From: Methylobacterium sp. WSM2598
GTDB lineage: Bacteria > Pseudomonadota > Alphaproteobacteria > Rhizobiales > Beijerinckiaceae
Assembly (NCBI RefSeq): GCF_000379105.1
Contig: NZ_KB900609.1
Location: 3,900,802-3,964,801, forward strand
DNA: 64,000 nt
Reading direction: 5' to 3'
Program-made: the position numbers and the translations under genes
Shown: positions 1-64,000 of the stretch, piece after piece
Layout: every line of letters begins with the position of its first letter
Position numbering within the stretch: position 1 is the first letter of the stretch
Notes under the pieces: model-generated
What the model saw: the letters and a program-made list of their open reading frames with translations, nothing else
Told to the model about the DNA's origin: nothing
Databases searched by the model: none

Positions 1-270
1 GCCGAGATGCTGGCGACCGGGGACGACTTCCCCACCCAGGCGATCCGGGTCGGGCCGGCGGCCTTCGGGCTGCAATTCCACCCGGAGGTCACCCACGCCA
101 TGCTCTGCCGCTGGACCGTGCGGGCCGCCGAGCGCCTCGCCCTGCCCGGCGCCCAGGATCGCGTCCGCCAGATCGAGGGCCGCTACATGCACGATCCCCA
201 GGTGGCCCGCTGGCTCGACTGCTTCCTGGACCATTGGCTTGCGCTCGGCAACGGAGCCTCGTCCGCATGA
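1..270 (+). CDS. Class I glutamine amidotransferase, C-terminal part (cut by window edge)
   Basis: Only the last 89 residues lie in the window; the frame is already open at base 1, so the true start is upstream. The visible part contains LQFHPEVT (about residues 24-31), which in class I (GMP-synthase-like) glutamine amidotransferases holds the His and Glu of the Cys-His-Glu triad; the Cys would lie upstream and cannot be checked. The family releases ammonia from glutamine, or in stand-alone members degrades gamma-glutamyl compounds. The stop codon overlaps the ATG of the next gene (ATGA), which suggests a shared transcript with the LrgA/LrgB pair. The exact substrate cannot be told from this fragment. 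Confidence 0.8.
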   Translation, partial: AEMLATGDDFPTQAIRVGPAAFGLQFHPEVTHAMLCRWTVRAAERLALPGAQDRVRQIEGRYMHDPQVARWLDCFLDHWLALGNGASSA

Positions 271-638
271 TCGTCAGCCTCAGTCTTCTCCTGCTCTGCC
301 AGCTCTTCGGCGAGATCCTGGCGCGCGGCCTCGCCCTCCCGCTCCCGGGGCCGGTGATCGGCATGGCGCTCCTGCTCGGGGCGATGGCCCTGCGCGACCG
401 CCATCCCGGCGGTCTGCCCAAGCCCCTCGTCGACGGCACCCTCGAGAGCACCAGCAAGGGCCTCCTCGGCAACCTGTCCCTGCTGTTCGTGCCGGCGGGG
501 GTCGGCGTGGTCGGGCGGCTCGACGTGCTGCGGGCGCAGGGTCCCGCCCTCGCGGTCACCCTGGTGGTCTCGACCCTCGCGGCGCTCGTCGCGACCGCCG
601 TGACCTTCGCCTGGATCTCGCGAAGAGTCGGCCGATGA
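267..638 (+). CDS. CidA/LrgA family membrane protein
   Basis: A 123-residue, very hydrophobic protein with about four predicted membrane segments. The motif PLPGPVIGM near residues 23-31 is characteristic of the CidA/LrgA family, holin-like inner-membrane proteins linked to control of murein hydrolases, cell lysis and export of small organic acids. The ATG at 267 overlaps the stop of the amidotransferase gene and the gene's own stop overlaps the ATG of the LrgB gene, so all three look translationally coupled. The same frame is open further upstream, but the ATGA overlap and immediate hydrophobic start favour 267. Whether it behaves as the holin-like or the antiholin-like member cannot be told. 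Confidence 0.9.
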   Translation: MIVSLSLLLLCQLFGEILARGLALPLPGPVIGMALLLGAMALRDRHPGGLPKPLVDGTLESTSKGLLGNLSLLFVPAGVGVVGRLDVLRAQGPALAVTLVVSTLAALVATAVTFAWISRRVGR

Positions 639-1351
639 GCCAGGATTTCGCCCTCTGGGTCTTCCTCGCCCATTCCCCGCTGCTCTGGCTCACCGTCACC
701 CTGGTCGCCTACGTGGTGGCGGACCGGGTCTCGCTCGCGACGAACCGCCATCCCCTCGCCAACCCGGTGCTGCACGCGATCTGGATGATCGGGCTCGTGC
801 TCTTCGCCACCGGCACGCCCTACCCGGTCTACTTCGAGGGGGCGCAGTTCGTGCACTTCCTGCTCGGGCCCGCCACCGTCGCCCTCGCCATCCCGCTCTA
901 CGAGCACCGGGCGACGGTGCTGCGGGCGCTGGGGCCGATGCTGGCGGCCCTGGCGATCGGCTCCCTCGTCGCCGTCTCCACCGCCCTCGCCATCGCCCGG
1001 CTGCTCAAGGTGCCGGACGACGTGCTGCTGTCGCTCGCCCCCAAATCCGTCACCGCGAGCGTCGCCATGGGCATCACCCAGGCCCTCGGCGGCGACCCGA
1101 CCCTCACGGCCGTGCTCGTCATCCTCACGGGCATCATCGGGGCGGTGCTGGTCACGCCCGTGTTCGACCGGCTCGGCCTCACCGATTGGCGCGCGCGCGG
1201 CTTCGCGGCGGGGCTCGCCGCCCACGGCATCGGCACCGCCCGGGCCTTCCAGGTCAGCGATGTCGCCGGCACCTTCGCGGGGATCGCCATGGGGCTCAAC
1301 GCCCTGCTCACCGCCGTGATCGTGCCGATGGCGCTCTCGCTGATGCAATGA
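635..1351 (+). CDS. lrgB: LrgB family protein (CidB/LrgB)
   Basis: A 238-residue integral membrane protein with many hydrophobic segments. It is of the usual LrgB length and carries family-typical stretches such as FLLGPATVALAIPLY and PKSVTASVAMGI in mid-protein and AAHGIGTARAF near the C-terminus. LrgB/CidB partners the small LrgA/CidA protein; plant homologues export glycolate, so a metabolite-transport role is as plausible as lysis control. The ATG lies within the stop of the preceding lrgA-like gene. A GC-rich hairpin (GGCCGGGCCCC pairing with GGGGCCGG) follows the stop around 1356-1381 and may act as a weak terminator before the convergent ABC gene. Confidence 0.93.
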   Translation: MSQDFALWVFLAHSPLLWLTVTLVAYVVADRVSLATNRHPLANPVLHAIWMIGLVLFATGTPYPVYFEGAQFVHFLLGPATVALAIPLYEHRATVLRALGPMLAALAIGSLVAVSTALAIARLLKVPDDVLLSLAPKSVTASVAMGITQALGGDPTLTAVLVILTGIIGAVLVTPVFDRLGLTDWRARGFAAGLAAHGIGTARAFQVSDVAGTFAGIAMGLNALLTAVIVPMALSLMQ

Positions 1352-1440
1352 CATCCGGCCGGGCCCCCTGTGGGGCCGGCATGCCCCTGCGCGGCCGAGC
1401 GGGCCCGCGCGGGGCGGGCCCGCACGGGGGGGGGCCGCTC

Positions 1441-3231
1441 CTACTGGGCCGCCATCACCTCGCGCAGGCCGCGCGGCTCGAAGACGCCGTCCTCCCGCGC
1501 CGTCATGGCGAGGCGCCGCTGGTGGAAGGCTTCGAGGGTGGAGCGGTGGCCGATCGACACCAGGGTCGTGCCCGGGAGTTCCTGGCGCAGCATCCGGTAG
1601 AGCGCGGCCTCGGTCGGCTCGTCGAGGGCCGCCGTCGCCTCGTCGAGGAAGAGCCAGTCGGGCCGGGCGAGCAGCGCCCGGGCGATGGCGAGCCGCTGCT
1701 GCTCGCCGAGCGACAGGGTCTGGGCCCAGGGCGCCTCCTCGTCGAGGCGCGCGACGAGGTGCGGGAGCCGCGCCGCCTCCAGGGCCGCGCGGATCGCCGC
1801 GTCGCCGTGGCGCTCCGTGGCGTCCGGGTAGGTGGTGGCCTGCCGCAATGTCCCCATCGGCAGGTAGGGGCGCTGGGGCAGCAGCATCAGGCTCGCGCCC
1901 GCGGGCGTGCGCACCGTCCCCTCCCCGAAGGGCCAGATGCCCGCGAGCGCCCGGAACAGGGTCGACTTGCCCGACCCCGACGGACCGGTGAGCAGCACCG
2001 TCTCGCCCGCCCGCAGGGCGAGGTCCGGGACGGAGGCGATGCGCCGCCCGTCCGGCAGGCCGAGGGAGAGGCCGCGCACCTCCAGGGCGTCGCCCGCGCC
2101 CGGCGCCACCGCGAGCCGGCTCTCCGCCTGCAGGGCCAGCGCCCGGTCCATCGCCGCGTCGAAGCTCGTGAGACGGTCGACCTGGGCCTTGTAGTCGGCC
2201 AGCGTGACGTAGAACGTGATGAAGAACGACATCGTGTTCTCGACCCGCGCGAAGGCGCCGGCCGTCTGCGTCATCATGCCGAGCGGGATCTGCCCGGTGA
2301 AGTAGTAGGGCGCGACCAGTATGTAGGGAATGACGACGTTGACCTGCTGGTAGCTGACCGTGAAGGCCGAGAGCTTCTTGCGGCGGTCGACGATGGCGTA
2401 GAAGTTGGCGATGAGGGCGCCGAAGCGGTCGCGCAGGGAGGCCCGCTCGGCCGGCCCGCCCGACAGGAGCGCCACCTGCTCGCCGTACTCGCGCAGCCGG
2501 GCCAGGGAGAAGCGGAAATCCGCCTCGCGGCGCTGCTGCTCGAAATTCAGCGCGATCAGCGGCCGGCCGATCCGGTGGGTCAGCCACGTCACCAGGCCCG
2601 AATAGATCAGCGCACCCCAGACCAGGAAGCCGGGCACGTGCCACTCCGTCCCCGGCACCTTGAAGGCCGCCGAGATGGTCCACAGGATCACCGAGAACGA
2701 GACCAGGTTCGACACCGCCGACAGGAAGCTGATGGTGATCGTCTGCGTCGTCTGGGTGAACTGGTCGATGTCGTCCGCGATGCGCTGGTCGGGGTTGTCG
2801 GCCCGGGCGCCGGCGAAACCCATCCGGTAGTGGACGTTGTGGCCGAGCCAGCGGTCGACGTAGTGGCGCGTCATCCAGGCCCGCCAGCGGATCCGCAGGA
2901 ACGACTGGATCACGTACTGGATGATCGCGCTGGCCACGTAGATCGCGGCCCAGAAGCAGAACACCGAGAACAGCAGCGCCCAGAACGCCACCGCGTCCTT
3001 GTTCTGGATCGCGTTGAACCAGTCGCGGTTGAAATAGGAGAGTCGCACGTTGATCGCGACCTGGGCGAACTCGATCCCGATCACCAGGGCGGCCATGGTG
3101 ACGGCGACCCACCGCTCCTGCACCCGGAAGGTTCCGAATGGCCAGATGCGGATCTGCGTCTCCTCGCGCGTGACGAAATATGGGTAAGCGAGACGCCAGA
3201 TCTGCAGGAGGCCCTGCTTGAGTCCGTGCAT
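1441..3231 (-). CDS. ABC transporter, fused permease and ATPase (BacA/SbmA-like, YddA type)
   Basis: 596 residues with an N-terminal membrane domain (about 1-360) and a C-terminal ATPase. The segment NPDQRIADDI at 146-155 is typical of the ABC_membrane_2/SbmA-BacA type permease. The ATPase has Walker A GPSGSGKST (416-424), signature LSLGEQQRLAIARAL, Walker B WLFLDEATAALD and a switch His in SIGHRS. Related proteins import peptides, bleomycin or vitamin B12, or handle very-long-chain fatty acids; the substrate here is not decided by sequence. The ATG at 3231 is preceded by GGGAG seven bases away. It is divergent from the dioxygenase gene across an intergenic region containing a perfect 52-bp palindrome. 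Confidence 0.92.
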   Translation of the reverse strand: MHGLKQGLLQIWRLAYPYFVTREETQIRIWPFGTFRVQERWVAVTMAALVIGIEFAQVAINVRLSYFNRDWFNAIQNKDAVAFWALLFSVFCFWAAIYVASAIIQYVIQSFLRIRWRAWMTRHYVDRWLGHNVHYRMGFAGARADNPDQRIADDIDQFTQTTQTITISFLSAVSNLVSFSVILWTISAAFKVPGTEWHVPGFLVWGALIYSGLVTWLTHRIGRPLIALNFEQQRREADFRFSLARLREYGEQVALLSGGPAERASLRDRFGALIANFYAIVDRRKKLSAFTVSYQQVNVVIPYILVAPYYFTGQIPLGMMTQTAGAFARVENTMSFFITFYVTLADYKAQVDRLTSFDAAMDRALALQAESRLAVAPGAGDALEVRGLSLGLPDGRRIASVPDLALRAGETVLLTGPSGSGKSTLFRALAGIWPFGEGTVRTPAGASLMLLPQRPYLPMGTLRQATTYPDATERHGDAAIRAALEAARLPHLVARLDEEAPWAQTLSLGEQQRLAIARALLARPDWLFLDEATAALDEPTEAALYRMLRQELPGTTLVSIGHRSTLEAFHQRRLAMTAREDGVFEPRGLREVMAAQ

Positions 3232-3342
3232 GCGTGTCTCCCGGGCGGCGCGGCGGCGCGCGCCTGGTGTTCATGTCGCCCGGGCCGCCGCGCCGCAAGG
3301 GGGGGGCCCGCGACCGATCCGCCGGCCCGCCCGCGCGGGATC

Positions 3343-3394
3343 GCGGCGAGGCCGGGGCATCCTGGCCGCGGCCAGGATGCCCCGGCCTCGCCGC
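3343..3394. repeat. Perfect 52-bp palindrome in a divergent intergenic region
   Basis: The left arm begins GCGGCGAGGCCGGGGCATCC (3343-3362) and ends TGGCCG at 3368. The right arm 3369-3394 is its exact reverse complement, with 26-bp arms and no spacer. It sits between two genes that both point away from it, so it is not at a 3' end of either and an ordinary terminator role is unlikely. It could be a cruciform-forming site, a large operator or a degenerate REP-like element. No second copy was seen in the window. Confidence 0.9.
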
Positions 3395-3468
3395 AATCGC
3401 GGGAGAAGAACGCCGGGTGGCGGTTCCGGCGGGACCGCCGCGCCCCATCCCTGGACCACACGGACACC

Positions 3469-4101
3469 ATGCCGGGCCTTTCGATCCTGAACGTCGACGC
3501 CGTGCGCGCCGCCCCGCTCGCGCGCGAGCCCTACTCCTACATCCTCGGCCAGGGCGTCCTGCGGCCCGAGGCGGTCGAGGAGCTGCGGCGGGATTTCCCC
3601 GACATCGCCAAGCCCGGCTACCTCACGGTCGACGAGGTGCAGCTCAAGGGGCGCTTCAAGGACCTGATCGAGGAGCTGGAGAGCGACGAATTCTCGGCCG
3701 TGATGAGCGAGAAGTTCGGCCTCGACCTCGTCGCCTGCCCGCGCCTCACCACGATCATGAAGCGCTCGCAGCCGAAATACGGGGCGATCCACACCGACGG
3801 CCCCTCCAAGGTGATGACGCTCCTCGTCTACATGAACGACGCCTGGGAGGCGCCGGCGGGCGGGCGGCTGCGGGTGCTCTACGACGGGCAGAAGTTCGAG
3901 CCCTACGCCGTCGAGGTGCCGCCCACGATGGGCACGCTCTTCGCCTTCCTGCGCGCCGACAATTCCTGGCACGGCCACCACCCCTTCGAGGGCGAGCGGC
4001 GGGTGGTGCAGGTCGCCTGGGTGCGCGACGCCGCCGAGCTGGAGCGCAAGAGGAAGCGCAACCGCACGGCCCAGTTCCTGAAGGGCATCTTCGGGCGCTG
4101 A
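3469..4101 (+). CDS. 2-oxoglutarate/Fe(II)-dependent dioxygenase (prolyl 4-hydroxylase-like)
   Basis: 210 residues. The double-stranded beta-helix iron site is visible: the HxD pair in AIHTD (H108, D110), a distal His in NSWHGHHPF (H168 or H170), and a downstream Arg in GERRVVQVAW that would hold 2-oxoglutarate. These features match the small 2OG-Fe(II) oxygenase superfamily that hydroxylates protein or small-molecule substrates; the substrate is unknown. The C-terminus is strongly basic (ERKRKRNR). The ATG at 3469 begins right after the palindromic divergent region; the frame is open far upstream, but the preceding codons read as low-complexity non-protein. It probably shares regulation with the divergent ABC exporter, although nothing proves a functional link. 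Confidence 0.85.
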   Translation: MPGLSILNVDAVRAAPLAREPYSYILGQGVLRPEAVEELRRDFPDIAKPGYLTVDEVQLKGRFKDLIEELESDEFSAVMSEKFGLDLVACPRLTTIMKRSQPKYGAIHTDGPSKVMTLLVYMNDAWEAPAGGRLRVLYDGQKFEPYAVEVPPTMGTLFAFLRADNSWHGHHPFEGERRVVQVAWVRDAAELERKRKRNRTAQFLKGIFGR

Positions 4102-4269
4102 CCCGCCCGGGGCCGGGGCGCCGCGTCCACCGGGGACGCGCCGCGACGGCCGCACCGCGACAAGCACGCCGCGACAACTGGCAGGATTCGCGCCGCGCGC
4201 GACTCAAGGGACATTGTCCGGGGATGCCGCGTCCGGGGAATCGGGCGGGGTTCGGGAAGGGGGCGGGGC

Positions 4270-4941
4270 GTGACCAGGGGGCAGCGCAGCGGGTGGGCGG
4301 CGGCGGCGGCACTCGCGGCCCTCGCGGGGGCGTGGGTGGCGGGTGCGGGCGGCCGGGCCGCGGCGCAATCCGACCTCGAGGGCCCGGTCGCCGAGGAGCC
4401 GGTCCTGTCGAAGCCCTACCGCTCCACGGTGCCGCAATTCCGGCGGCCCTGGAAGGAGCCGCCCCGCGAGGCGCCGCCGCCCGCACCCCCGGCGACCACC
4501 TCCGCCGCCCCGCCCCCGGCGCCCCCCGCCGAGGCGCCCGCCGCCCGGCCGGCCCGGGTGATCCCGCTGCCCTCGCGGGAGACCGCCGCCGCGGCGGCGC
4601 CCCCGCCCCGCGCGGACGAGGACGAGGGGGAGGAGACGCCGAAGCCGGACGCCACCTACGTGGGCGTCTGGGGACCCACCGCGGCGGCCTGCTCGATGCG
4701 GCAGGCCCGCCGCCTCGGCTACCTGCCGGCGGTGATCCGCGACGACGGCGCGCGGGCGGGCAAGACCTCCTGCGTCTTCCGCGACATGAAGCGGGCCGGC
4801 AATTCCTGGACGATGGCGGCGAGCTGCCGCAACGCGCGCCAGCGCTGGACCTCGCACGTGCGCCTGTCGGTCGACGGCAACCGCCTCACGTGGTCGAGCG
4901 AGCGCGGCGCCTCGGTCTACGTGCGCTGCTCGCGGGCGTGA
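4270..4941 (+). CDS. Secreted protein with Pro/Ala-rich linker, unknown function
   Basis: 223 residues, function not recognised. Residues 1-36 form a signal peptide (basic start, alanine-rich core, AAAQ cleavage region). Residues about 65-125 are a disordered Pro/Ala/Glu-rich linker. The C-terminal 90 residues form a compact domain with three to four cysteines (AACSM, TSCVF, ASCRN, VRCSRA) and a conserved-looking YVGVWGPTAAAC start. That layout resembles small periplasmic domains of Rhizobiales that are often annotated only as hypothetical. GTG at 4270 is used as the start, with GGGAAGGGGG just upstream. It has no obvious operon partner; parA follows about 150 bases later. Confidence 0.75.
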   Translation: MTRGQRSGWAAAAALAALAGAWVAGAGGRAAAQSDLEGPVAEEPVLSKPYRSTVPQFRRPWKEPPREAPPPAPPATTSAAPPPAPPAEAPAARPARVIPLPSRETAAAAAPPPRADEDEGEETPKPDATYVGVWGPTAAACSMRQARRLGYLPAVIRDDGARAGKTSCVFRDMKRAGNSWTMAASCRNARQRWTSHVRLSVDGNRLTWSSERGASVYVRCSRA

Positions 4942-5092
4942 CGGGGCGGGACGGCCGCCGTCCGGCCTTGACGGGCTTCGCCCCGCGGTGGTGGAACGGG
5001 GCGACCGACGAGCCCCGCATGGACCGCGCAGCCCCCTCCCCTCACCCCCTCGCGCCCCGCCCCGCCGTGCGGGGGGTGCCGGGACGGCGCCG

Positions 5093-5995
5093 ATGAGCGG
5101 CAAGCTGGTCGCCGTCGCCAACATGAAGGGCGGCGTCGGCAAGACCACGACCGTCGTCATGCTCGCCGACGCCCTCGCGGCGAGCGGGGCCAGCGTGCTC
5201 GTGGTCGATCTCGACCCGCAGGCCTCGGCCTCGATCTGCTTCGCGGGCGACGAGATCCTGGCCGACCTGATCCGGGAGGGCCGCACCCTCGACCATTATC
5301 TCGGCCTGCGCATCGTCGACCGCGACCGGGCGGTGCTGCCCGACTTCGTCCGCGCCGCCATCAGCACCACGACCCATCTGGGCGAGCCCCTCGCCGTCTC
5401 GCTGCTCCCCTCGGGGCCGGACCTGCGCATCGTCGAGCGCGAGATCATCTACGCGCTCACCACCCGCAAGTTCTCGATGCACGCGATCGAGAGCCACCTG
5501 TGGAAGCTGTTCCACGAGGATTTCGCCCCGCTGCGCGACCGCTACGACTACGTGCTGTTCGACTGCGCGCCCGGCATCTCACCGATGACCGAGGTGGCGA
5601 TCCGCGCCTCCGACCTCGTGATCGTCGCCTGCATTCCCGACTTCCTGTCGACCTACGGGCTCAAGGGCTTCTACCGGATGATCTGGGGGACGCCGGGCGG
5701 CCCGGAGAGCATGCTGACCCCCCGGCGCCTTCCGCACGTCCTGGTCACGCGCCTGCAGCAGAACGTGAAGCAGCACCAGACGACCCTGCGCTCCCTGACC
5801 GAGGGGGCGACGGCCGAGAACCCGGTCTTCCGCCTGTTCGCCACCCGCGTTCCGCAATCCGCCGCGCTCGCCAACGCCCTCACGCGGCAGTACACGACCT
5901 ACCGCAACAAGTATCACGACACTTATCACGACTTGATCGGCGGCACGATCGCGCCCCTGATGACCGAGGTGAAGGAGGTGCTGCATGGCGCTTGA
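5093..5995 (+). CDS. ParA-family ATPase
   Basis: 300 residues. The deviant Walker A MKGGVGKTTT lies at residues 11-20, a Walker B/switch region reads VLFDCAPGI, and LVVDLDPQAS follows the first strand as in ParA/Soj/MinD-like ATPases that pattern on nucleoid DNA or membranes. The C-terminal 100 residues (ending in a Tyr-rich helix with QYTTYRNKYHDTYHD) go beyond a minimal ParA. No parB or parS-like cluster is seen; instead the stop region overlaps the start of a gene for a lysine/alanine-tailed protein, so that protein is the likely partner. It may position a cytoplasmic structure rather than the chromosome; that is inference. The ATG at 5093 was chosen because the sequence SGKLVAVANMKGG follows directly. 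Confidence 0.88.
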   Translation: MSGKLVAVANMKGGVGKTTTVVMLADALAASGASVLVVDLDPQASASICFAGDEILADLIREGRTLDHYLGLRIVDRDRAVLPDFVRAAISTTTHLGEPLAVSLLPSGPDLRIVEREIIYALTTRKFSMHAIESHLWKLFHEDFAPLRDRYDYVLFDCAPGISPMTEVAIRASDLVIVACIPDFLSTYGLKGFYRMIWGTPGGPESMLTPRRLPHVLVTRLQQNVKQHQTTLRSLTEGATAENPVFRLFATRVPQSAALANALTRQYTTYRNKYHDTYHDLIGGTIAPLMTEVKEVLHGA

Positions 5996-6563
5996 GATCG
6001 ACGGGCTCGCGATCCTGTGCGCGATCGCCGAGACGCCGCAGGCCTTCCCGGCGATCCGGCACGACGTCGCCAAGGCGGCCCAGGCCCTGGTGGTCAGGCA
6101 GCTCAAGGCCAAGGACATGACGGTCGACGGCCTTCGCCGGGTGCAGGCGGCGCTCGGCCCGCAGCCCCTCGCCCTCCTGGTCGACGGCCTCACCGATGCC
6201 GAGGTCAAGACCCTCGTCACCCGCTTCGACAAGCACGGCGCGGCGCTCAAGGCCGGCGGCGCGGTCGAGCTCCGCCGGCGCCTCCTGGCGCTCGCGGGCG
6301 GCGCCGCGCCCGAGGCGAAGCCGGTCAAGGTTGCGGCCAAGGACGCGGCCAAGGACGCGGCCAAGGACGCTGCGAAGGCGCCGGCCAAGACCATTGCCAA
6401 GCGGCCCGCCAGGGCGCCGGCCAGGGCATCGGCCGGCCCCGCCCGGGATGCCTCGCCCCCCGCGCCGGAGCCCGCCACGCCGCGCCCGCCCGCCGGACAC
6501 GCCCTCGACTCCGCCGCGATGGCGGCGGTGCCGCCCCGCCGCCGCCGTTCCCCCGCGTCGTAG
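5985..6563 (+). CDS. ParA-partner candidate with histone-like Lys/Ala tail
   Basis: 192 residues, no family recognised. Residues 1-105 are predicted mainly helical and lack cysteines. From about 111 there is a Lys/Ala-rich segment with three exact 12-bp repeats (6333-6368, encoding AAKD units), then a PAK/RAP-rich tail like those of histone H1-like and HU-tail proteins, then a proline-rich end and a terminal basic RRRRS cluster. The gene overlaps the ParA gene by 11 bases, so the two are almost certainly co-translated. A DNA-binding tail next to a ParA suggests it could be the cargo adaptor or a nucleoid-binding activator of the ATPase; this is inference from context and composition only. Confidence 0.7.
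   Translation: MALEIDGLAILCAIAETPQAFPAIRHDVAKAAQALVVRQLKAKDMTVDGLRRVQAALGPQPLALLVDGLTDAEVKTLVTRFDKHGAALKAGGAVELRRRLLALAGGAAPEAKPVKVAAKDAAKDAAKDAAKAPAKTIAKRPARAPARASAGPARDASPPAPEPATPRPPAGHALDSAAMAAVPPRRRRSPAS
6333..6368 (+). repeat. 12-bp tandem repeat, three exact copies, inside CDS
   Basis: The unit GCGGCCAAGGAC is repeated exactly three times within the Lys/Ala tail of the ParA-partner candidate and adds AAKD per unit. It keeps the frame, so copy-number change would only lengthen the basic tail. Confidence 0.95.
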
Positions 6564-6664
6564 GACGGGGCCGAGCATCTGGCGCCCGACGTGCTGCGGC
6601 CGAGGTCGGGAGGGCGGCGCGCGGCCGTCGGGCCGGTGCCCGGCGCCGGAGGGGACGCCAAGGG

Positions 6665-6754
6665 AACGCGGCAATGGGGAACGCGGCAATGGGGAACGCG
6701 GCAATGGGGAACGCGGCAATGGGGAGCGCGGCAATGGGGAGCGCGGCAATGGGG
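6665..6754 (+). repeat. 15-bp tandem repeat, six copies, each containing an ATG
   Basis: Six units of AACGCGGCAATGGGG (the last two with AGC for AAC) run without gaps. Each unit contains an ATG (6674, 6689, 6704, 6719, 6734, 6749), and GGGGA of the preceding unit lies about eight bases before it. The array therefore repeats a whole initiation site in frame with the short secreted protein that follows. Confidence 0.95.
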
Positions 6755-6904
6755 GCCCTGTGGGCGGTCTCCGCCACCGCGTGTTGGGCGCAGGGCAGCG
6801 TCGGGGCGCCGACCCCGACCGGAATCCCACCGACGGGCACCAAGTCTCTCGGCAAGGCCGGCCGCAAGGCCGCCTGCCGCGGCCGGCCGATCCCGCGCGG
6901 GTGA
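6674..6904 (+). CDS. Small secreted protein with repeated start region
   Basis: The frame gives 76 residues from the first repeat ATG or 51 from the last (6749). After the MGNAA/MGSAA pentapeptide repeats comes a short hydrophobic stretch MGALWAVSATACWAQ that looks like a signal peptide, then a Gly/Pro/Thr-rich tail ending in a basic segment. Function is unknown. Small exported proteins of this composition are common in this group, which supports a real gene, but the frame is short and codon evidence is limited. It lies about 110 bases after the ParA partner gene and may be read with it. The true start could be any of six ATGs; the last gives the best signal-peptide geometry. Confidence 0.45.
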   Translation: MGNAAMGNAAMGNAAMGSAAMGSAAMGALWAVSATACWAQGSVGAPTPTGIPPTGTKSLGKAGRKAACRGRPIPRG

Positions 6905-6974
6905 GGCGCCGCGGCCCCCGCCGGCGCGAGAGGCTCGCGCGCCCATCCTCACGGCCGGGGAGCCGGCGGGCAGC

Positions 6975-7538
6975 TCAGGCGCCGGTGAGGGCGGAGACGG
7001 CCTCCCGCGTCGAGACGACCCGGCAGAATTCGTAGGCCAGGGTCGCCCGGTGCACGGCCTGGACCTGCTCGGCCCGGATCACGCCGCCCGCGATGTCCGG
7101 GAGGTCGAAGCAGTCGCAGGCATCAGCGACGAGCGTGATGGCCCAACCCAGATTGGCGCCCGTCCGCACCGTGGTCGACACGCACATGTCGGTGGCGATG
7201 CCGAAGACCACCAGGGGTGGCGCACCGAGGCGGCGCAGCCGCAAGTCGAGGTCGGTCCCGATGAAGGCGGAGTTCACGCTCTTGGCCACGACCGGCTCCC
7301 CGTCGAGGGGCGCGAATCCGTCGCGGAAGGCGTGACCGGCCAGGCCGGGCCGCAGGGTGGAACCCGGCTCGACCGAATCGTGGCGCACGTGGATGATCGG
7401 CAACCCGGCGCGCCGCCACGCGGCGAGGAGTTGGCGGCCGTTGCGGTCGAGGTCGGCGTTCCAGCGGCGCGGCCAGGGCGGCGCGTCGAAGGCGCGCTGC
7501 ATGTCGATCGGGATCAGGACGGGGGAGTCCGACGGCAT
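6975..7538 (-). CDS. Isochorismatase-like cysteine hydrolase
   Basis: 187 residues, the normal length for the family. The catalytic triad can be read: Asp12 in VLIPIDMQ, Lys86 in VVAKSVNSAF and Cys119 in GIATDMCVSTT, with the usual cis-peptide region just before the Cys. Family members hydrolyse amide or vinyl-ether bonds in nicotinamide, N-carbamoyl compounds, ureidoacrylate or isochorismate; this sequence does not point to one substrate. It stands alone, with its 3' end facing the small secreted protein. A 5' untranslated region with no obvious operator lies between 7539 and the repeat element at 7644. Confidence 0.9.
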   Translation of the reverse strand: MPSDSPVLIPIDMQRAFDAPPWPRRWNADLDRNGRQLLAAWRRAGLPIIHVRHDSVEPGSTLRPGLAGHAFRDGFAPLDGEPVVAKSVNSAFIGTDLDLRLRRLGAPPLVVFGIATDMCVSTTVRTGANLGWAITLVADACDCFDLPDIAGGVIRAEQVQAVHRATLAYEFCRVVSTREAVSALTGA

Positions 7539-7634
7539 CGGGGGGCGCCTCGCGGGTCAGGGGGATCCACCCCCGACCCGGCCCTACGCGCGAACGCCCC
7601 CGCGCGCCAGGTCCGCGCCGGGCAGGGCCCGGCC

Positions 7635-7943
7635 TCATCCCACATCCGGTCGATCCCTTCGGGATGGCGGATTCGGGCTTCGCTCACGCGCCGCCTTGAT
7701 CCGCGCGGGCCGAAACGGCAGGTCGGTCAGCCGCCGCCCCGTCGCCTGACGGATCGCGTTGCCGAGCGCCGCGGCGGTCGGGCCCTGTGCGGCCTCGCCG
7801 GTGCCGAGAAAGGGCGCGCCCGGCCGGTCGGGCGGCTCCGCTCGCTGGCCCTGCGGGGGCCCGTAGAGGCTCGCGGTGGAGCGGGCGAGCGCGCGGATCT
7901 CGTCGTCGCTGGCGGTCGCGTGCGCCTCGACGACCGGGCGCAT
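7635..7943 (-). pseudogene. Relic of a xanthine-dehydrogenase/IorB-type molybdoenzyme large subunit
   Basis: A short open stretch on the minus strand. Its middle (about 7695-7825) reads FLGTGEAAQGPTAAALGNAI then RQATGRRLTDLPFRP. This matches the way the molybdopterin-binding subunits of the xanthine dehydrogenase/isoquinoline oxidoreductase family end, with a GE-x-x-x-xP loop, the AxxNAIxxATG helix and RxxxLPF. The rest of the roughly 700-residue protein is absent. The upstream part (DDEIRALARS) could come from a cytochrome c domain. The stop lies inside a dispersed repeat element. This looks like a deletion remnant; a diverged small gene is less likely. Confidence 0.45.
7644..7694 (+). repeat. 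Dispersed REP-like element (family 1), copy 1
   Basis: Contains GATCCCTTCGGGATGGCGGAT followed by GGGCTTCGCTCACGCGCCG. It closely matches two direct copies at 15000-15052 and 15062-15114 and partial reverse copies near 12067 and 56711. The first half can fold as a hairpin (GATCCC-TTCG-GGAT with outer ATCCG/CGGAT). Confidence 0.8.
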
Positions 7944-8011
7944 CGGCCCGGCGGCGCCGCCGTGCTGGGGATCCCGGTCGCGCAGGTCGCGGGCGAGGCG
8001 GGCGCGACCGC

Positions 8012-10729
8012 TCAGGCCGCCTTCGCGTTGAAGAGGCTGCGGATCTCGGTGACCGGCCGGGGCCGGCTGAACAGGTAGCCCTGCAGCTCGTCGCAGCCCT
8101 CCTGGCGCAGGATGTCGAGCTGCTCGGTGGTCTCCACGCCCTCCGCCAGCACGCCCATGCCGAGGGCGCGGCCGAGCCCGATCACGGCCCGCACGATCTC
8201 GACGCTGTCGGTCTCGCGGGCGAGGTTGCGCACGAAGGATTGGTCGATCTTGATCTTGTCGAAGGGGAAGCTGCGCAGGTAGCTCAGGCTCGAGTAGCCG
8301 GTGCCGAAATCGTCCATCGAGATCAGGGCGCCGAGCGTCCGCAGCTCGTGCAGCACGGCGAGCGTGGCCTCGTTGTCCTGCAGGAGCACGGATTCGGTGA
8401 TCTCCAGTTCGAGCCGGCCCGGGCCGAGGCCGGTCTCGGCCAGGACCCGCCGCACCTCCGCGACGAGGTCGCCCTGCACGAACTGCACGGGCGAGAGGTT
8501 GACGGCGATCTTGAGGGGTTCGGGCCAGCTCGCGGCCTCGGCGCAGGCCTGGGCGAGCACCCAGGCGCCGAGGGGCCGGATCAGGCCGGTCTCCTCCGCG
8601 AGCGGGATGAACACGGCGGGGCTGACGCTGCCGTGCTCCGGGTGGCGCCAGCGCAGCAGCGCCTCGAAGCCGCGCAGCGCGCGGCTGCGCGCCTCGACGA
8701 GCGGCTGGTAGTGCACCTCGAACTGCCCCTCGTCGAGGGCGCGGCGCAGGTCGGCGGCGAGGCGGCGGCGGCGCTGGATCTCGAGGTCCATCTCCGCATC
8801 GAAGAACCGCCACGTGCCCCGGCCGGCGGCCTTGGCCTGGTAGAGGGCGATGTCGGCGCTGCGCAGGAGCGCGTCGGGGGTGGGGTCGGCGCTGAGCGCG
8901 GTGGCGACGCCGAGGCTGGCGCCGATCACCACCTGCTGGCCCTGGATCTCGAAGGGCTGCTGCAGGACCGCGACGACGCGCTCGGCGAGCAGGGCGGCCT
9001 GCCGGGGCTGCTCGGCCCCCACCTGCACGATGGCGAATTCGTCGCCGCCGAGCCGCGCCACGCGGTCGGTCGCGCTCACCACCCCCCGCAGCCGCCGGGC
9101 GACGAGGCGCAGGAGCTCGTCTCCGGCGGGGTGGCCGAGGCTGTCGTTGACGACCTTGAACCCGTCGAGGTCGAGGCAGAGCACCGCCCCGACATCCCCG
9201 TAGGGCCGCCTCGCGAAGACCTCCTCCATCCATTCCCGCAGGGGGATGCGGTTGGGCAGGCCGGTGAGCGCGTCGTGGCGCGCCAGATAGGCGATCTGCT
9301 CCTCGCTGCGGCGCCGCTCGGTCACGTCCTCGTGGGTGCAGACGAAGCCGCCGGCCGGGATCGCCGCCTGCACGACGCTGATCGCCCGCCCATCCGCGAG
9401 GTCCACCGTGAAGGCGACCGGGTCGTCCGCCCCCTCGGGCCGGCGCCGCAGCGCGCCCTCGGTGCCGTCCGCCGCGAGGCGGGCGAGGAGGTCGGCGAGC
9501 GGCGTCCCCGGCCGGGCGAGGTCGGCCGGCACGCCGTGCATGGCGGCGAAGCGCGCGTTCATCAGGATCAGCCGGTCGTCCCTGTCGAACAGGCAGAGGC
9601 CCTGGGTCATGCTGTCGAGGGCGATGCCGAAGCGGGCGTACTGGGTGCGCAGGTCGCACTCGCCGCGCGCGCGCTCCTCCGCGGCGGCGCGGGCCGCCTC
9701 GGCCTCGGCCAGCCGCTCCCGGCCCCGGATCTGCCGCGCGCCCAGGACGACGAGCCCGAGGAGGCCGAGATCGAGGCCCAGGGCCGCGGCCCCGAGCGCC
9801 CCGGCCTGCCGGCTCCAGGCCGCGAGGCAGGCCTCGGCCGTGCGGCTGATGCTGAGGAGCACCGGGTAATTGGCGAGGCCGCGCACGGCGATGAGACGGT
9901 CCTGGCCGTCGATCGGGCTCACGTTGCGGATCACGCCGCTGCGCGAGCCCAGCGCCGCGATCAGCGCCGCGCCGGCATTGCCGAAGCTGCGGCCGATCGT
10001 GCCCTCCCGGGCCGGGTGGCGCACCAGCAGCACGCCGTCCTGGCGGAACATCGACAGCACGTAGTCGGGGGCCGGGGCGGTCTGGCGGTAGAGGCGCTCG
10101 AAATACTGCAGCTCGACCGCCCCGAGGACGAGGCCGAGGAAGCGGCCGTCCGAGCCCGAGACCTTGCGGGCGATGTAGATCGTCCAGGCGCCGTCGCCCC
10201 GGTTCTGCACCGGCTTGCTGATGAAGCGCTGCAAAGCGGGGTCCGCCACCAGGGCCTTGAAATAATCCCGGTCGGAGATGGTGACGTCGGGGATCGGCCA
10301 GTAGCGCGAGAAGTTGCGCAGCTTGCCGGTCTCGTCGATCAGCGTGATGGCGTTCACCTGCGGCAGCGCGGCGATCCGGGCGCGCAGCAGGTCGTGCATC
10401 GCCCGCGAGGAGACCTGCGCGACGTACTCCTCCTCGGTGACCACGTCGTTGGCGCGGATCTCCTCGATGATGCCCTGCTGCACGAGCTCGATCGCCTGCA
10501 GGGCCCGGTCGGCCTGCTCGCCGAGGCTGATCGACAGGCCGGCGAGGCTCTGCTGGGCGTCCTCCACCGCCCGCGCGTGCAGGTCGCGGACGAGCAGCAG
10601 CGCGGCGGAGGCGATCAGCACGGCCAGCAGCGCCCCGGCACCCGCCAGAACCCAGACCGGCCGCCAGCGCAGGGCCGCGCAGAGGGCCGTCGTGCCGCGC
10701 TTGAGCCAGGAGAGAGCCACGCGATCCAT
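8012..10729 (-). CDS. Membrane GGDEF-EAL protein with Cache and PAS domains
   Basis: 905 residues. A first membrane helix (about 26-48) is followed by a periplasmic double-Cache-like sensor region (50-300, with RDYFKAL at 155-161), a second helix (about 309-331), a PAS-like segment beginning DSMTQGLCLFDRDD (372-385), a GGDEF domain with intact GGDEF at 561-565, and an EAL domain with FEALLRW at 688-694 and the DDFGTGYSS loop. Both catalytic signatures look intact, so it could make or degrade cyclic-di-GMP in response to an extracellular ligand. The ATG at 10729 has GGAACGACG just upstream. It is monocistronic and divergent from the hydrolase gene. A second GGDEF-EAL protein is encoded near 30 kb. 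Confidence 0.93.
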   Translation of the reverse strand: MDRVALSWLKRGTTALCAALRWRPVWVLAGAGALLAVLIASAALLLVRDLHARAVEDAQQSLAGLSISLGEQADRALQAIELVQQGIIEEIRANDVVTEEEYVAQVSSRAMHDLLRARIAALPQVNAITLIDETGKLRNFSRYWPIPDVTISDRDYFKALVADPALQRFISKPVQNRGDGAWTIYIARKVSGSDGRFLGLVLGAVELQYFERLYRQTAPAPDYVLSMFRQDGVLLVRHPAREGTIGRSFGNAGAALIAALGSRSGVIRNVSPIDGQDRLIAVRGLANYPVLLSISRTAEACLAAWSRQAGALGAAALGLDLGLLGLVVLGARQIRGRERLAEAEAARAAAEERARGECDLRTQYARFGIALDSMTQGLCLFDRDDRLILMNARFAAMHGVPADLARPGTPLADLLARLAADGTEGALRRRPEGADDPVAFTVDLADGRAISVVQAAIPAGGFVCTHEDVTERRRSEEQIAYLARHDALTGLPNRIPLREWMEEVFARRPYGDVGAVLCLDLDGFKVVNDSLGHPAGDELLRLVARRLRGVVSATDRVARLGGDEFAIVQVGAEQPRQAALLAERVVAVLQQPFEIQGQQVVIGASLGVATALSADPTPDALLRSADIALYQAKAAGRGTWRFFDAEMDLEIQRRRRLAADLRRALDEGQFEVHYQPLVEARSRALRGFEALLRWRHPEHGSVSPAVFIPLAEETGLIRPLGAWVLAQACAEAASWPEPLKIAVNLSPVQFVQGDLVAEVRRVLAETGLGPGRLELEITESVLLQDNEATLAVLHELRTLGALISMDDFGTGYSSLSYLRSFPFDKIKIDQSFVRNLARETDSVEIVRAVIGLGRALGMGVLAEGVETTEQLDILRQEGCDELQGYLFSRPRPVTEIRSLFNAKAA

Positions 10730-11101
10730 CGTCGTTCCCGGGCGTCAGTGGGGCTTCGGCGGCGGCGACCTGGCACCCCCGAGAGCCGAACATTCGACAA
10801 TTCTGCGCAAGCCGGAGCACGGCGTTAACCGTGCTGTTCGAGTTAGGGCGGCGCTCTCTCGACGTGCATACGGCCTATGTCGAACGCATGAGCACCTGAG
10901 ATTCAGCGGAGATCCTGGCCGTTCGGACGCGCGTCATGGCAGCCTTCATAGGATCAGGACTCTGCCTGATCATTAAAGTGATCCGAGAAAGACTGGCATA
11001 AGGGCAGATGGCGGGCCGGACCGGGACGGCGGCCGCCCCGCGTGGTAACGCTGGGCGGTCCGGGGCCCGGCGGACCGCTCCCCGGCCCCGGAGGAGACCC
11101 C
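10730..11101. other. Intergenic region between divergent genes
   Basis: This 372-base region serves as the upstream region of both the GGDEF-EAL gene (minus) and the alpha/beta hydrolase gene (plus). It is locally AT-richer around 10795-10990. A direct repeat TGATC-N7-TGATC lies near 10967-10983. No convincing RNA gene, coding frame or named operator was seen. Confidence 0.6.
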
Positions 11102-12076
11102 ATGACCCGAGCGATGGGCGCATCGGCGCCGCGGGCGGCGGAGATCCGCCACGAGATCCTCGACCTGCCCGGCCTGCGCCAGCACGTGGCGCGGGCGGGC
11201 GAGGGCCCTCCCCTCGTCCTGCTGCACGGCTGGCCCGAATTCTGGGCGAGTTTCGAGCCGCTGATGGCCCGGCTCTCCGACCGCTTCAGCCTGATCGCGC
11301 CGGACCTGCGCGGCTTCGGCGAGACCGGCCGCGATCCCGCGGCCCCGCCCGACCCGACCGTGGATGCGCAGGCGCACGCGGCCGACCTCCTCGCCCTGCT
11401 CGACGCGCTCGGGCTCGCCCGGGTCGGGCTCGTCGGGCACGATGTCGGGGCCTACGTGATGCAGGACTTCGCCCGGCGCCACCCCGAGCGGCTCGCGGGC
11501 CTGTTCTTCTTCAACTGCCCCACTACCGGCATCGGGCCGCGCTGGGCCGCCGCCGCCCACCTCAAGGAGACCTGGTACCAGTACTTCCACCAGCAGCCCT
11601 TCGCGGCCGCGCTGGTGGGCGCCTCGCGCGAATCCTGCGCCGCCTATATCGGGCATTTCCTGCGCCACTGGAGCGCCGACCCGGAGGCCTTCGCGCCGAT
11701 GATGGAGCGCTTCATCGACAATTTCATGCGGCCGGGAAATCTCCAGGGCGGGTTCGACTGGTACCTCTCGGCCGCGCCGGGGCGCCAGCAGGTGATCGCC
11801 GGCGAGGCGCCGCGCCTGCCGCCGATCCCGGTGCCGACCCGGGTGCTCTGGGGCGCCCGCGACCCGATCATCCGGGTCGAGTGGATGGACGCCCTCGGGG
11901 AGACCTTCTCGGACCTGGAGGCGGGCCGCGCCGAGGAGGCGGGCCACTTCGTGCACGTCGAGGCTCCCGACCTCGCCGCCGAGGCGATCGCGCGGTTCTT
12001 CGGCGGGCGGATGGGGGCTGATGCGCTGTCCGGAGGATCACGCCCGGACAGCGTCACGAGCCCGCGCGGCGCGTGA
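11102..12076 (+). CDS. Alpha/beta hydrolase (epoxide hydrolase/dehalogenase-like)
   Basis: 324 residues with the alpha/beta-hydrolase layout. HGWPEFWASF (42-51) forms the oxyanion region, the nucleophile is Asp114 in GHDVGAY, a possible acid is Asp254 in WGARDP, and the base is His282 in AGHFVHVE. An Asp nucleophile in GHDxG is the hallmark of epoxide hydrolases and haloacid/haloalkane dehalogenases rather than esterases, which have Ser. A cap region lies between. GGAGGAGACCCC precedes the ATG at 11102. The stop codon is inside a reverse copy of a dispersed REP-like element, so the last few residues are encoded by repeat sequence. The substrate is unknown. Confidence 0.88.
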   Translation: MTRAMGASAPRAAEIRHEILDLPGLRQHVARAGEGPPLVLLHGWPEFWASFEPLMARLSDRFSLIAPDLRGFGETGRDPAAPPDPTVDAQAHAADLLALLDALGLARVGLVGHDVGAYVMQDFARRHPERLAGLFFFNCPTTGIGPRWAAAAHLKETWYQYFHQQPFAAALVGASRESCAAYIGHFLRHWSADPEAFAPMMERFIDNFMRPGNLQGGFDWYLSAAPGRQQVIAGEAPRLPPIPVPTRVLWGARDPIIRVEWMDALGETFSDLEAGRAEEAGHFVHVEAPDLAAEAIARFFGGRMGADALSGGSRPDSVTSPRGA

Positions 12077-12096
12077 GCGAAGCCGACATCCGCATG
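12067..12096 (-). repeat. REP-like element (family 1), partial reverse copy overlapping a gene end
   Basis: Reads GGCGCGTGAGCGAAGCCGAC then ATCCGC, the reverse complement of the conserved GCGGAT...GGCTTCGCTCACGCGCC part of the family. The TGA of the alpha/beta hydrolase gene (12074-12076) lies within it. Degenerate repeat sequence continues to about 12150. Confidence 0.7.
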
Positions 12097-12200
12097 GCCG
12101 AAATGGGAGATGGCGAAGCAATCCGTCGGATGGCGGACGATCCGGGTTTCGGACGAACGCTCCGGCCGCCGGCGCGGCCGAGCGGCGCGGGGCCGCCGGC

Positions 12201-12752
12201 TCACGGCGCCCGCGGCTTCGCCCCCGGCTCGCCCGCGATGATCCCGGAGACGAGCGGGTTGAAGCTGGTGAGGCGCCGGTAATCGAGGGGGGCGGCCGGG
12301 CTCGCATCCCCGCCCGACGCGATCGCCTCCGTGCCGCTCACCTCGATGCGGGTGCGCCCGAGCCCCTGGGCCTGGACGAGGCCGAACAGGATCCGGGCGT
12401 GGCCGGGGCTGAGCCGGATGCAGCCGTGGGAGGCCGGGCTGCCGAGGCGGCCGACGGCGCGGCTGCCGTGGATCGCGTGGCCCGCATCGGTGAAGAAGAC
12501 CGAGAAGGGCATCGGCGCGTCGTCCCACTCCCGCGAGTAGTGCTCGCGCGCGAGGCGGGAGGGGGCGAAGGAGCCCGAGGGCGTCGCGTAGCCCGCGGCG
12601 CCGGTCGAGACCGGCCAAGTGTAGCGCTCCTGCCCGTCCACCGTGACCGTCATGCGCTGGGCCGCCTTGTCGACCGCGACCAGCAGGTCGGCCCGGGCGG
12701 GGCCGAGGCCGAGGCCGAGGAGCACCGCCCCGATGACACCGATCCGGACCAT
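12201..12752 (-). CDS. L,D-transpeptidase (YkuD domain), exported
   Basis: 183 residues from the ATG at 12752. A signal peptide (VRIGVIGAVLLGLGLGPARA, 2-21) is followed directly by a YkuD domain. The catalytic motif is intact: His95 in AIHGS, then SPASHGCIRL with His109 and Cys111. Such enzymes cross-link peptidoglycan (3-3 links) or attach proteins to it. The frame opens 16 codons earlier, but those codons are Arg/Gly-rich and would bury the signal peptide, so the internal ATG is preferred; GGGGAGGGGCG lies a few bases upstream of it. Transcribed alone, convergent with the hydrolase gene and divergent from the oxlT-like gene. Confidence 0.92.
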   Translation of the reverse strand: MVRIGVIGAVLLGLGLGPARADLLVAVDKAAQRMTVTVDGQERYTWPVSTGAAGYATPSGSFAPSRLAREHYSREWDDAPMPFSVFFTDAGHAIHGSRAVGRLGSPASHGCIRLSPGHARILFGLVQAQGLGRTRIEVSGTEAIASGGDASPAAPLDYRRLTSFNPLVSGIIAGEPGAKPRAP

Positions 12753-13246
12753 TCCGCCCCTCCCCTCGCCGCGTCGCTCACCGGGAAGACGGCCGGACAC
12801 GGCCGAGGTTCCCGCTCCCCGGGCCTCAGGTCAAGCCGGCAGCGGCCGCCCGGGACCATTGTCCGGCCTTGTTGCGGCCGGCCGCCTGTGATGAGACTCC
12901 CGGCCATGTCGCGCCGGGCTGCACCAATCCCCGGCGGTGGAACGGAGCGGAGTACGCGTGCAATGCAGCATGAAAGCGAACGTTCGTTCAGTTGAACACG
13001 TTGCATGACTGCTCCGGCGGGCGCGGGAACGCGGATCGAGTCCGTGGATTCATCCTTGGTCTTGATGCGACCGATTGACAGCGGCCTCGACCTCGGACCA
13101 CACTCATCTGGTATACCGTCGACCTAGGACGGAGAGGCGAGGCGACCGGGGACCGGCGCCGCGCACCGGGTTGGCGCCGGCCAGCGAACGCAGAGTCGCG
13201 GCGGCGCGCGAAGACCTCTTAACCAACACGACCAGGAGAGACGCCG
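12753..13246. other. Intergenic region between ldt and oxlT-like genes
   Basis: A 494-base divergent regulatory region. It holds a 10-bp palindrome CGAACGTTCG at 12977-12986 and a GntR-type site TGGTATACCG at 13109-13118. No coding frame with convincing composition was seen. Confidence 0.6.
13109..13118. promoter_or_regulatory. GntR/FCD-type operator-like site upstream of oxlT-like gene
   Basis: The sequence TCTGGTATACCG contains TGGTATACC, which fits the TNGTNNNACNA pattern of FadR/VanR-subfamily GntR regulators. The same core with a perfect palindrome (TGGTATACCA) occurs at 15293-15302, upstream of a GntR/FCD regulator gene. The site is about 130 bases before the transporter start. Confidence 0.5.
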
Positions 13247-14521
13247 ATGTCAGGGACACAGGAGAACGCCAGAGGGGGGCGCTGGCTGCAGCTCGCCTTC
13301 GGGGTGATCTGCATGTGCATGATCGCCAACATGCAGTACGGCTGGACCTTCTTCGTCAATCCGATGCAGGAGCGGCACGGCTGGGAGCGCGCGGCGATCC
13401 AGGTCGCCTTCACGCTGTTCGTCGTCACCGAGACGTGGCTGGTGCCGATCGAGGGCTGGTTCGTCGACAAGTACGGCCCGCGGATCGTCACGCTGATCGG
13501 CGGCGTGCTCTGCGCCATCGCCTGGGTGATCAACTCCTACGCGACGTCCCTCACCGTCCTGTACATCGCGGCCGCGATCGGCGGCACCGGGGCGGGCGCC
13601 GTCTACGGCACCTGCGTGGGCAACTCGCTGAAGTGGTTCCCGGACCGCCGCGGCCTCGCGGCCGGCATCACCGCGATGGGCTTCGGCGCGGGCTCTGCCC
13701 TGACCGTCGTGCCGATCCAGTGGATGATCAAGACGCAGGGCTACGAGTCCGCCTTCTTCTACTTCGGCATCGGCCAGGGCCTCGTCGTCTGCCTGCTCGC
13801 CCTCTTCCTGGTCGCGCCCCGCAAGGGCGAGGTGCCGGAGGTGGCCCGGGTCAGCCAGAGCCGGCGCGACTACACGCCCGGCGAGATGGTGCGCACCCCG
13901 ATCTTCTGGGTGATGTACGCCATGTTCGTGATGATGGCGGCGGGCGGCCTGATGGCGACGGCCCAGCTCGGCCCGATCGCCAAGGACTTCAAGATCGCCG
14001 ACGTGCCGGTGAGCCTGCTCGGCGTGACGCTGCCGGCGCTGACCTTCGCGGCCACCCTCGACCGGGTGCTGAACGGCGTGACGCGGCCCTTCTTCGGCTG
14101 GGTCTCCGACCATATCGGCCGCGAGAACACGATGTTCCTGTCCTTCGCCATCGAGGGCCTCGGCATCTACGCGCTCAGCGTGTTCGGCAGCGACCCGGTC
14201 GCCTTCGTGATCCTGACGGGCCTCGTGTTCTTCGCCTGGGGCGAGATCTACTCGCTGTTCCCGGCCACCTGCGGCGACACGTTCGGCACCAAGTACGCGG
14301 CGACCAACGCGGGCCTGCTCTACACCGCCAAGGGCACCGCGGCCCTGATCGTGCCCTATACCAGCCTGCTCACGACCTGGACCGGCAGCTGGCACGCGGT
14401 CTTCATCGCCGCGGCCGCGCTCAACATCGTGGCGGCGCTGATGGCAGTCCTGGTGCTCAAGCCCATGCGGGCGGCCTACACCAAGTCCGCCGCCGTGCTG
14501 ACGCCGGCCCCGGCCGCCTGA
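13247..14521 (+). CDS. oxlT: Oxalate/formate antiporter family MFS transporter
   Basis: 424 residues with 12 predicted membrane segments. The two charged residues that bind dicarboxylate in OxlT have counterparts here: Arg280 in VTRPFFGWVSDHIGR and Lys362 in LYTAKGTAA. Other shared stretches are QYGWTFFVNPM and WFPDRRGLAAGITAMGFG. This supports an oxalate/formate-type anion exchanger in the inner membrane, though other monocarboxylate or dicarboxylate substrates remain possible because no formyl-CoA transferase or oxalyl-CoA decarboxylase gene is nearby. AGGAGAG precedes the ATG. Control by the nearby GntR/FCD protein is suggested by the shared operator-like core. A strong terminator follows at 14552. 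Confidence 0.85.
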   Translation: MSGTQENARGGRWLQLAFGVICMCMIANMQYGWTFFVNPMQERHGWERAAIQVAFTLFVVTETWLVPIEGWFVDKYGPRIVTLIGGVLCAIAWVINSYATSLTVLYIAAAIGGTGAGAVYGTCVGNSLKWFPDRRGLAAGITAMGFGAGSALTVVPIQWMIKTQGYESAFFYFGIGQGLVVCLLALFLVAPRKGEVPEVARVSQSRRDYTPGEMVRTPIFWVMYAMFVMMAAGGLMATAQLGPIAKDFKIADVPVSLLGVTLPALTFAATLDRVLNGVTRPFFGWVSDHIGRENTMFLSFAIEGLGIYALSVFGSDPVAFVILTGLVFFAWGEIYSLFPATCGDTFGTKYAATNAGLLYTAKGTAALIVPYTSLLTTWTGSWHAVFIAAAALNIVAALMAVLVLKPMRAAYTKSAAVLTPAPAA

Positions 14522-14551
14522 CGCCGGCCCCGGCCCCGCACCACCCCACCG

Positions 14552-14579
14552 ACGGCGCCGGCACCCCCGGCGCCGTTTT
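14552..14579 (+). terminator. Rho-independent terminator after oxlT-like gene
   Basis: A perfect 10-bp stem ACGGCGCCGG pairs with CCGGCGCCGT around a five-base loop and is followed by TTTT. It lies 30 bases after the transporter stop. Confidence 0.85.
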
Positions 14580-14999
14580 CGCGTCCGCAGCGATCGTTCC
14601 CCGGGGCCCGGCCGACGGTTCGGCGACGGCCCCCGGCCCCGCCCCCGCGGAGCAGGCGACGCGGGGGAACCGTCCTCCCGCGCGACCAGGCCGGCGGCGG
14701 GCCGCTCCCTCGGGCCGAGCGGGCCGCCGCGGCAGGAAGCTGCCCTGGCGAGGCCCCCGCCCGAGGGCCCGGCCGTGCGCGCCCGGGCGAGCGAGACGGT
14801 GTCCCGCGGTCCCTCGACGGACGTCTCTCACCGCGTGCGGCATCCAACCCCCCTCCTCTCGCTCTGGACGGGGGCGGCATGGCCGTCCCGCTCGGTTGTC
14901 GGTGCGGCGGGACAGAGGCCGGTCCGATGCCGACGCGACCTCGGACCCGCGGCGCGTTCGCGACACCGGGCCGATCGCCGGGATGACGAATTATCCCAA

Positions 15000-15052
15000 A
15001 TCCGCTTGATCCCTTCGGGATGGCGGATGTGGGCTTCGCTCAGGCGCCGCGC
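15000..15052 (+). repeat. REP-like element (family 1), copy 2
   Basis: Reads ATCCGCTTGATCCCTTCGGG then ATGGCGGATGTGGGCTTCGC and GCGCCGC. It is nearly identical to the copy starting 62 bases downstream, so the two form a short tandem pair. Confidence 0.9.
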
Positions 15053-15061
15053 GGGCTGGTG

Positions 15062-15114
15062 ATCCGCTTGATCCCTTCGGGATGGCGGATCTGGGCTTCG
15101 CTCAGGCGCCGCGC
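15062..15114 (+). repeat. REP-like element (family 1), copy 3
   Basis: Differs from copy 2 by only a few bases (CTGGG for GTGGG). It is directly followed by the palindrome at 15122-15160. Confidence 0.9.
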
Positions 15115-15121
15115 AGGCGTG

Positions 15122-15160
15122 TGATCCGGGATCCGCTTGGATCAAGCGGATCCCGGATCA
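15122..15160. repeat. Palindromic element P (TGATCCGGGATCCGCTTG arms), copy 1
   Basis: Perfect 18-bp arms (TGATCCGGGATCCGCTTG and its reverse complement) are separated by GAT. Near-identical elements occur at 52723-52759 and 56648-56686. Confidence 0.95.
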
Positions 15161-15292
15161 GCCCCCGCGCCGAGGCCGGTCCCGCCCGCGCAGCACCCCG
15201 CCGCAGAACCCGATCACTCCCGCCGCGGAATGGCGCTTCGTCGCAGGTTCCACGCCACCCATGCACCCGCGGAATGCCTCGGTTGTGGTGTC

Positions 15293-15302
15293 TGGTATAC
15301 CA
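15293..15302. promoter_or_regulatory. GntR/FCD-type operator-like palindrome TGGTATACCA
   Basis: A perfect 10-bp palindrome matching the VanR/FadR-type core. It shares TCTGGTATACC with the site upstream of the oxlT-like gene and lies 55 bases before a small membrane-protein frame and about 490 bases before the GntR gene, so it may serve autoregulation. Confidence 0.55.
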
Positions 15303-15356
15303 AGTTGCGCCGCAGCATGGCACTTATCGCGGCGCACCATAACCGAGGCCATTGCG

Positions 15357-15515
15357 ATGATCGTCTCCGCCACCGCCTTCCTCGCCGCCCTGATCGGCCT
15401 GCACGGGATCCTCGTCGTGAAGCTCGCCGACCGGCTGACGCCCGGCCCCGGCCGCACCGGCACGGCCGAGCGCCCCGCCGTCCCCGCGAACGGCCGCTAC
15501 GTCGGCATCGCCTGA
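15357..15515 (+). CDS. Possible small membrane protein (52 aa)
   Basis: ATG at 15357 starts a 52-residue frame with one clear membrane segment (residues 2-20: hydrophobic with a single His) and a Pro/Gly-rich cytoplasmic-looking tail. No family is recognised. It sits right behind the TGGTATACCA palindrome and before the GntR gene, which would suit a regulated small membrane peptide, but there is no strong ribosome binding site and the frame is short. Treat as tentative. Confidence 0.35.
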   Translation: MIVSATAFLAALIGLHGILVVKLADRLTPGPGRTGTAERPAVPANGRYVGIA

Positions 15516-15794
15516 GCGGGGCCGGACGAAAGTCCAAGTCACCCCCTTGGTCCAGGTCGCAACCCAAGTCGCACCGTGACCATCCCAAGATGTAGGCGCC
15601 GCTGCCCGACATCTGATACTATCGGTTGTGGCAACGTGCCCCGCCCTCTTGCATCGCCGGCGACACGAGGGCATCGTCTCGCTGGCATGCCACGCATGCC
15701 TGCTTTATGAGGATTCGCGTCGTCCCGGAACCGGGGCGGGGCGGAGGGGCCGGGGACACGGGGCGCCGGCCGCGGGAAGCGTCAGGTGCAGCCG

Positions 15795-16487
15795 ATGGCA
15801 AGCGACAAGAATTTCGCGGTTAAACCGATCGTCACGAATTCGAGCCTGCGCACCCTGGCGTACGAGGCGCTGAAATCGGCGATCACCAACATGGACATCT
15901 ATAACAGCGGCGAGGAGATCCGGCTCGACGAGCGCAAGCTGTCGCAGGATCTCGGGGTGAGCCGCACGCCGGTGCGCGAGGCCCTCACGGTGCTGGAGCA
16001 GGAGGGCTTCGTCCGCTCGGAGCCCCGCCGCGGCGTCTTCATCGTCAGGAAGACGAAGAAGGAGATCATCGGGATGATCCACGCCTGGGCGGGCCTGGAG
16101 AGCATGGCGGCGCGGCTCGCCTGCTCCCGCGCCTCGGACGCGGATCTGCGGTCGCTGCGGACCGGCTTCCCGGAATTCTTCCAGGACGCGCCGGCCGAGC
16201 ACCTCGCCGAGTATTCCGACGCCAATATCCGCTTCCACCAGACCATCATCTCGCTCGGCCGCTGCGAGGTGATCGAGAGCCTCGCCAGCAACCTCCTCAT
16301 CCACGTGCGGGCGGTGCGCAACATCGCCCTGACGCAGGGCGACCGCGCCAAGACCTCGATCCAGGACCACCTGCGCATCATCGAGGCGCTGGAGGCGCGC
16401 GACGCCGCCCTGGCCGAGCGCCTCGTGCGCGACCACGCCCTCGGCCTCGCCGAGCACGTCGACCGCTACGGCGACTTCCTCGACTGA
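15795..16487 (+). CDS. GntR family regulator with FCD domain
   Basis: 230 residues. The N-terminal winged helix (about 15-85) contains LSQDLGVSRTPVREALTVLE, the classic GntR recognition helix. The C-terminal FCD domain (about 95-225) is all helical with His and Asp residues expected to bind a metal and a carboxylate ligand. FCD-type GntR proteins usually sense organic acids. ATG at 15795 has AGG eight bases upstream; an in-frame GTG at 15786 is an alternative. The TGGTATACC cores upstream of this gene and of the oxlT-like gene make it the likely regulator of both, and perhaps of the amidohydrolase and RraA-like genes next door. Confidence 0.92.
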   Translation: MASDKNFAVKPIVTNSSLRTLAYEALKSAITNMDIYNSGEEIRLDERKLSQDLGVSRTPVREALTVLEQEGFVRSEPRRGVFIVRKTKKEIIGMIHAWAGLESMAARLACSRASDADLRSLRTGFPEFFQDAPAEHLAEYSDANIRFHQTIISLGRCEVIESLASNLLIHVRAVRNIALTQGDRAKTSIQDHLRIIEALEARDAALAERLVRDHALGLAEHVDRYGDFLD

Positions 16488-16537
16488 GCGGCCGGCGGGT
16501 CGGGCGCCGAGGCCCCCCGCCGAAGGGGAAGGCCGGG

Positions 16538-17812
16538 TCAGGCCCCGGCCTTCTCCGCCAGCCCGAGCACCGCGTCGATCAGCACCCGGGTCGCCGCATC
16601 CGCGTCCGCGACGGTGATCGATTCGGCGGGGTTGTGGCTGATGCCGGCGCGGCAGCGCACGAACAGCATCGCGGCGGGCGCGATGGCCGCCAGCGCGGCG
16701 GCGTCGTGGGTGGCGCCGGAGGGCAAGCGCGGCGGCGCGAAGCCGTGACGCCGGGCCGCCGCCTCGAGGGCCGCCTGCAGGCCGGCATCGAGGGCGACCG
16801 CCGGATTGTCCATGAAGGTCTCGGCGGCGAAGCCGAGGCCGCGGCGCTCGGCGATCTCCCGGCAGGCCGCCTCGACCTCGGCGACGAGCCGGGCGCGCAC
16901 CGCGTCGTCGGGGGCGCGCAGGTCGAGGGTGAAGTCCACCCGGCCCGCGATCACGTTGACGGCGCCCGGCGCGACGTCGAGGGCGCCCACCGTCGCCACC
17001 GCGCCCGGCATCGCGGCGCCCAGCCGCTCGACGGCGAGGACCATTTCGGCGGCGCCCGCGAGCGCGTCCCGGCGCATCCCCATCGGCACCGTGCCGGCGT
17101 GGTTCGCCTCGCCCGTCACGGCGCAGCGCGCCCGGGTGATGCCGGCGATGGCCGAGACGATCCCGACCGGCTGCCCCGCGGCCTCGAGGGCGGGCCCCTG
17201 CTCGATGTGGACCTCCAGGAAGCCCGCCACCGTGGCCGGGTCGCGCGCGAGGGCGGGGATGCCCTCCGGGTCACCCCCGAAGGCGACGAGCGCGTCGCGC
17301 AGGCGGGTGCCGTCCTTGTCGCGGCCGTCGAGCCAGTCGGGCCGGTAGCGGCCCGCGAGCGCCTTCGAGGTCGAGAGGCTGGTGGGGAAGCGCACGTTCT
17401 CCTCGTCCCCGAAGGCGACGAGTTCGAGGGCGAAGGGCAGCGGCGCGCCGCGGGCCAGGATCTCCTCGGCGGCGACGAGGCCGCAGATCACCCCGAGATT
17501 GCCGTCGTAGCGCCCGGCATCGACCACGCTGTCGATGTGCGAGCCGAGGATCAGGGCCGGCAGGCCGGGCGCCGCGCCCTCCCGGCGGGCGACCACGCTG
17601 CCCGCAGCGTCGATGCGGGCGGCGAAGCCCGCCCGACCCATCCAGCCGGCGACCGTCTCGGCGGCGGCGCGGTGGGCGGGCGAGAGGTAGAGCCGCGTCA
17701 GCCGCCCGGGCTCGTCGGTGTGGCGGGCGAGGTCGTCGATCAGCGCCATCACGCGGGCGCCCAGGCGGAGATCCTGGTTGCGGAGATCCTGGTTGCGGAG
17801 ATCTTCGGTCAT
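16538..17812 (-). CDS. M20-family amidohydrolase (allantoate amidohydrolase/N-carbamoyl amino acid hydrolase type)
   Basis: 424 residues from the ATG at 17812. Metal-site motifs are visible: GSHIDSVVDAGRYDGNLGV (first His and bridging Asp), GDEENVRFP (Glu pair) and HIEQGPALE (His), with SGATHDAAAL near the end. These match the Zn/Mn-dependent M20 branch that includes allantoate amidohydrolase, beta-ureidopropionase and L-carbamoylases. The substrate cannot be fixed from sequence; no other ureide genes are adjacent. Residues 4-14 are a five-residue tandem repeat (DLRNQDLRNQDLR) encoded by a 15-bp repeat. An in-frame extension upstream of the chosen ATG reads as non-protein. It is divergent from the RraA-like gene. 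Confidence 0.88.
   Translation of the reverse strand: MTEDLRNQDLRNQDLRLGARVMALIDDLARHTDEPGRLTRLYLSPAHRAAAETVAGWMGRAGFAARIDAAGSVVARREGAAPGLPALILGSHIDSVVDAGRYDGNLGVICGLVAAEEILARGAPLPFALELVAFGDEENVRFPTSLSTSKALAGRYRPDWLDGRDKDGTRLRDALVAFGGDPEGIPALARDPATVAGFLEVHIEQGPALEAAGQPVGIVSAIAGITRARCAVTGEANHAGTVPMGMRRDALAGAAEMVLAVERLGAAMPGAVATVGALDVAPGAVNVIAGRVDFTLDLRAPDDAVRARLVAEVEAACREIAERRGLGFAAETFMDNPAVALDAGLQAALEAAARRHGFAPPRLPSGATHDAAALAAIAPAAMLFVRCRAGISHNPAESITVADADAATRVLIDAVLGLAEKAGA
17766..17810 (-). repeat. 15-bp tandem repeat at the start of the amidohydrolase gene
   Basis: Two exact units CGGAGATCCTGGTTG (17766-17780 and 17781-17795) are followed by a diverged third CGGAGATCTTCGGTC that abuts the start codon. 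They encode RNQDL units right after the initiator region. Confidence 0.95.
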
Positions 17813-18045
17813 GCGCTCGTACGGTTCATCGGGTCCAAAGGGCAGCGGCTGCAAATCCGGCGCCAGGGCGCCCCGCCGGGCTCCCGGGAGTAGCGCGATC
17901 GCGCCGCGGGGAAAACCACCCCCGCGCCGGGAGACCCGGCTGGGGGGCGAGACATCCCGCCCGCGCCGTGCCATCCCTTGGGAGAGGCGGCCCGGTTCGC
18001 GCCCGGCGAGAGGCGGGCGGGCCGCCAGCGGAGGAGGACGCAGCC

Positions 18046-18717
18046 ATGCCCGTGACCCTTCACGCCGCCCCGGCCGGCGCGCTGCCGGCCGAGGTGATCG
18101 CCCGCTGGCGCGCCGTGCCGGTCGCCGTCGCGGTCGATCTCGCGGCGGACGGCCAGATCGACCCGGCGATCCGCCCGCTCTGCCCGGCCGGGCGCCAGCC
18201 GCGCCTGTTCGGCCGCGCGGTCACGGCCCTGTGCGAGCCGCCGGATTTCGGCGCGGTGCTGCACGCCGTGGACCTCATCGGGCCCGGCGACGTGCTGGTG
18301 ATCGCCGCGGGCGGCGACGCGCGGACGGCGATGATCGGCGAGATCGTCGGCGGGCAGGTGCGGCGGCGGGGCGGGGTGGGGCTCGTCTGCGACGGCGCGG
18401 TGCGCGACGTGGCCCTCCTGGCGGGCTGGGGCGACCTCCCGGTCTTCACCCGCTTCGTCACGCCGCGCGGGCCGACCGGGGCGGAGCGGGGCGCGGTCAA
18501 CGCCCCGGCCGTGGTCGGGGGAGCGCGGGTGGCGCCGGGCGACCTCGTGATCGGCGACGATGATGGGCTCGTCGTGCTCTCGCCCGACCTCGCCGTATCC
18601 CGCATCGGCGACGCGGAGGCCAAGCTCGCCCGCGAGGCCGGCTGGGAGGCGAGCCTCTCCTCCGGCCTCTCGCTGCGCGAGACGTTCGGCCTCGCCGCGC
18701 CGCGCCCGGGCGGCTGA
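18046..18717 (+). CDS. RraA-like protein / 4-hydroxy-4-methyl-2-oxoglutarate aldolase family
   Basis: 223 residues. The fold-defining features of the RraA/HMG-aldolase family can be seen: a GDVLVIAAGGD strand-turn (about 84-94), the GGQVRRRGGVGLVCDGAVRD block with the Arg-Asp pair that holds metal and substrate, and VAPGDLVIGDDDGLVVL near the C-terminus. Class II pyruvate aldolases of this family cleave 4-carboxy- or 4-methyl-4-hydroxy-2-oxoglutarate; RraA proper inhibits RNase E but is shorter. GAGGAGGACG lies just before the ATG at 18046. Its position next to an amidohydrolase and a GntR-regulated carboxylate exporter favours a catabolic enzyme. Confidence 0.82.
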   Translation: MPVTLHAAPAGALPAEVIARWRAVPVAVAVDLAADGQIDPAIRPLCPAGRQPRLFGRAVTALCEPPDFGAVLHAVDLIGPGDVLVIAAGGDARTAMIGEIVGGQVRRRGGVGLVCDGAVRDVALLAGWGDLPVFTRFVTPRGPTGAERGAVNAPAVVGGARVAPGDLVIGDDDGLVVLSPDLAVSRIGDAEAKLAREAGWEASLSSGLSLRETFGLAAPRPGG

Positions 18718-18778
18718 GCGGTCTCGGCGCCCCGCTCTCGGCTCATGGCCGGAGCGGTGAGCGCCTCGGCGAAGGGGC

Positions 18779-19129
18779 TCAGGGCGCCGCCTCGTAGCGG
18801 CCGGCAAGGCGGCGGCACGCCTCGGGCGGGTTGCCGGCCAGGAGGTCGAGGGCGACGCCGCCGGCCGGACCGCCCGGCAGGACCATCCGGAAGCTGCAGA
18901 CCGCCGTCGCCCCCGACAGGCACAGGTTGGCCTGGGGCGAGGTGCAGGCCTGCGCCGACATCTCGCCGAGCGCCGAGGTCGTCACGGCCCGGCCGGCGCC
19001 GAAGCGCAGGGTCTCGCCGGTGCCCGCCTGCAGGTAGCGGCGCGCGCCCTGCTCCTGAGCGAGGCAGGGTGCGAGGCAAATCCCCGCCGCGGTGACCAGC
19101 AGCCCCACCCGCCCGCGTCCGATCCCCAT
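18779..19129 (-). CDS. Secreted cysteine-containing protein, unknown function
   Basis: 116 residues from the ATG at 19129, with a signal peptide (residues 1-25, cleavage after CLAQ or nearby). The mature part has four cysteines (QACTSP, NLCLSG, AVCSFR, EACRRL), spaced as if forming two disulfides, and no recognised domain. An in-frame start ten codons earlier adds only charged residues, so the internal ATG is preferred. It faces the RraA-like gene and follows the Crp-like gene on the same strand after about 60 bases, so it may be transcribed with it. Function unknown. Confidence 0.7.
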   Translation of the reverse strand: MGIGRGRVGLLVTAAGICLAPCLAQEQGARRYLQAGTGETLRFGAGRAVTTSALGEMSAQACTSPQANLCLSGATAVCSFRMVLPGGPAGGVALDLLAGNPPEACRRLAGRYEAAP

Positions 19130-19192
19130 CCGCCCCTCCCGCGCGCTCCTCGGCGTCATCTATCGCGGCGGGGGCCGGCGCCGAGGGGCGGC

Positions 19193-20062
19193 TCAGGGCA
19201 TCAGGACCGGCCTGAGATAGCTCGGGTCGAACTCGGCGATCCCCTCCAGCCGGTCCCGGTCGAGGATGTGGAGGGTGCGCCCGCGCAGGTCGGCGGCCTC
19301 CTGGCGGCGCAGCTCGTGCAGCGTGCGGTTCATGTGCACCGTCGACATGCCGAGGGTGAGCGAGAGGTCGATCTGCGTCATCGGCAGATCGTAGGCCGCG
19401 TCGCCGGCGAGCCCCACCACCTGCAGCCGCGCCCGGAGCTCGCAGAAGAGGTGCGCGGTGCGCTCCAGGGCCGAGCGGCAGCCGAGATTGGCGAGCCAGG
19501 TCCGCAGGATCGCCGCCTCCACGAGCTTGGCGGCGCGCAGCGCCGAGGCGATGCCCGGATGCGCCGCCCGGATCTCGGCCAGGAGGGCGCGCGGCAGGAA
19601 GGCGACCGTGCAGGCCGACAGGGTGGCGAGCGAGGCGTCGGCCCGGCGCACCGTGACCGCGTCCGCATCCGCGATGTCGCCGGGGAGCAGGTAACCGACG
19701 ATGTGGCGCGTCCCGATCGTGCGCAGCTTGTAGCAGCAGGCGGCGCCGGCCAGGATCGCGTAGGCCCCACCCGGATCCTCCCCCTCGCGGACGAGGTCGG
19801 TGCGCGGGCCGACCGGTCGCGAGGCCATGCTCAGGCGGTTGACGACGCCGATCTCGGCCTCCGACAGCGGCCTGTGCGCGGAGAGCCGGCGGGCGAGGAC
19901 GCTGTGTCCGTTCCGCTCGCCCCCGACAGCGGCGCCCGCCTCGTCACCGCTCACGCGCGGCACGCGGGAGCCTCCGCGCGCGCCGAGCCCGGGCGCAGCC
20001 CTCCGCTCGGCGATCTCCGGACAGGCGGCGCGCAGCATCCCCGCGCACCCGACGCTACGCAC
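19193..20062 (-). CDS. Crp/Fnr family transcriptional regulator (first of three)
   Basis: 289 residues as drawn. The core begins near residue 60 (LSEAEIGVVNRL) with a cyclic-nucleotide-binding-like barrel (VREGEDPGGAYAILAG, then GYLLPGDIADADAVT), a long dimer helix and a C-terminal helix-turn-helix (TQIDLSLTLGMSTVHMNRTL). No Fnr-type Cys cluster is present, so an oxygen-sensing 4Fe-4S site is unlikely. The first 37 to 50 residues look atypical; a GTG at 19954 giving about 253 residues is an alternative start closer to the family length. It is divergent from the two tandem Crp-like genes, with an AT-rich region between. Confidence 0.88.
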   Translation of the reverse strand: MRSVGCAGMLRAACPEIAERRAAPGLGARGGSRVPRVSGDEAGAAVGGERNGHSVLARRLSAHRPLSEAEIGVVNRLSMASRPVGPRTDLVREGEDPGGAYAILAGAACCYKLRTIGTRHIVGYLLPGDIADADAVTVRRADASLATLSACTVAFLPRALLAEIRAAHPGIASALRAAKLVEAAILRTWLANLGCRSALERTAHLFCELRARLQVVGLAGDAAYDLPMTQIDLSLTLGMSTVHMNRTLHELRRQEAADLRGRTLHILDRDRLEGIAEFDPSYLRPVLMP

Positions 20063-20400
20063 CCCATACCGAACCGATTCATCCCAGCCAGCAAGTCGTC
20101 CTCGTCAACACTACGCGCGACACCCAGGCAGTACTGGTCCCGACCGCATCCTGCGACGGCCGGTTGATCCGCCATCGCGTAGCTGGCGAAAACTGCTTAG
20201 CGTCGTCAATGCCGGAAACGATACACCTCTGATTTGGTATGATACCCGACAAAGACGGAATTGTCGGATACCACACAGAAGAGTAGCGAAAATTGCCTTC
20301 GTCGATGGGCGTGGCGATAAGGCGGTGATTACCCCTCGACAGGTGAGATCGAGGGGCAGACGGAACGCGACCCGCGCTTCCGCCCGCGTTGGAACGAGTC
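20063..20400. other. Divergent regulatory region between Crp-like genes
   Basis: A 338-base region, clearly AT-richer than its surroundings between 20190 and 20330. It contains an imperfect inverted repeat at 20241-20272. It probably holds promoters for both directions. No coding frame is supported. Confidence 0.6.
20241..20272. promoter_or_regulatory. Imperfect inverted repeat, operator-like
   Basis: GATACCCGACAA (20241-20252) and TTGTCGGATACC (20261-20272) form 12-bp arms with two mismatches around an 8-base centre. The spacing and position between divergent regulator genes suggest an operator. The binding protein is unknown. Confidence 0.45.
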
Positions 20401-21126
20401 GTGGCTTCGCTGCAGCAAACTGCCCTTCGCAACACGCTCATCAGGCAGCTCTCCCCCGCCGATTTCGCCGCCCTGCAGCCCCACCTCCACCCGATCGAGA
20501 CCCGGATGCGGGAGGTGCTGATCGCGCCGAACGAGCCGGTGCGGCGCCTCTACTTTCCCGAGAGCGGCTTCGTATCGGTGGTGACCGCCGGACGGAGCCG
20601 GACCGAGGTCGGCCTGATCGGGTCCGAGGGCCTGGTCGGGGCATCCCCGGTGCTGCTCGGGGCCGAGAGCACCCCCCACGAGCACTACGTCCAGGGTCCC
20701 GGCGAGGCGCTGGCGATCGAGGCCGGCCGCCTCGTCGAGGCGGCCGAGGGCAGCCGCGCGATGCGGCTGCTGTTCCTGCGCTTCGTGCAGGTGCTGCTGG
20801 TCCAGACGGCGCAGACCGCCTTCGTCAACGCCACCTACCAGATCGAGGCGCGCCTCGCCCGCTGGCTGCTGATGTGCCACGATCGCACGGACGGCGACGA
20901 GTTTCCGATCACGCACGAGCTGCTCGCGCTGATGCTGGGCGTGCAGCGCACCAGCGTGACGCTGGCGCTGCAATCCCTGGAGGGCCACCACCTGATCCGG
21001 GCCCGGCGCGGGCGGATCACCGTGCTGGGACGCGGGGCCCTTGAGGATCTGGCCGGGGGCGCCTACGGGATTCCGGAGGCCGAGTCTGCACGCCTGTTCG
21101 CGGGGAGCGGACGCCGCGGGGCGTGA
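20401..21126 (+). CDS. Crp/Fnr family transcriptional regulator (tandem copy 1)
   Basis: 241 residues from GTG at 20401; a TTG four codons upstream is possible. The N-terminal cNMP-like barrel (about 10-125) includes RRLYFPESGFVSVVTA and VGLIGSEGLVGASPVLLG; the C-terminal HTH (about 170-215) includes LLALMLGVQRTSVTLALQSL. It lacks Fnr cysteines and resembles the many FixK/Crp-like paralogues in Methylobacterium and Bradyrhizobium. It shares long identical stretches with the next gene (for example QTAQTAFVNA and YQIEARLARWLLMC versus HQIEARLARWLLMC), so the two arose by tandem duplication. The effector is unknown. Confidence 0.92.
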   Translation: MASLQQTALRNTLIRQLSPADFAALQPHLHPIETRMREVLIAPNEPVRRLYFPESGFVSVVTAGRSRTEVGLIGSEGLVGASPVLLGAESTPHEHYVQGPGEALAIEAGRLVEAAEGSRAMRLLFLRFVQVLLVQTAQTAFVNATYQIEARLARWLLMCHDRTDGDEFPITHELLALMLGVQRTSVTLALQSLEGHHLIRARRGRITVLGRGALEDLAGGAYGIPEAESARLFAGSGRRGA

Positions 21127-21184
21127 CGGAGGCGGCGCTCGGGCCGGGGCGTGGGCATCCCGGCCGGGCCGGGGAGGGCTTGAG

Positions 21185-21898
21185 ATGCCGGAGATCCCGC
21201 AAGAGGAGCTGCGCAACCGCCTGCTCCGACGGCTCGCACCCGACGATTTCGCCCGCGTGGCGCCGCACCTCCGGCCGGTGCGGACCGGTCTGCGGCAGGT
21301 TCTGATGCAGGCCGGCACGCCGATCGAGGCGCTGTACTTCCCGGAGACCGGCTTCAGCTCGATGACGGCGGTCGGCCCGCGCGGCCGGGGCGAGATCGGC
21401 GTGATCGGCCGCGAGGGCCTCGTGGGGGCCGCGCCCGTGCTCCTCGGCAGCGATCGCGGCCCCTACGAGCACATCGTCCAGGGCGAGGGCACGATGCTGC
21501 GCATCCCGACCGAGCGGCTGCTCGACGCGGTCGGGTCCAGCCCGTCCCTGCGCCTGCTGCTGCTGCGCAGCGTGCAGGTGCAGATGACGCAGACCGCCCA
21601 GACCGCCTTCGTCAACGCCTCCCACCAGATCGAGGCGCGCCTCGCCCGCTGGCTGCTGATGTGCCGCGACCGCAGCGAGGGCGACGAACTCGTCCTCACG
21701 CACGAGTTCCTGGCGATGATGCTGGGCGTGCAGCGCACCAGCGTGACCCTCGCCCTGCAGGGCCTGGAGGGACGGGGGCTCATCCGCGCCCGGCGCGGGC
21801 GCATCACGATCCTCGACCGGCCGCGCCTGATCGCGGCGGCGGAGGACGGCTACGGCGTGGCGGAGGCCGAGCACGACCGCCTGATCGAGGCGGCGTGA
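21185..21898 (+). CDS. Crp/Fnr family transcriptional regulator (tandem copy 2)
   Basis: 237 residues with the same plan as the preceding gene: a barrel with EALYFPETGFSSMTAV and IGVIGREGLVGAAPVLLG, a dimer helix, and an HTH with LAMMLGVQRTSVTLALQGL followed by RARRGRITIL. The recognition helix is identical to that of copy 1, so the two probably bind the same DNA site while their sensor barrels differ more. Start ATG at 21185 with GGGGAGGG upstream; 58 bases separate it from copy 1, so they are likely co-transcribed. No cysteines are suited to an iron-sulfur cluster. Confidence 0.93.
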   Translation: MPEIPQEELRNRLLRRLAPDDFARVAPHLRPVRTGLRQVLMQAGTPIEALYFPETGFSSMTAVGPRGRGEIGVIGREGLVGAAPVLLGSDRGPYEHIVQGEGTMLRIPTERLLDAVGSSPSLRLLLLRSVQVQMTQTAQTAFVNASHQIEARLARWLLMCRDRSEGDELVLTHEFLAMMLGVQRTSVTLALQGLEGRGLIRARRGRITILDRPRLIAAAEDGYGVAEAEHDRLIEAA

Positions 21899-22185
21899 CG
21901 GCGTCGGGGCGGATCGGGCTCGGGCGCGGCCTCGGGCTCGCCGAGCCCGGGCCGCAGCGTGTCGAGGGTGAGCGGGTCAGGGCGCGGGCTCTCCTGAGGG
22001 CCGCCGGACGTGACGCGGCCCCGCGCGAGGACGGCCTTCTCCGGATCGAGCCCGGTCCCCGCCAGGCGCTCGCGCCGCGGCGCCTCGCAGGCGACGGAGA
22101 GGGCCGCGCCCGCACGCGCCGCCCCGAAGGAGCCGCCCGAGCCCGAGGAGGGCGGGCCTCCCGCGGCGCCGAGCATCACCCGCAC
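21850..22185 (-). CDS. Possible hypothetical protein (111 aa)
   Basis: A minus-strand frame in an otherwise empty 436-base interval. Its third codon positions are about 90 percent G or C with many GAG, GAC and CTC codons, the pattern of real genes here, but composition is low-complexity (Gly/Ser/Ala-rich start, Pro/Glu-rich end) and no domain is recognised. The 3' end overlaps the end of the second tandem Crp-like gene by 49 bases in convergent orientation. The start is uncertain. It could equally be decayed sequence. Confidence 0.3.
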   Translation of the reverse strand: MRVMLGAAGGPPSSGSGGSFGAARAGAALSVACEAPRRERLAGTGLDPEKAVLARGRVTSGGPQESPRPDPLTLDTLRPGLGEPEAAPEPDPPRRRHAASIRRSCSASATP

Positions 22186-22334
22186 CTGCCGATTGCGGCC
22201 GGGCGGCCACCCGTCCCGGCCACCCGGCGCATCCCGCGGGAGAAAAGCCCCGTGGCCCCTTCAGGGCGGCGCGGGGCCGTGCCATGTCACGCCCGCCGCG
22301 CACCGGAAGGGTGCCGCACGCGAGGAGATGCCGA

Positions 22335-23042
22335 GTGATCACCTTCTTCTACAATCTCTCGCCCAACCCGATGAAGGTCGCCCTCTGCCTGGAGGAGATG
22401 GGCCTGCCCTACGCGGCGCGGCCGGTCGACACCCGCCGGGGCGAGCAGCACGATCCCGCCTTCACGGCCCTGAACCCCAACAGCAAGGTGCCGGTCATCC
22501 TCGACGAGGAGGCCGGGGTGCGGGTGTTCGATTCGAACGCGATCCTGCTCTACCTCGCCGAGAAGACCGGGCGCTTCCTGCCCGAGCAGAATCCGGCCGC
22601 CCGCGCCGACCTCCTCTCCTGGCTGATGTTCGTGGCGACCGGGATCGGCCCCTATTCGGGCCAGGCGGTGCATTTCCGGCACTTCGCCCCGGCGCCGGAC
22701 GATTACGCGCGGGCGCGCTACGTCTACGAGGCGCGCCGCCATTACGGGATCCTCGACGCCCAGCTGAAGGACCGGCCCTTCGTGCTCGGCGAGACCTACA
22801 CCATCGTCGACATGGCGGTCTGGGGCTGGGCCCGGATGGTGCCCTTCGTGCTCGGGGCCGGACTCGCGGACGACTCGGCCTGGGCCGGGTTCCCCCACCT
22901 GAAGCGGCTCGTCGACGGGATCTCCGCCCGCCCGGCCGCGCAGGCCGCGCTCGCCCTCAAGGACAAGCACGCCTTCAAGGCCGAGATGGACGAGGAGGCG
23001 CGCCGCCACATGTTCCGCTTCCTGGCGCAGCCGGCGGGCTGA
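22335..23042 (+). CDS. Glutathione S-transferase family protein
   Basis: 235 residues. The N-terminal thioredoxin fold (1-85) has FFYNLSPNPMKVALCLEEMG, the cis-Pro region NSKVPVILDEE and the glutathione-binding FDSNAILLYLAEK. The C-terminal helical domain (95-220) has ETYTIVDMAVWGWARM, the usual N-capping box. This is the Ure2p/YghU-like branch, often with disulfide reductase or conjugation activity. GTG at 22335 has GAGGAG at good spacing. The end of the gene overlaps the end of the convergent hybrid kinase gene by 68 bases, so both C-termini are encoded by the same DNA. Confidence 0.92.
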   Translation: MITFFYNLSPNPMKVALCLEEMGLPYAARPVDTRRGEQHDPAFTALNPNSKVPVILDEEAGVRVFDSNAILLYLAEKTGRFLPEQNPAARADLLSWLMFVATGIGPYSGQAVHFRHFAPAPDDYARARYVYEARRHYGILDAQLKDRPFVLGETYTIVDMAVWGWARMVPFVLGAGLADDSAWAGFPHLKRLVDGISARPAAQAALALKDKHAFKAEMDEEARRHMFRFLAQPAG

Positions 23043-26000
23043 GCGCGGCGGGCGCCCCCGGTCCCGCGCCGGGGGCGCCCGCGATCATCCCGCGGATGCG
23101 CCGCGCCAGCTCCTCCAGCACGAAGGGCTTGGTGAGCACCTCCATGCCGGGTTGCAGGTCGCCCGCGCCGACCACCGTCGTCTCCGCGTAGCCGGTGATG
23201 AACAGGACCTTCAGGTCCGGCCGCAGCACCCGGCCGGCATCGGCGAGCTGGCGGCCGTTCATGCCGCCCGGCAGGCCCACATCGGTGACGAGGAGGTCGA
23301 TCCGGCCCTCCGCCCGGAGCTGCGCGAGCCCGGCCGCCCCGTCCCTCGCCTCGAGCGCCCGGTAGCCGAGATCCTGCAGCACTTCGGCGACGAGCAGGCG
23401 CACGCTCGCCTCGTCGTCGACGACGAGCACCGTCTCCCCGTCCCGGGCCCGCGGCGGCGCCGCGCGGTCCGGGACCTCCTCGGGCGCCCGCGCCGGCCCG
23501 TGATGGCGGGGAAACAGGAGGGCGACCGCGGTGCCCCGCCCCTGCGCCGAGTCGATGCGCACCTGGCCGCCCGACTGGCGCACGAAGCCGTAGATCATCG
23601 ACAGGCCGAGGCCGGTGCCCTGGCCGAGGGGCTTCGTGGTGAAGAACGGGTCGAAGGCCCGCGCCAGCACCTCCGGGCTCATGCCGGCGCCCGTATCCGT
23701 CACCGTGAGCGTCACGTAGGCGCCGGGCGGCAGGTCGCCCGCGCCCGGGCCGAGCTCGCGCTTGGCGGTCGCGATGACGATGCGCCCGCCCTCCGGCATC
23801 GCGTCCCGGGCATTGATGCACAGGTTGAGCAGCGCGTTCTCGAGCTGGCCCGGGTCGACCAGGATGGTCCAGGGGGCGCGGTCGGGCTCCACCGACAGGC
23901 TGACCGCCGGGCCGATGGTGCGCCGGATCAGCTCCTCCATGCCGGCGATCAGGAGGTTGACGTCGGTGGGCCTGGGGTCGAGGGTCTGGCGGCGCGAGAA
24001 GGCGAGGAGGCGGTGGGTCAGCGCCGCCGCCCGCTTGGCCGCCCCCTGCGCCGCGTCGATGTAGCGGCCGGTCTCCGACACCCGCCCCTGCGCCAGGCGC
24101 GACTGCAGCAATTCGAGCGAGCCGGAGATGCCGGTGAGCAGGTTGTTGAAGTCGTGGGCGAGGCCGCCGGTGAGCTGGCCCACCGCCTCCATCTTCTGCG
24201 CCTGGCGCAGCGCCTCCTCGGCCCGGCGCTGGTCGGTGACGTCGCGGCCCTCGGCCACCAGGAAGATCGGTCGGCCCGCCTCGTCGAGGACGGGCTTCAT
24301 CGAGAAGTCGAAGCTGCGCAGGCCGATCGGCAGGCGATGGCGGGATTCGTAGCGCACGAAGGCGCCGCGCGCGACGCGGGCGATGCCCTCCCGCAGCCGC
24401 GCGGCCTCCTCGGGCAGGTCCCGCCACCAGGGCGAGTCCCACATCTTCACGCCGACGACCTCGGCCAGCGCGACGCCCGCCGCCTCCAGGGCCGCGCGGT
24501 TCACCACCAGGATGGTGCCGTCGAGGGCGGCGAGACCGGTGAGCTGGAAGGTGGTGTCGAAGATGGCGCGGAAGCGGCGCTCGCTCTCGGCCAGGGCGGC
24601 GGTGCGCTCCTGGACGCGCCGCTCCAGGCTCTCGGCGAGGTCCCGCACGGCGGCCTCGGCGCGCCGCCGCTCGGTGATGTCGATCACCGTGACGCCCACA
24701 TAGGCCACCGCCCCGTCCGGGCCGAAGACCGGGAAGAAGCTGGTGAGCCAGGAGCGGAGCTCCCCGGGCCGGGCCGGCGTCTCCCCGTCGACCTCCAGCG
24801 TGTCGAGGGAGCGGCCGGTGGCGACGACCTCGTCGAGGGCGGGCCCGACCGTGACCGCGTTCACCGGCAGCACCTCCTCGATGCTGCGCCCGAGATGGGC
24901 CGCGACGGGGAGGCCGTTGATCTCGGCCAGGACCGCGTTGAGGCGCACGTAGCGGTGCTGCGGATCGAAGAAGGCGAAGCCGATCGGGGCGTGGGCGAGG
25001 AGCGCGTCCAGCGTCGAGACGGTCTCGCCGAGCGCCGCCTCGCTGCGGCGCAGGGCCGCCTCGGCCAGCATCCGCTCCACCGAGGCGGAGGCGATCTGGG
25101 CGAGCTGGACCAGCATCGCCTCGTCGGTGGCGTCGAACTCGCCGCCGTCCACCCGGTCGGAGAGCTGGATCAGGCCGAGGTTGCGCCCATCGCGGCCGAT
25201 GAGCGGCGCGGCGAGCCAGCCGCGCATCGGCGGAGGGGCGCAGGCCTGGGCGCCGACGCCGCGCCGGCGCGGATGGGCTTCGAGCTCCGCCTGGGACATC
25301 CGCGCCGGGCGGTTCTGCTCGCAGACCATCGCGTCGATGCCGGTCCCGTCAGGGGCCGGCAGGTCGCGGCCCCGGGCGGCGCAGCGCCGGTCCGGGGAGA
25401 GCGCGCTCACCGCCCGGCTCCGCTCCTCCCCGCCCGTGAGGCTCGTCACCGCCTGGCGGGCGCCGATGATCCGGCGCGCCGCCCGGGTGATCGCGTCGAG
25501 GGTTGCGGCGAGGGCCGGCGCCCGCGCCACCCCGAGGGCCGCCTCGGCGAGCTGCTGCAGCTGACGGGAGCGCCGCCTCAGGGCGACCTGGGCCCGGTGG
25601 CGCTCGGTGACGTCGGTGCCCTCGCAGAGCACGCCGACCACCCGGCCCTCCTCGTCCGTCACCGGCGCGTAGACGAGATCGAGGCGCAGATCGCGCGCGG
25701 GCCCCTCCGGCCCGGGCCGCAGGCGCACGCGCGCGGCCCGGGCGGCGCGGCGCTCGCCCGTGGCGCGGACCTGGTCGAGGCGCTCCAAGACGCCCGGCCC
25801 GGCGAGGTCCGGGACGGCCGCGCGCAGGCTGCGGCCGAGGACCTCCCGCGCGCCGGACAGCGCGCGGAAGGCGGCGTTGGCGAACTCGATCACGTGGTCG
25901 GGGCCGCGCAGGATGCAGATGAAGCGCGGCGCCTGCTCCAGGATCCGGCGCTGCCGCTTCGCCTCGGCGACGAGCCGGCGCTCGGCCAGGACGCGGGCCG

Positions 26001-26472
26001 TGGTCTCGACCACCACCGCCAGCACCCCGGCGGGACGGCAGCCCTCGTCGGGCACCGGGGAATAGTCGAGGTTCATCCAGACCTGCTCGGGCCGGCCGCT
26101 GCGGTGGAGGACGAGTTCCTGGTCCTTGTAGGCGAGCGTCCCGCCCGCGAGCACCACCCGCATGACGTGGTCGTTGAAGGCCGCGACCTCCGGCCACCCC
26201 TCCCGCACCCGGCTGCCGAGCAGGGCCGGGTGGCGGCCGGCGGCGAGGACCGCGTAGGCGTCGTTGTAGATCATGACGCCGTCCTCGCCCCAGAGCAGCA
26301 CCATCGGCACGGGGGAGAGCAGCACGATGCCGACGGCGGTGCGCAGGCTGCCGGGCCAGGACCCGATCGGCCCGAGGGGAGTGGCCGCCCAGTCGTGGGC
26401 ACGGACGAGCGCGCCGAGCGCGCCGCCTCCGGCGATCCCGATGACCTCCTTCGGCCGCGTCTCGACGGTCAC
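22975..26472 (-). CDS. Soluble multi-PAS/GAF hybrid histidine kinase
   Basis: 1165 residues, no membrane segment. Order: PAS (about 20-165), PAS (170-290), GAF (300-480), PAS (490-610), PAS (630-755), HisKA with phosphoacceptor His in GGLAHDFNNLLTGI (about 775), HATPase with NALLNLCINARDAMPEGG, DTGAGM and GQGTGLGLSM, then a C-terminal receiver with VVDDEASVRLL, acceptor Asp in LLVTDVGLPG and Lys in VLTKPF. Kinases of this shape, with HDFNN and a terminal receiver, phosphorylate their own receiver and often lack an adjacent output regulator. Start is GTG at 26472. The last about 22 residues are encoded opposite the GST 3' end and look non-conserved. Confidence 0.92.
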   Translation of the reverse strand: MTVETRPKEVIGIAGGGALGALVRAHDWAATPLGPIGSWPGSLRTAVGIVLLSPVPMVLLWGEDGVMIYNDAYAVLAAGRHPALLGSRVREGWPEVAAFNDHVMRVVLAGGTLAYKDQELVLHRSGRPEQVWMNLDYSPVPDEGCRPAGVLAVVVETTARVLAERRLVAEAKRQRRILEQAPRFICILRGPDHVIEFANAAFRALSGAREVLGRSLRAAVPDLAGPGVLERLDQVRATGERRAARAARVRLRPGPEGPARDLRLDLVYAPVTDEEGRVVGVLCEGTDVTERHRAQVALRRRSRQLQQLAEAALGVARAPALAATLDAITRAARRIIGARQAVTSLTGGEERSRAVSALSPDRRCAARGRDLPAPDGTGIDAMVCEQNRPARMSQAELEAHPRRRGVGAQACAPPPMRGWLAAPLIGRDGRNLGLIQLSDRVDGGEFDATDEAMLVQLAQIASASVERMLAEAALRRSEAALGETVSTLDALLAHAPIGFAFFDPQHRYVRLNAVLAEINGLPVAAHLGRSIEEVLPVNAVTVGPALDEVVATGRSLDTLEVDGETPARPGELRSWLTSFFPVFGPDGAVAYVGVTVIDITERRRAEAAVRDLAESLERRVQERTAALAESERRFRAIFDTTFQLTGLAALDGTILVVNRAALEAAGVALAEVVGVKMWDSPWWRDLPEEAARLREGIARVARGAFVRYESRHRLPIGLRSFDFSMKPVLDEAGRPIFLVAEGRDVTDQRRAEEALRQAQKMEAVGQLTGGLAHDFNNLLTGISGSLELLQSRLAQGRVSETGRYIDAAQGAAKRAAALTHRLLAFSRRQTLDPRPTDVNLLIAGMEELIRRTIGPAVSLSVEPDRAPWTILVDPGQLENALLNLCINARDAMPEGGRIVIATAKRELGPGAGDLPPGAYVTLTVTDTGAGMSPEVLARAFDPFFTTKPLGQGTGLGLSMIYGFVRQSGGQVRIDSAQGRGTAVALLFPRHHGPARAPEEVPDRAAPPRARDGETVLVVDDEASVRLLVAEVLQDLGYRALEARDGAAGLAQLRAEGRIDLLVTDVGLPGGMNGRQLADAGRVLRPDLKVLFITGYAETTVVGAGDLQPGMEVLTKPFVLEELARRIRGMIAGAPGAGPGAPAALSPPAAPGSGTCGGAPPRPSRP

Positions 26473-26690
26473 GGCGGCTGTCCTCCTCTCTCGGGGGGCG
26501 CGCGCGGCGTCACCGCGAAGATGTCGCCGGCGGGAGCCGTGTCAATCCGCGTGGACGCCCGCAGCCCGGCGGCGCCGGCCTGCGGCACGGGATGCCGCGG
26601 CGCGGTCCGGGCCGCCCGACCGCTTGACGCCGCCCCGGCTCGCCATAGCTGGACTTCCAGTAATACTCCTGTCTAGTATTTGGAGGCCCA

Positions 26691-27431
26691 GTGCTCTTGT
26701 CCCCCGATGCCCCGGCGGTCCCGGCGGCGACCGACAGCGTGCTCCTGCCCGAGCCGGTGCGCGACCATCTCGGTCACGCGCTGCGGGAGCTCTACGGGGC
26801 TCACCAGACGGCGGAGCTGTCGTCCTCGCTGCAGGCGCTTCTCGACCAACTCACCAAGGCGCTCGACGCGCAGTCCGACGCCGATCTGCGCGCCTTCCAT
26901 GCCGGCCTGATGAAGGCGCTGCCCTCGCTGCGCGCCTTCGCGATCAGCATGGCGGGGCGGACCGCCGAGGCCGACGACCTCGTGCAGGAGACCGTCCTGC
27001 GCGGCTGGCAGAACCGCGAGCGCTTCACGCCGGGCACCAACCTCGACGCGTGGCTGTTCACCATCATGCGCAACCACTTCTACTCGCTGCGGCGCAAGCG
27101 CTCGCGCGAGGTGGAGGACGACGAGGGACAGTACGCCGCGATGCTGGCGGTGGCGCCGCGCCAGGACCACGGGGTGAGCCTCGTGGAGGTGCAGGAGGCG
27201 CTGTCGCGGCTGCCGCCCGACATGCGCGAGACGCTGGTGCTGGTGGGCGTGCAGGAACTGACCTACGAGCAGGTCGCCGCCATGATGGGGGTCGCGGTCG
27301 GCACCATCAAGAGCCGCGTGAACCGCGCCCGGTCGCGGCTCGCCGCCCTGCTCGGCTATACGGGCCGGGAGTTGCAGGCGGACGCGATGATCCAATCCGC
27401 CATGACGAACCGGGGGATGCCGCGCGGCTGA
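26691..27431 (+). CDS. EcfG-like ECF sigma factor with NepR-like N-terminal segment
   Basis: 246 residues, longer than a normal EcfG (about 180). Residues about 68-246 are a full sigma factor: region 2 with ADDLVQETVLRGWQNRERF and TNLDAWLFTIMRNHFYS, and region 4 with LSRLPPDMRETLVLVGVQEL and EQVAAMMGVAVGTIKSRVNR. This is the EcfG (ECF15) type that controls the alphaproteobacterial general stress response. Residues about 23-60 (LGHALRELYG, then LQALLDQLTKAL) resemble the anti-sigma factor NepR (G-x-x-LRxLY...LLxxL pattern). If so, the protein carries its own inhibitor-like domain. GTG at 26691 follows GGAGG. No phyR or nepR lies nearby. Confidence 0.85.
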   Translation: MLLSPDAPAVPAATDSVLLPEPVRDHLGHALRELYGAHQTAELSSSLQALLDQLTKALDAQSDADLRAFHAGLMKALPSLRAFAISMAGRTAEADDLVQETVLRGWQNRERFTPGTNLDAWLFTIMRNHFYSLRRKRSREVEDDEGQYAAMLAVAPRQDHGVSLVEVQEALSRLPPDMRETLVLVGVQELTYEQVAAMMGVAVGTIKSRVNRARSRLAALLGYTGRELQADAMIQSAMTNRGMPRG

Positions 27432-27702
27432 GCGCGGCGCGCCCGGGACCCCGTCCTGATCGCGCTCGACCCCGTGGCCTGCCTCGTCTGCGCGCTGCCG
27501 CGCGCAGATCGGCGGACCCTGTCCCTTCATGAAGGGCGAGCGGACCGGTCTCGCTTTCGTGGCCGCGGGCGCACGCGCCGTCGCAAAACCCCTCGCGCGG
27601 CGCGCCTGGGCGCCGCTCCCGCAACGTTCCATGCCGGGCGAGCATGGCAGTCCCCCGCCAAGCTCGGTTGCGTTGTGCGGTGCAGCGTGGGACAAAACGA
27701 CG
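27432..27702. other. Intergenic region before sRNA copy A
   Basis: No credible gene is seen between the sigma factor stop and the sRNA. TTGCGT (27668-27673) and GACAAA (27691-27696) with 17-base spacing form a plausible promoter for the sRNA, giving a start near 27703. Confidence 0.5.
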
Positions 27703-27792
27703 TCGCCGCCGCGATGGCGTCGCGGCGGCGATTGCCCTCTTGGGGCGTTTCCTCCCTAGACTTCGGGCCGCTCGCGAGGGCGGCCTTTTTTT
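27703..27792 (+). ncRNA. mmgR: Small RNA resembling the mmgR/alpha-r8 (suhB) family, copy A
   Basis: A 90-nt region with three parts. Stem 1 is a perfect 12-bp hairpin (27703-27714 with 27720-27731, loop TGGCG). A short GCCC/GGGC hairpin follows, then unpaired GTTTCCTCCCTAGACTTC, then a terminator hairpin (GGCCGCT with GGCGGCC, 27766-27785) and seven T residues. A second copy at 61648-61737 keeps the loop, the TTTCCTCCC motif and the terminator while changing stem 1 with compensating bases. The unpaired CCTCCC could pair with Shine-Dalgarno sequences of target mRNAs. Family assignment is from memory of the motif (TTTCCTCCCT), not a covariance search. Confidence 0.72.
27766..27792 (+). terminator. 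Rho-independent terminator of sRNA copy A
   Basis: The 7-bp stem GGCCGCT/GGCGGCC with loop CGCGAG is followed by seven T residues. It ends the sRNA. Confidence 0.88.
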
Positions 27793-27894
27793 CTGCCTTG
27801 GGTCCGAGGGTCTTAGCCGGAGGCGTCGGCCCCCACAAGCACAATTGTGCGGCACGCTCCCGTTGGTGGCACTTTTGTGCTCAATCGGGCCCGG

Positions 27895-28767
27895 TCAGGC
27901 GGCCTTTCGGCCGGTTCGCGCCGGATCCGGCCCCGGCGCGACCGCCTCGGCCTCCTGATGAAGGGCCGCCGCGAGGAGGCGCGCGCGCTCCGCCCAGCGG
28001 TCCCGGTCGCGCCGCAGGGCCTTGACCTCGTCCCGGACCAGCGCGAGCGCGACGCGCAGGTCGTCGAGGTCGCCGCGCAGGGACGTGGTGCGGGCGCGCT
28101 CCTCGGCCAGGGCCTCGCGCAGGACGGCGAGGGCTCCCTCTGCCGCCGGCAGCTCCCCGACCGCCGGCCGGTCCCGGGCCTCCGGAAGCTGCCGCCCGGC
28201 ATCGGGCGCGGGCGCCGCGCCGGCGGGCGCGGCCCCGGCCGGCTGCAGGGCCGCGAGTTCCGCCCGCAGCCGGTCGGGATCGAAGGCGGGCGGGGGGCCG
28301 TCCGCCGCCGGGGCGCCGGGCAGCAGGCTCGGGGCGTCGGAGACGTCCTCCTCCTCCAGCACGAGGCCGTGCAGCATGGCGAGGACGGCATCGCCGTCGA
28401 GGCGCTCCGGATCGAACCCGCTCTCGGCCGCGATGCCGCTCCACAGCGACCGGCCGCGACCGGACTGGCCCACGAAGGCCATGGCCCAGTTGGCGAAGCC
28501 GCGCGCCTCCACCGGGCCGCATTGCAGGACCGTGACGTCGCTGTGGCGCAGGTCGCGCTGGATGCGCTCGAAGGTGGCCTCGACGCTCCTGCGGGGGCCC
28601 TCCAGCACCTGCGCGAAGGCGCCGGCGTTGAACATCAGCGCGCCCGTGACCCCGGCGGCCTCGTTGTTGCGGCGGGAGGCCGCCAGGATCTGCACGATGG
28701 CCGCCTCCGCCTCGTCGGGCTTCAGCAGGTTCCGGCTCGCGTAGACGAGGCGGTAGAGGTCTTGCAT
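27895..28767 (-). CDS. BLUF-domain blue-light photoreceptor protein
   Basis: 290 residues. The N-terminal BLUF domain (1-100) has every key flavin-pocket residue aligned with PixD: Tyr9 in LYRLVYAS, Asn35 in SRRNN, Gln53 in FAQVLEG, and Trp94 and Met96 in FANWAMAF. BLUF proteins bind FAD and switch a hydrogen-bond network on blue light. Residues about 120-205 are a Pro/Ala-rich linker and 205-275 a predicted coiled coil rich in Arg, Glu and Leu that could carry the signal to a partner. The gene follows a GGDEF-EAL gene by only 18 bases on the same strand, so that enzyme is the obvious output. Convergent with the sRNA. Confidence 0.93.
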   Translation of the reverse strand: MQDLYRLVYASRNLLKPDEAEAAIVQILAASRRNNEAAGVTGALMFNAGAFAQVLEGPRRSVEATFERIQRDLRHSDVTVLQCGPVEARGFANWAMAFVGQSGRGRSLWSGIAAESGFDPERLDGDAVLAMLHGLVLEEEDVSDAPSLLPGAPAADGPPPAFDPDRLRAELAALQPAGAAPAGAAPAPDAGRQLPEARDRPAVGELPAAEGALAVLREALAEERARTTSLRGDLDDLRVALALVRDEVKALRRDRDRWAERARLLAAALHQEAEAVAPGPDPARTGRKAA

Positions 28768-28785
28768 CGGGGCCTCCGTGGGGGA

Positions 28786-30495
28786 TCAGGAGCGGGCGAG
28801 CAGGGCCAGGAGGTCGTCGGCGGGGATCGGGCGGCTCACGAGGTAGCCCTGCACGTCGGTGCAGCCCTCCGCCCGGATGCGGCGCATCTGCTCGGGCGTC
28901 TCGACGCCCTCCGCCACGGTGGTCATGCCGAGGCTGCGCCCGAGCCCGGCGATCGCCCGGATGACCGCGTCGCCGTCGGGCTTCTGGGCCATGTCGCGGA
29001 CGAAGGAGCGGTCGATCTTGATCTTGTCGAACGGGAAGGCGCGCAGGTAGCTCAGCGAGGAGTAGCCGGTGCCGAAATCGTCCATCGAGACGCGCACGCC
29101 GAGGTCGCGCAGGCGGTGCAGGGTGCGCAGGGTCTGGGCGTCGTCCTGCAGGAGAAGCCCCTCGGTGATCTCGATCTCCAGGCGCGGGGCGGGCAGCCCC
29201 GAGCGCGCCAGGGCCGAGACCACGGTGTCGACGAGGCGGTCGCCCTTGAACTGCGCGGGCGAGACGTTGACCGCGACCGTGATCGGCCGGGGCCAGCGCA
29301 CGGCGTCGTGGCAGGCTTGGCGGATCACCCAGTCGCCGATCGGCACGATCAGGCCGATCTCCTCGGCCAGCGGGATGAACTCGGCGGGCGAGACCATGCC
29401 GCGGACGGGGTGGCGCCAGCGCAGCAGCGCCTCGCAGCCGGTGAGGCGCTCCTCCAGCAGGTTGAGCTGGGGCTGGTAGTGGATCTCGAATTCGCGCCGG
29501 GCGAGCGCTTGGCGCATGTCGAGCTCGAGCTGGCGGCGCGCCTGCATCTGCGCGTCCATGGTCGGCTCGAAGAACCGGAAGGTGGCGCGCCCGTCGCGCT
29601 TGGCGCGGTAGAGGGCGAGGTCGGCGCTCTTGAGGAGGCGGTCGGGATCGGTCCCGTCCTGCGGGGCGAGCGCGATGCCGAGGCTCGCCCCGATGCTGAC
29701 GAGGTGGCCCTCGATCATGTAGGCCCGGCCGATCAGGTCGACGAGGCGCTGGGCGAGCGCGGTGGTGTCGGCGGCGTCCCGCACGGCCGATTGCAGGACC
29801 ACGAACTCGTCCCCGCCGATGCGGGCCACCGTGTCCTCGGCCCGCACCGTCGCGCGCAGCCGGTCGGCGACCTTCTCGAGCAGCGCGTCGCCGACCGGGT
29901 GGCCGAGCGTGTCGTTGACCGGCTTGAAACGGTCGAGGTCGACGAGCAGGAGCGCGCAGCCCTCGCCGCGCCGCGCGAGCCGGTCGAGGGCCGCGCCGAG
30001 GCGCTCGCGCAGGAGCAGGCGGTTGGGGAGCCGGGTCAGGGGATCGAGCCGCGCCGTCTCGGCCGCGCTCGCCTCTGCGGCGCGCCGCGCGCTGATATCC
30101 TCCAGGGTGGCGACCATTCCGGTGCCGGGGACGCGGCTCAGGGAGACCTGCACGGTGCGGTCGCGGTGGCAGAGGTCGAGGGAGACGGCGCCCTCCTCGC
30201 GCAGGCGCCGCGCCGCCCGCAGGATGTCGGCCCTGGCGAGGGCGCCCGCCCCGCGCAGGGCCGCGATCAGGCGCCGCGGGGAGAGCGGCTCGGCGAGGTC
30301 CGGCGCGAGCGCGGCGAGCAGCGCCCGGGCCGGCTCGGTGCAGAGCGCGACGCGCCCCGCCTCGTCCAGGATCAGCAGCCCGTGGCGCAGGCCGTCGAGG
30401 CAGCGCAGGAGCAGCGCCCGCGGCAGCGGGGAAGCGGGCTCCGGATCGGTCGGGCCCCGGAGGGTGTTCTCGACGCGATGCGCACCCAACGCCAT
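28786..30495 (-). CDS. Soluble GGDEF-EAL cyclic-di-GMP protein (BLUF partner)
   Basis: 569 residues. A PAS-like N-terminal region (about 28-140, starting CLDGLRHGLLILDEAGRVAL) is followed by a GGDEF domain with intact signature (227-231 in RIGGDEF) and an EAL domain with CEALLRW (354-360), ITEGLLLQDD and the DDFGTGYSS loop, ending in an AEGVET helix. Both active-site signatures look intact; a soluble enzyme. It is the first gene of a two-gene unit with the BLUF protein, which points to blue-light control of cyclic-di-GMP turnover. The ATG at 30495 lies in a 475-base upstream region. Confidence 0.93.
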   Translation of the reverse strand: MALGAHRVENTLRGPTDPEPASPLPRALLLRCLDGLRHGLLILDEAGRVALCTEPARALLAALAPDLAEPLSPRRLIAALRGAGALARADILRAARRLREEGAVSLDLCHRDRTVQVSLSRVPGTGMVATLEDISARRAAEASAAETARLDPLTRLPNRLLLRERLGAALDRLARRGEGCALLLVDLDRFKPVNDTLGHPVGDALLEKVADRLRATVRAEDTVARIGGDEFVVLQSAVRDAADTTALAQRLVDLIGRAYMIEGHLVSIGASLGIALAPQDGTDPDRLLKSADLALYRAKRDGRATFRFFEPTMDAQMQARRQLELDMRQALARREFEIHYQPQLNLLEERLTGCEALLRWRHPVRGMVSPAEFIPLAEEIGLIVPIGDWVIRQACHDAVRWPRPITVAVNVSPAQFKGDRLVDTVVSALARSGLPAPRLEIEITEGLLLQDDAQTLRTLHRLRDLGVRVSMDDFGTGYSSLSYLRAFPFDKIKIDRSFVRDMAQKPDGDAVIRAIAGLGRSLGMTTVAEGVETPEQMRRIRAEGCTDVQGYLVSRPIPADDLLALLARS

Positions 30496-30970
30496 GACGG
30501 ACCGCCCCCGGATCGCAGCCTGCCCCGCGGCCAGCGTGCAGTACTCGGCAGGAGTAAGACTGGATTCCTAAGGAAAGATTGATCAAACGGCCCGGTCCCG
30601 GGCCTCTCCGGCGGGGACACGCGCCGGCAACACGCGTGAATGACCGGTCTCTCCGGATTCCGCTGCGGAAGATCTTCTGCCTGGAGCAGCCGTCGCGGCG
30701 CCGCGCCGCAACGGCGCGCGATCGGCGTCCGCGCATGACCTTGAGTTAACCGGACTTGACCTGCGTACTTCGCGGCGCGCATCTTGGCGCCGCCGCGGCG
30801 GGCGGTGCAGCTGGATCCGGCCCCGCAGAGTGCCGGGAGGCCCGGGACGACCACCTTCGGCGGGCCAAATCGATGACCCGGGCCACGCCGCCTCTCGTGG
30901 TCCGATGCCGTTCGCGCAGCCGTCCGTCGCCCTGGCGGCCGGCTCGCGGCGGGACCGGGGAGCGGCCCCG
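30496..30970. other. Intergenic region upstream of the GGDEF-EAL/BLUF unit
   Basis: 475 bases holding the promoter region of the minus-strand GGDEF-EAL gene and the 3' flank of ornithine cyclodeaminase. A T/A-richer patch occurs around 30560-30585 and 30740-30760. No coding frame, RNA or clear operator is recognised. Confidence 0.55.
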
Positions 30971-32017
30971 TCACGCCGCCCGCGCCCGCGCCCTCAGCAG
31001 CATGCCGAAGAGGTCGCGGGGCTCGTCCGGGTCGGCGACGAGGTCGAGCTCGGTGAAGAACGGGTGGATCGCCAGCGCCTCCCGCACGTAGCGCAGGGCG
31101 GAGAAATCCTCGATCGCGAAACCGACCGAATCGAACAGCGTCACGGCGCGCGCGTCGCGCCGGCCCGGCGCCCGGCCGGCGAGGACCTGCCAGAGTTCCG
31201 TCACCGGGTGGTCCGGGGGCAATTGCTGGATCTCGCCCTCGATCCGGGTCTGGGGCGCGTACTCGACCGTGATCTCGGCCCGCCGCAGCACGTCCGGATG
31301 CAGTTCGGTCTTGCCCGGGCAGTCGCCGCCGACGCCGTTGATGTGGATGCCCGGACCGACGAGGTTGTCGGTCAGGATCGTGGCGTTCTGCTTGTCGGCC
31401 GTCGCCGTGGTGACGATCTCGGCCCCCTCGACCGCCGCCGCCACGCTGGTGCAGGGCTGGAGGTCGAAGCCGAGCCCGGCGAGGTTGCGCAGGCACTTGG
31501 CCGTCGCGGCCGGGTCGATGTCGTAGAGGCGCAGGCGGTCGATCCCGAGCAGCGCCTTGAAGGCCATGGCCTGGAACTCGGCCTGGGCGCCGTTGCCGAT
31601 CAGCGCCATGGTGCGGGCCCCCGGCGGCGCCAGGACCCTGGCCGCCACCGCCGAGGTCGCGGCGGTGCGCAGCGCCGTCAGGATCGTCATCTCGGTGAGC
31701 AGCACCGGGTAGCCGTGGCTCACATCCGCCAGCACGCCGAAGGCCGCCACGGTCTGGCGGCCGCTGCGCAGGTTCTTCGGATGGCCGTTGACGTACTTGA
31801 ACCCGTAGGAGGTGCCGTCGCTCGTCGGCATCAGCTCGATGACGCCGTCGACGCTGTGCGCGGCGACCCGCGGCGTCTTGTCGAAGGAGTCCCAGCGCCG
31901 GAAATCGGCCTCGATGCAGGCGGCGAGGTCGGTCAGGACGCGCTCGACGCCGATCGCCAGGACGAGGCGCATCATGTTCTCGACGCTGACGAAGGGCACG
32001 GTGTTGAGGGCCCGCAT
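30971..32017 (-). CDS. ocd: Ornithine cyclodeaminase
   Basis: 348 residues, the usual length. The mu-crystallin/OCD fold is clear: substrate region with TPRVAAHSVDG and GFKYVNGHPKN, then the NAD-binding Rossmann motif MALIGNGAQAEFQAMAF (about 137-153) with Asp in RLYDIDP and INGVGGDCPGKTEL near the nicotinamide. The enzyme converts ornithine directly to proline and ammonia. It starts one base after the arginase stop (TGA-G-ATG), so the two are translationally coupled: arginine to ornithine plus urea, then to proline. A divergent Lrp-type regulator lies just beyond arginase. Confidence 0.95.
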   Translation of the reverse strand: MRALNTVPFVSVENMMRLVLAIGVERVLTDLAACIEADFRRWDSFDKTPRVAAHSVDGVIELMPTSDGTSYGFKYVNGHPKNLRSGRQTVAAFGVLADVSHGYPVLLTEMTILTALRTAATSAVAARVLAPPGARTMALIGNGAQAEFQAMAFKALLGIDRLRLYDIDPAATAKCLRNLAGLGFDLQPCTSVAAAVEGAEIVTTATADKQNATILTDNLVGPGIHINGVGGDCPGKTELHPDVLRRAEITVEYAPQTRIEGEIQQLPPDHPVTELWQVLAGRAPGRRDARAVTLFDSVGFAIEDFSALRYVREALAIHPFFTELDLVADPDEPRDLFGMLLRARARAA

Positions 32018-32018
32018 C

Positions 32019-32948
32019 TCAGTAGCTCCGGGTCGGACGGTCGAGGACGCGCCGGCCGAGCAGGCTCGCGGCGAGGTCGACCATCAGGAGCGCGGTGCGC
32101 CCGCGCTCGTCGAGGAAGGGGTTGAGCTCCACGAGGTCGAGGGCGCGCACGAGGCCGCTGTCGTGCAGCATCTCCATCACGAGATGCGCCTCGCGGAAGG
32201 TGGTGCCCCCCGGCACGGTGGTGCCGACCCCCGGCGCGATGCCGGGATCGAGGAAGTCGACGTCGAGGCTGACATGCAGCAGCCCCTCCGCCGCCGCGAC
32301 CTGGTCGAGGAAGGACGCGAGGGGGCGCGCGATGCCCTCCTCGTCGATGGTACGCATGTCGTGCACCGTCACGCCCGCCTCGCGCAGCGCCGTGCGCTCG
32401 TCGGGATCGACGCTGCGCAGGCCGATCATGCAGACCCGGCGCGGATCGAGGGGCGCCTCGAGGGGCGGGAAGTAGCCGGCGAAGCCCGGCCGCCCGGTGA
32501 CGTAGGCCATCGGCACCCCGTGCAGGTTGCCGCTGCGCGTCGTGTCGAGGGTGTGGAAGTCCGGGTGCGAATCGAGCCAGAGCACGAAGAGAGGCCGCCC
32601 CTCGGTCCTGGCGCGCCGGCTCATGCCCGCGATGGTGCCGGCCGAGAGGCTGTGGTCGCCGCCGAGGAAGAGCGGCAGGCTCTCGGCGGCGAGTTGCTCG
32701 GCGGCCTCGGCGAGGGTCGCGGTCCAGCCCGCCACCTCGGGCAATTGGCGGATGGCGGGGTTCGGGTGGACCTGCGCCGGCCAGGGCGGCGCCGCGAGGT
32801 TGCCCGCATCGACCACGGCGAAGCCGAGGTCGCTCACCGCCTCGGCGATCCCGGCGGCCCGGTAGGCGCTCGGGCCCATGTCGCAGCCCCGGCGGCCGGC
32901 CCCCGCCTGAACCGGAACCCCCACCAGCACGCATCGCGATCCGCGCAT
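32019..32948 (-). CDS. rocF: Arginase
   Basis: 309 residues. The three manganese-binding signatures of the ureohydrolase family are present: [22 protein letters not shown] and [17 protein letters not shown]. The N-terminal [21 protein letters not shown] also fits arginase rather than agmatinase. It hydrolyses arginine to ornithine and urea in the cytoplasm. It forms an operon with ocd immediately downstream. The upstream 120 bases are shared with the divergent Lrp/AsnC regulator, which probably senses arginine or ornithine and activates this operon, as in related Rhizobiales arrangements. Confidence 0.95.
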
Positions 32949-33070
32949 CCCCGACCTCCTCGCACACCGAATCTAGGCGGCGGCCGCGGCGGTTTGAACG
33001 ACCCGGATTGGCAGATCGGCGGCCGCTTCCTACCATTTCGGCAAGCGTGGCCGCCCGAACCGGAGGCGCC

Positions 33071-33508
33071 GTGGACGACCTCGACCGCCGCCTGATCACC
33101 ATCCTGCGCCATGACGGGCGGCGCAGCATCTCCGATCTCGCGGGTGATCTCGGCGTGTCGCGGGCGACCGTGCGGGCGCGCATCGCCCGGCTGGAGCGCG
33201 AGGGGGAGATCGTCGGCTACACGGTGGTGCTGCGGGCGGACGCGACGGCGCCCTCCGTGCGCGCGCTGACCCTGATCGAGGTCGAGGGCCGCAAGGCGGA
33301 CGAGGTCATCGGGGCGCTCACCGGATTCCCGGAGGTCGGCGCCGTGCACACCACCAACGGGCGCTGGGACATCGTGGCGGAGATCCTGGCCGGGAGCCTG
33401 ACCGACCTCGACGCGATCCTGCGCCGGGTGCGCCTGATCCCGGGCGTCACCGCCTCCGAGACCCACCTGCTGCTCGCCACCCCGCGCAGCACGCGGGCGC
33501 GGCTGTGA
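33071..33508 (+). CDS. Lrp/AsnC family transcriptional regulator
   Basis: 145 residues from GTG at 33071. The N-terminal helix-turn-helix (LDRRLITILRHDGRRSISDL then GVSRATVRARIARLEREG) is followed by the RAM/AsnC ligand-binding domain (about 65-140, with FPEVGAVHTTNGRWDIVAEI). GGAGG lies four bases before the GTG, slightly close; GTG at 33047 or TTG at 33008 are alternatives in the same frame. It is divergent from the arginase-ocd operon and is its probable regulator. Confidence 0.9.
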   Translation: MDDLDRRLITILRHDGRRSISDLAGDLGVSRATVRARIARLEREGEIVGYTVVLRADATAPSVRALTLIEVEGRKADEVIGALTGFPEVGAVHTTNGRWDIVAEILAGSLTDLDAILRRVRLIPGVTASETHLLLATPRSTRARL

Positions 33509-33533
33509 TGCCGACGGCCCAGGATACGGCCCA

Positions 33534-33561
33534 GGATGCCGACGCATCGGACCGTCGACCC
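33534..33561 (+). repeat. Dispersed repeat (family 2), copy 1
   Basis: Reads GGATGCCGACGCATCGGACC followed by GTCGACCC. The same sequence with two differences occurs at 41397-41424, also just after a regulator gene. Confidence 0.75.
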
Positions 33562-33655
33562 TCACGAATCGGAACGGAACCAACGGTCATCCGACGTGAC
33601 CGTCGGATTGAGGCCGCGCGCGGGGACCCTCCGGCGCGACGGGCCGGGAGGCCCG

Positions 33656-34018
33656 CTACTTGAACCACATCACCGAGGCGAAGATCAGCGCGACCAGCAC
33701 GATGAAGGCGATGAAGAAGGGCAGCGCCTTGTTCTGGCGGTGATGGGCGTAGGACGGCTTCTCGGCCCCGCCCTCGAAGCGCCCGGCCCCCTCGCTGCGG
33801 CGCGCCTGCGCCACCCGCTCGGCGGAAGGCGGGTGGCCCGCGGCCTCGTCGTCGGTGCCGAGCGGCGACAGGCCCGGATCGAACACCTCGGTCTTGTCGC
33901 CCGTGCGCCCGCTGTCGATGTCGGCCTTGAGCTGGGCGGTGGTGGCGCCGGAGGCGGGCGGCGGGTCGATCGGCTTGATCGTGTGGGTGGGGGGAAGGTC
34001 CGTCCGTGTCTCGGCCAT
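33656..34018 (-). CDS. Small C-tail-anchored membrane protein, unknown function
   Basis: 120 residues from the ATG at 34018. The first 95 residues are hydrophilic and probably disordered (rich in Asp, Thr, Pro, Ala), and the last about 20 (PFFIAFIVLVALIFASVMWF) form a single membrane helix at the extreme C-terminus. No domain is recognised. The frame is open far upstream, but that part is repetitive Cys/Gly/Pro sequence from the repeat zone and the ATG gives a sensible N-terminus. It is divergent from the decayed NADH dehydrogenase gene. Confidence 0.7.
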   Translation of the reverse strand: MAETRTDLPPTHTIKPIDPPPASGATTAQLKADIDSGRTGDKTEVFDPGLSPLGTDDEAAGHPPSAERVAQARRSEGAGRFEGGAEKPSYAHHRQNKALPFFIAFIVLVALIFASVMWFK

Positions 34019-34204
34019 GCTCCGCCTCGCGCCGGCTCGTGCCGCACCGCCGGCCGTCGCGGCCGGGTGCCTCGGACCAACCGGCGGGCCGGAGGTCCGT
34101 TCCGGGGCAGATCGTCCCCGGTCGGGGCCCGGCACCCCGCCTGGCATGTCCGGTTGAGCCCGATGGTCCCCGGGGGCGCGAGCCCCCGCCGGTCCGGTCC
34201 GGAC

Positions 34205-34274
34205 GCGAGCAGCCACCCGCGAGCAGTCCCCCGCAAGCAGCCCCCCGCAAGCAGCCCCCTGCAAGCAGCCACCC
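34205..34274 (+). repeat. 14-bp tandem repeat, five copies
   Basis: Five uninterrupted units based on GCAAGCAGCCCCCC (variants GCGAGCAGCCACCC, GCGAGCAGTCCCCC, GCAAGCAGCCCCCT and GCAAGCAGCCACCC) end ten bases before the ATG of the ndh pseudogene. A 14-bp unit would shift frame if translated, so it is presumably untranslated leader or promoter sequence. Confidence 0.92.
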
Positions 34275-34284
34275 AAAGGACAGC

Positions 34285-35618
34285 ATGGCAGATCGCGCAC
34301 GCCCGGCCGAACCCGAGGCTGCCGCATCCGGAGCACCCGTTCCGGCGGAGGGCGCCGAGCACCACGTCGTGATCGTCGGCGGCGGCCTCGCGGTGGCGCA
34401 GGAACTCGGCGGCGCCGCGGGCATCCGGGTGACGCTCGTCGACCGGCGCAACCACCACCTGTTCCAGCCCCTCCTCTAGCAGGTGGCGACCGCCGTCCTG
34501 TCGCCCGGCGAGGTGGCCGAGCCGATCCGGCGCATCCTCAGCCGCCACCGCAACGTCCGGGTGCTGCTCGGCGAGGTGAGCGGCGTCGACCGGGCCGCCA
34601 GGGAGGTGCGGCTGCAGGACGGGGGCGCGATCCCCTACGACACCCTGGTGCTGGCGACCGGCGCGACCCACAGCTATTTCGGCCACGCCGAGTGGGAGCG
34701 CCTCGCCCCCGGCCTCAAGACCCTCGACGACGCGCGGGCGATCCGCGCCCGGGTCCTGCTCGCCTTCGCGCAGGCCGAGCGCGCGCCCGACCCGGCGACG
34801 CGAGAGCGCCTGACCACCTTCGTGGTGATCGGCGGCGGCCCGACCGGGGGCGAGATGGCCGGCGCCATCGCGGGCCTGTTGCACCAAGCCCTCGCCCGCG
34901 ACTTCCGCGCCGTCGATCCGACGAAGGCCCGCATCCTGCTGATCGAGGCCGCCCCGCGCATCCTCGGCACCTTCCCGGAGGACCTCTCGGCCTACGCGAC
35001 CCGGGCGCTGGAGCGCCTCGGCGTCACCGTGCTGACCGGCTCCCCGGTCGAGGCCATGGACGAGACCGGGATGACGGCGGCGGGCCGGCACATCCCGGCG
35101 GTGATGGTCTGGGGGGCGGGCGTGCGCGCCTCCCCGGCGGGGGCGTGGCTCGGCGTCGAGACCGACCGCGCCGGCCACGTCCCGGTCGGCCCCGACCTCG
35201 CCGTCGCGGGCGCGCCCGACGTCTGCGCGCTCGGCGACGTCGCCCTCGCCCGGGCGCAGGACGGCTCGCCCCTGCCGGGCCTCGCCCAGGTCGCCCACCA
35301 GCAGGGCCGCTACCTCGGCAAGGCCCTGCGCGCCCGCCTCCTCTCCGGGCAGCGTCCCGCCCCGTTCCGCTTCCGCTCGCGCGGCGACCTCGCGGTGATC
35401 GGGCGCAACAGCGCCGTCGTGCAGTGGGACAGCGTCAAGCTCAGGGGCTTCCCGGCCTGGCTGGTCTGGGGCATCGCCCACGTCGACTGCTGGTCGGCTT
35501 CCAGAACCGCCTCGTCGTGACGCTGCGCTGGCTGTGGGCCTGCGTCACCTACCAGCGCGGCGCTCGCCTGATCTCGGCGCGCGACGAGGCCCGCGCCGCC
35601 CGCCACCAGCGGGCCTGA
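34285..35618 (+). pseudogene. ndh: Type II NADH dehydrogenase (Ndh), decayed
   Basis: The reading reproduces a whole NDH-2 protein but with at least three lesions. The FAD-binding motif reads VIVGGGLAVAQEL and lacks about three residues (FGG) compared with the usual GGGFGGL. An in-frame TAG at 34477-34479 replaces the Tyr codon expected in FQPLLYQVATA. A one-base loss near 35490 shifts the frame, since GIAHVD continues in another frame as LVGFQNRLVVTLRWLWA and QRGARLI up to 35618. The second NAD motif also reads GGGPTGGEMAG. Conserved stretches elsewhere (LVLATGATHSYFGH, QQGRYLGKAL) show that decay is recent. Sequencing error could explain one lesion but hardly three. Confidence 0.85.
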
Positions 35619-35995
35619 ACCGGCCGGAACAACGCCCGCCGGCGGCGGGTTGGCCCCACGAAGGCTGACCCTTCATCGGACCCTCCTGCGAGTCGCCTCC
35701 ACGCCCCCCGGCCCGGCCGGCGGGGCGTTCTTTTGGACCGCGCATGCGAGCAGAGAGGCCGGGTTCACTTATGTGAATTCTGGCGCGAAGTCGACGCATT
35801 TCAGATCTGAATCCTTCTTATGTAAAATCAATCCTCGGCTTGACCGCGAGATGTCGGCACGGAAATCAACCTTTTACCGGCGACGCAGCGTGAACCCGGC
35901 CGCGCAGGCCGCGTTGAGCCGCAGGGCGCCATACTCAGGCTGAGTCTCTCGATGAGGTCGGGAGCGCGCCCGGTCCGCCCGATCAGGAGTGCCTG
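35619..35995. other. Intergenic region before Mn-catalase
   Basis: 377 bases, with a notably AT-rich patch at 35755-35880. GGAAC (35626-35630) followed after 17 bases by GGTT is close to an EcfG-type stress promoter (GGAAC-N16/17-cGTT), but it is 340 bases from the catalase start and lies at the end of the ndh relic, so the match is weak evidence. No coding frame is recognised. Confidence 0.4.
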
Positions 35996-36883
35996 ATGTA
36001 CTGCCACGACCAGCGCCTCCAATATCCGGTCCGGGCCGAGAAGCCCGATCCGATCTTCGCCCGCCAGCTGCAGCAGGCGATCGGCGGGGTCGAAGGTGAG
36101 ATCCGCGTCTGCCTGCAGTACTTCTTCCAGGCCTGGGGCGCGCGTGGCCCGGGCAACACGTATCGCGACGCGCTCCTGCACACGGCGACGGAGGAGATCA
36201 GCCACATCGAGATGCTGGCGACCGCGGTGGCGCTGAACCTGGAGAACGCGCCCGCGACCCTGCAGGAGACGACCGCGCAGGCGAACCCGATCGTCGGCGC
36301 CGTGATGGGCGGCGAGCGCCCGCGGCACGTGGCCGAGGGCATGCTCCACCGCCACATCCTGTCGAGCGGCATGGCGGCCCTGCCCGAGAACGGCGACGGC
36401 CTGCCCTTCGACTGCTCGCACGTCTACGCCAGCGGCAACCTCGTCGGCGACATGTTCGCCAACGTGACCGCCGAGGCGACCGGCCGCACCCTGGCGGTGC
36501 GCCTGTTCAACGCCGCCCACGATCCCGGCATGCAGGACATGCTGCGCTTCCTCAGCGCCCGCGACACCATGCACCAGCAGCAATGGCTCGCGGTGATCGA
36601 GGATCTCGGCGGCCTGCGCGAGTCGCTGCCGGTGCCCAACAGCTTCGATCAGTCGAAGGAGGCGCAGGAATTCAGCTACATGTTCGTGGGCACCGACCGA
36701 AACGGCACGCCGGTGCCGCCCGGCCGCTACTGCGAGGGACCCTCGATGGACGGCCGCGGCCAGTTCACCTTCAAGGCCTTCGAGCCGCTCGGGGAGGAGC
36801 CGGTGCTCGGCCCGGCCCGACCGGATTCGGGCGCCCAGAAGGAGCAGATGACCGAGCCGCCGGTCACCCACGGCAAGATCTGA
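35996..36883 (+). CDS. Manganese catalase
   Basis: 295 residues, the usual length. The four-helix bundle ligands are recognisable: Glu35 in GVEGEIRVCLQYF, Glu66 and His70 in ATEEISHIEMLATAV, a Glu in NVTAEATGR and a His in DTMHQQQWLAVI. The C-terminal tail with DRNGTPVPPGRYCEG is also family-typical. The enzyme removes hydrogen peroxide without haem in the cytoplasm and is often part of the general stress response. The N-terminus MYCHDQRLQYPVR matches the usual start, so ATG at 35996 is secure. The DUF305 membrane gene starts 14 bases after the stop, probably in one operon. Confidence 0.95.
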   Translation: MYCHDQRLQYPVRAEKPDPIFARQLQQAIGGVEGEIRVCLQYFFQAWGARGPGNTYRDALLHTATEEISHIEMLATAVALNLENAPATLQETTAQANPIVGAVMGGERPRHVAEGMLHRHILSSGMAALPENGDGLPFDCSHVYASGNLVGDMFANVTAEATGRTLAVRLFNAAHDPGMQDMLRFLSARDTMHQQQWLAVIEDLGGLRESLPVPNSFDQSKEAQEFSYMFVGTDRNGTPVPPGRYCEGPSMDGRGQFTFKAFEPLGEEPVLGPARPDSGAQKEQMTEPPVTHGKI

Positions 36884-36896
36884 CGGATCCGCCGGC

Positions 36897-38144
36897 ATGG
36901 CCGGGCCCGTGGCCGCACCCGAATCCGGGGCGCTCCCCTCGCGGGGCGCCCCGCTCCGCGCCCCCGCCGGCCTCGACTGGCGGGCCGCCTGCCTGCTCGG
37001 GCTCGTCAGCAGCACCTTCTCGACGCTGGTGAGCCAGCTCGCCGCGGCCCGGATCGGCCGCGACGCCGCCGTCGACTGGATGGTGGTGGCGGCGATCCCG
37101 TTCCGGGATCCGGCCCTGCAGGCGGATCCCGGCTGGCCCGCCATCCTGGGCGGCATCCTGTTCCACCAATGGGCGGATCTGTCCTGGGCGGTGGTGTTCT
37201 TCGGCCTCCTGGGGCGCTGGACGGCGGGCCTGCGCCCGGGCGTCCTGCTGGCCCTCGCCCTGCCCTGGGCGCTCCTCACTTCGGCGAGCGAGTGGCTCCT
37301 CCTGGTGCCGGCGATCCCCTTCCGGCAGCCGATCTTCACCCTGGAGCAGCCCTACTGGATCGGCTTCCTCGTCCACGTCACCTCGGCGCTCTGCTACCCG
37401 CTCTTCCCATGGCTGCGCGACCGGCTGGCGCGGCGTCCCTCGCCGAACGCCCGCGCCGCCGGGCTCTGGGCCTGGCTCGCGGGCGGGTTCGCGCTCGCCC
37501 TCTCGGTCCTCGCCGCCCTCGGCGCCCAGGGCCGCGAATGGCCCTGGGCGGGACGCGACCGCGCGGGCGACCAAGCCTTCATGCGGCGCATGGCGAGCCA
37601 TCACGCGCAGGGGATCGTCCTGGCGCGGCTCGCCGCCGAGCGGGCGCGGGACCCGCACCTGCGCGCCCTCGCCCGGCTGATCGCGGCCGCGCAGGCGGGC
37701 GAGGTCGCGATCCTCGACCAGTGGTGGCGCAGCTGGTTCGATTCCCCGCTCGCCGTCTGCGGGCCGCGGGAGCGGGCCGCCATGCCGGGCATGCTCGGCG
37801 AGGCCGAGATCGACGGCCTGGCCCGGGCGGCGCCCGACGCCTTCGACGCCGCCTTCGTGCGCCTGATGACGGCCCATCACCGGGGCGCCATCGCGATGGC
37901 GGACGCGGCCCTGCGCGGCGCGGGCGACCTGCGCGTGCGGCTGATGGCGCAGGCGATCCGGCACAACCAGCGCGGCGAGATCGAGCTGATGCGGGGCCGC
38001 GAGGGGCTCGCCGCCACGGCGGCGGCGATCGGGAACCTCGTGGCGCGCCTCGGCGCGGCGCCGGCCGACGGCGATCAGGACCCCGCCCCCGGCGCGCCGC
38101 AGCGGGCCGAACTCCCCCGCGCGGTCCTCCCGCAGGATCCGTGA
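36897..38144 (+). CDS. Membrane protein with C-terminal DUF305 domain
   Basis: 415 residues. Residues about 30-215 hold five or so membrane segments (ACLLGLVSSTFSTLVSQL, WAVVFFGLLG, ALALPWALL, WIGFLVHVT, GGFALALSVLAAL). The C-terminal half is a DUF305 domain with its paired histidine motifs MRRMASHHAQGIVLARL and MTAHHRGAIAMADAAL. DUF305 proteins such as cyanobacterial CopM are periplasmic and have been linked to copper binding. Fusion to a multi-spanning membrane part is less common than the stand-alone secreted form. Fourteen bases after Mn-catalase; likely co-transcribed. Confidence 0.88.
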   Translation: MAGPVAAPESGALPSRGAPLRAPAGLDWRAACLLGLVSSTFSTLVSQLAAARIGRDAAVDWMVVAAIPFRDPALQADPGWPAILGGILFHQWADLSWAVVFFGLLGRWTAGLRPGVLLALALPWALLTSASEWLLLVPAIPFRQPIFTLEQPYWIGFLVHVTSALCYPLFPWLRDRLARRPSPNARAAGLWAWLAGGFALALSVLAALGAQGREWPWAGRDRAGDQAFMRRMASHHAQGIVLARLAAERARDPHLRALARLIAAAQAGEVAILDQWWRSWFDSPLAVCGPRERAAMPGMLGEAEIDGLARAAPDAFDAAFVRLMTAHHRGAIAMADAALRGAGDLRVRLMAQAIRHNQRGEIELMRGREGLAATAAAIGNLVARLGAAPADGDQDPAPGAPQRAELPRAVLPQDP

Positions 38145-38656
38145 GCCCGGCCTCCCCGCCGCGCCCTCGCCCGCCCCGCGATGCCTAAGCCCTCCGGGGT
38201 GGGGCCGCCGCGGCGGACCGGTCGCGCCCCGTCCCGTCCACAGGGACCGGTCCTGATCCAGATCAAGGACGGGAGCGGGAGATCCTGCATGGCGGGCCCC
38301 GGAAACCCCGCGCCGGGGCCGGATCCGGGCTCCGCCGCCGCGGGCGCGCCCTCCCGGCCGCGTCCGCTCGCCGCACGGCCTAGGCCGTCCCGGGTTGAGG
38401 AAGGGTGAATTGCGCGCTGGGCCGCGCGGCGCAGCGGGCCGTGCCCGGTGCCCGCACGCCTTGCCCAATCCTGAATTCGCGCGGAGCCGCCGCGCGCGGC
38501 GCGGCGCGACGCATGTCGGCCGACACGCCTCCTGAGGAGTTTAATCCCTTTTTCGGCCTTGCCGATGACCAAGGGTCACTGAGAGATTGGGGCGCCATAC
38601 CGAGCCCCGACCCGGCACCGTGAGCATTGCCAACCAGGATTTCAGGGAGCAGACCG
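38145..38656. other. Intergenic region with an FNR-box-like site
   Basis: 512 bases between the DUF305 gene and the chemoreceptor. It contains CTGATCCAGATCAA at 38253-38266 and otherwise GC-rich low-complexity sequence. Short frames are present but have no convincing start, composition or domain. Confidence 0.5.
38253..38266. promoter_or_regulatory. FNR/FixK-box-like palindrome
   Basis: CTGAT-CCAG-ATCAA differs from the TTGAT-N4-ATCAA consensus at one position. Several Crp/Fnr-family regulators are encoded in the window, but none is proven to bind here and the nearest plus-strand gene starts 390 bases away. Confidence 0.35.
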
Positions 38657-40117
38657 ATGCTATGGAGGCAGCGGCCCAGCATGGCCGAAGCGACGCTCGC
38701 CGCGTTCGACAGGTCGCTCGCGCTCATCGAGTTCGATCTCAACGGAACGATCCTGCACGCCAACCGGAACTTCCTCACGGTCGTCGGCTACGACCTGGAG
38801 GAGGTGAAGGGGCGGCATCACCGCATCTTCGTGGCCGAGAAGGCGGCCGCGGCCCCGGACTACGCGCAGTTCTGGGCGCGGCTGCGCCAGGGCGAGTTCT
38901 TCGCCGGCGAGTTCCAGCGCGTCGGCAAGGGCGGCAGGCCCGTGTGGCTGGAGGCGACCTACAATCCGATCATCGGGCCGGACGGGAAGCCCTTCAAGGT
39001 GGTGAAGCTCGCGGCCGACATCACCCGCAAGAAGAACGAGGTCAGCCGCCTGCTGACGATGATCGAGGGCATGCCGATCGCCGTGATGACGGCCGACCCG
39101 CAGCACGACCTGCGCATCGACTACATGAACGCGACCTCGCGGCGGATGCTCGCGGATCTCGAGCGGCACCTGACGGTCAAGGCGGGCGACCTGCTCGGGG
39201 CCCCGCTCGACGCCTTCTACCGGGTGCCGGGCGCGCCGAGGGACGCGCTGGCCCGGCCGGACGGGCTGCCGCGGCGCGCGCGGCTCACGCTCGGGCCGGA
39301 GACCCTGGACGTTCAGATCTCGGCCATCGCCGGGCAGGACGGCGCCTATCTCGGACCGATGCTGACATGGTCCGTGGTGACCGCGCAGGTCGCCGTCGCG
39401 GAGGACGCCGCCCAGGTCGTCGAGGCCGTGACCGGGGCGGTCGGCGAGATGCAGGATTCGGCCGAGGGCCTGACGCGCGCGGCCGACGAGGCGCGCCAGC
39501 GCGCCTCCACGGTGGCGGCCGGATCGGAGGAGATGACCGCCTCGATCCACGAGATCTCGGGCCAGGTCGGGCGCGTCTCCGAGCGCGCCCGGCAGATCGC
39601 CGCGCAGGCCGAGGCGACCGACGCCACGGTGCGGATGCTGTCCACGACCGCCCGCGAGGTGGATTCGGTGGTGGGCATGATCAGCGGCATCGCGGGCCAG
39701 ACCAACCTTCTCGCCCTCAACGCCACGATCGAGGCGGCCCGGGCCGGCACCGCGGGCCGCGGCTTCGCCGTGGTCGCGAGCGAGGTCAAGGCGCTCGCCG
39801 CCGAGACCAGCAAGGCGACCGGCGAGATCACGCAGCGCATCAGCGACATCCAGGGCGCGACCGGCGAGGCCGTGGCGGCCATGGAGACGATCAACCTCGC
39901 GGTGGCCGAACTCTCGAAGCTGACGCTCGCCATGGCGAGCGCCGTCGAGCAGCAGGCGGCCTCGACCCAGGAGGTGTCGAGCAACATCGCGGCCGTCTCC
40001 TCGGCGGCGGCGGCGACGGGCGAACTCGCCGAGAAGGTCCGCCGCATCGCCGCGAGCCTCACCGGGCACTCGGAGGGGCTCAACGCCAGCATGGAGAAGT
40101 TCCTGGCGGCGAGCTGA
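38657..40117 (+). CDS. Soluble PAS-containing methyl-accepting chemotaxis protein
   Basis: 486 residues from the ATG at 38657 (AGGGAG seven bases upstream); an ATG eight codons later is possible. There is no membrane segment. Two PAS-type regions (about 12-130, beginning [20 protein letters not shown], and 135-240) precede a methyl-accepting signalling domain (about 250-485) whose hairpin tip reads [18 protein letters not shown] and [18 protein letters not shown]-MCPs of this type sense redox, oxygen or internal ligands and signal through CheA/CheW. Che genes are not in the window. Confidence 0.92.
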
Positions 40118-40198
40118 GCGCCCGCCGGGATCGCGACGGCGGCGCGAACCGCCCGCTCCCCCGCACGTTGGCCCGGACCCGCATCCCGGAGACAGGCC

Positions 40199-40357
40199 AT
40201 GGCCGACCAACCCGACGCCCCGCGCGAGCGCGACGATCTCCCGTCCATCGACGGGCCGCGCCTGACGCCCCAGGGCCGCACCGCGGAGGGGGGCGAGGAC
40301 GCGACCGACCCGCGCGGCGGCGCCAAGCAGGGCCAGGGCGACAAGGCCGAGGGGTGA
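40199..40357 (+). CDS. Small acidic hydrophilic protein (52 aa)
   Basis: ATG at 40199 is preceded by GGAG seven bases upstream (CCCGGAGACAGGCC). The 52-residue product is rich in Asp, Gly, Arg and Gln, with no hydrophobic core, so probably disordered. Nothing is recognised by family. The stop is four bases before the GTG of the next small secreted protein, so the two look like a small co-translated pair. The good ribosome binding site and the coupled arrangement support a real gene. Confidence 0.55.
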   Translation: MADQPDAPRERDDLPSIDGPRLTPQGRTAEGGEDATDPRGGAKQGQGDKAEG

Positions 40358-40361
40358 GCGC

Positions 40362-40589
40362 GTGCGCCTCGCCCTGCTCGCCCTCGCCGGCCTGATCGCG
40401 GCGCCGGCCCTCGCCGGGGACGCCGCCCCGCCCGGCCGCGACGACCGTCAGGCCCTGCCGGCCGGCCAGAGCCCGGTGAGCCAGACCGACCGCTCCCACG
40501 AGGGACCGGGTCCGGAGCGGGCGCCCGGCCGGCCGACCGTGGACCGGACGGGCCGGCCGGAGCCGACCGCGCCCAAGGTCCCGCGCTGA
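40362..40589 (+). CDS. Small secreted Pro-rich protein (75 aa)
   Basis: 75 residues from GTG at 40362 with GAGGGG six bases upstream (within the end of the preceding small gene). A short signal peptide (MRLALLALAGLIAAPALAG) precedes a hydrophilic Pro/Arg/Gly/Asp-rich mature part without cysteines. Unknown function. It resembles in style the many small exported, disordered proteins of Methylobacterium. Confidence 0.6.
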   Translation: MRLALLALAGLIAAPALAGDAAPPGRDDRQALPAGQSPVSQTDRSHEGPGPERAPGRPTVDRTGRPEPTAPKVPR

Positions 40590-40623
40590 AGCTCCCGGGG
40601 CGCCGCGCGGCCCGGCGGCGATG

Positions 40624-40659
40624 GCGGCCCCGGCTGCCGAGGCGGCCCCGGCTGCCGAG
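40624..40659 (+). repeat. 18-bp tandem repeat, two copies, non-coding
   Basis: Two exact units GCGGCCCCGGCTGCCGAG in the leader between the small secreted protein and the TetR gene. Confidence 0.85.
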
Positions 40660-40772
40660 GCGGCCCTTGCCCGCAAAATCGGCGACTGCCCCTCCCCGGC
40701 AATTGTGCCGGCTCTCGGCCTGTGCCTTTCTGCCCGACGGATCGTCCCCGTTCGCGTCGCATCACGGAAGGC

Positions 40773-41387
40773 ATGGCCATCACCCACACGGGCGAGACCC
40801 GTCCCAAGCGCCGCCGCCGCCCGCCCGAGGAGGCGCGCCGCGTCGTCCTCGAGGCCGCGCGGGGGCTGCTCCTCGACAAGGGTCCGCAGGCCCTCACCCT
40901 GCAGGGGGTGGCCGCCGCCGTGGGCATGACTCACGGCAACATCACGCACCATTTCGGCACCAGCGCGGCCCTGCACGCCGCCCTGGTGGCCGACATGGCC
41001 GAGGCGATGGCGCGCGAGGCCGAGGCCAGCGTCCAGGCGATGCGGGCGGGCGCGATCGGCCCCGACGTGGTGGTGGCGGAGATCTTCGAGGCGCTGAACC
41101 GCGGCGGCTACGGGCGCCTCGTGGCCTGGCTCGCCGCCTCGGGCGACATCGCGACCCTCGAACCGTTCTTCTCCGCCGTCGAGCGCGCGGTGCGGCTCCT
41201 GCGGGCGGTCGAGCCCGCGGGGACCGACCCGCACGCCCGCGGCACCGGGCCGATCACCTTCATGCTGCTCGCGGGCGCCCTCGGCGCGACCCTGCTGGGC
41301 CCCGAACTCGTGCGGGCGACCGGGCTGACCGAGGCGGCGGTGCAGCGCCTCTTCGTCAGCCAGATGCAGGCGATCCGGGCGACCTGA
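40773..41387 (+). CDS. TetR/AcrR family transcriptional regulator
   Basis: 204 residues from the ATG at 40773. The N-terminal TetR DNA-binding domain (about 15-65) has PEEARRVVLEAARGLLLDKG and AVGMTHGNITHHFG, the turn and recognition helix. The C-terminal ligand domain is helical and not typed. A GTG at 40722 in frame is an alternative start, because GGAAG is rather close to 40773. No adjacent gene is an obvious target: the SPFH gene is convergent and the small secreted protein lies upstream. The ligand is unknown. Confidence 0.88.
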   Translation: MAITHTGETRPKRRRRPPEEARRVVLEAARGLLLDKGPQALTLQGVAAAVGMTHGNITHHFGTSAALHAALVADMAEAMAREAEASVQAMRAGAIGPDVVVAEIFEALNRGGYGRLVAWLAASGDIATLEPFFSAVERAVRLLRAVEPAGTDPHARGTGPITFMLLAGALGATLLGPELVRATGLTEAAVQRLFVSQMQAIRAT

Positions 41388-41396
41388 GGCGGGCCG

Positions 41397-41439
41397 GGAT
41401 GCCGACGCGTCGGGCCGTCGACCCGCTCGAAGGGTCGAC
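41397..41439 (+). repeat. Dispersed repeat (family 2), copy 2, with hairpin
   Basis: GGATGCCGACGCGTCGGGCC plus GTCGACCC, matching the copy at 33534. Here GTCGACCC (41417-41424) pairs perfectly with GGGTCGAC (41432-41439), forming an 8-bp stem between the convergent TetR and SPFH genes, so it may serve as a terminator. Confidence 0.75.
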
Positions 41440-41455
41440 GCAAGCCCATGGCGTA

Positions 41456-42220
41456 TCAGCCCTTGCGGGCCAGGGTCTCGGCGATCTTCCCGGCGACGTT
41501 CACGAACTCGGACGGCATCATGATGATCGTCGTCGTGTTCTGCTCGGCGCCGACCTCGGTGATCATCTGCATCCGCCGCAATTCGAGGCCGGCCGGGTTC
41601 TGCATGATCGTCTCGGAGGCGGCGCGCAGTTGCTCGGCGGCCTCGAGTTCGGCCTGGGCCTTGATCAGGCGGGCGCGCTTCTCGCGCAGGGCCTCGGCCT
41701 CCTGCGCCATCGCCCGCTGCATCGATTCGGGGATCTCGACGTTCTTCATCTCGACCCGCTCGACCTTGACGCCCCAGGGCTCGGTCACGGCGTCGATCTT
41801 CTGCTGCATCACCCGCGAGATGCCCTCCTGCTCCTTGAGCACGTCGTCCAGGGTGTGCTGGCCGAGCACGATGCGCAGCGTGGTCAGCGCGACCTGGATC
41901 ACCGCCGTGCCGACGTCCCGCACCTCGAGCCGCGCCCGTCCGGGATCGACCACCCGGTACCAGATCACGGCGTTCACCTTGATCGGCACGTTGTCCTTGG
42001 TGATCGTCTCCTGCTGCTCGACCGGGGCCGTGACGACGCGCAGGTCGACGGTGCTCTGCCACTCGACGAGGGGGATCAGCCAGTAGAGGCCCGGGCCCCT
42101 GGTGCCGTGGAAGCGCCCGAGCCGGAACACGACCGCGCGCTCGTACTGGTTGGCGATGCGCAGGCTCGCCAGGAGGGCGGCGAGGGCGAGGAGGGCGAGG
42201 ATCAGGAGGACGATGGGCAT
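41456..42220 (-). CDS. SPFH/Band 7 (stomatin/slipin-like) membrane protein
   Basis: 254 residues. One N-terminal membrane anchor (2-20) is followed by a Band 7 domain: YERAVVFRLGRFHGTRGPGL, then PVEQQETITKDNVPIKVNAV, then AVTEPWGVKVERVEMKNVEIPE in pieces, and a helical coiled-coil tail rich in Ala/Glu/Arg (about 175-215). It is of slipin length with the typical PxxLxxMQ-like end replaced by SEFVNVAGKIAETLA. Such proteins assemble membrane microdomains and often act with an NfeD protease partner, which is not present here. Monocistronic. Confidence 0.93.
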   Translation of the reverse strand: MPIVLLILALLALAALLASLRIANQYERAVVFRLGRFHGTRGPGLYWLIPLVEWQSTVDLRVVTAPVEQQETITKDNVPIKVNAVIWYRVVDPGRARLEVRDVGTAVIQVALTTLRIVLGQHTLDDVLKEQEGISRVMQQKIDAVTEPWGVKVERVEMKNVEIPESMQRAMAQEAEALREKRARLIKAQAELEAAEQLRAASETIMQNPAGLELRRMQMITEVGAEQNTTTIIMMPSEFVNVAGKIAETLARKG

Positions 42221-42289
42221 CGACGGGCTCCGTGCCGGTTCCCCTCCCTATACGGCGCGCGGCGCCCGCGCGCCCTCGGAACCGGGCCG

Positions 42290-44437
42290 TCAGAACCGGG
42301 CCGTCACGAACAGGCGGACGCCGCGGCCCGGCAGCACGACCTCGTCCTTCTTGAACGAGGCGGAGTTGCGGATGACCGCGTCGAGGAGGTTGGTGCCGAC
42401 GAGCCCGACCCGGATCTCGGAGAGCCCGTCCACCGCCGGATCGAGGGCCTTGGCGTAGCTCAGCTCCGCGCGCAGGTCGTCGTAGCCGGGGGTCCGCGTC
42501 TCGTAGGGCGCGGTCTCGGTGTGGGCGAAGGCGTGGAGCAGGTTCACCCGCGCGAACCAGCCCTCCGTCCGCAGGAACAGCCCGCCCCCGACCCGGTGGG
42601 GCGGGATGCGCGGCACGTTGGTGCCGTCGTCGAAGGTCGCCCGCACGGTGTCGTACTGCGCGTCGAGCCCGAAAAACCCGTTGCCGACCGGCAGGAGATC
42701 GAGCTGGCCGGCGATCTCGGCGCCGTGGAAGGCCGCGTTCTGCTGCGTGTAGACGATCTGGTCGAGTTCGGTCCCGGTCCCGCAGCTGGCGAAATCGTCG
42801 TCGCAGCGGGCGCCGGTCAGGCGCTTGTAGACGAAGCCGGTGTAGCGCGTCGCGTAGCCGGTGGCCTCGAAGCGCAGCGGGCCGATGCCGCGGCGCAGGC
42901 TCGCCTCGACGGTGCGGGCGCGCTCCAGCCGCAGGCTCGGGTCGCCGATCTCGAACGTCCCGGTCGCGTCGTGCGGCCCCCGCGAGTAGAGCTCGAAGGC
43001 GGAGGGCGCCCGCTCGACGTAGGAGCCGGTCAGGCTCGCCACGAGGCCGTAGGGCAGGTCCTGGAGGAGGCCGAAGCTCGCGCTCTTGGGCGCGAAGCGG
43101 CGGCGGCGGCCGTAGGAGAGCGGATCCTCGCCCTCGACCGGGAGGTAGTCGCCGGGAAAGAGCGTGGCGGTGCCGGTCGCGCGCGCGCCCTCGATCCGCC
43201 CGGCCGCCTGGAGGCGCGTGCCCTGGCCGAGCGCCAGCTCCTCGAACAGGTAGAGGGCGTTGCTGCGCGAATCGGTGGGGGCGAGCAGCGTGCCGGCCTC
43301 GCCCGACGTGCCGAGCACCCGCCGCTCGGCCTGGACGCCGAGCGCGCCCGTCAGGGTGCCGAAGGGCATGATCGCCGGGACGTGCTGGATCTCCAGGCGC
43401 GCCTCCGCCTCGCGGTTCCTGAAGGTCGACTGGATGCCGTCGATCCCGTCCTCCCCGATCCCGATCTCGTGGTGCCGGTAGATCGAGCCGCCGAGCCAGA
43501 AGCGGATCGCCTCGATCGGCCCGTCGACGGGCCGCACCTCGCCCTGGCTCTGGAGCTTGTCCTGGGTCGGGTCGAGGCGGGTGCGGCCGCGCGCGGCGTC
43601 GCCGCCCGGGATCTGGTAGAGCGCGTCGAAGTGGCTGAAGGCGAGGCCGACGAAGCCGCGGTCGAGGAGGTAGGACATGCCCACCGCACCGCCCTGGGAC
43701 TCGGCGGCGGAGTTGCGCTGGAGGCCGAGCGGCGTGCGGTAGCTGTCCTGCGCGCTGCGGAAGCCGTCCGCGTGGACGACCACGGTCTCGCCGCCCGCCT
43801 CGACGCGCGCGGCCCCGTTGCGGCCGAGATCCACCGAGGAGAACCCGCCGAGCACCTCGCCGGCGATGCCGTTCGGCGGCGCGAGGCGGGGGATGCGGCC
43901 CGTCTCGGCGCTCACCACGCCGCCGATCGCCTGGCTGCCGTAGCGCAGGGTGGCGGGGCCGCGGATCACCTCGATGCGCTCGGCCACGAGCGGGTTGACC
44001 GGCACCGCGTGGTCCTCGCCGAGATCCGAGACGTCCTGCACGCCGAGCCCGTTCTCCTGGATGCGCACCCGCGCCGTGTCGAGGCCGCGGATGATCGGCC
44101 GGCTCGCGGCGCCCGGGGCATAGGTGGTGGCGGAGAGGCCCGGGCGGTCGAGGAGCGCGTCCCCGAGGGTGAGCGGCTGGCGGCTCGCGAGCGCGCCGCG
44201 GGTGATCACGGTGACGGGCGAGAAGGTGTCGGTGACGACCGGGAGCACGCCCGGCCCCCCTCCCCCGCCGGGCCGCGCCGCGGCGGGGCCCACGATCGGG
44301 CTCGGCGAAGTGACGGTGATCTCGTCGAGGCGGATCTCCTCGGCCCGCGCCGCTCCCGCCGCGAGGATCCCGAGGATCGCGAGCCCTGCCCGTCCGTGTG
44401 CCACCGCCAGCCTCCATGAAACGTTATCCTGTTTCAT
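42290..44437 (-). CDS. TonB-dependent outer-membrane receptor, ZnuD-like
   Basis: 715 residues from the ATG at 44437. A signal peptide ends near ARAEEI, the TonB box reads LDEITVTS, and the plug (about 80-175) holds IIRGLDTARVRIQENGLGVQ and DHAVPVNPLVAERIEVIRG followed by YGSQAIGGVVS, a pattern shared with zinc receptors of the ZnuD group. A barrel loop carries CDDDFASC and the C-terminus reads LLDAVIRNSASFKKDEVVLP, also ZnuD-like. It would import zinc or a zinc complex across the outer membrane using TonB energy. A Zur-box-like half-site lies upstream. A GTG 16 codons earlier is an alternative start but spoils the signal peptide. Confidence 0.88.
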   Translation of the reverse strand: MKQDNVSWRLAVAHGRAGLAILGILAAGAARAEEIRLDEITVTSPSPIVGPAAARPGGGGGPGVLPVVTDTFSPVTVITRGALASRQPLTLGDALLDRPGLSATTYAPGAASRPIIRGLDTARVRIQENGLGVQDVSDLGEDHAVPVNPLVAERIEVIRGPATLRYGSQAIGGVVSAETGRIPRLAPPNGIAGEVLGGFSSVDLGRNGAARVEAGGETVVVHADGFRSAQDSYRTPLGLQRNSAAESQGGAVGMSYLLDRGFVGLAFSHFDALYQIPGGDAARGRTRLDPTQDKLQSQGEVRPVDGPIEAIRFWLGGSIYRHHEIGIGEDGIDGIQSTFRNREAEARLEIQHVPAIMPFGTLTGALGVQAERRVLGTSGEAGTLLAPTDSRSNALYLFEELALGQGTRLQAAGRIEGARATGTATLFPGDYLPVEGEDPLSYGRRRRFAPKSASFGLLQDLPYGLVASLTGSYVERAPSAFELYSRGPHDATGTFEIGDPSLRLERARTVEASLRRGIGPLRFEATGYATRYTGFVYKRLTGARCDDDFASCGTGTELDQIVYTQQNAAFHGAEIAGQLDLLPVGNGFFGLDAQYDTVRATFDDGTNVPRIPPHRVGGGLFLRTEGWFARVNLLHAFAHTETAPYETRTPGYDDLRAELSYAKALDPAVDGLSEIRVGLVGTNLLDAVIRNSASFKKDEVVLPGRGVRLFVTARF

Positions 44438-44500
44438 TGGCCGAGCGGGCTGACCCTGCGCAAGGTCCTGGGCGGCCGCGCTCACACGGCGCGCCGAAGC

Positions 44501-44513
44501 GTAACGATATTAC
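44501..44513. promoter_or_regulatory. Zur-box-like site upstream of the ZnuD-like receptor
   Basis: GTAACGATATTAC has matching GTAA/TTAC ends, and read on the minus strand it contains TGTTGTAATAT, ten of eleven bases of the TGTTATAATAT half of the Zur consensus. The other half is poor. About 65 bases before the receptor start codon, in the right place for zinc repression. Confidence 0.4.
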
Positions 44514-44587
44514 AACACACCCCGCCTGGGCGGGTGGCGACACCCCGCCCGGGCGGGGGCGGCTCCGGCCCGCGGTCCCGCCCCGCC

Positions 44588-45649
44588 TCAGGCGCGCGCG
44601 CGCGCGAGGGCCAGGAAGGCGTCGACCTCGGCCTCGGTCGTCGAGAAGGCGGTGATGAGGCGGGCGAAGCGCTCGTCCTCGCGCACGGCCTCGCCCGGCG
44701 GCAGGCTGGTCGAGTGCCAGCCGTAGAACACCGCGCCGCCCTCCTTCAGCCCCCGCTCCAGATGCGCCGGCAGGATCGGGAACACCTCGTTCGCCGCCAC
44801 CGGCCAGGCGAGGCGCACGCCCGGGATGGCCGCGAGGCCCCGCCCGAGCCGGGCCGCCATCCGGTTGGCATTCGCCGCGTTGGCGAGCCAATGGTCCCCC
44901 TCCAGGTAGGCGTGGAGCTGCGCGGCGAGCAGGCGCCCCTTCGACAGGAGGTGGCCCGCCCGCTTGCGCCGGTACTCGATGGTCTCGGCGAGGTCGGGAC
45001 GGAAGACCACGATCGCCTCGGCGGCGAGCGCCCCGTTCTTGCTCGCCCCGAAGGACAGGATGTCGACGCCCGCCCGCCACGTCACCTCCGCGGGCGAGCA
45101 GCCGAGCGCCGCGACCGCGTTGGCGAAGCGCGCGCCGTCCATGTGCACGGCCAGCCCGTGCCGGTGGGCGAGGCCGGACAGGCGCGCCACCTCGTCGGGG
45201 CCGTAGACGAGCCCGCTCTCTGTCGCCTGCGACAGGGTCAGGGCGCGGGCCGGCATCTGCTTGACGTGGCGCGGCATCGCCGCGAGCGTGGCCTCGAGGG
45301 CGGCCGGGTCGATCTTCGAGCCCGTCCCGGGCAGGCCGGCGAGCTTGGCCCCGTGGGTGAAGAATTCCGGCGCGCCGCACTCGTCGCCCATCACGTGCGC
45401 CTCCTCGTGGCAGAGGCAGAGGCCGTAGGGCGGCACCATCGCGGCGAGGGCGATCGCGTTCGCGGCCGTGCCGGTCGCGACCGGGAAGATCACCAGGTCC
45501 GGGTGGTCGAACAGGGCGCGGAACCGGTCGCGCAGCCCGGCGGTGAGCGGGTCGGCGCCGTAGGCCGGCATGGGCCCTGCATTCGCGCGCACCAGCGCGT
45601 CGAGGATCGGGGCGCTCGCGCCGGTCACGTTGTCGCTCGCGAAGTTCAT
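44588..45649 (-). CDS. ltaE: Low-specificity L-threonine aldolase
   Basis: 353 residues from the ATG at 45649. This is a fold-type I PLP enzyme of the beta-eliminating lyase/threonine aldolase group: MNFASDNVTGASAPILDAL at the N-terminus, FPVATGTAANAIALAAM (phosphate loop), HEEAHVMGDECGAPEFF, VHMDGARFANAVAAL with the PLP-ring Asp, and the Schiff-base Lys in SFGASKNGALAAEAI. It cleaves L-threonine or L-allo-threonine to glycine and acetaldehyde in the cytoplasm. The frame continues open far upstream but that part is non-protein. Divergent from the glutamate synthase genes. Confidence 0.92.
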   Translation of the reverse strand: MNFASDNVTGASAPILDALVRANAGPMPAYGADPLTAGLRDRFRALFDHPDLVIFPVATGTAANAIALAAMVPPYGLCLCHEEAHVMGDECGAPEFFTHGAKLAGLPGTGSKIDPAALEATLAAMPRHVKQMPARALTLSQATESGLVYGPDEVARLSGLAHRHGLAVHMDGARFANAVAALGCSPAEVTWRAGVDILSFGASKNGALAAEAIVVFRPDLAETIEYRRKRAGHLLSKGRLLAAQLHAYLEGDHWLANAANANRMAARLGRGLAAIPGVRLAWPVAANEVFPILPAHLERGLKEGGAVFYGWHSTSLPPGEAVREDERFARLITAFSTTEAEVDAFLALARARA

Positions 45650-45848
45650 CAGGTCCGCTCCCGCCGAATCAGCCGGCGCCACAATGCCGCGCCGGCCCCG
45701 CCTCCGCGACCGGGGCACCATCATGACGGGCATGCGCGGTCCCGGCGTCACCGGGCCGCCCGGCGGAAAAACTGCGCCGCCCGGGCGCGAATTGAACGTC
45801 CGTTGCGGCGCGCGGCCGCAGAACGCAAGAAAATGACGCGGCGGCGTG

Positions 45849-45862
45849 GGCACGGCCCTTGC
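45849..45862 (+). promoter_or_regulatory. Sigma-54-like (-24/-12) promoter for gltB
   Basis: GGCACGGCCCTTGC matches TGGCACG-N4-TTGC[AT] at all positions but the first, with exactly ten bases between GG and GC. Sigma-54 promoters are typical of nitrogen-regulated genes, and gltB is the next plus-strand gene about 400 bases on. The distance is long, and no NtrC site pair was found by eye. Confidence 0.5.
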
Positions 45863-45890
45863 TGGCGCGGGGGAAATCTGGCAACTTCCG

Positions 45891-45919
45891 GAAATAGGAC
45901 AGTACCGCTGTCCCATTTC
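45891..45919. promoter_or_regulatory. Inverted repeat downstream of the sigma-54-like promoter
   Basis: GAAATAGGACAG and CTGTCCCATTTC form 12-bp arms with one mismatch and a five-base centre TACCG, starting about 30 bases after the promoter element. It could be an operator or a leader hairpin. Confidence 0.55.
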
Positions 45920-46268
45920 GTGCGGGCCGCGCGGCCCGGGTTCCTGAAGGGCGCTGGCTGGTGGCTCGCTGGTCCATGGCTTGCACGGTGACCAAACGAG
46001 ATCCGAAAGACACCGCCCCGCGGGCGGTGCGGACGCGCGCCGGCTGACGAGGCCGCGAGGCGTCCGCGAGGTGCGGGCGCTCCCCTGACGCGAGACGCGA
46101 CCGAACCTCCAAGAGAACGATGCGGCGGCCCATGCTAGGCCCCGCCGAGCGTGAACCCGCCCGCCGGCGCCTGCGCCCGGGAGGGGCCTCCGGAATGGTG
46201 CGCCGGCCTCACCGCCGGCGGCGTGGCAGACAGGCGCGCCGCGAAGGCGGGCGCGGACGGGAGACGAG

Positions 46269-50963
<4,695 letters not shown>

Positions 50964-51272
50964 GCCGGCCCCGCCGGCCGCGCGGCGCCTCCCTCTCCCG
51001 GGCGGGGCCGCGCGGCCGGCACCCACCCCTTGCCGGCCCCGGCCGGTTCCCGAGGAAGAATCCGGTGCAGCGCTCGGTGCAGCTCTTCGGCGACCCGATC
51101 CGCGGCCAGATCCCGGCCGCGCGACGCGCGGGCGGGCCCCGCCCCGGCCCGGGCGCGGCCGGGTGGCTCGGGCGTCGCGTCCGGGCCCCCGGCCCGCCAA
51201 GTGCATTCTCACCGGCCGCCGCGCTCGCCTGAGCCGCGCGGCCCTCTCCCCTTCTTTCCTCCGAGTTTACCG
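50964..51272. other. gltB-gltD spacer
   Basis: 309 bases. A GTG-started frame of 56 codons (51064 onward, after GAGGAAG) exists but is Arg/Gly/Pro-rich and has no recognisable features, so it is not called. No terminator is seen, so read-through from gltB to gltD is possible. Confidence 0.55.
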
Positions 51273-52703
<1,431 letters not shown>

Positions 52704-52722
52704 GGCGCCGGCGCGGGCTCGC

Positions 52723-52759
52723 GATCCGGGATCCGCTTCGATCAACCGGATCCCGGATC
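52723..52759. repeat. Palindromic element P, copy 2, between convergent genes
   Basis: GATCCGGGATCCG (52723-52735) and CGGATCCCGGATC (52747-52759) form perfect 13-bp arms, with partial pairing inside. It lies 20 bases after the gltD stop, and the stop codon of the convergent DUF599 gene (TGA, minus strand, 52760-52758) is its last trinucleotide. Probably a bidirectional terminator. Confidence 0.9.
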
Positions 52760-53513
52760 AGACGTCCGACAGGGAATCGCGGGCGCTCGAGCTGAACTGG
52801 CGCCGCCACATCACGATGAGCACGCCCGCGGTCGTCATGAGCAGCACGGAGGGGCCGACGAACCAGCCGAGATAGGCCAGCGCGAAGAAGAACGCGTACA
52901 TGCCCCGGTTGAAGTGCTTGCCCGCGACCACGTTCATGCGCGCCACCCGTCGGACGGCCCGGCGGATCGCGTCCGGGTCGCCGCCCCGCGGCGGCACCGC
53001 GCCGATCAGTATGGCCCCGTAGTTGAACAGCCGGTAGGCCCAGGCGAACTTGAAGAACGCGTAGGCGAAGATCAGCGCCAGCCCCGTCACCTTGATCTCC
53101 CAGGTGGCGCGGGTGGTCTGCATGCCGAAGGGCAGGGTCGAGAACAGGGTCAGCACCTCGTCCGTCGAGCGCGTCAGGGTGAGGACGCTGCCGAGCGCGA
53201 TCAGCGAGGTCGAGGCGAAGAAGGCGGTGCCGTTCTGCAGCGAGGCGTTGATGGTGGTGTCGACCACCCGGATCTCGCGCGTGGCGATCTGCTCGGCCCA
53301 GGCGTGGCGGTAGCGGTTCATCATCCGGTTGAGGCTGGTGCGGGTGCCGCCGACGCGCTCCAGGGCGAGGCCGTAACCGACCCAGGCGCAGAGGAAGGCC
53401 GCGAGCGCCGCGAAGTCGAGAACCGAGAGGTCGCCCATGCCGTGCCCGCCCGTGTCCTGCCCGCCCGTGTCCTGCCCGCCCGTGCCGTGCCCGTTCATGT
53501 CGTGCCCGCTCAT
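52758..53513 (-). CDS. DUF599 family membrane protein
   Basis: 251 residues from the ATG at 53513. The body is a DUF599 protein: N-terminal helix DLSVLDFAALAAFLCAWVGY, then RMMNRYRHAWAEQIATREIRV, NGTAFFASTSLIALGSVLTL and FKFAWAYRLFNYGAILIGAVP with four membrane segments in all, and VVAGKHFNRGMYAFFFALAYL near the end. Function of the family is unknown. The first 25 residues are a five-residue repeat (MSGHD, MNGHG, TGGQD, TGGQD, TGGHG) encoded by 15-bp units; translation might instead begin at the ATG after them (53438). The stop codon is supplied by a palindromic repeat. Confidence 0.88.
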   Translation of the reverse strand: MSGHDMNGHGTGGQDTGGQDTGGHGMGDLSVLDFAALAAFLCAWVGYGLALERVGGTRTSLNRMMNRYRHAWAEQIATREIRVVDTTINASLQNGTAFFASTSLIALGSVLTLTRSTDEVLTLFSTLPFGMQTTRATWEIKVTGLALIFAYAFFKFAWAYRLFNYGAILIGAVPPRGGDPDAIRRAVRRVARMNVVAGKHFNRGMYAFFFALAYLGWFVGPSVLLMTTAGVLIVMWRRQFSSSARDSLSDV

Positions 53514-53520
53514 GTCGTGC
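53435..53520 (-). repeat. 15-bp tandem repeat at the start of the DUF599 gene
   Basis: Five full units plus most of a sixth, based on CCGTGTCCTGCCCGC and TCATGTCGTGCCCGC on the plus strand, in register with codons (GGHG, TGGQD and MSGHD units). The outermost units each provide an ATG on the minus strand. Confidence 0.93.
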
Positions 53521-53767
53521 CGATGCCGGGATCGCGCGGGGCCGTCCACGCCTCGGGAGAGGAGCGCATCGCTGCGGCCGTAGGCGAGTTGCCGCGAATG
53601 GGCAACTTGGGATTGCCTCGCGAGGGGGAAGCGCGGGTCTCCGACCGGGCTTGTCCGGGGACGCGAGCACGATCCGCGCATCGCCCAGCCCGTCGCCCTC
53701 TCGAGCCTGCGGATCTTCGCGGGGCGTGCCGGGCGGGGTGCGGGACGCCCGGGAGGGCCGGACCTTG

Positions 53768-56650
53768 ATGAGGCCGGCGAGCGCCCAAGATCTCCCCCGG
53801 GGGACCAGCGCGACGCCTGTCGGCATGGCGGCGGGGCCTGGGGCGGAGGGGGCCGTGCGGAGGGGGATGCCTGGGCGGGACGGGGACGCCCCCGCCTTCT
53901 TGACCGGCGGCGGCGCGATGGGCGCCGCGATGCGCGCCCGGCCCTGGTCGGGATCGGTGCTCGGCGAGCCCTCGACCTGGCCGCAATGCCTGAGGTCGGC
54001 GGTCGGCCTGATGCTCGGCTCGCGCTTCCCGATGTTCGTCGCCTTCGGGCCGGACCTCGGCTTCCTCTACAACGACGCCTACGCGGAGATCCTCGGCGAC
54101 AAGCACCCGGCCGCGCTCGGTCGCCGCTTCCGCGACATCTGGGCGGAGATCTGGGCCGAGATCGAACCCCTGATCGCGGCGGCGCTCGCCGGCGAGGCGA
54201 CCTGGTCCGAGAACCTGCCGCTGGTCATGAACCGGCGCGGCCACGACGAGCAGACTTGGTTCACCTTCTCGTACTCGCCCCTGCGCGACGACGAGGGCGC
54301 GGTCGTGGGCATGTTCTGCGCCTGCACGGAGACGACCGGCCAGGTGCTGGCGGAGGAGCGGCTGCGCGCCAGCGAGGAGTTCAACCGCCGCATCCTCGCG
54401 AGCTCGGCCGATTGCATCAAGGTGCTCAGCCTCGACGGCCGCCTCGAATTCATGAGCGAGGGCGGCATGTGCGCGATGGCGGTCGAGGATTTCGGCCTGA
54501 TCCGCGGCGCCCACTGGCCCGATTTCTGGCAGGGCGAGGGGCGCGGCCAGGCCCGTGCGGCGATCCGGGAGGCCCGGCGCGGCGGCACGGGCCGCTTCCA
54601 GGGCCTCGCCACCACCGCCAGGGGCACGCCGCGGTGGTGGGACGTGATCGTCACCTCGATCGACGGGCCCGACGACCGGCCGGAAAAGCTCCTCGCGGTG
54701 TCCCGGGACGTGACGGCGACGAGGGAGGCGGAGGAGCGCGTGCGCGAGAGCGAGGCGCGCTTCCGGCAGATGGCGGACGCCGTGCCCCAGATCGTCTGGA
54801 TCACCGATGCCGAGGGCCGCACCGAGTTCTTCAACAGGCAGTGGACGGCCTATACGGGCGCGCCCTACGCGCCGACGACGGCCGCCGCGGTGGCCGCCGC
54901 CCACGTCTACCCGGACGACGCGCAGGCCACGATGGCGGCCTTCGGCGAGGCCAGGCGATCGGGCGGCACCTTCCTGGTCGAGCACCGCATCCGCTCGGCC
55001 GCCGGGACCTATCGCTGGTTCCTGGTCCGCGCCGAGCCCTCCCGCGATCCGGTCACCGGCGAGGTGGTGCGCTGGTTCGGGGCCTCGGTCGACATCCACG
55101 ACCGCAAGCTCGCCGAGGAGGCGCTGCTGGCGCTCAACGCCGACCTCGAGCGGGAGGTGGTCGCGCGCACCCGCGAGCGCGGCCTGATCTGGCAGCTCAG
55201 CCTCGACCTGCTCTCGGTCATCGACATTGACACGGCGGCCTTCGCCGCGGCCAACCCGGCCTGGACGGCGGCGCTCGGCTGGCCGACGAGCGAGATCGAG
55301 GGACGGCCCTACGCCGAACTCGTGCACCCGGACGATGTCGGCGCGAGCCTCGCGGCCTTCGACGCCATCCGGCAGGGCAGCCCCGTCCTGCACTTCGAGA
55401 ACCGCTACCGCACCCGGGACGGCGGCTGGCGCTGGCTGTCCTGGGTGGCCGTGCCGGAGGGCGGCAAGCTCTACTCGGTCACCCGCGACGTCACCGAGGA
55501 GAAGGAGCGCCGGGCCGAGCTGGAGGCCGCACAGGAGGCGCTGCGCCAGTCGCAGAAGATGGAGGCGATGGGCCAGCTCACCGGCGGCGTCGCGCACGAC
55601 TTCAACAACCTCCTCACCCCGATCGTCGGCTCCCTCGACATGCTCCAGCGCAGGGGCCTGGGCGGCGAACGGGAGCAGCGCCTCATCGCGGGCGCCATGC
55701 AGTCGGCCGAGCGGGCGAAGACGCTGGTGCAGCGGCTCCTCGCCTTCGCGCGGCGGCAGCCGCTGCAGCCGATCCCCGTCGACGTCGCCAAGCTGGTGAC
55801 CGGGATGGGCGACCTCGTGGCGAGCACGATGGGCCCGCAGATCAGGGTCGCCGTCGACGCGCCCGACGCCCTGCCGCCCGCGAAGGCCGACCCGAACCAG
55901 ATCGAGATGGCGCTCCTGAACCTCTGCGTGAACGCGCGGGACGCCATGCCGGAGGGCGGCACGCTGCGGATCTCGGCCCGCGCGGAGACGGTCGGGCCCG
56001 GTCACCGCACCACGCTCCGGCCGGGCCCCTACATCCGCCTGTCGGTCGCCGACAGCGGGACCGGCATGGACGAGGCGACGCTCGCGCGGGCGGTCGAGCC
56101 CTTCTTCTCCACCAAGGGCGTTGGCAAGGGCACGGGGCTCGGCCTCTCGATGATGCACGGCCTCGCCTCCCAGCTCAGCGGCGCGCTCACCATCCAGAGC
56201 CGGCCGGGGCTCGGCACCAATGTCGAGCTCTGGCTGCCGCGGAGCGACGCGGCCCCGGACCTGGCCGAGCCCGCGCCGCAGCCCTCCGCGGCGGCGTCCC
56301 CGCGCGGGACCGCGCTCCTGGTCGACGACGAGGACCTCGTGCGCATGAGCACGGCGGACATGCTGGGCGACCTCGGCTACGCGGTGATCGAGGCCGCATC
56401 GGGCGAGGAGGCGATGCGCCTCGTCCGCGGCGGCGAGCGCTTCGACCTGCTCGTGACCGACCACCTGATGCCGGGCATCACCGGGACCGAACTCGCCCGG
56501 GCGCTCCGGCACGCGAGGCCTGGCCTGCCCGTGCTCCTGGTCTCGGGCTACGCGGAGAGCGACGGCGTCGCGGCCGACCTGCCGCGGCTCACCAAGCCGT
56601 TCCGCAAGAACGAACTCGCCGCGCGCCTCGCCCAGCTGGCGACGCCCTGA
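53768..56650 (+). CDS. Soluble multi-PAS hybrid histidine kinase
   Basis: 960 residues from the ATG at 53768; ATGs at 53825 and near 53918 are alternatives, since the first 50 residues are low-complexity. No membrane segment. An N-terminal PAS-like region (starting RPWSGSVLGEPSTWPQCL, FLYNDAYAEILG) is followed by three more PAS domains (one with ADAVPQIVWITDAEGRTEFF), HisKA with His in GGVAHDFNNLLTPI, HATPase with NALNLCVNARDAMPEGG-like motif (reads LLNLCVNARDAMPEGG), DSGTGM, GKGTGLGLSM, and a receiver with VDDEDLVRMS, acceptor Asp in LLVTDHLMPG and Lys in LTKPF. Same architecture class as the kinase at 23-26 kb. Its TGA is the first trinucleotide of a palindromic repeat. Confidence 0.91.
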   Translation: MRPASAQDLPRGTSATPVGMAAGPGAEGAVRRGMPGRDGDAPAFLTGGGAMGAAMRARPWSGSVLGEPSTWPQCLRSAVGLMLGSRFPMFVAFGPDLGFLYNDAYAEILGDKHPAALGRRFRDIWAEIWAEIEPLIAAALAGEATWSENLPLVMNRRGHDEQTWFTFSYSPLRDDEGAVVGMFCACTETTGQVLAEERLRASEEFNRRILASSADCIKVLSLDGRLEFMSEGGMCAMAVEDFGLIRGAHWPDFWQGEGRGQARAAIREARRGGTGRFQGLATTARGTPRWWDVIVTSIDGPDDRPEKLLAVSRDVTATREAEERVRESEARFRQMADAVPQIVWITDAEGRTEFFNRQWTAYTGAPYAPTTAAAVAAAHVYPDDAQATMAAFGEARRSGGTFLVEHRIRSAAGTYRWFLVRAEPSRDPVTGEVVRWFGASVDIHDRKLAEEALLALNADLEREVVARTRERGLIWQLSLDLLSVIDIDTAAFAAANPAWTAALGWPTSEIEGRPYAELVHPDDVGASLAAFDAIRQGSPVLHFENRYRTRDGGWRWLSWVAVPEGGKLYSVTRDVTEEKERRAELEAAQEALRQSQKMEAMGQLTGGVAHDFNNLLTPIVGSLDMLQRRGLGGEREQRLIAGAMQSAERAKTLVQRLLAFARRQPLQPIPVDVAKLVTGMGDLVASTMGPQIRVAVDAPDALPPAKADPNQIEMALLNLCVNARDAMPEGGTLRISARAETVGPGHRTTLRPGPYIRLSVADSGTGMDEATLARAVEPFFSTKGVGKGTGLGLSMMHGLASQLSGALTIQSRPGLGTNVELWLPRSDAAPDLAEPAPQPSAAASPRGTALLVDDEDLVRMSTADMLGDLGYAVIEAASGEEAMRLVRGGERFDLLVTDHLMPGITGTELARALRHARPGLPVLLVSGYAESDGVAADLPRLTKPFRKNELAARLAQLATP

Positions 56651-56686
56651 TCCGGGATCGGCTTGATCGAAGCGGATCCCGGATCA
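56648..56686. repeat. Palindromic element P, copy 3, containing a stop codon
   Basis: TGATCCGGGATC...GATCCCGGATCA with arms of about 17 bp and one mismatch (GG versus CG) around a short loop. The first three bases are the stop codon of the hybrid kinase gene. Confidence 0.9.
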
Positions 56687-56710
56687 CGCGCCTGCGCGGC
56701 GCCTGAGCGC

Positions 56711-56736
56711 GGCGCCTGAGCGAAGCCGACATCCGC
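56711..56736 (-). repeat. REP-like element (family 1), partial reverse copy
   Basis: GGCGCCTGAGCGAAGCCGAC followed by ATCCGC, the reverse complement of the conserved GCGGATGT...GGCTTCGCTCAGGCGCC part. It lies just after palindromic element P copy 3, as at 15 kb where both families are also adjacent. Confidence 0.8.
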
Positions 56737-56842
56737 ATAGCGAAGCACTCAACCGGATGTCGTATGACGCGGGCCGCACCGGGCCCCGCGGGAGCGCGCC
56801 GGCGCCCGCGGGAGCGCGCGGGCGATTCCGCCGGGGCGGTCC

Positions 56843-58285
56843 TCAGCTGCGCGGCCAGCGGAAATCGTCGGCCCGCCCCGGCTGCGGGCTCGGCGGGGCG
56901 CCCCGGGTGAGCGCGCGTTCCACCGTGTAGCCGGCCTCGCCCTCGATCCGCGGGCGCCCGCTGACGAGCTGCCCGCCCGGCGAGACCTCGTTGCGGGTGA
57001 GCGGGACCACCGGCCCGGCCGGCGGCTTGACCGGCAGGGCCGGGATGCCCGGCGGCTCGGGCAGGCTCGGCAGCATCGCGGTCAGCAGCCGGTCGATCGC
57101 CGCGTCGTCGTCGAGGCGCGCCGCCGCCGGGTCGGCGGGCGCCGGAGCCGGTGCGGGGGCGGCCGCGACCGCGTCCGGCACGCTCGGGGCGCCGCCCCGC
57201 TGCTCCATCAGCCGCTTGATCTCGACGTCGGCGAAATGGGCCGCCTTGCGGGCGCCGGCCTGGGTGAAGTGCACGCCGTCCGCGGTGCGCAGCTTCGCGG
57301 TCTGGCCCTCCAGGTCCGGCCCGCTCGCGGCGTAGCGGTTCTGGTCGTCCACGAAGGCCGGCCAGATGTCCACGTAGACCCCGCCCGCCCGCTGCACCCG
57401 GTCGCGGTCGATCTCGTTGATGGAGATCAGGTCGGCCGACAGGCCCTCGTTCTTCATCGGCGGCTCGCCGACCCAGATCACCGGCACCTTGGCGTCGCTG
57501 AAGACCTTGAGCAGCGCGTCGACCCGGTCGCGGTAGACCGCCCTCCAGCGATCGCTCAGCGGATCGACCGTGGCGTCGCCGTCGCGCAGGGACTGGCGGT
57601 CGTTGGCGCCCACCATGACGACCGCGTAGGTCAGCTTCGGGTTGGCCTTGAGGTAATCCTCGGCGGCCTTCGGCCAATCGACCACGTCCTTGCGCACGAG
57701 ACCACTGTCGCCCCTGGCCTTGCGGATCACCAGGATGTCGGGATTCGCCTCGTAGGCCGCCTCCAGCCCCTTGCCGAGCAGGTCGGCGAGGGAATCGCCG
57801 AAGACCGCGATCTGCACCGACGGGTTGGTCTTGGGCTTCGGGGCGGGCGCCGCCGCCACGACCGGCGCGGGCCGGGGTTTCGGCCGCTGGACCGAGCGCC
57901 CCTCGCGGCTGCGACGGGCCTCGCGCGGGGCCTCGCGCACGTCGCGGGGCGCCTCGCGCAAGCGCGGCCGCGGGGTGCGGTAACCGCCGTAATAGCCGCC
58001 CTGCGCGGGCGGCGGCGGGGCGGCCTGCGGGGCCGGGTCGTCCTCCCAGGGCCAGCGGTAGCGCTGCGGCTGCGGCTGCGGCGCCGGCGCGGGCGGGCGC
58101 CGCGCATAGCCCTGCCGTCCCCCGTAGCCGTCGTCGTAGCCGCGGGAGCGGGCGCCGTAAGGATCCTGGCGCGGGTAGCCCTCGTCGCCGCCCCACCATT
58201 GCGCGCGGGCCGGACCGGCGCCCGCGAGCAGCCCGCCGCAGACGAGGCCGCGCAGTCCGAGTTCCGCGATCCTCCGCCACCTCAT
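56843..58285 (-). CDS. Secreted SGNH hydrolase-like protein (DUF459)
   Basis: 480 residues from the ATG at 58285. A signal peptide ends near GPARAQWW. Residues about 30-150 are disordered, rich in Tyr, Gly, Pro, Arg and Gln. The SGNH/DUF459 domain (about 155-360) has block I AVFGDSLADLLGKG (nucleophile Ser), block III MVGANDRQSL and block V ADGVHFTQAGARKAA with Asp and His. The C-terminus is again Pro/Ala-rich. Related periplasmic proteins act on cell-envelope polysaccharides or O-acyl groups; the substrate is unknown. Transcribed toward the hybrid kinase gene and following the transglycosylase gene on the same strand. Confidence 0.87.
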   Translation of the reverse strand: MRWRRIAELGLRGLVCGGLLAGAGPARAQWWGGDEGYPRQDPYGARSRGYDDGYGGRQGYARRPPAPAPQPQPQRYRWPWEDDPAPQAAPPPPAQGGYYGGYRTPRPRLREAPRDVREAPREARRSREGRSVQRPKPRPAPVVAAAPAPKPKTNPSVQIAVFGDSLADLLGKGLEAAYEANPDILVIRKARGDSGLVRKDVVDWPKAAEDYLKANPKLTYAVVMVGANDRQSLRDGDATVDPLSDRWRAVYRDRVDALLKVFSDAKVPVIWVGEPPMKNEGLSADLISINEIDRDRVQRAGGVYVDIWPAFVDDQNRYAASGPDLEGQTAKLRTADGVHFTQAGARKAAHFADVEIKRLMEQRGGAPSVPDAVAAAPAPAPAPADPAAARLDDDAAIDRLLTAMLPSLPEPPGIPALPVKPPAGPVVPLTRNEVSPGGQLVSGRPRIEGEAGYTVERALTRGAPPSPQPGRADDFRWPRS

Positions 58286-58384
58286 GCGCCGACCATCTCC
58301 GCCTCGCTCGACCGGTGAGCGCGCACGATAACGCATGAGGGCCGGACTGGCACCCGCCGGACCGGGCCCGCACGGGCGCCCGGG

Positions 58385-59560
58385 TCAGGGCGCGCGCCGC
58401 AGGTGGTCGAGCAGGGCGGGCGTGGCGTAGCCGTCCGCCGGGAGCCCGGCGGCGGTCTGGTAGCGGCGCACGGCCTCGCGCAGCTTCGGCCCGGCCCGCC
58501 CGTCGAGGGGACCCGCGTAGAGGTCGCGCGCGGCGAGCCCCCGCTGGAGCGCCGCGAGGCCGGCCGCGTCGAGGCGCGGCGCCCGAATCGGCCAGGGCGC
58601 CGCGAGCGGCCCCCCGCCGGCGATGCGGTCGGCGAGGTGGCCGACCGCCAGCGCGTAGGCGTCCGAGGTGTTGTAGGCGCGGAACGCCTCGAAATTGACG
58701 GTGATCAGGAAGGCCGGCCCGCCGAGGCCGCCGGGCAGGAACAGGCTCGCCTCGCCGGCGGCCGGCAGCGCCGCCCCGTCCGCGCGCGCCACGCCGCGGG
58801 CGGCGAACTCCGCCAGGGAACCGCGGTGGCGCGACAGGTCGAAGCCCGCGGGCAGCCGCACCTCCAGCCCCCAGGGCAGCCCCGGCTGCCAGCCCGCCTG
58901 GCGCAGGAAGTTCGCGATCGAGGCGAGCGCGTCCGGCGCCGAATTCCAGATGTCCCGCCGCCCGTCGCCGTCGAAATCGACCGCGGCCCGCAGGTACACG
59001 GAGGGCAGGAACTGCGTCTGCCCCATCGCCCCCGCCCAGGAGCCCTTCAGCCCCTCGGGGCCGACGTCGTGGTGCTGCAGGATGTCGAGGGCGGCCAGCA
59101 GCTCGTCGCGGAAGAGGTCGCCGCGATGCCCCGCCTGCGCCAGGGTGGCGAGCGCGCGCACCGTCGGGACGCTGCCCGTCCCCGTCCCGAAATCCGATTC
59201 CATGCCCCAGACGGCGAGGAGGACCGGCCCCGGCACCCCGTAGCGCGCCTCCAGGCCGGCGAGGAGCTCGGCCCGCCGCGCCGCCTCGGCCCGGCCGCGC
59301 GCCACGCGCGCGGTCGAGACGGATCCGGCGAGGTACTCCCAGACCGGGCGGCTGAACTCGCCCTGGCGCCGCAGGCGCGCGAGCACCGCCGGATCCGGCG
59401 CCGTCACCTCCCGGAAGGCGGCGTCGAAGGTCTCGCGCGCGACGCCCCGGGCGGTCGCGAGGGGCCGAAGTCCCTCGATGAAGCCGCGGAACCCGTCCTC
59501 GGCCCGGGCGGCAGCGAGGCCGAGGAGGAGGGCGAGGGCCGCCGGGAGCGCGCGCCGCAT
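58385..59560 (-). CDS. Lytic murein transglycosylase, MltB type, with peptidoglycan-binding domain
   Basis: 391 residues. A signal peptide (1-20, ending AARAED) is followed by the MltB/SltB catalytic domain (about 24-320) with catalytic Glu in LLAVWGMESDFG, then GAMGQTQFLPSVYLRAAVDF and DIWNSAPDALASIANFLRQ. A C-terminal PG-binding-1 domain (about 330-390) reads LQRGLAARDLYAGPLDGRAG, then AVRRYQTAAGLPADGYATP. It cleaves glycan strands with formation of 1,6-anhydromuramic ends in the periplasm. No lipobox Cys, so it is soluble. It starts only four bases after the galE stop, so it may be transcribed with galE. Confidence 0.94.
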   Translation of the reverse strand: MRRALPAALALLLGLAAARAEDGFRGFIEGLRPLATARGVARETFDAAFREVTAPDPAVLARLRRQGEFSRPVWEYLAGSVSTARVARGRAEAARRAELLAGLEARYGVPGPVLLAVWGMESDFGTGTGSVPTVRALATLAQAGHRGDLFRDELLAALDILQHHDVGPEGLKGSWAGAMGQTQFLPSVYLRAAVDFDGDGRRDIWNSAPDALASIANFLRQAGWQPGLPWGLEVRLPAGFDLSRHRGSLAEFAARGVARADGAALPAAGEASLFLPGGLGGPAFLITVNFEAFRAYNTSDAYALAVGHLADRIAGGGPLAAPWPIRAPRLDAAGLAALQRGLAARDLYAGPLDGRAGPKLREAVRRYQTAAGLPADGYATPALLDHLRRAP

Positions 59561-59564
59561 CGGG

Positions 59565-60557
59565 TCAGGACTGGTTGCGCCGCGCCAGCGCCTCTTCCCA
59601 GGCCAGGGCCTGCGACACGATCTCGCGCAGGTCGTCGTGCTTGGGCTGCCAGCCGAGGCGCGCGCGGATGCGGTCGGCCGCCGCGATGATCTGCGAGGGG
59701 TCGCCCGGCCGGCGCGGCGACAGCCGCACCTCGAAATCCTTGCCCGACACCTCCTTGACCACCTGGATCACCTCCAGGACGGAGTAGCCCCGCCCGTAGC
59801 CGCAATTCAGGGTCAGGCTCTCGCCGCCGCTGCGCAGGTGGTTCAGCGCCACGAGATGCGCGTCCGCGAGGTCCGACACCTGGATGTAGTCCCGCAGGCA
59901 GGAGCCGTCCGGCGTCGGGTAGTCGGTGCCGAACACCTCGAGGTGGCTGCGGCGCCCGAGCGCGGCCTGGGTGGCGACCTTGATCAGGTGGGTGGCGTTC
60001 GGCGTCGACTGGCCCGAGCGGCCGCGCGGATCGGCCCCCGCCACGTTGAAGTAGCGCAGGGCCACGTAGGTGAGCCCGTGCGCCCTGGCCACGTCCGCCA
60101 GCATCCACTCGGTCATCAGCTTCGAGCGGCCGTAGGGGTTGATCGGGTTGGTGACCAGGTCCTCGGGCACCGGCACGATGGGGGGCTCGCCGTACACGGC
60201 GGCCGTGGAGGAGAAGATGATGTGGCGCACGCCCTCGCGCAGAGCGGTCTCGATCAGCGCCCGCGATTTCACCGTGTTGTTGAGGTAGTAGCCGAGCGGA
60301 TCGGCGACCGAGTCGGGCACCACGATCTTGGCGGCGAAATGCGCGATCGCGTCGACCCGGTGGCGGCGGATCGTCTCGGCAACCAGGGCTTGGTCGCCCA
60401 TGTCGCCCCGCACGAGGGTCACCTCCGGCGGCAGCGCCCAGGCGAAGCCGGTCGAGAGGTCATCGAGCACCACGACCTCGTCCTGGCCCGCATCGAGCAG
60501 CGCCAGAACCATGTGGCTGCCGATGTAGCCGGCGCCGCCCGTCACCAGAACCGCCAT
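59565..60557 (-). CDS. galE: UDP-glucose 4-epimerase
   Basis: 330 residues from the ATG at 60557. An extended SDR: NAD motif TGGAGYIGS (6-14), HFAAKIVVPDSV, catalytic Ser/Thr in IIFSSTAAVYG, Tyr and Lys in NPYGRSK, and RYFNVAGADPRG and the substrate region DYPTPDGSCLRDYIQVSDLA. It interconverts UDP-glucose and UDP-galactose for exopolysaccharide and lipopolysaccharide precursors. A frame extension of 20 codons upstream is dismissed because MAVLVTGGAGYIG is the normal N-terminus. It is divergent from galU, so the two UDP-sugar genes share a 144-base promoter region. Confidence 0.97.
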   Translation of the reverse strand: MAVLVTGGAGYIGSHMVLALLDAGQDEVVVLDDLSTGFAWALPPEVTLVRGDMGDQALVAETIRRHRVDAIAHFAAKIVVPDSVADPLGYYLNNTVKSRALIETALREGVRHIIFSSTAAVYGEPPIVPVPEDLVTNPINPYGRSKLMTEWMLADVARAHGLTYVALRYFNVAGADPRGRSGQSTPNATHLIKVATQAALGRRSHLEVFGTDYPTPDGSCLRDYIQVSDLADAHLVALNHLRSGGESLTLNCGYGRGYSVLEVIQVVKEVSGKDFEVRLSPRRPGDPSQIIAAADRIRARLGWQPKHDDLREIVSQALAWEEALARRNQS

Positions 60558-60701
60558 CTCGCTCTCTCCCCGCTTCACATCGTGGTCGATCACTAACGCC
60601 GGACGCTCGCACGTCAATGAACTGTCCCGTAGCGGCGCGGCGCGCTATGCCTTAAGCGGCGCGGGGCCTCGCCCGACCCACCTCGTCTCACCGGATCACG
60701 C

Positions 60702-61571
60702 ATGATGAAGCCCATTCGCAAAGCAGTCCTGCCCGTCGCGGGTCTGGGCACCCGCTTCCTCCCGGCGACCAAGGCGGTACCCAAGGAGATGCTGACGGTC
60801 GTGGACCGGCCGGTGGTGCAGCACGTGGTCGACGAGGCGAGGGAGGCGGGGATCGAGCACTTCATCTTCGTGACCGGCCGCGGCAAGGGCGTGATCGAGG
60901 ACCATTTCGACATCGCCTTCGAGCTCGACCGCACCCTGCAGGAGCGCGGCAAGCAGGCAGCCTACGAGGAGTTGAAGCGCGACCTGCCGCAGGCCGGGCA
61001 GACCAGCTTCACCCGCCAGCAGGCGCCGCTCGGCCTCGGTCACGCGGTCTGGTGCGCCCGCGAGATCGTCGGCGACGAGCCCTTCGCGGTGATCCTGCCC
61101 GACATGCTGAGCCGCGACTCGATGCGGCAGATGCTCGCCGCCTACGAGCGCCACGGCGGCAACGTCATCGCGGTCGAGGAGGTGCCCCACGACCAGACCC
61201 ACCAGTACGGCATCGTCAGCGTGGGCGAGGATTTCGGCGACACGTTCGAGATCACCGGCATGGTGGAGAAGCCGCCGAGGGGCACCGCGCCCTCCAACCT
61301 CATCATCTCGGGCCGCTACATCCTGCAGCCGGAGATCTTCGACATCCTCGGCCGGGGCGAGAAGGGCGCGGGCGGCGAGATCCAGCTCACCGACGGCATG
61401 AAGCGGCTGGCCGAGACCCAGGCCTTCTACGGGATGCGCTACCGCGGCAAGACCTACGACACCGGCTCGAAGCTCGGCTTCCTGGTCGCCAACCTCGCCT
61501 ACGCCCTCGCGCGCGACGACCTGCGCGACGACCTCAAGCGCGAAATAGCCGAGCTGCTGCGCACAGCGTGA
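60702..61571 (+). CDS. galU: UTP-glucose-1-phosphate uridylyltransferase
   Basis: 289 residues, normal length. The nucleotide-binding signature AGLGTRFLPATKAVPKEML is near the N-terminus (about 11-29), with QAPLGLGHAVWCAREIVGDE, AVILPDML (metal Asp), EVPHDQTHQYGIVSVGE, and EKPPRGTAPSNLIISGRYIL. It makes UDP-glucose from glucose-1-phosphate and UTP, which feeds galE directly. The ATG at 60702 follows a short leader; a second ATG-like codon ATGATG at 60702 is read as M-M. The sRNA copy B begins about 75 bases after its stop. Confidence 0.97.
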   Translation: MMKPIRKAVLPVAGLGTRFLPATKAVPKEMLTVVDRPVVQHVVDEAREAGIEHFIFVTGRGKGVIEDHFDIAFELDRTLQERGKQAAYEELKRDLPQAGQTSFTRQQAPLGLGHAVWCAREIVGDEPFAVILPDMLSRDSMRQMLAAYERHGGNVIAVEEVPHDQTHQYGIVSVGEDFGDTFEITGMVEKPPRGTAPSNLIISGRYILQPEIFDILGRGEKGAGGEIQLTDGMKRLAETQAFYGMRYRGKTYDTGSKLGFLVANLAYALARDDLRDDLKREIAELLRTA

Positions 61572-61613
61572 GGCGGCCATGCGCGCGAAGCGGGGGCGCG
61601 CATTAAATTCCGC

Positions 61614-61640
61614 TTGCGGTTTTTGCAGCGCGCCTTAAAT
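61614..61640 (+). promoter_or_regulatory. Probable promoter of sRNA copy B
   Basis: TTGCGG (61614-61619) and TTAAAT (61635-61640), 15 to 16 bases apart, lie just ahead of the sRNA. The TTGCG element and a TGCAGCG stretch are shared with the region upstream of copy A. Confidence 0.5.
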
Positions 61641-61647
61641 GTTGCAT

Positions 61648-61737
61648 TGCGAGATCGCGATGGCGTCGCGGTCTCGCAGCCCTCCTTGGGCGTTTCCTCC
61701 CTAGACTTCGGGCCGTTCGCGAGAGCGGCCTTTTTTT
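61648..61737 (+). ncRNA. mmgR: Small RNA resembling the mmgR/alpha-r8 (suhB) family, copy B
   Basis: About 90 nt. Stem 1 is GCGAGATCGCGA (61649-61660) with TCGCGGTCTCGC (61666-61677), one wobble pair, loop TGGCG as in copy A. Then come a GCCC/GGGC hairpin, the unpaired GTTTCCTCCCTAGACTTC identical to copy A, and a terminator hairpin GGCCGTT/AGCGGCC with seven T residues. A promoter (TTGCGG at 61614, TTAAAT at 61635) predicts a start near 61647, at the base of stem 1. Stem 1 differs from copy A at several paired positions, always keeping pairing, which is strong evidence for a structured RNA. Intergenic between galU and the cupin gene. Confidence 0.75.
61711..61737 (+). terminator. Rho-independent terminator of sRNA copy B
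   Basis: The 7-bp stem GGCCGTT/AGCGGCC with one wobble and loop CGCGAG is followed by seven T residues. It is the same design as copy A. Confidence 0.88.
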
Positions 61738-61827
61738 GGCCCGCTCCACAACCCGGTCCGCCGGGCATCGGCGCGCCCCGGTTGTGCGCGGGCGGCCGAG
61801 CGTCCACTCTGGCCGCGGGAGGAGACG

Positions 61828-62274
61828 ATGGCCGAGAGGACGCCCGCCACGGGCCGGTTCGACATCATCGCGGAGGCGCTGGCGCTGCCGGCCACCGCCG
61901 AGACGATGCTGGCCGACACCTACCTGACCGACCGCGAGGCGGCGAGCGCGCGGGTCTTCCGCGTCTACCGGCCGACGCCGCCGCACTTCCACCGGGAATG
62001 CGACGAGTACCTCTACGTGGTCTCGGGGCGGGGCACCTTCTGGATCGGCGACCCGGCGGCCGAGGCGGAGTTCGGGCCCGGCCACCTGCTGGTCTTCGAG
62101 CGCGGCACCGTGCACGCCCTGCCGCGCATCCTGGCCGAGCCCGTGGTCTTCCTCTCGATCGACACGCCGCGCCGGGCACCGACCGACGTCGTCTTCGTGG
62201 ACGCGGCGCAGGGCTCGCCCGAAACCTTCATGGCGCGCAACGCGCCGCCATCCCCCTCCGGAGATCCCGCATGA
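61828..62274 (+). CDS. Cupin-domain protein
   Basis: 148 residues. A single cupin barrel with metal motif 1 PPHFHRECDEYLYVVSGRG (about 51-69, two His and one Glu) and motif 2 PGHLLVFERGTVHAL (His). GGAGGAG lies just before the ATG. The gene overlaps the following SDR gene by the ATGA junction, so the two are co-translated. Members of this small cupin group are often isomerases or dioxygenases of small acids, or sugar-binding. With an SDR partner a sugar or hydroxy-acid pathway is likely, but the substrate is unknown. Confidence 0.88.
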   Translation: MAERTPATGRFDIIAEALALPATAETMLADTYLTDREAASARVFRVYRPTPPHFHRECDEYLYVVSGRGTFWIGDPAAEAEFGPGHLLVFERGTVHALPRILAEPVVFLSIDTPRRAPTDVVFVDAAQGSPETFMARNAPPSPSGDPA

Positions 62275-63059
62275 CCGAGCCCGCCCGCACCGCCCTCGTC
62301 ACCGGCGCCGCCCGCGGCATCGGGCTCGCGACGGCGCGGCTCTTCCTGCGCGACGGCTGGCGGGTGGCGCTCCTCGACATCGACGCCGAGGGCTTGGCCG
62401 CGGCCGCGTCGGGGCTCGACGCGCCCGAGCGCGTCCTCGCCCTCACCTGCGACGTCTCCGACGAGGCCGGGGTCGAGCGGGCGGTGGCGGCCACGGCCGA
62501 CCGCTTCGGCCGGCTCGACGCCCTGGTGAACAATGCCGGGGTCGCGGTGTTCAAGCCGCTCCTCGACACGAGCCCGGCCGAGTGGGCGCGCGTGCTCGCG
62601 GTGAACCTCACCGGGCCGTTCCTCTGCGCCCGGGCCGCCGCGCCGGTGATGGCCCGCACGGGCGGCGGGGGGATCGTCAACATCACGTCGATCTCGGGGC
62701 TGCGCGCCTCGACCCTGCGCGTCGCCTACGGAACCAGCAAGGCGGGGCTCGCCCACCTGACCAAGCAGCAGGCAGTCGAGCTCGCCGGGCTCGGCATCCG
62801 GGTCAACGCCGTCGCCCCCGGCCCGGTCGACACCGCCATGGCGAAGGCCGTGCACAGCCCGGCGATCCGCGCCGACTACCACGACGCGGTGCCGCTCAAC
62901 CGCTACGGGCTGGAGGAGGAGATCGCCGAGGCGATCCTGTTCCTCGCCGGTCCGCGGGCCGCCTACGTGACCGGCCAGATCCTGGCGGTGGATGGCGGGT
63001 TCGACGCCGCCGGGATCGGGCTGCCGACGCTCAGGCGGGCGGCGGGCGCGCGGGAGTGA
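62271..63059 (+). CDS. Short-chain dehydrogenase/reductase
   Basis: 262 residues. Classical SDR: cofactor motif VTGAARGIGLATA (about 11-23), Asp at the end of strand 2 in ALLDIDAEG (favouring NAD), NNAGV, catalytic Ser in NITSISG and the Tyr-Lys pair in VAYGTSKAGLAHLTKQ, with GPVDTAM following. It ends with VTGQILAVDGGFDAAG, typical for 3-hydroxy or sugar dehydrogenases of the FabG-like group. The ATG overlaps the stop of the cupin gene. Substrate unknown; the cupin-SDR pair is the functional unit. Confidence 0.92.
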   Translation: MTEPARTALVTGAARGIGLATARLFLRDGWRVALLDIDAEGLAAAASGLDAPERVLALTCDVSDEAGVERAVAATADRFGRLDALVNNAGVAVFKPLLDTSPAEWARVLAVNLTGPFLCARAAAPVMARTGGGGIVNITSISGLRASTLRVAYGTSKAGLAHLTKQQAVELAGLGIRVNAVAPGPVDTAMAKAVHSPAIRADYHDAVPLNRYGLEEEIAEAILFLAGPRAAYVTGQILAVDGGFDAAGIGLPTLRRAAGARE

Positions 63060-63212
63060 GCGCGGTTCCGGCGCGCACCCCCCTCGCGCCGGCTCCGGAG
63101 CCGGCCCAAGCGGGGCGGCGCGGTCCGGGCGGAGCCTGCCCTCAAGGCGGCGATGGCCCGACGCGTCGCGGGAGCGCTGCCGGTCGCGCGTCGGCCAGAC
63201 GAGGCGAGGCGG

Positions 63213-63533
63213 CTAGGACTGGCAGCCGGCCGTCAGGGCGTCGAGGTCCCTCTGGAGCGCGTCCTCGTCCCCGATCGTCTGCTCGATCAGGAGCGGGTCG
63301 GTATGGGCGTATTCCTCGCGCAGGCCGACATCGTGCAGGGCCGCCTCGCACGCCCCCTGCCGCGGCGAGCGGTCCCGCACGATCTCGGAGACCGGCGAGG
63401 TCAGCAGCGAGAGGCTGAGCGCGATCACGCCGGGCGCGAGGCGCGTGAGGCTCCCCCGCCCCCACCCGGCCGGAGCGCCCCAGCGTTTCGCCGCGCCGGC
63501 CCGATCGTCGGCAGTGCAGATGGACGGTTTCAT
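63213..63533 (-). CDS. Small membrane-anchored or secreted protein, unknown function
   Basis: 106 residues from the ATG at 63533; GTG at 63563 and an ATG at 63539 are alternatives in frame. A hydrophobic segment (LAPGVIALSLSLLTSPVSEI) around residues 32-51 can act as an uncleaved anchor or late signal sequence. The rest is acidic, with two cysteines in GACEAAL and TAGCQS at the end. No domain recognised. It is convergent with the SDR gene. A palindrome CGTGAT-CAA-ATCACG lies upstream at 63568-63582. Confidence 0.6.
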   Translation of the reverse strand: MKPSICTADDRAGAAKRWGAPAGWGRGSLTRLAPGVIALSLSLLTSPVSEIVRDRSPRQGACEAALHDVGLREEYAHTDPLLIEQTIGDEDALQRDLDALTAGCQS

Positions 63534-63956
63534 CCCCATTTCATGGTCCAGACATGCGATCACCTCGCGTGATCAAATCACGGCAGGGTAATTCTGCCAT
63601 CATCCAAACGGGTGACGATGTGTTAATGAAACCTTAAACTTCAGTAAATTTGAGTCATTGGGGATCATAACGGAGTCCGTCAGGGCAGCGCCGGAGATGT
63701 CCCAGCGTATCGGGGCGAGATCGCGGCGACGGGCGCGCGGACAGGATGGAGCGGGCGGCGCGACCGTGCGCCGTCGCGCGACCGCAATCGAGGCGACGCG
63801 CGGCGCCGCGCCGGGCGCCGGAGCGATCACCGGGGCATCGCCCGGGAGCGCGCGACCGGCGCCCGGTTAACCAGTCCAGCTGAAGACGCTCGACGGATCC
63901 GTCCGAGATGCCAGCCTGACAGAACACGGAAGTCCGGGAGACGTCTGGAACAGCGC
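63534..63956. other. AT-richer divergent intergenic region at the right edge
   Basis: 423 bases between the small minus-strand gene and the gene starting at 63957. It contains a perfect 6-bp-arm palindrome at 63568-63582 (CGTGAT-CAA-ATCACG, operator-like), then an AT-rich stretch at 63585-63665 unlike the rest of the window. A short Arg/Ala-rich frame at 63658-63870 is not called. Confidence 0.55.
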
Positions 63957-64000
63957 ATGATCCGATCGGTCATCATCACACTCGCCGTGCTCGGCCTCGG
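63957..64000 (+). CDS. Start of a probably exported or membrane protein (cut by window edge)
   Basis: Only 14 codons are visible (MIRSVIITLAVLGL). A basic residue followed by a hydrophobic run looks like the beginning of a signal peptide or membrane helix. GGAA lies about ten bases before the ATG. Nothing more can be said about function. Confidence 0.5.
   Translation, partial: MIRSVIITLAVLGL

Follow-up and report, generated by a model that had tools for sequence, protein, structure and literature searches.

Predicted MmgR/alphaR8-type small RNA genes in Methylobacterium sp. WSM2598 form a multicopy family with PhaR-type boxes in most promoters

Two 90-nt regions within a 64-kb stretch of the Methylobacterium sp. 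WSM2598 genome (the window), copy 1 in region 27703-27792 and copy 2 in region 61648-61737, are best explained as predicted genes for trans-acting small RNAs (sRNAs) of the MmgR/alphaR8 type. We propose, with a probability of about 75%, that they belong to a family of Hfq-type antisense sRNAs that would block ribosome-binding sites (RBSs) through the 10-mer UUUCCUCCCU, would be repressed by PhaR and would be released as PHB granules titrate PhaR.

A search using Infernal with the Rfam model RF00519 (suhB/mmgR/alphaR8; gathering cut-off, 41 bits) matched copy 1 at 68.3 bits (27727..27801) and copy 2 at 67.7 bits (61672..61745), confirming the membership suggested in the first-pass annotation of this DNA. 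The regions were also as that annotation had described them, with GTTTCCTCCCTAGACTTC and the apex GCGATGGCGTCGC identical in both and a GC-rich terminator stem followed by seven T residues, save for a small correction of the stem coordinates, given that the hairpin finder places the arm starts at 27702 and 61647. The predicted folds contain three hairpins per RNA, with energies of -52.8 kcal/mol for copy 1 (z, -4.15) and -48.7 kcal/mol for copy 2 (z, -4.48), and none of 200 shuffles was as low in either case. All features of the two RNAs lie on the forward strand. Copy 1 begins with a 14-bp 5' hairpin with a GGC loop (27702..27732; fold, hairpin finder and covariation), followed by a short GCCC/GGGC hairpin (27734..27746; Rfam match and fold), the unpaired 10-mer TTTCCTCCCT (27748..27757; sequence, Rfam match and fold), which is the putative target-binding core by the role described in PMC12559287, and an intrinsic terminator made of a stem and seven T residues (27765..27792; sequence, Rfam match and fold). 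The same order is found in copy 2, with a 15-bp 5' hairpin with a GGC loop (61647..61679; fold, hairpin finder and covariation), a short GCCC/GGGC hairpin (61679..61691; Rfam match, fold and hairpin finder) whose first G could pair as the closing base of the 5' hairpin instead, the unpaired 10-mer TTTCCTCCCT (61693..61702; sequence, Rfam match and fold) and a terminator stem with seven T residues (61710..61737; sequence, Rfam match and fold). The anti-Shine-Dalgarno (anti-SD)-like core noted previously is thus present, with UUUCCUCCCU exact in both copies and unpaired in the predicted folds. A single-stranded 10-mer downstream of a weak hairpin is given as a mark of alphaR8 RNAs (PMC12559287), and both copies combine it with the covariance-model score and a Rho-independent terminator.

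The genes neighboring the window copies encode an ECF sigma factor, a BLUF protein, GalU, a cupin and an SDR protein. The gene upstream of copy 1 (26691..27431, forward strand; the longest frame, whose true start may be internal) had been called EcfG-like; its product is an ECF sigma factor by Pfam Sigma70_r2 and r4_2, a PhyR_sigma2 match and NCBIfam sigma70-ECF over its cut-off, and EcfG is kept as a candidate label. The BLUF blue-light sensor gene adjoins copy 1 at 27895-28767 on the reverse strand, and a GGDEF/EAL-type frame, judged by eye, lies upstream of it on the same strand (28786-30495). Upstream of copy 2 is galU (60702..61571, forward strand; TIGR01099 just over the cut-off). Some alphaR8 copies are linked to an N-formylglutamate amidohydrolase (FGase) gene (PMC12559287), and no such gene adjoins either of the two window copies, which were the two checked.

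Covariation of stem 1 between the two copies had been claimed in the first-pass annotation and was borne out: in the 13-bp stems centered on the apex, four pairs differ on both sides (T-A/G-C, C-G/A-T, C-G/G-C and G-C/A-T), one changes on one side only (C-G/T-G) and none breaks, as read by eye. Among 15 of the 19 copies of this genome (the finder detected no such hairpin in L016, L028 and L029, and MAFFT misaligned L026), 8 of 13 pairs have a two-sided change in at least one copy, which is stronger evidence than the 95.4% of stem cells that are paired, a percentage biased upward because the hairpins were found by their pairing. The covariation score of these 15 copies was 0.489 versus 0.237 in shuffles, with none of 500 reaching it, and slid-stem controls were all far lower. 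A hairpin score of at least 24 was obtained for 13/19 copies of this genome versus 5/95 control windows, for 40/56 copies in six other genomes of the genus versus 10/280 and for 8/27 copies of other genera versus 1/135; at a score of at least 20, the last comparison became 16/27 versus 7/135. The genus set for this hairpin comprised 55 of 75 copies (48 of them distinct), the other 20 being dropped. Of six genomic occurrences of the apex GCGATGGCGTCGC, five belong to these 5' hairpins. Since the RF00519 match starts close to the 3' arm of stem 1, the Rfam model covers almost none of the long 5' hairpin (in copy 1, its last bases alone), suggesting that the model omits a conserved 5' hairpin.

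The upstream regions of the copies carry a palindrome that fits the PhaR-box consensus at a near-fixed place relative to the RF00519 start: between -45 and -51, at -29, or at both. The PhaR box of Bradyrhizobium diazoefficiens, TGCRNYGCASMA, was built on footprints (PMC6201568), and the consensus in Sinorhizobium meliloti is WNWD2NYGCRNYGCRNH2WNW (PMC12542648). Gel shifts in S. meliloti show PhaR bound to the mmgR promoter, and they disappear once the palindromes are removed or mutated (PMC12542648); a conserved dyad in that promoter was already in print (PMC8401924). The promoter features of both window copies lie on the forward strand. For copy 1, a -35-like TTGCGT (27668..27673) and a weak -10-like GACAAA (27691..27696), both picked by eye, are spaced by 17 nt, and the PhaR-type box TGCGGTGCA (27676..27684) stands within this spacer, a strict match located at -51 relative to the RF00519 start; its reverse strand also reads as the full TGCACCGCACAA. 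For copy 2, a -35-like TTGCGG (61614..61619), the place of which matches that of TTGCGT or similar hexamers in galU-linked copies, and a -10-like TAAATG (61636..61641) were also assigned by eye. Its two boxes are relaxed matches only: TGCAGCGCG (61624..61632) fits YGCRNYGCR with one mismatch to TGCRNYGCA, and TGCATTGCG (61643..61651) overlaps the start of the 5' hairpin. Among the 12 galU-linked copies that a stricter script caught in other Methylobacterium/Methylorubrum genomes, 11 have a strict first box at the same place. It had been suggested that the two copies might be differently triggered; given that both promoters carry PhaR-type boxes, one strict in copy 1 and two relaxed in copy 2, this pair is more likely to have one trigger in common, and both window copies probably answer to PhaR.

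For the family as a whole, we searched positions -80 to -15 for a strict core (TGCRNYGCA) and a relaxed core (YGCRNYGCR), with four control windows per locus. The strict box was found in 10/19 copies of this genome versus 1/76 control windows (shuffle mean, 0.48; maximum, 3 in 200), in 24/56 copies of the six other genus genomes versus 3/224 and in 19/27 copies of other genera versus 4/108. The corresponding counts for the relaxed box, the consensus of which has a density of about 1.2 per kb in the flanks, were 13/19 versus 4/76, 37/56 versus 15/224 and 26/27 versus 11/108. The 56 copies are all those listed over the cut-off for those six genomes; the counts exclude three copies from the same species (G036) and, of the 30 loci taken from the order survey, three from Methylobacterium. 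At 40 further loci of other genera, one per genome and searched from -80 to -10, the relaxed box was present in 34/40 versus 15/160 and the strict box in 19/40 versus 6/160, which brings the relaxed box in the pooled other genera to 60/67 copies versus 26/268 controls, a figure in which weak family members are under-represented because these 67 loci come from the best 150 matches listed. At least two relaxed boxes precede 3/19 copies of this genome, 10/56 of the genus and 17/27 of other genera. Six of the 19 copies (L011, L014, L016, L018, L026 and L028) have no box by either consensus within -80 to -15; L014 has a strict one at -86, outside the searched window, and the single box of L029 is CGCAACGCG.

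The genome has one phaR gene and one hfq gene. As a positive control for PhaR-type boxes, 5/10 of its phasin-domain genes (L110 and L112 to L115) have a strict box no more than 250 nt upstream of a possible ATG, within 80 nt in four of the five; the phaR locus (L120) has no strict box. The narrow 16-mer TTGYTGCRNYGCARCA gave seven rows in this genome (six places, one on both strands) versus one for the reversed pattern, and these places include two alphaR8 promoters and one phasin promoter. The alphaR8 copy L027 neighbors a phasin gene equipped with a box of its own (L114; G000:C1:4588257-4588932), the sRNA gene being 253 nt upstream; the downstream flank of L027 is common to L144 and L148 of a relative genome (G062), so that the neighborhood with phasin may recur, and L148, on a 458-kb contig of that genome, has the other promoter class described below.

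The view that the window holds two copies stood insofar as they are paralogues within one genome, and we rejected the reading of them as a pair, given that the genome (7.67 Mb in 5 contigs) contains 19 RF00519 matches, 18 of them over the cut-off and one on a 56-kb contig. Only two of 14 control genomes had a match (Caulobacter and Thermus), one of them over the cut-off. Within the genus, all 99 genomes searched have copies, from 2 to 30 each with a median of 7 and at least 10 in 26/99, and laxer filters raised the largest set to 32, in G062. Across the order, 222 of 247 sampled genomes have a match, and the 241 outside the genus hold 0 to 7, as counted with stricter filters that lose weak matches and with 18 candidates scored per genome. 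Genomes of 7 to 9 Mb outside the genus hold 1 to 5 copies, and thus genome size alone does not explain the numbers. In print, most species carry one copy (PMC12559287), with five in Bradyrhizobium japonicum and four in Caulobacter (PMC1273637).

A comparison with the loci fetched from other species found a positional relative for 9/19 copies of this genome (L011, L013, L015, L017, L018, L024 and L026 to L028), and for the other 10/19 there was none or a short match alone; the family thus comprises both long-fixed copies and some that could be more recent. The location next to galU is a long-standing one. An RF00519 match lies just downstream of galU in 13/20 galU loci searched, namely in 13/16 named Methylobacterium/Methylorubrum loci (the misses being L030, L055 and L076), in 0/3 Enterovirga loci and in 0/1 further Methylobacteriaceae locus. 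None of ten named Microvirga loci has a galU-linked match, and the sole match in the locus search that contained them was a Beijerinckiaceae locus (L059), at a greater distance.

A different promoter class does occur among copies of relatives, and the suggestion of different triggers keeps this much. In ten copies of G062 and G065, the palindrome GTGCG-N4-CGCAC lies at -41/-42 from the RF00519 start, against a background of 1 in 179 kb of flank; it also occurs at -72/-73 in L018 of this genome and in L151 of G062, and L016 of this genome has an imperfect version only. No strict PhaR box precedes any of the ten copies (a relaxed one is present in L146 and L152), and none of the ten is in the 5'-hairpin set, the palindrome standing instead of the hairpin. 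The palindrome could act as an operator in the DNA or as a stem in the RNA; the invariance of its half-sites does not discriminate between the two because the copies were picked by that very feature. The sequence GTGCGYNNRCGCACRTC, tried in G062 as a marker of the regulon and dropped, occurs at three places, two of which are alphaR8 copies and the third of which is upstream of a protein gene. Separately, a protein gene at locus L268 (G062:C7, about 3311490) is preceded by a GTGCGCAAGCGCAC palindrome adjoining CTTGATATCAAG repeats, which may be a further site of the second-class regulator.

We considered that each alphaR8 paralogue could have its own regulator, as SisA-D do in Caulobacter, with the PhaR-type boxes being non-decisive remnants of duplication. 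The second promoter class, in the ten copies of G062 and G065 and in L018 and L151, would fit such a reading, as would the copies of this genome without a recognizable operator and the four Caulobacter promoters, which have no motif in common (PMC12559287). We think it unlikely, given that the boxes keep their place and palindrome while the surrounding promoters diverge between paralogues and between genera, and that the relaxed box is kept in 60 of the 67 sampled copies outside the genus.

Much less probable, in our view, is that the loci are mere terminators or 3' ends of upstream genes rather than independent sRNA genes. In its favor, galU ends about 75 nt before the start of copy 2, whose own end is a good terminator, and the galU linkage is conserved; however, a terminator needs neither the conserved unpaired 10-mer, the second hairpin, the covarying 5' hairpin nor the promoter boxes, the copies of this genome adjoin unrelated genes in both orientations, and relatives are transcripts in S. 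meliloti (PMC7143759) and Caulobacter (PMC12559287). It is equally hard to credit that the copies are a mobile or REP-like repeat element that spreads for its own sake, such that their number would reflect transposition and not regulation. Copy number does rise with genome size in the genus (Spearman 0.88, n=99), the closest pair, L021 on the 56-kb contig and L022 on the chromosome, is 86% identical over promoter and RNA, and L022 and L025 are each followed by frames that look transposase-like by eye, but the nine copies with positional relatives in other species among the fetched loci, and the retention of core, pairing and mostly operator under divergence, speak against such an element. PhaR-controlled antisense sRNAs remain the preferred reading.

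In terms of candidate targets, a pattern of strong RBS complementarity to the core occurred at 15 places in the genome versus 0 for the reversed pattern. Five of these are on the antisense strands of alphaR8 copies, one is before a 16-residue frame and nine are before longer frames, including an Abhydrolase_10 gene, an asparaginase, a periplasmic binding protein, an MFS gene present twice and, as judged by eye, a CBS-domain protein and others. These genes are leads. The two MFS genes (L188 and L194; G000:C1:3767882 and 7337911) are equal in length, identical over their first 90 residues and have a common RBS, AGGGAGGAACATATG, and are probably a recent duplication. The Abhydrolase_10 RBS (L180 and L182; G000:C1:848050-848069, reverse strand), about 4.2 kb from alphaR8 copy L022, forms the best predicted duplex with the core, at -29.2 kcal/mol, compared to -26.0 kcal/mol for the best of 413 start sites in the window. 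An apparent extra copy at C1:848061 was discarded as an sRNA, as it has no RF00519 match and is this same RBS. Phasins were likewise dropped as direct targets, since the predicted duplexes of their leaders at the likeliest ATG (L112, -18.5; L115, -18.3; L113, -17.6; L114, -15.0; L110, -5.9 kcal/mol) are ordinary against a background 5% point of -20.9 kcal/mol.

Outside the antisense strands of the copies, the exact 11-nt anti-core CTAGGGAGGAA occurs at just two places, the Abhydrolase_10 leader and upstream of L018, and no other RNA with it was found in this exact search, in which weaker sponges would be missed. At L018 (G000:C1:6723900-6729400), CTAGGGAGGAA lies 27 to 37 nt upstream of the RF00519 start on the same strand and is complementary to the copy's own core. 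A same-species genome has it as well (L177). We dropped the idea of a self-sponge, given that CTAGGGAGGAA is absent from the positional relative L151 in G062 and is located at the presumed promoter or the extreme 5' end.

RNAs with the anti-SD motif CCUCCUCCC go by the name "cuckoo." SmelA075/SmelA099 and RS0680a (CCUCCUCCC) resemble the present family as multicopy alphaproteobacterial RNAs with an anti-SD motif, but the motif of SmelA075/SmelA099 lies in the loop of each repeated hairpin (PMC3927594), whereas here it occurs once, unpaired between hairpins; in the window copies, CCUCCUCCC in each loop was not found, the core being UUUCCUCCCU. The suhB motif of Corbino et al. (2005) is the founding element of RF00519, with multiple copies noted and a conserved structure made of a short 5'-end helix and a terminator (PMC1273637), to which the RNAs described here add a further covarying 5' hairpin. 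MmgR of S. meliloti shares RF00519, the 10-mer UUUCCUCCCU, the terminator and a PhaR (AniA) palindrome in the promoter (PMC12542648). At 77 nt, it is termed the sole alphaR8 sRNA of S. meliloti (PMC12559287), although a review table lists 3 genome copies (PMC7143759), compared to 19 copies here, where there are also the long covarying 5' hairpin outside the Rfam model and two boxes in the galU-linked copy. MmgR keeps PHB and phasin levels in check (PMC8401924, PMC7143759), and NtrC also acts on mmgR (PMC8401924). In the literature examined, PhaR binding among alphaR8 genes is in print for S. meliloti mmgR only (PMC12542648, PMC8401924); another paper names mmgR as an S. meliloti example and does not study sRNAs (PMC6520949). 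SisA-D of Caulobacter crescentus are paralogous alphaR8 RNAs with a common 10-mer, through which SisA pairs with a 5'UTR and represses its target, and they are countered by the sponge CrfA (PMC12559287). They differ in that there are four copies without a common promoter motif, whereas a PhaR-type operator is common to most copies here, and thus PhaR control is not universal in the alphaR8 family.

We infer transcription, PhaR binding, Hfq use, targets and a dosage effect, which could act together as follows. Each alphaR8 RNA would be made from its own promoter. PhaR, a PHB-binding repressor, would most likely sit on the box between -35 and -10 of copy 1 and on the two boxes that flank the -10 of copy 2, keeping both off. 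As PHB accumulates, granules would titrate PhaR away and many siblings would be switched on together; the RNAs, probably with Hfq, would then pair via the 10-mer with G/A-rich RBSs and lower translation of a common mRNA set. Such RBS blocking fits the action of SisA in Caulobacter. More tentatively, the genus could have expanded a single PHB-sensing sRNA into an array of dispersed siblings with one anti-SD core, 19 here and up to 32 in a relative, which would be a dosage amplifier under a common PhaR operator that reduces translation across a wide range of mRNAs at high PHB, with a subclass rewired to another palindrome-binding regulator to take in a second signal and the covarying hairpin serving as a sibling-specific element of stability or identity.

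The family, its 10-mer core and PhaR control are known in kind from S. meliloti mmgR. We found no report of these copies or boxes in Methylobacterium in the titles and abstract openings surveyed, and what appears to be new, in each case from sequence evidence, is the size of the family in the genus, the operator common to siblings, the reach of that operator across the order, the second promoter class and the covarying 5' hairpin. The boxes suggest that the PhaR-mmgR link known from one species may hold across the order. The Caulobacter study asks why a cell should maintain numerous near-identical sRNAs and, for alphaR8, whether the siblings are redundant (PMC12559287). With operators that can be read and copy numbers from 2 to 32, the genus forms a natural series in which experiments could tell redundancy, dosage and differing inputs apart.
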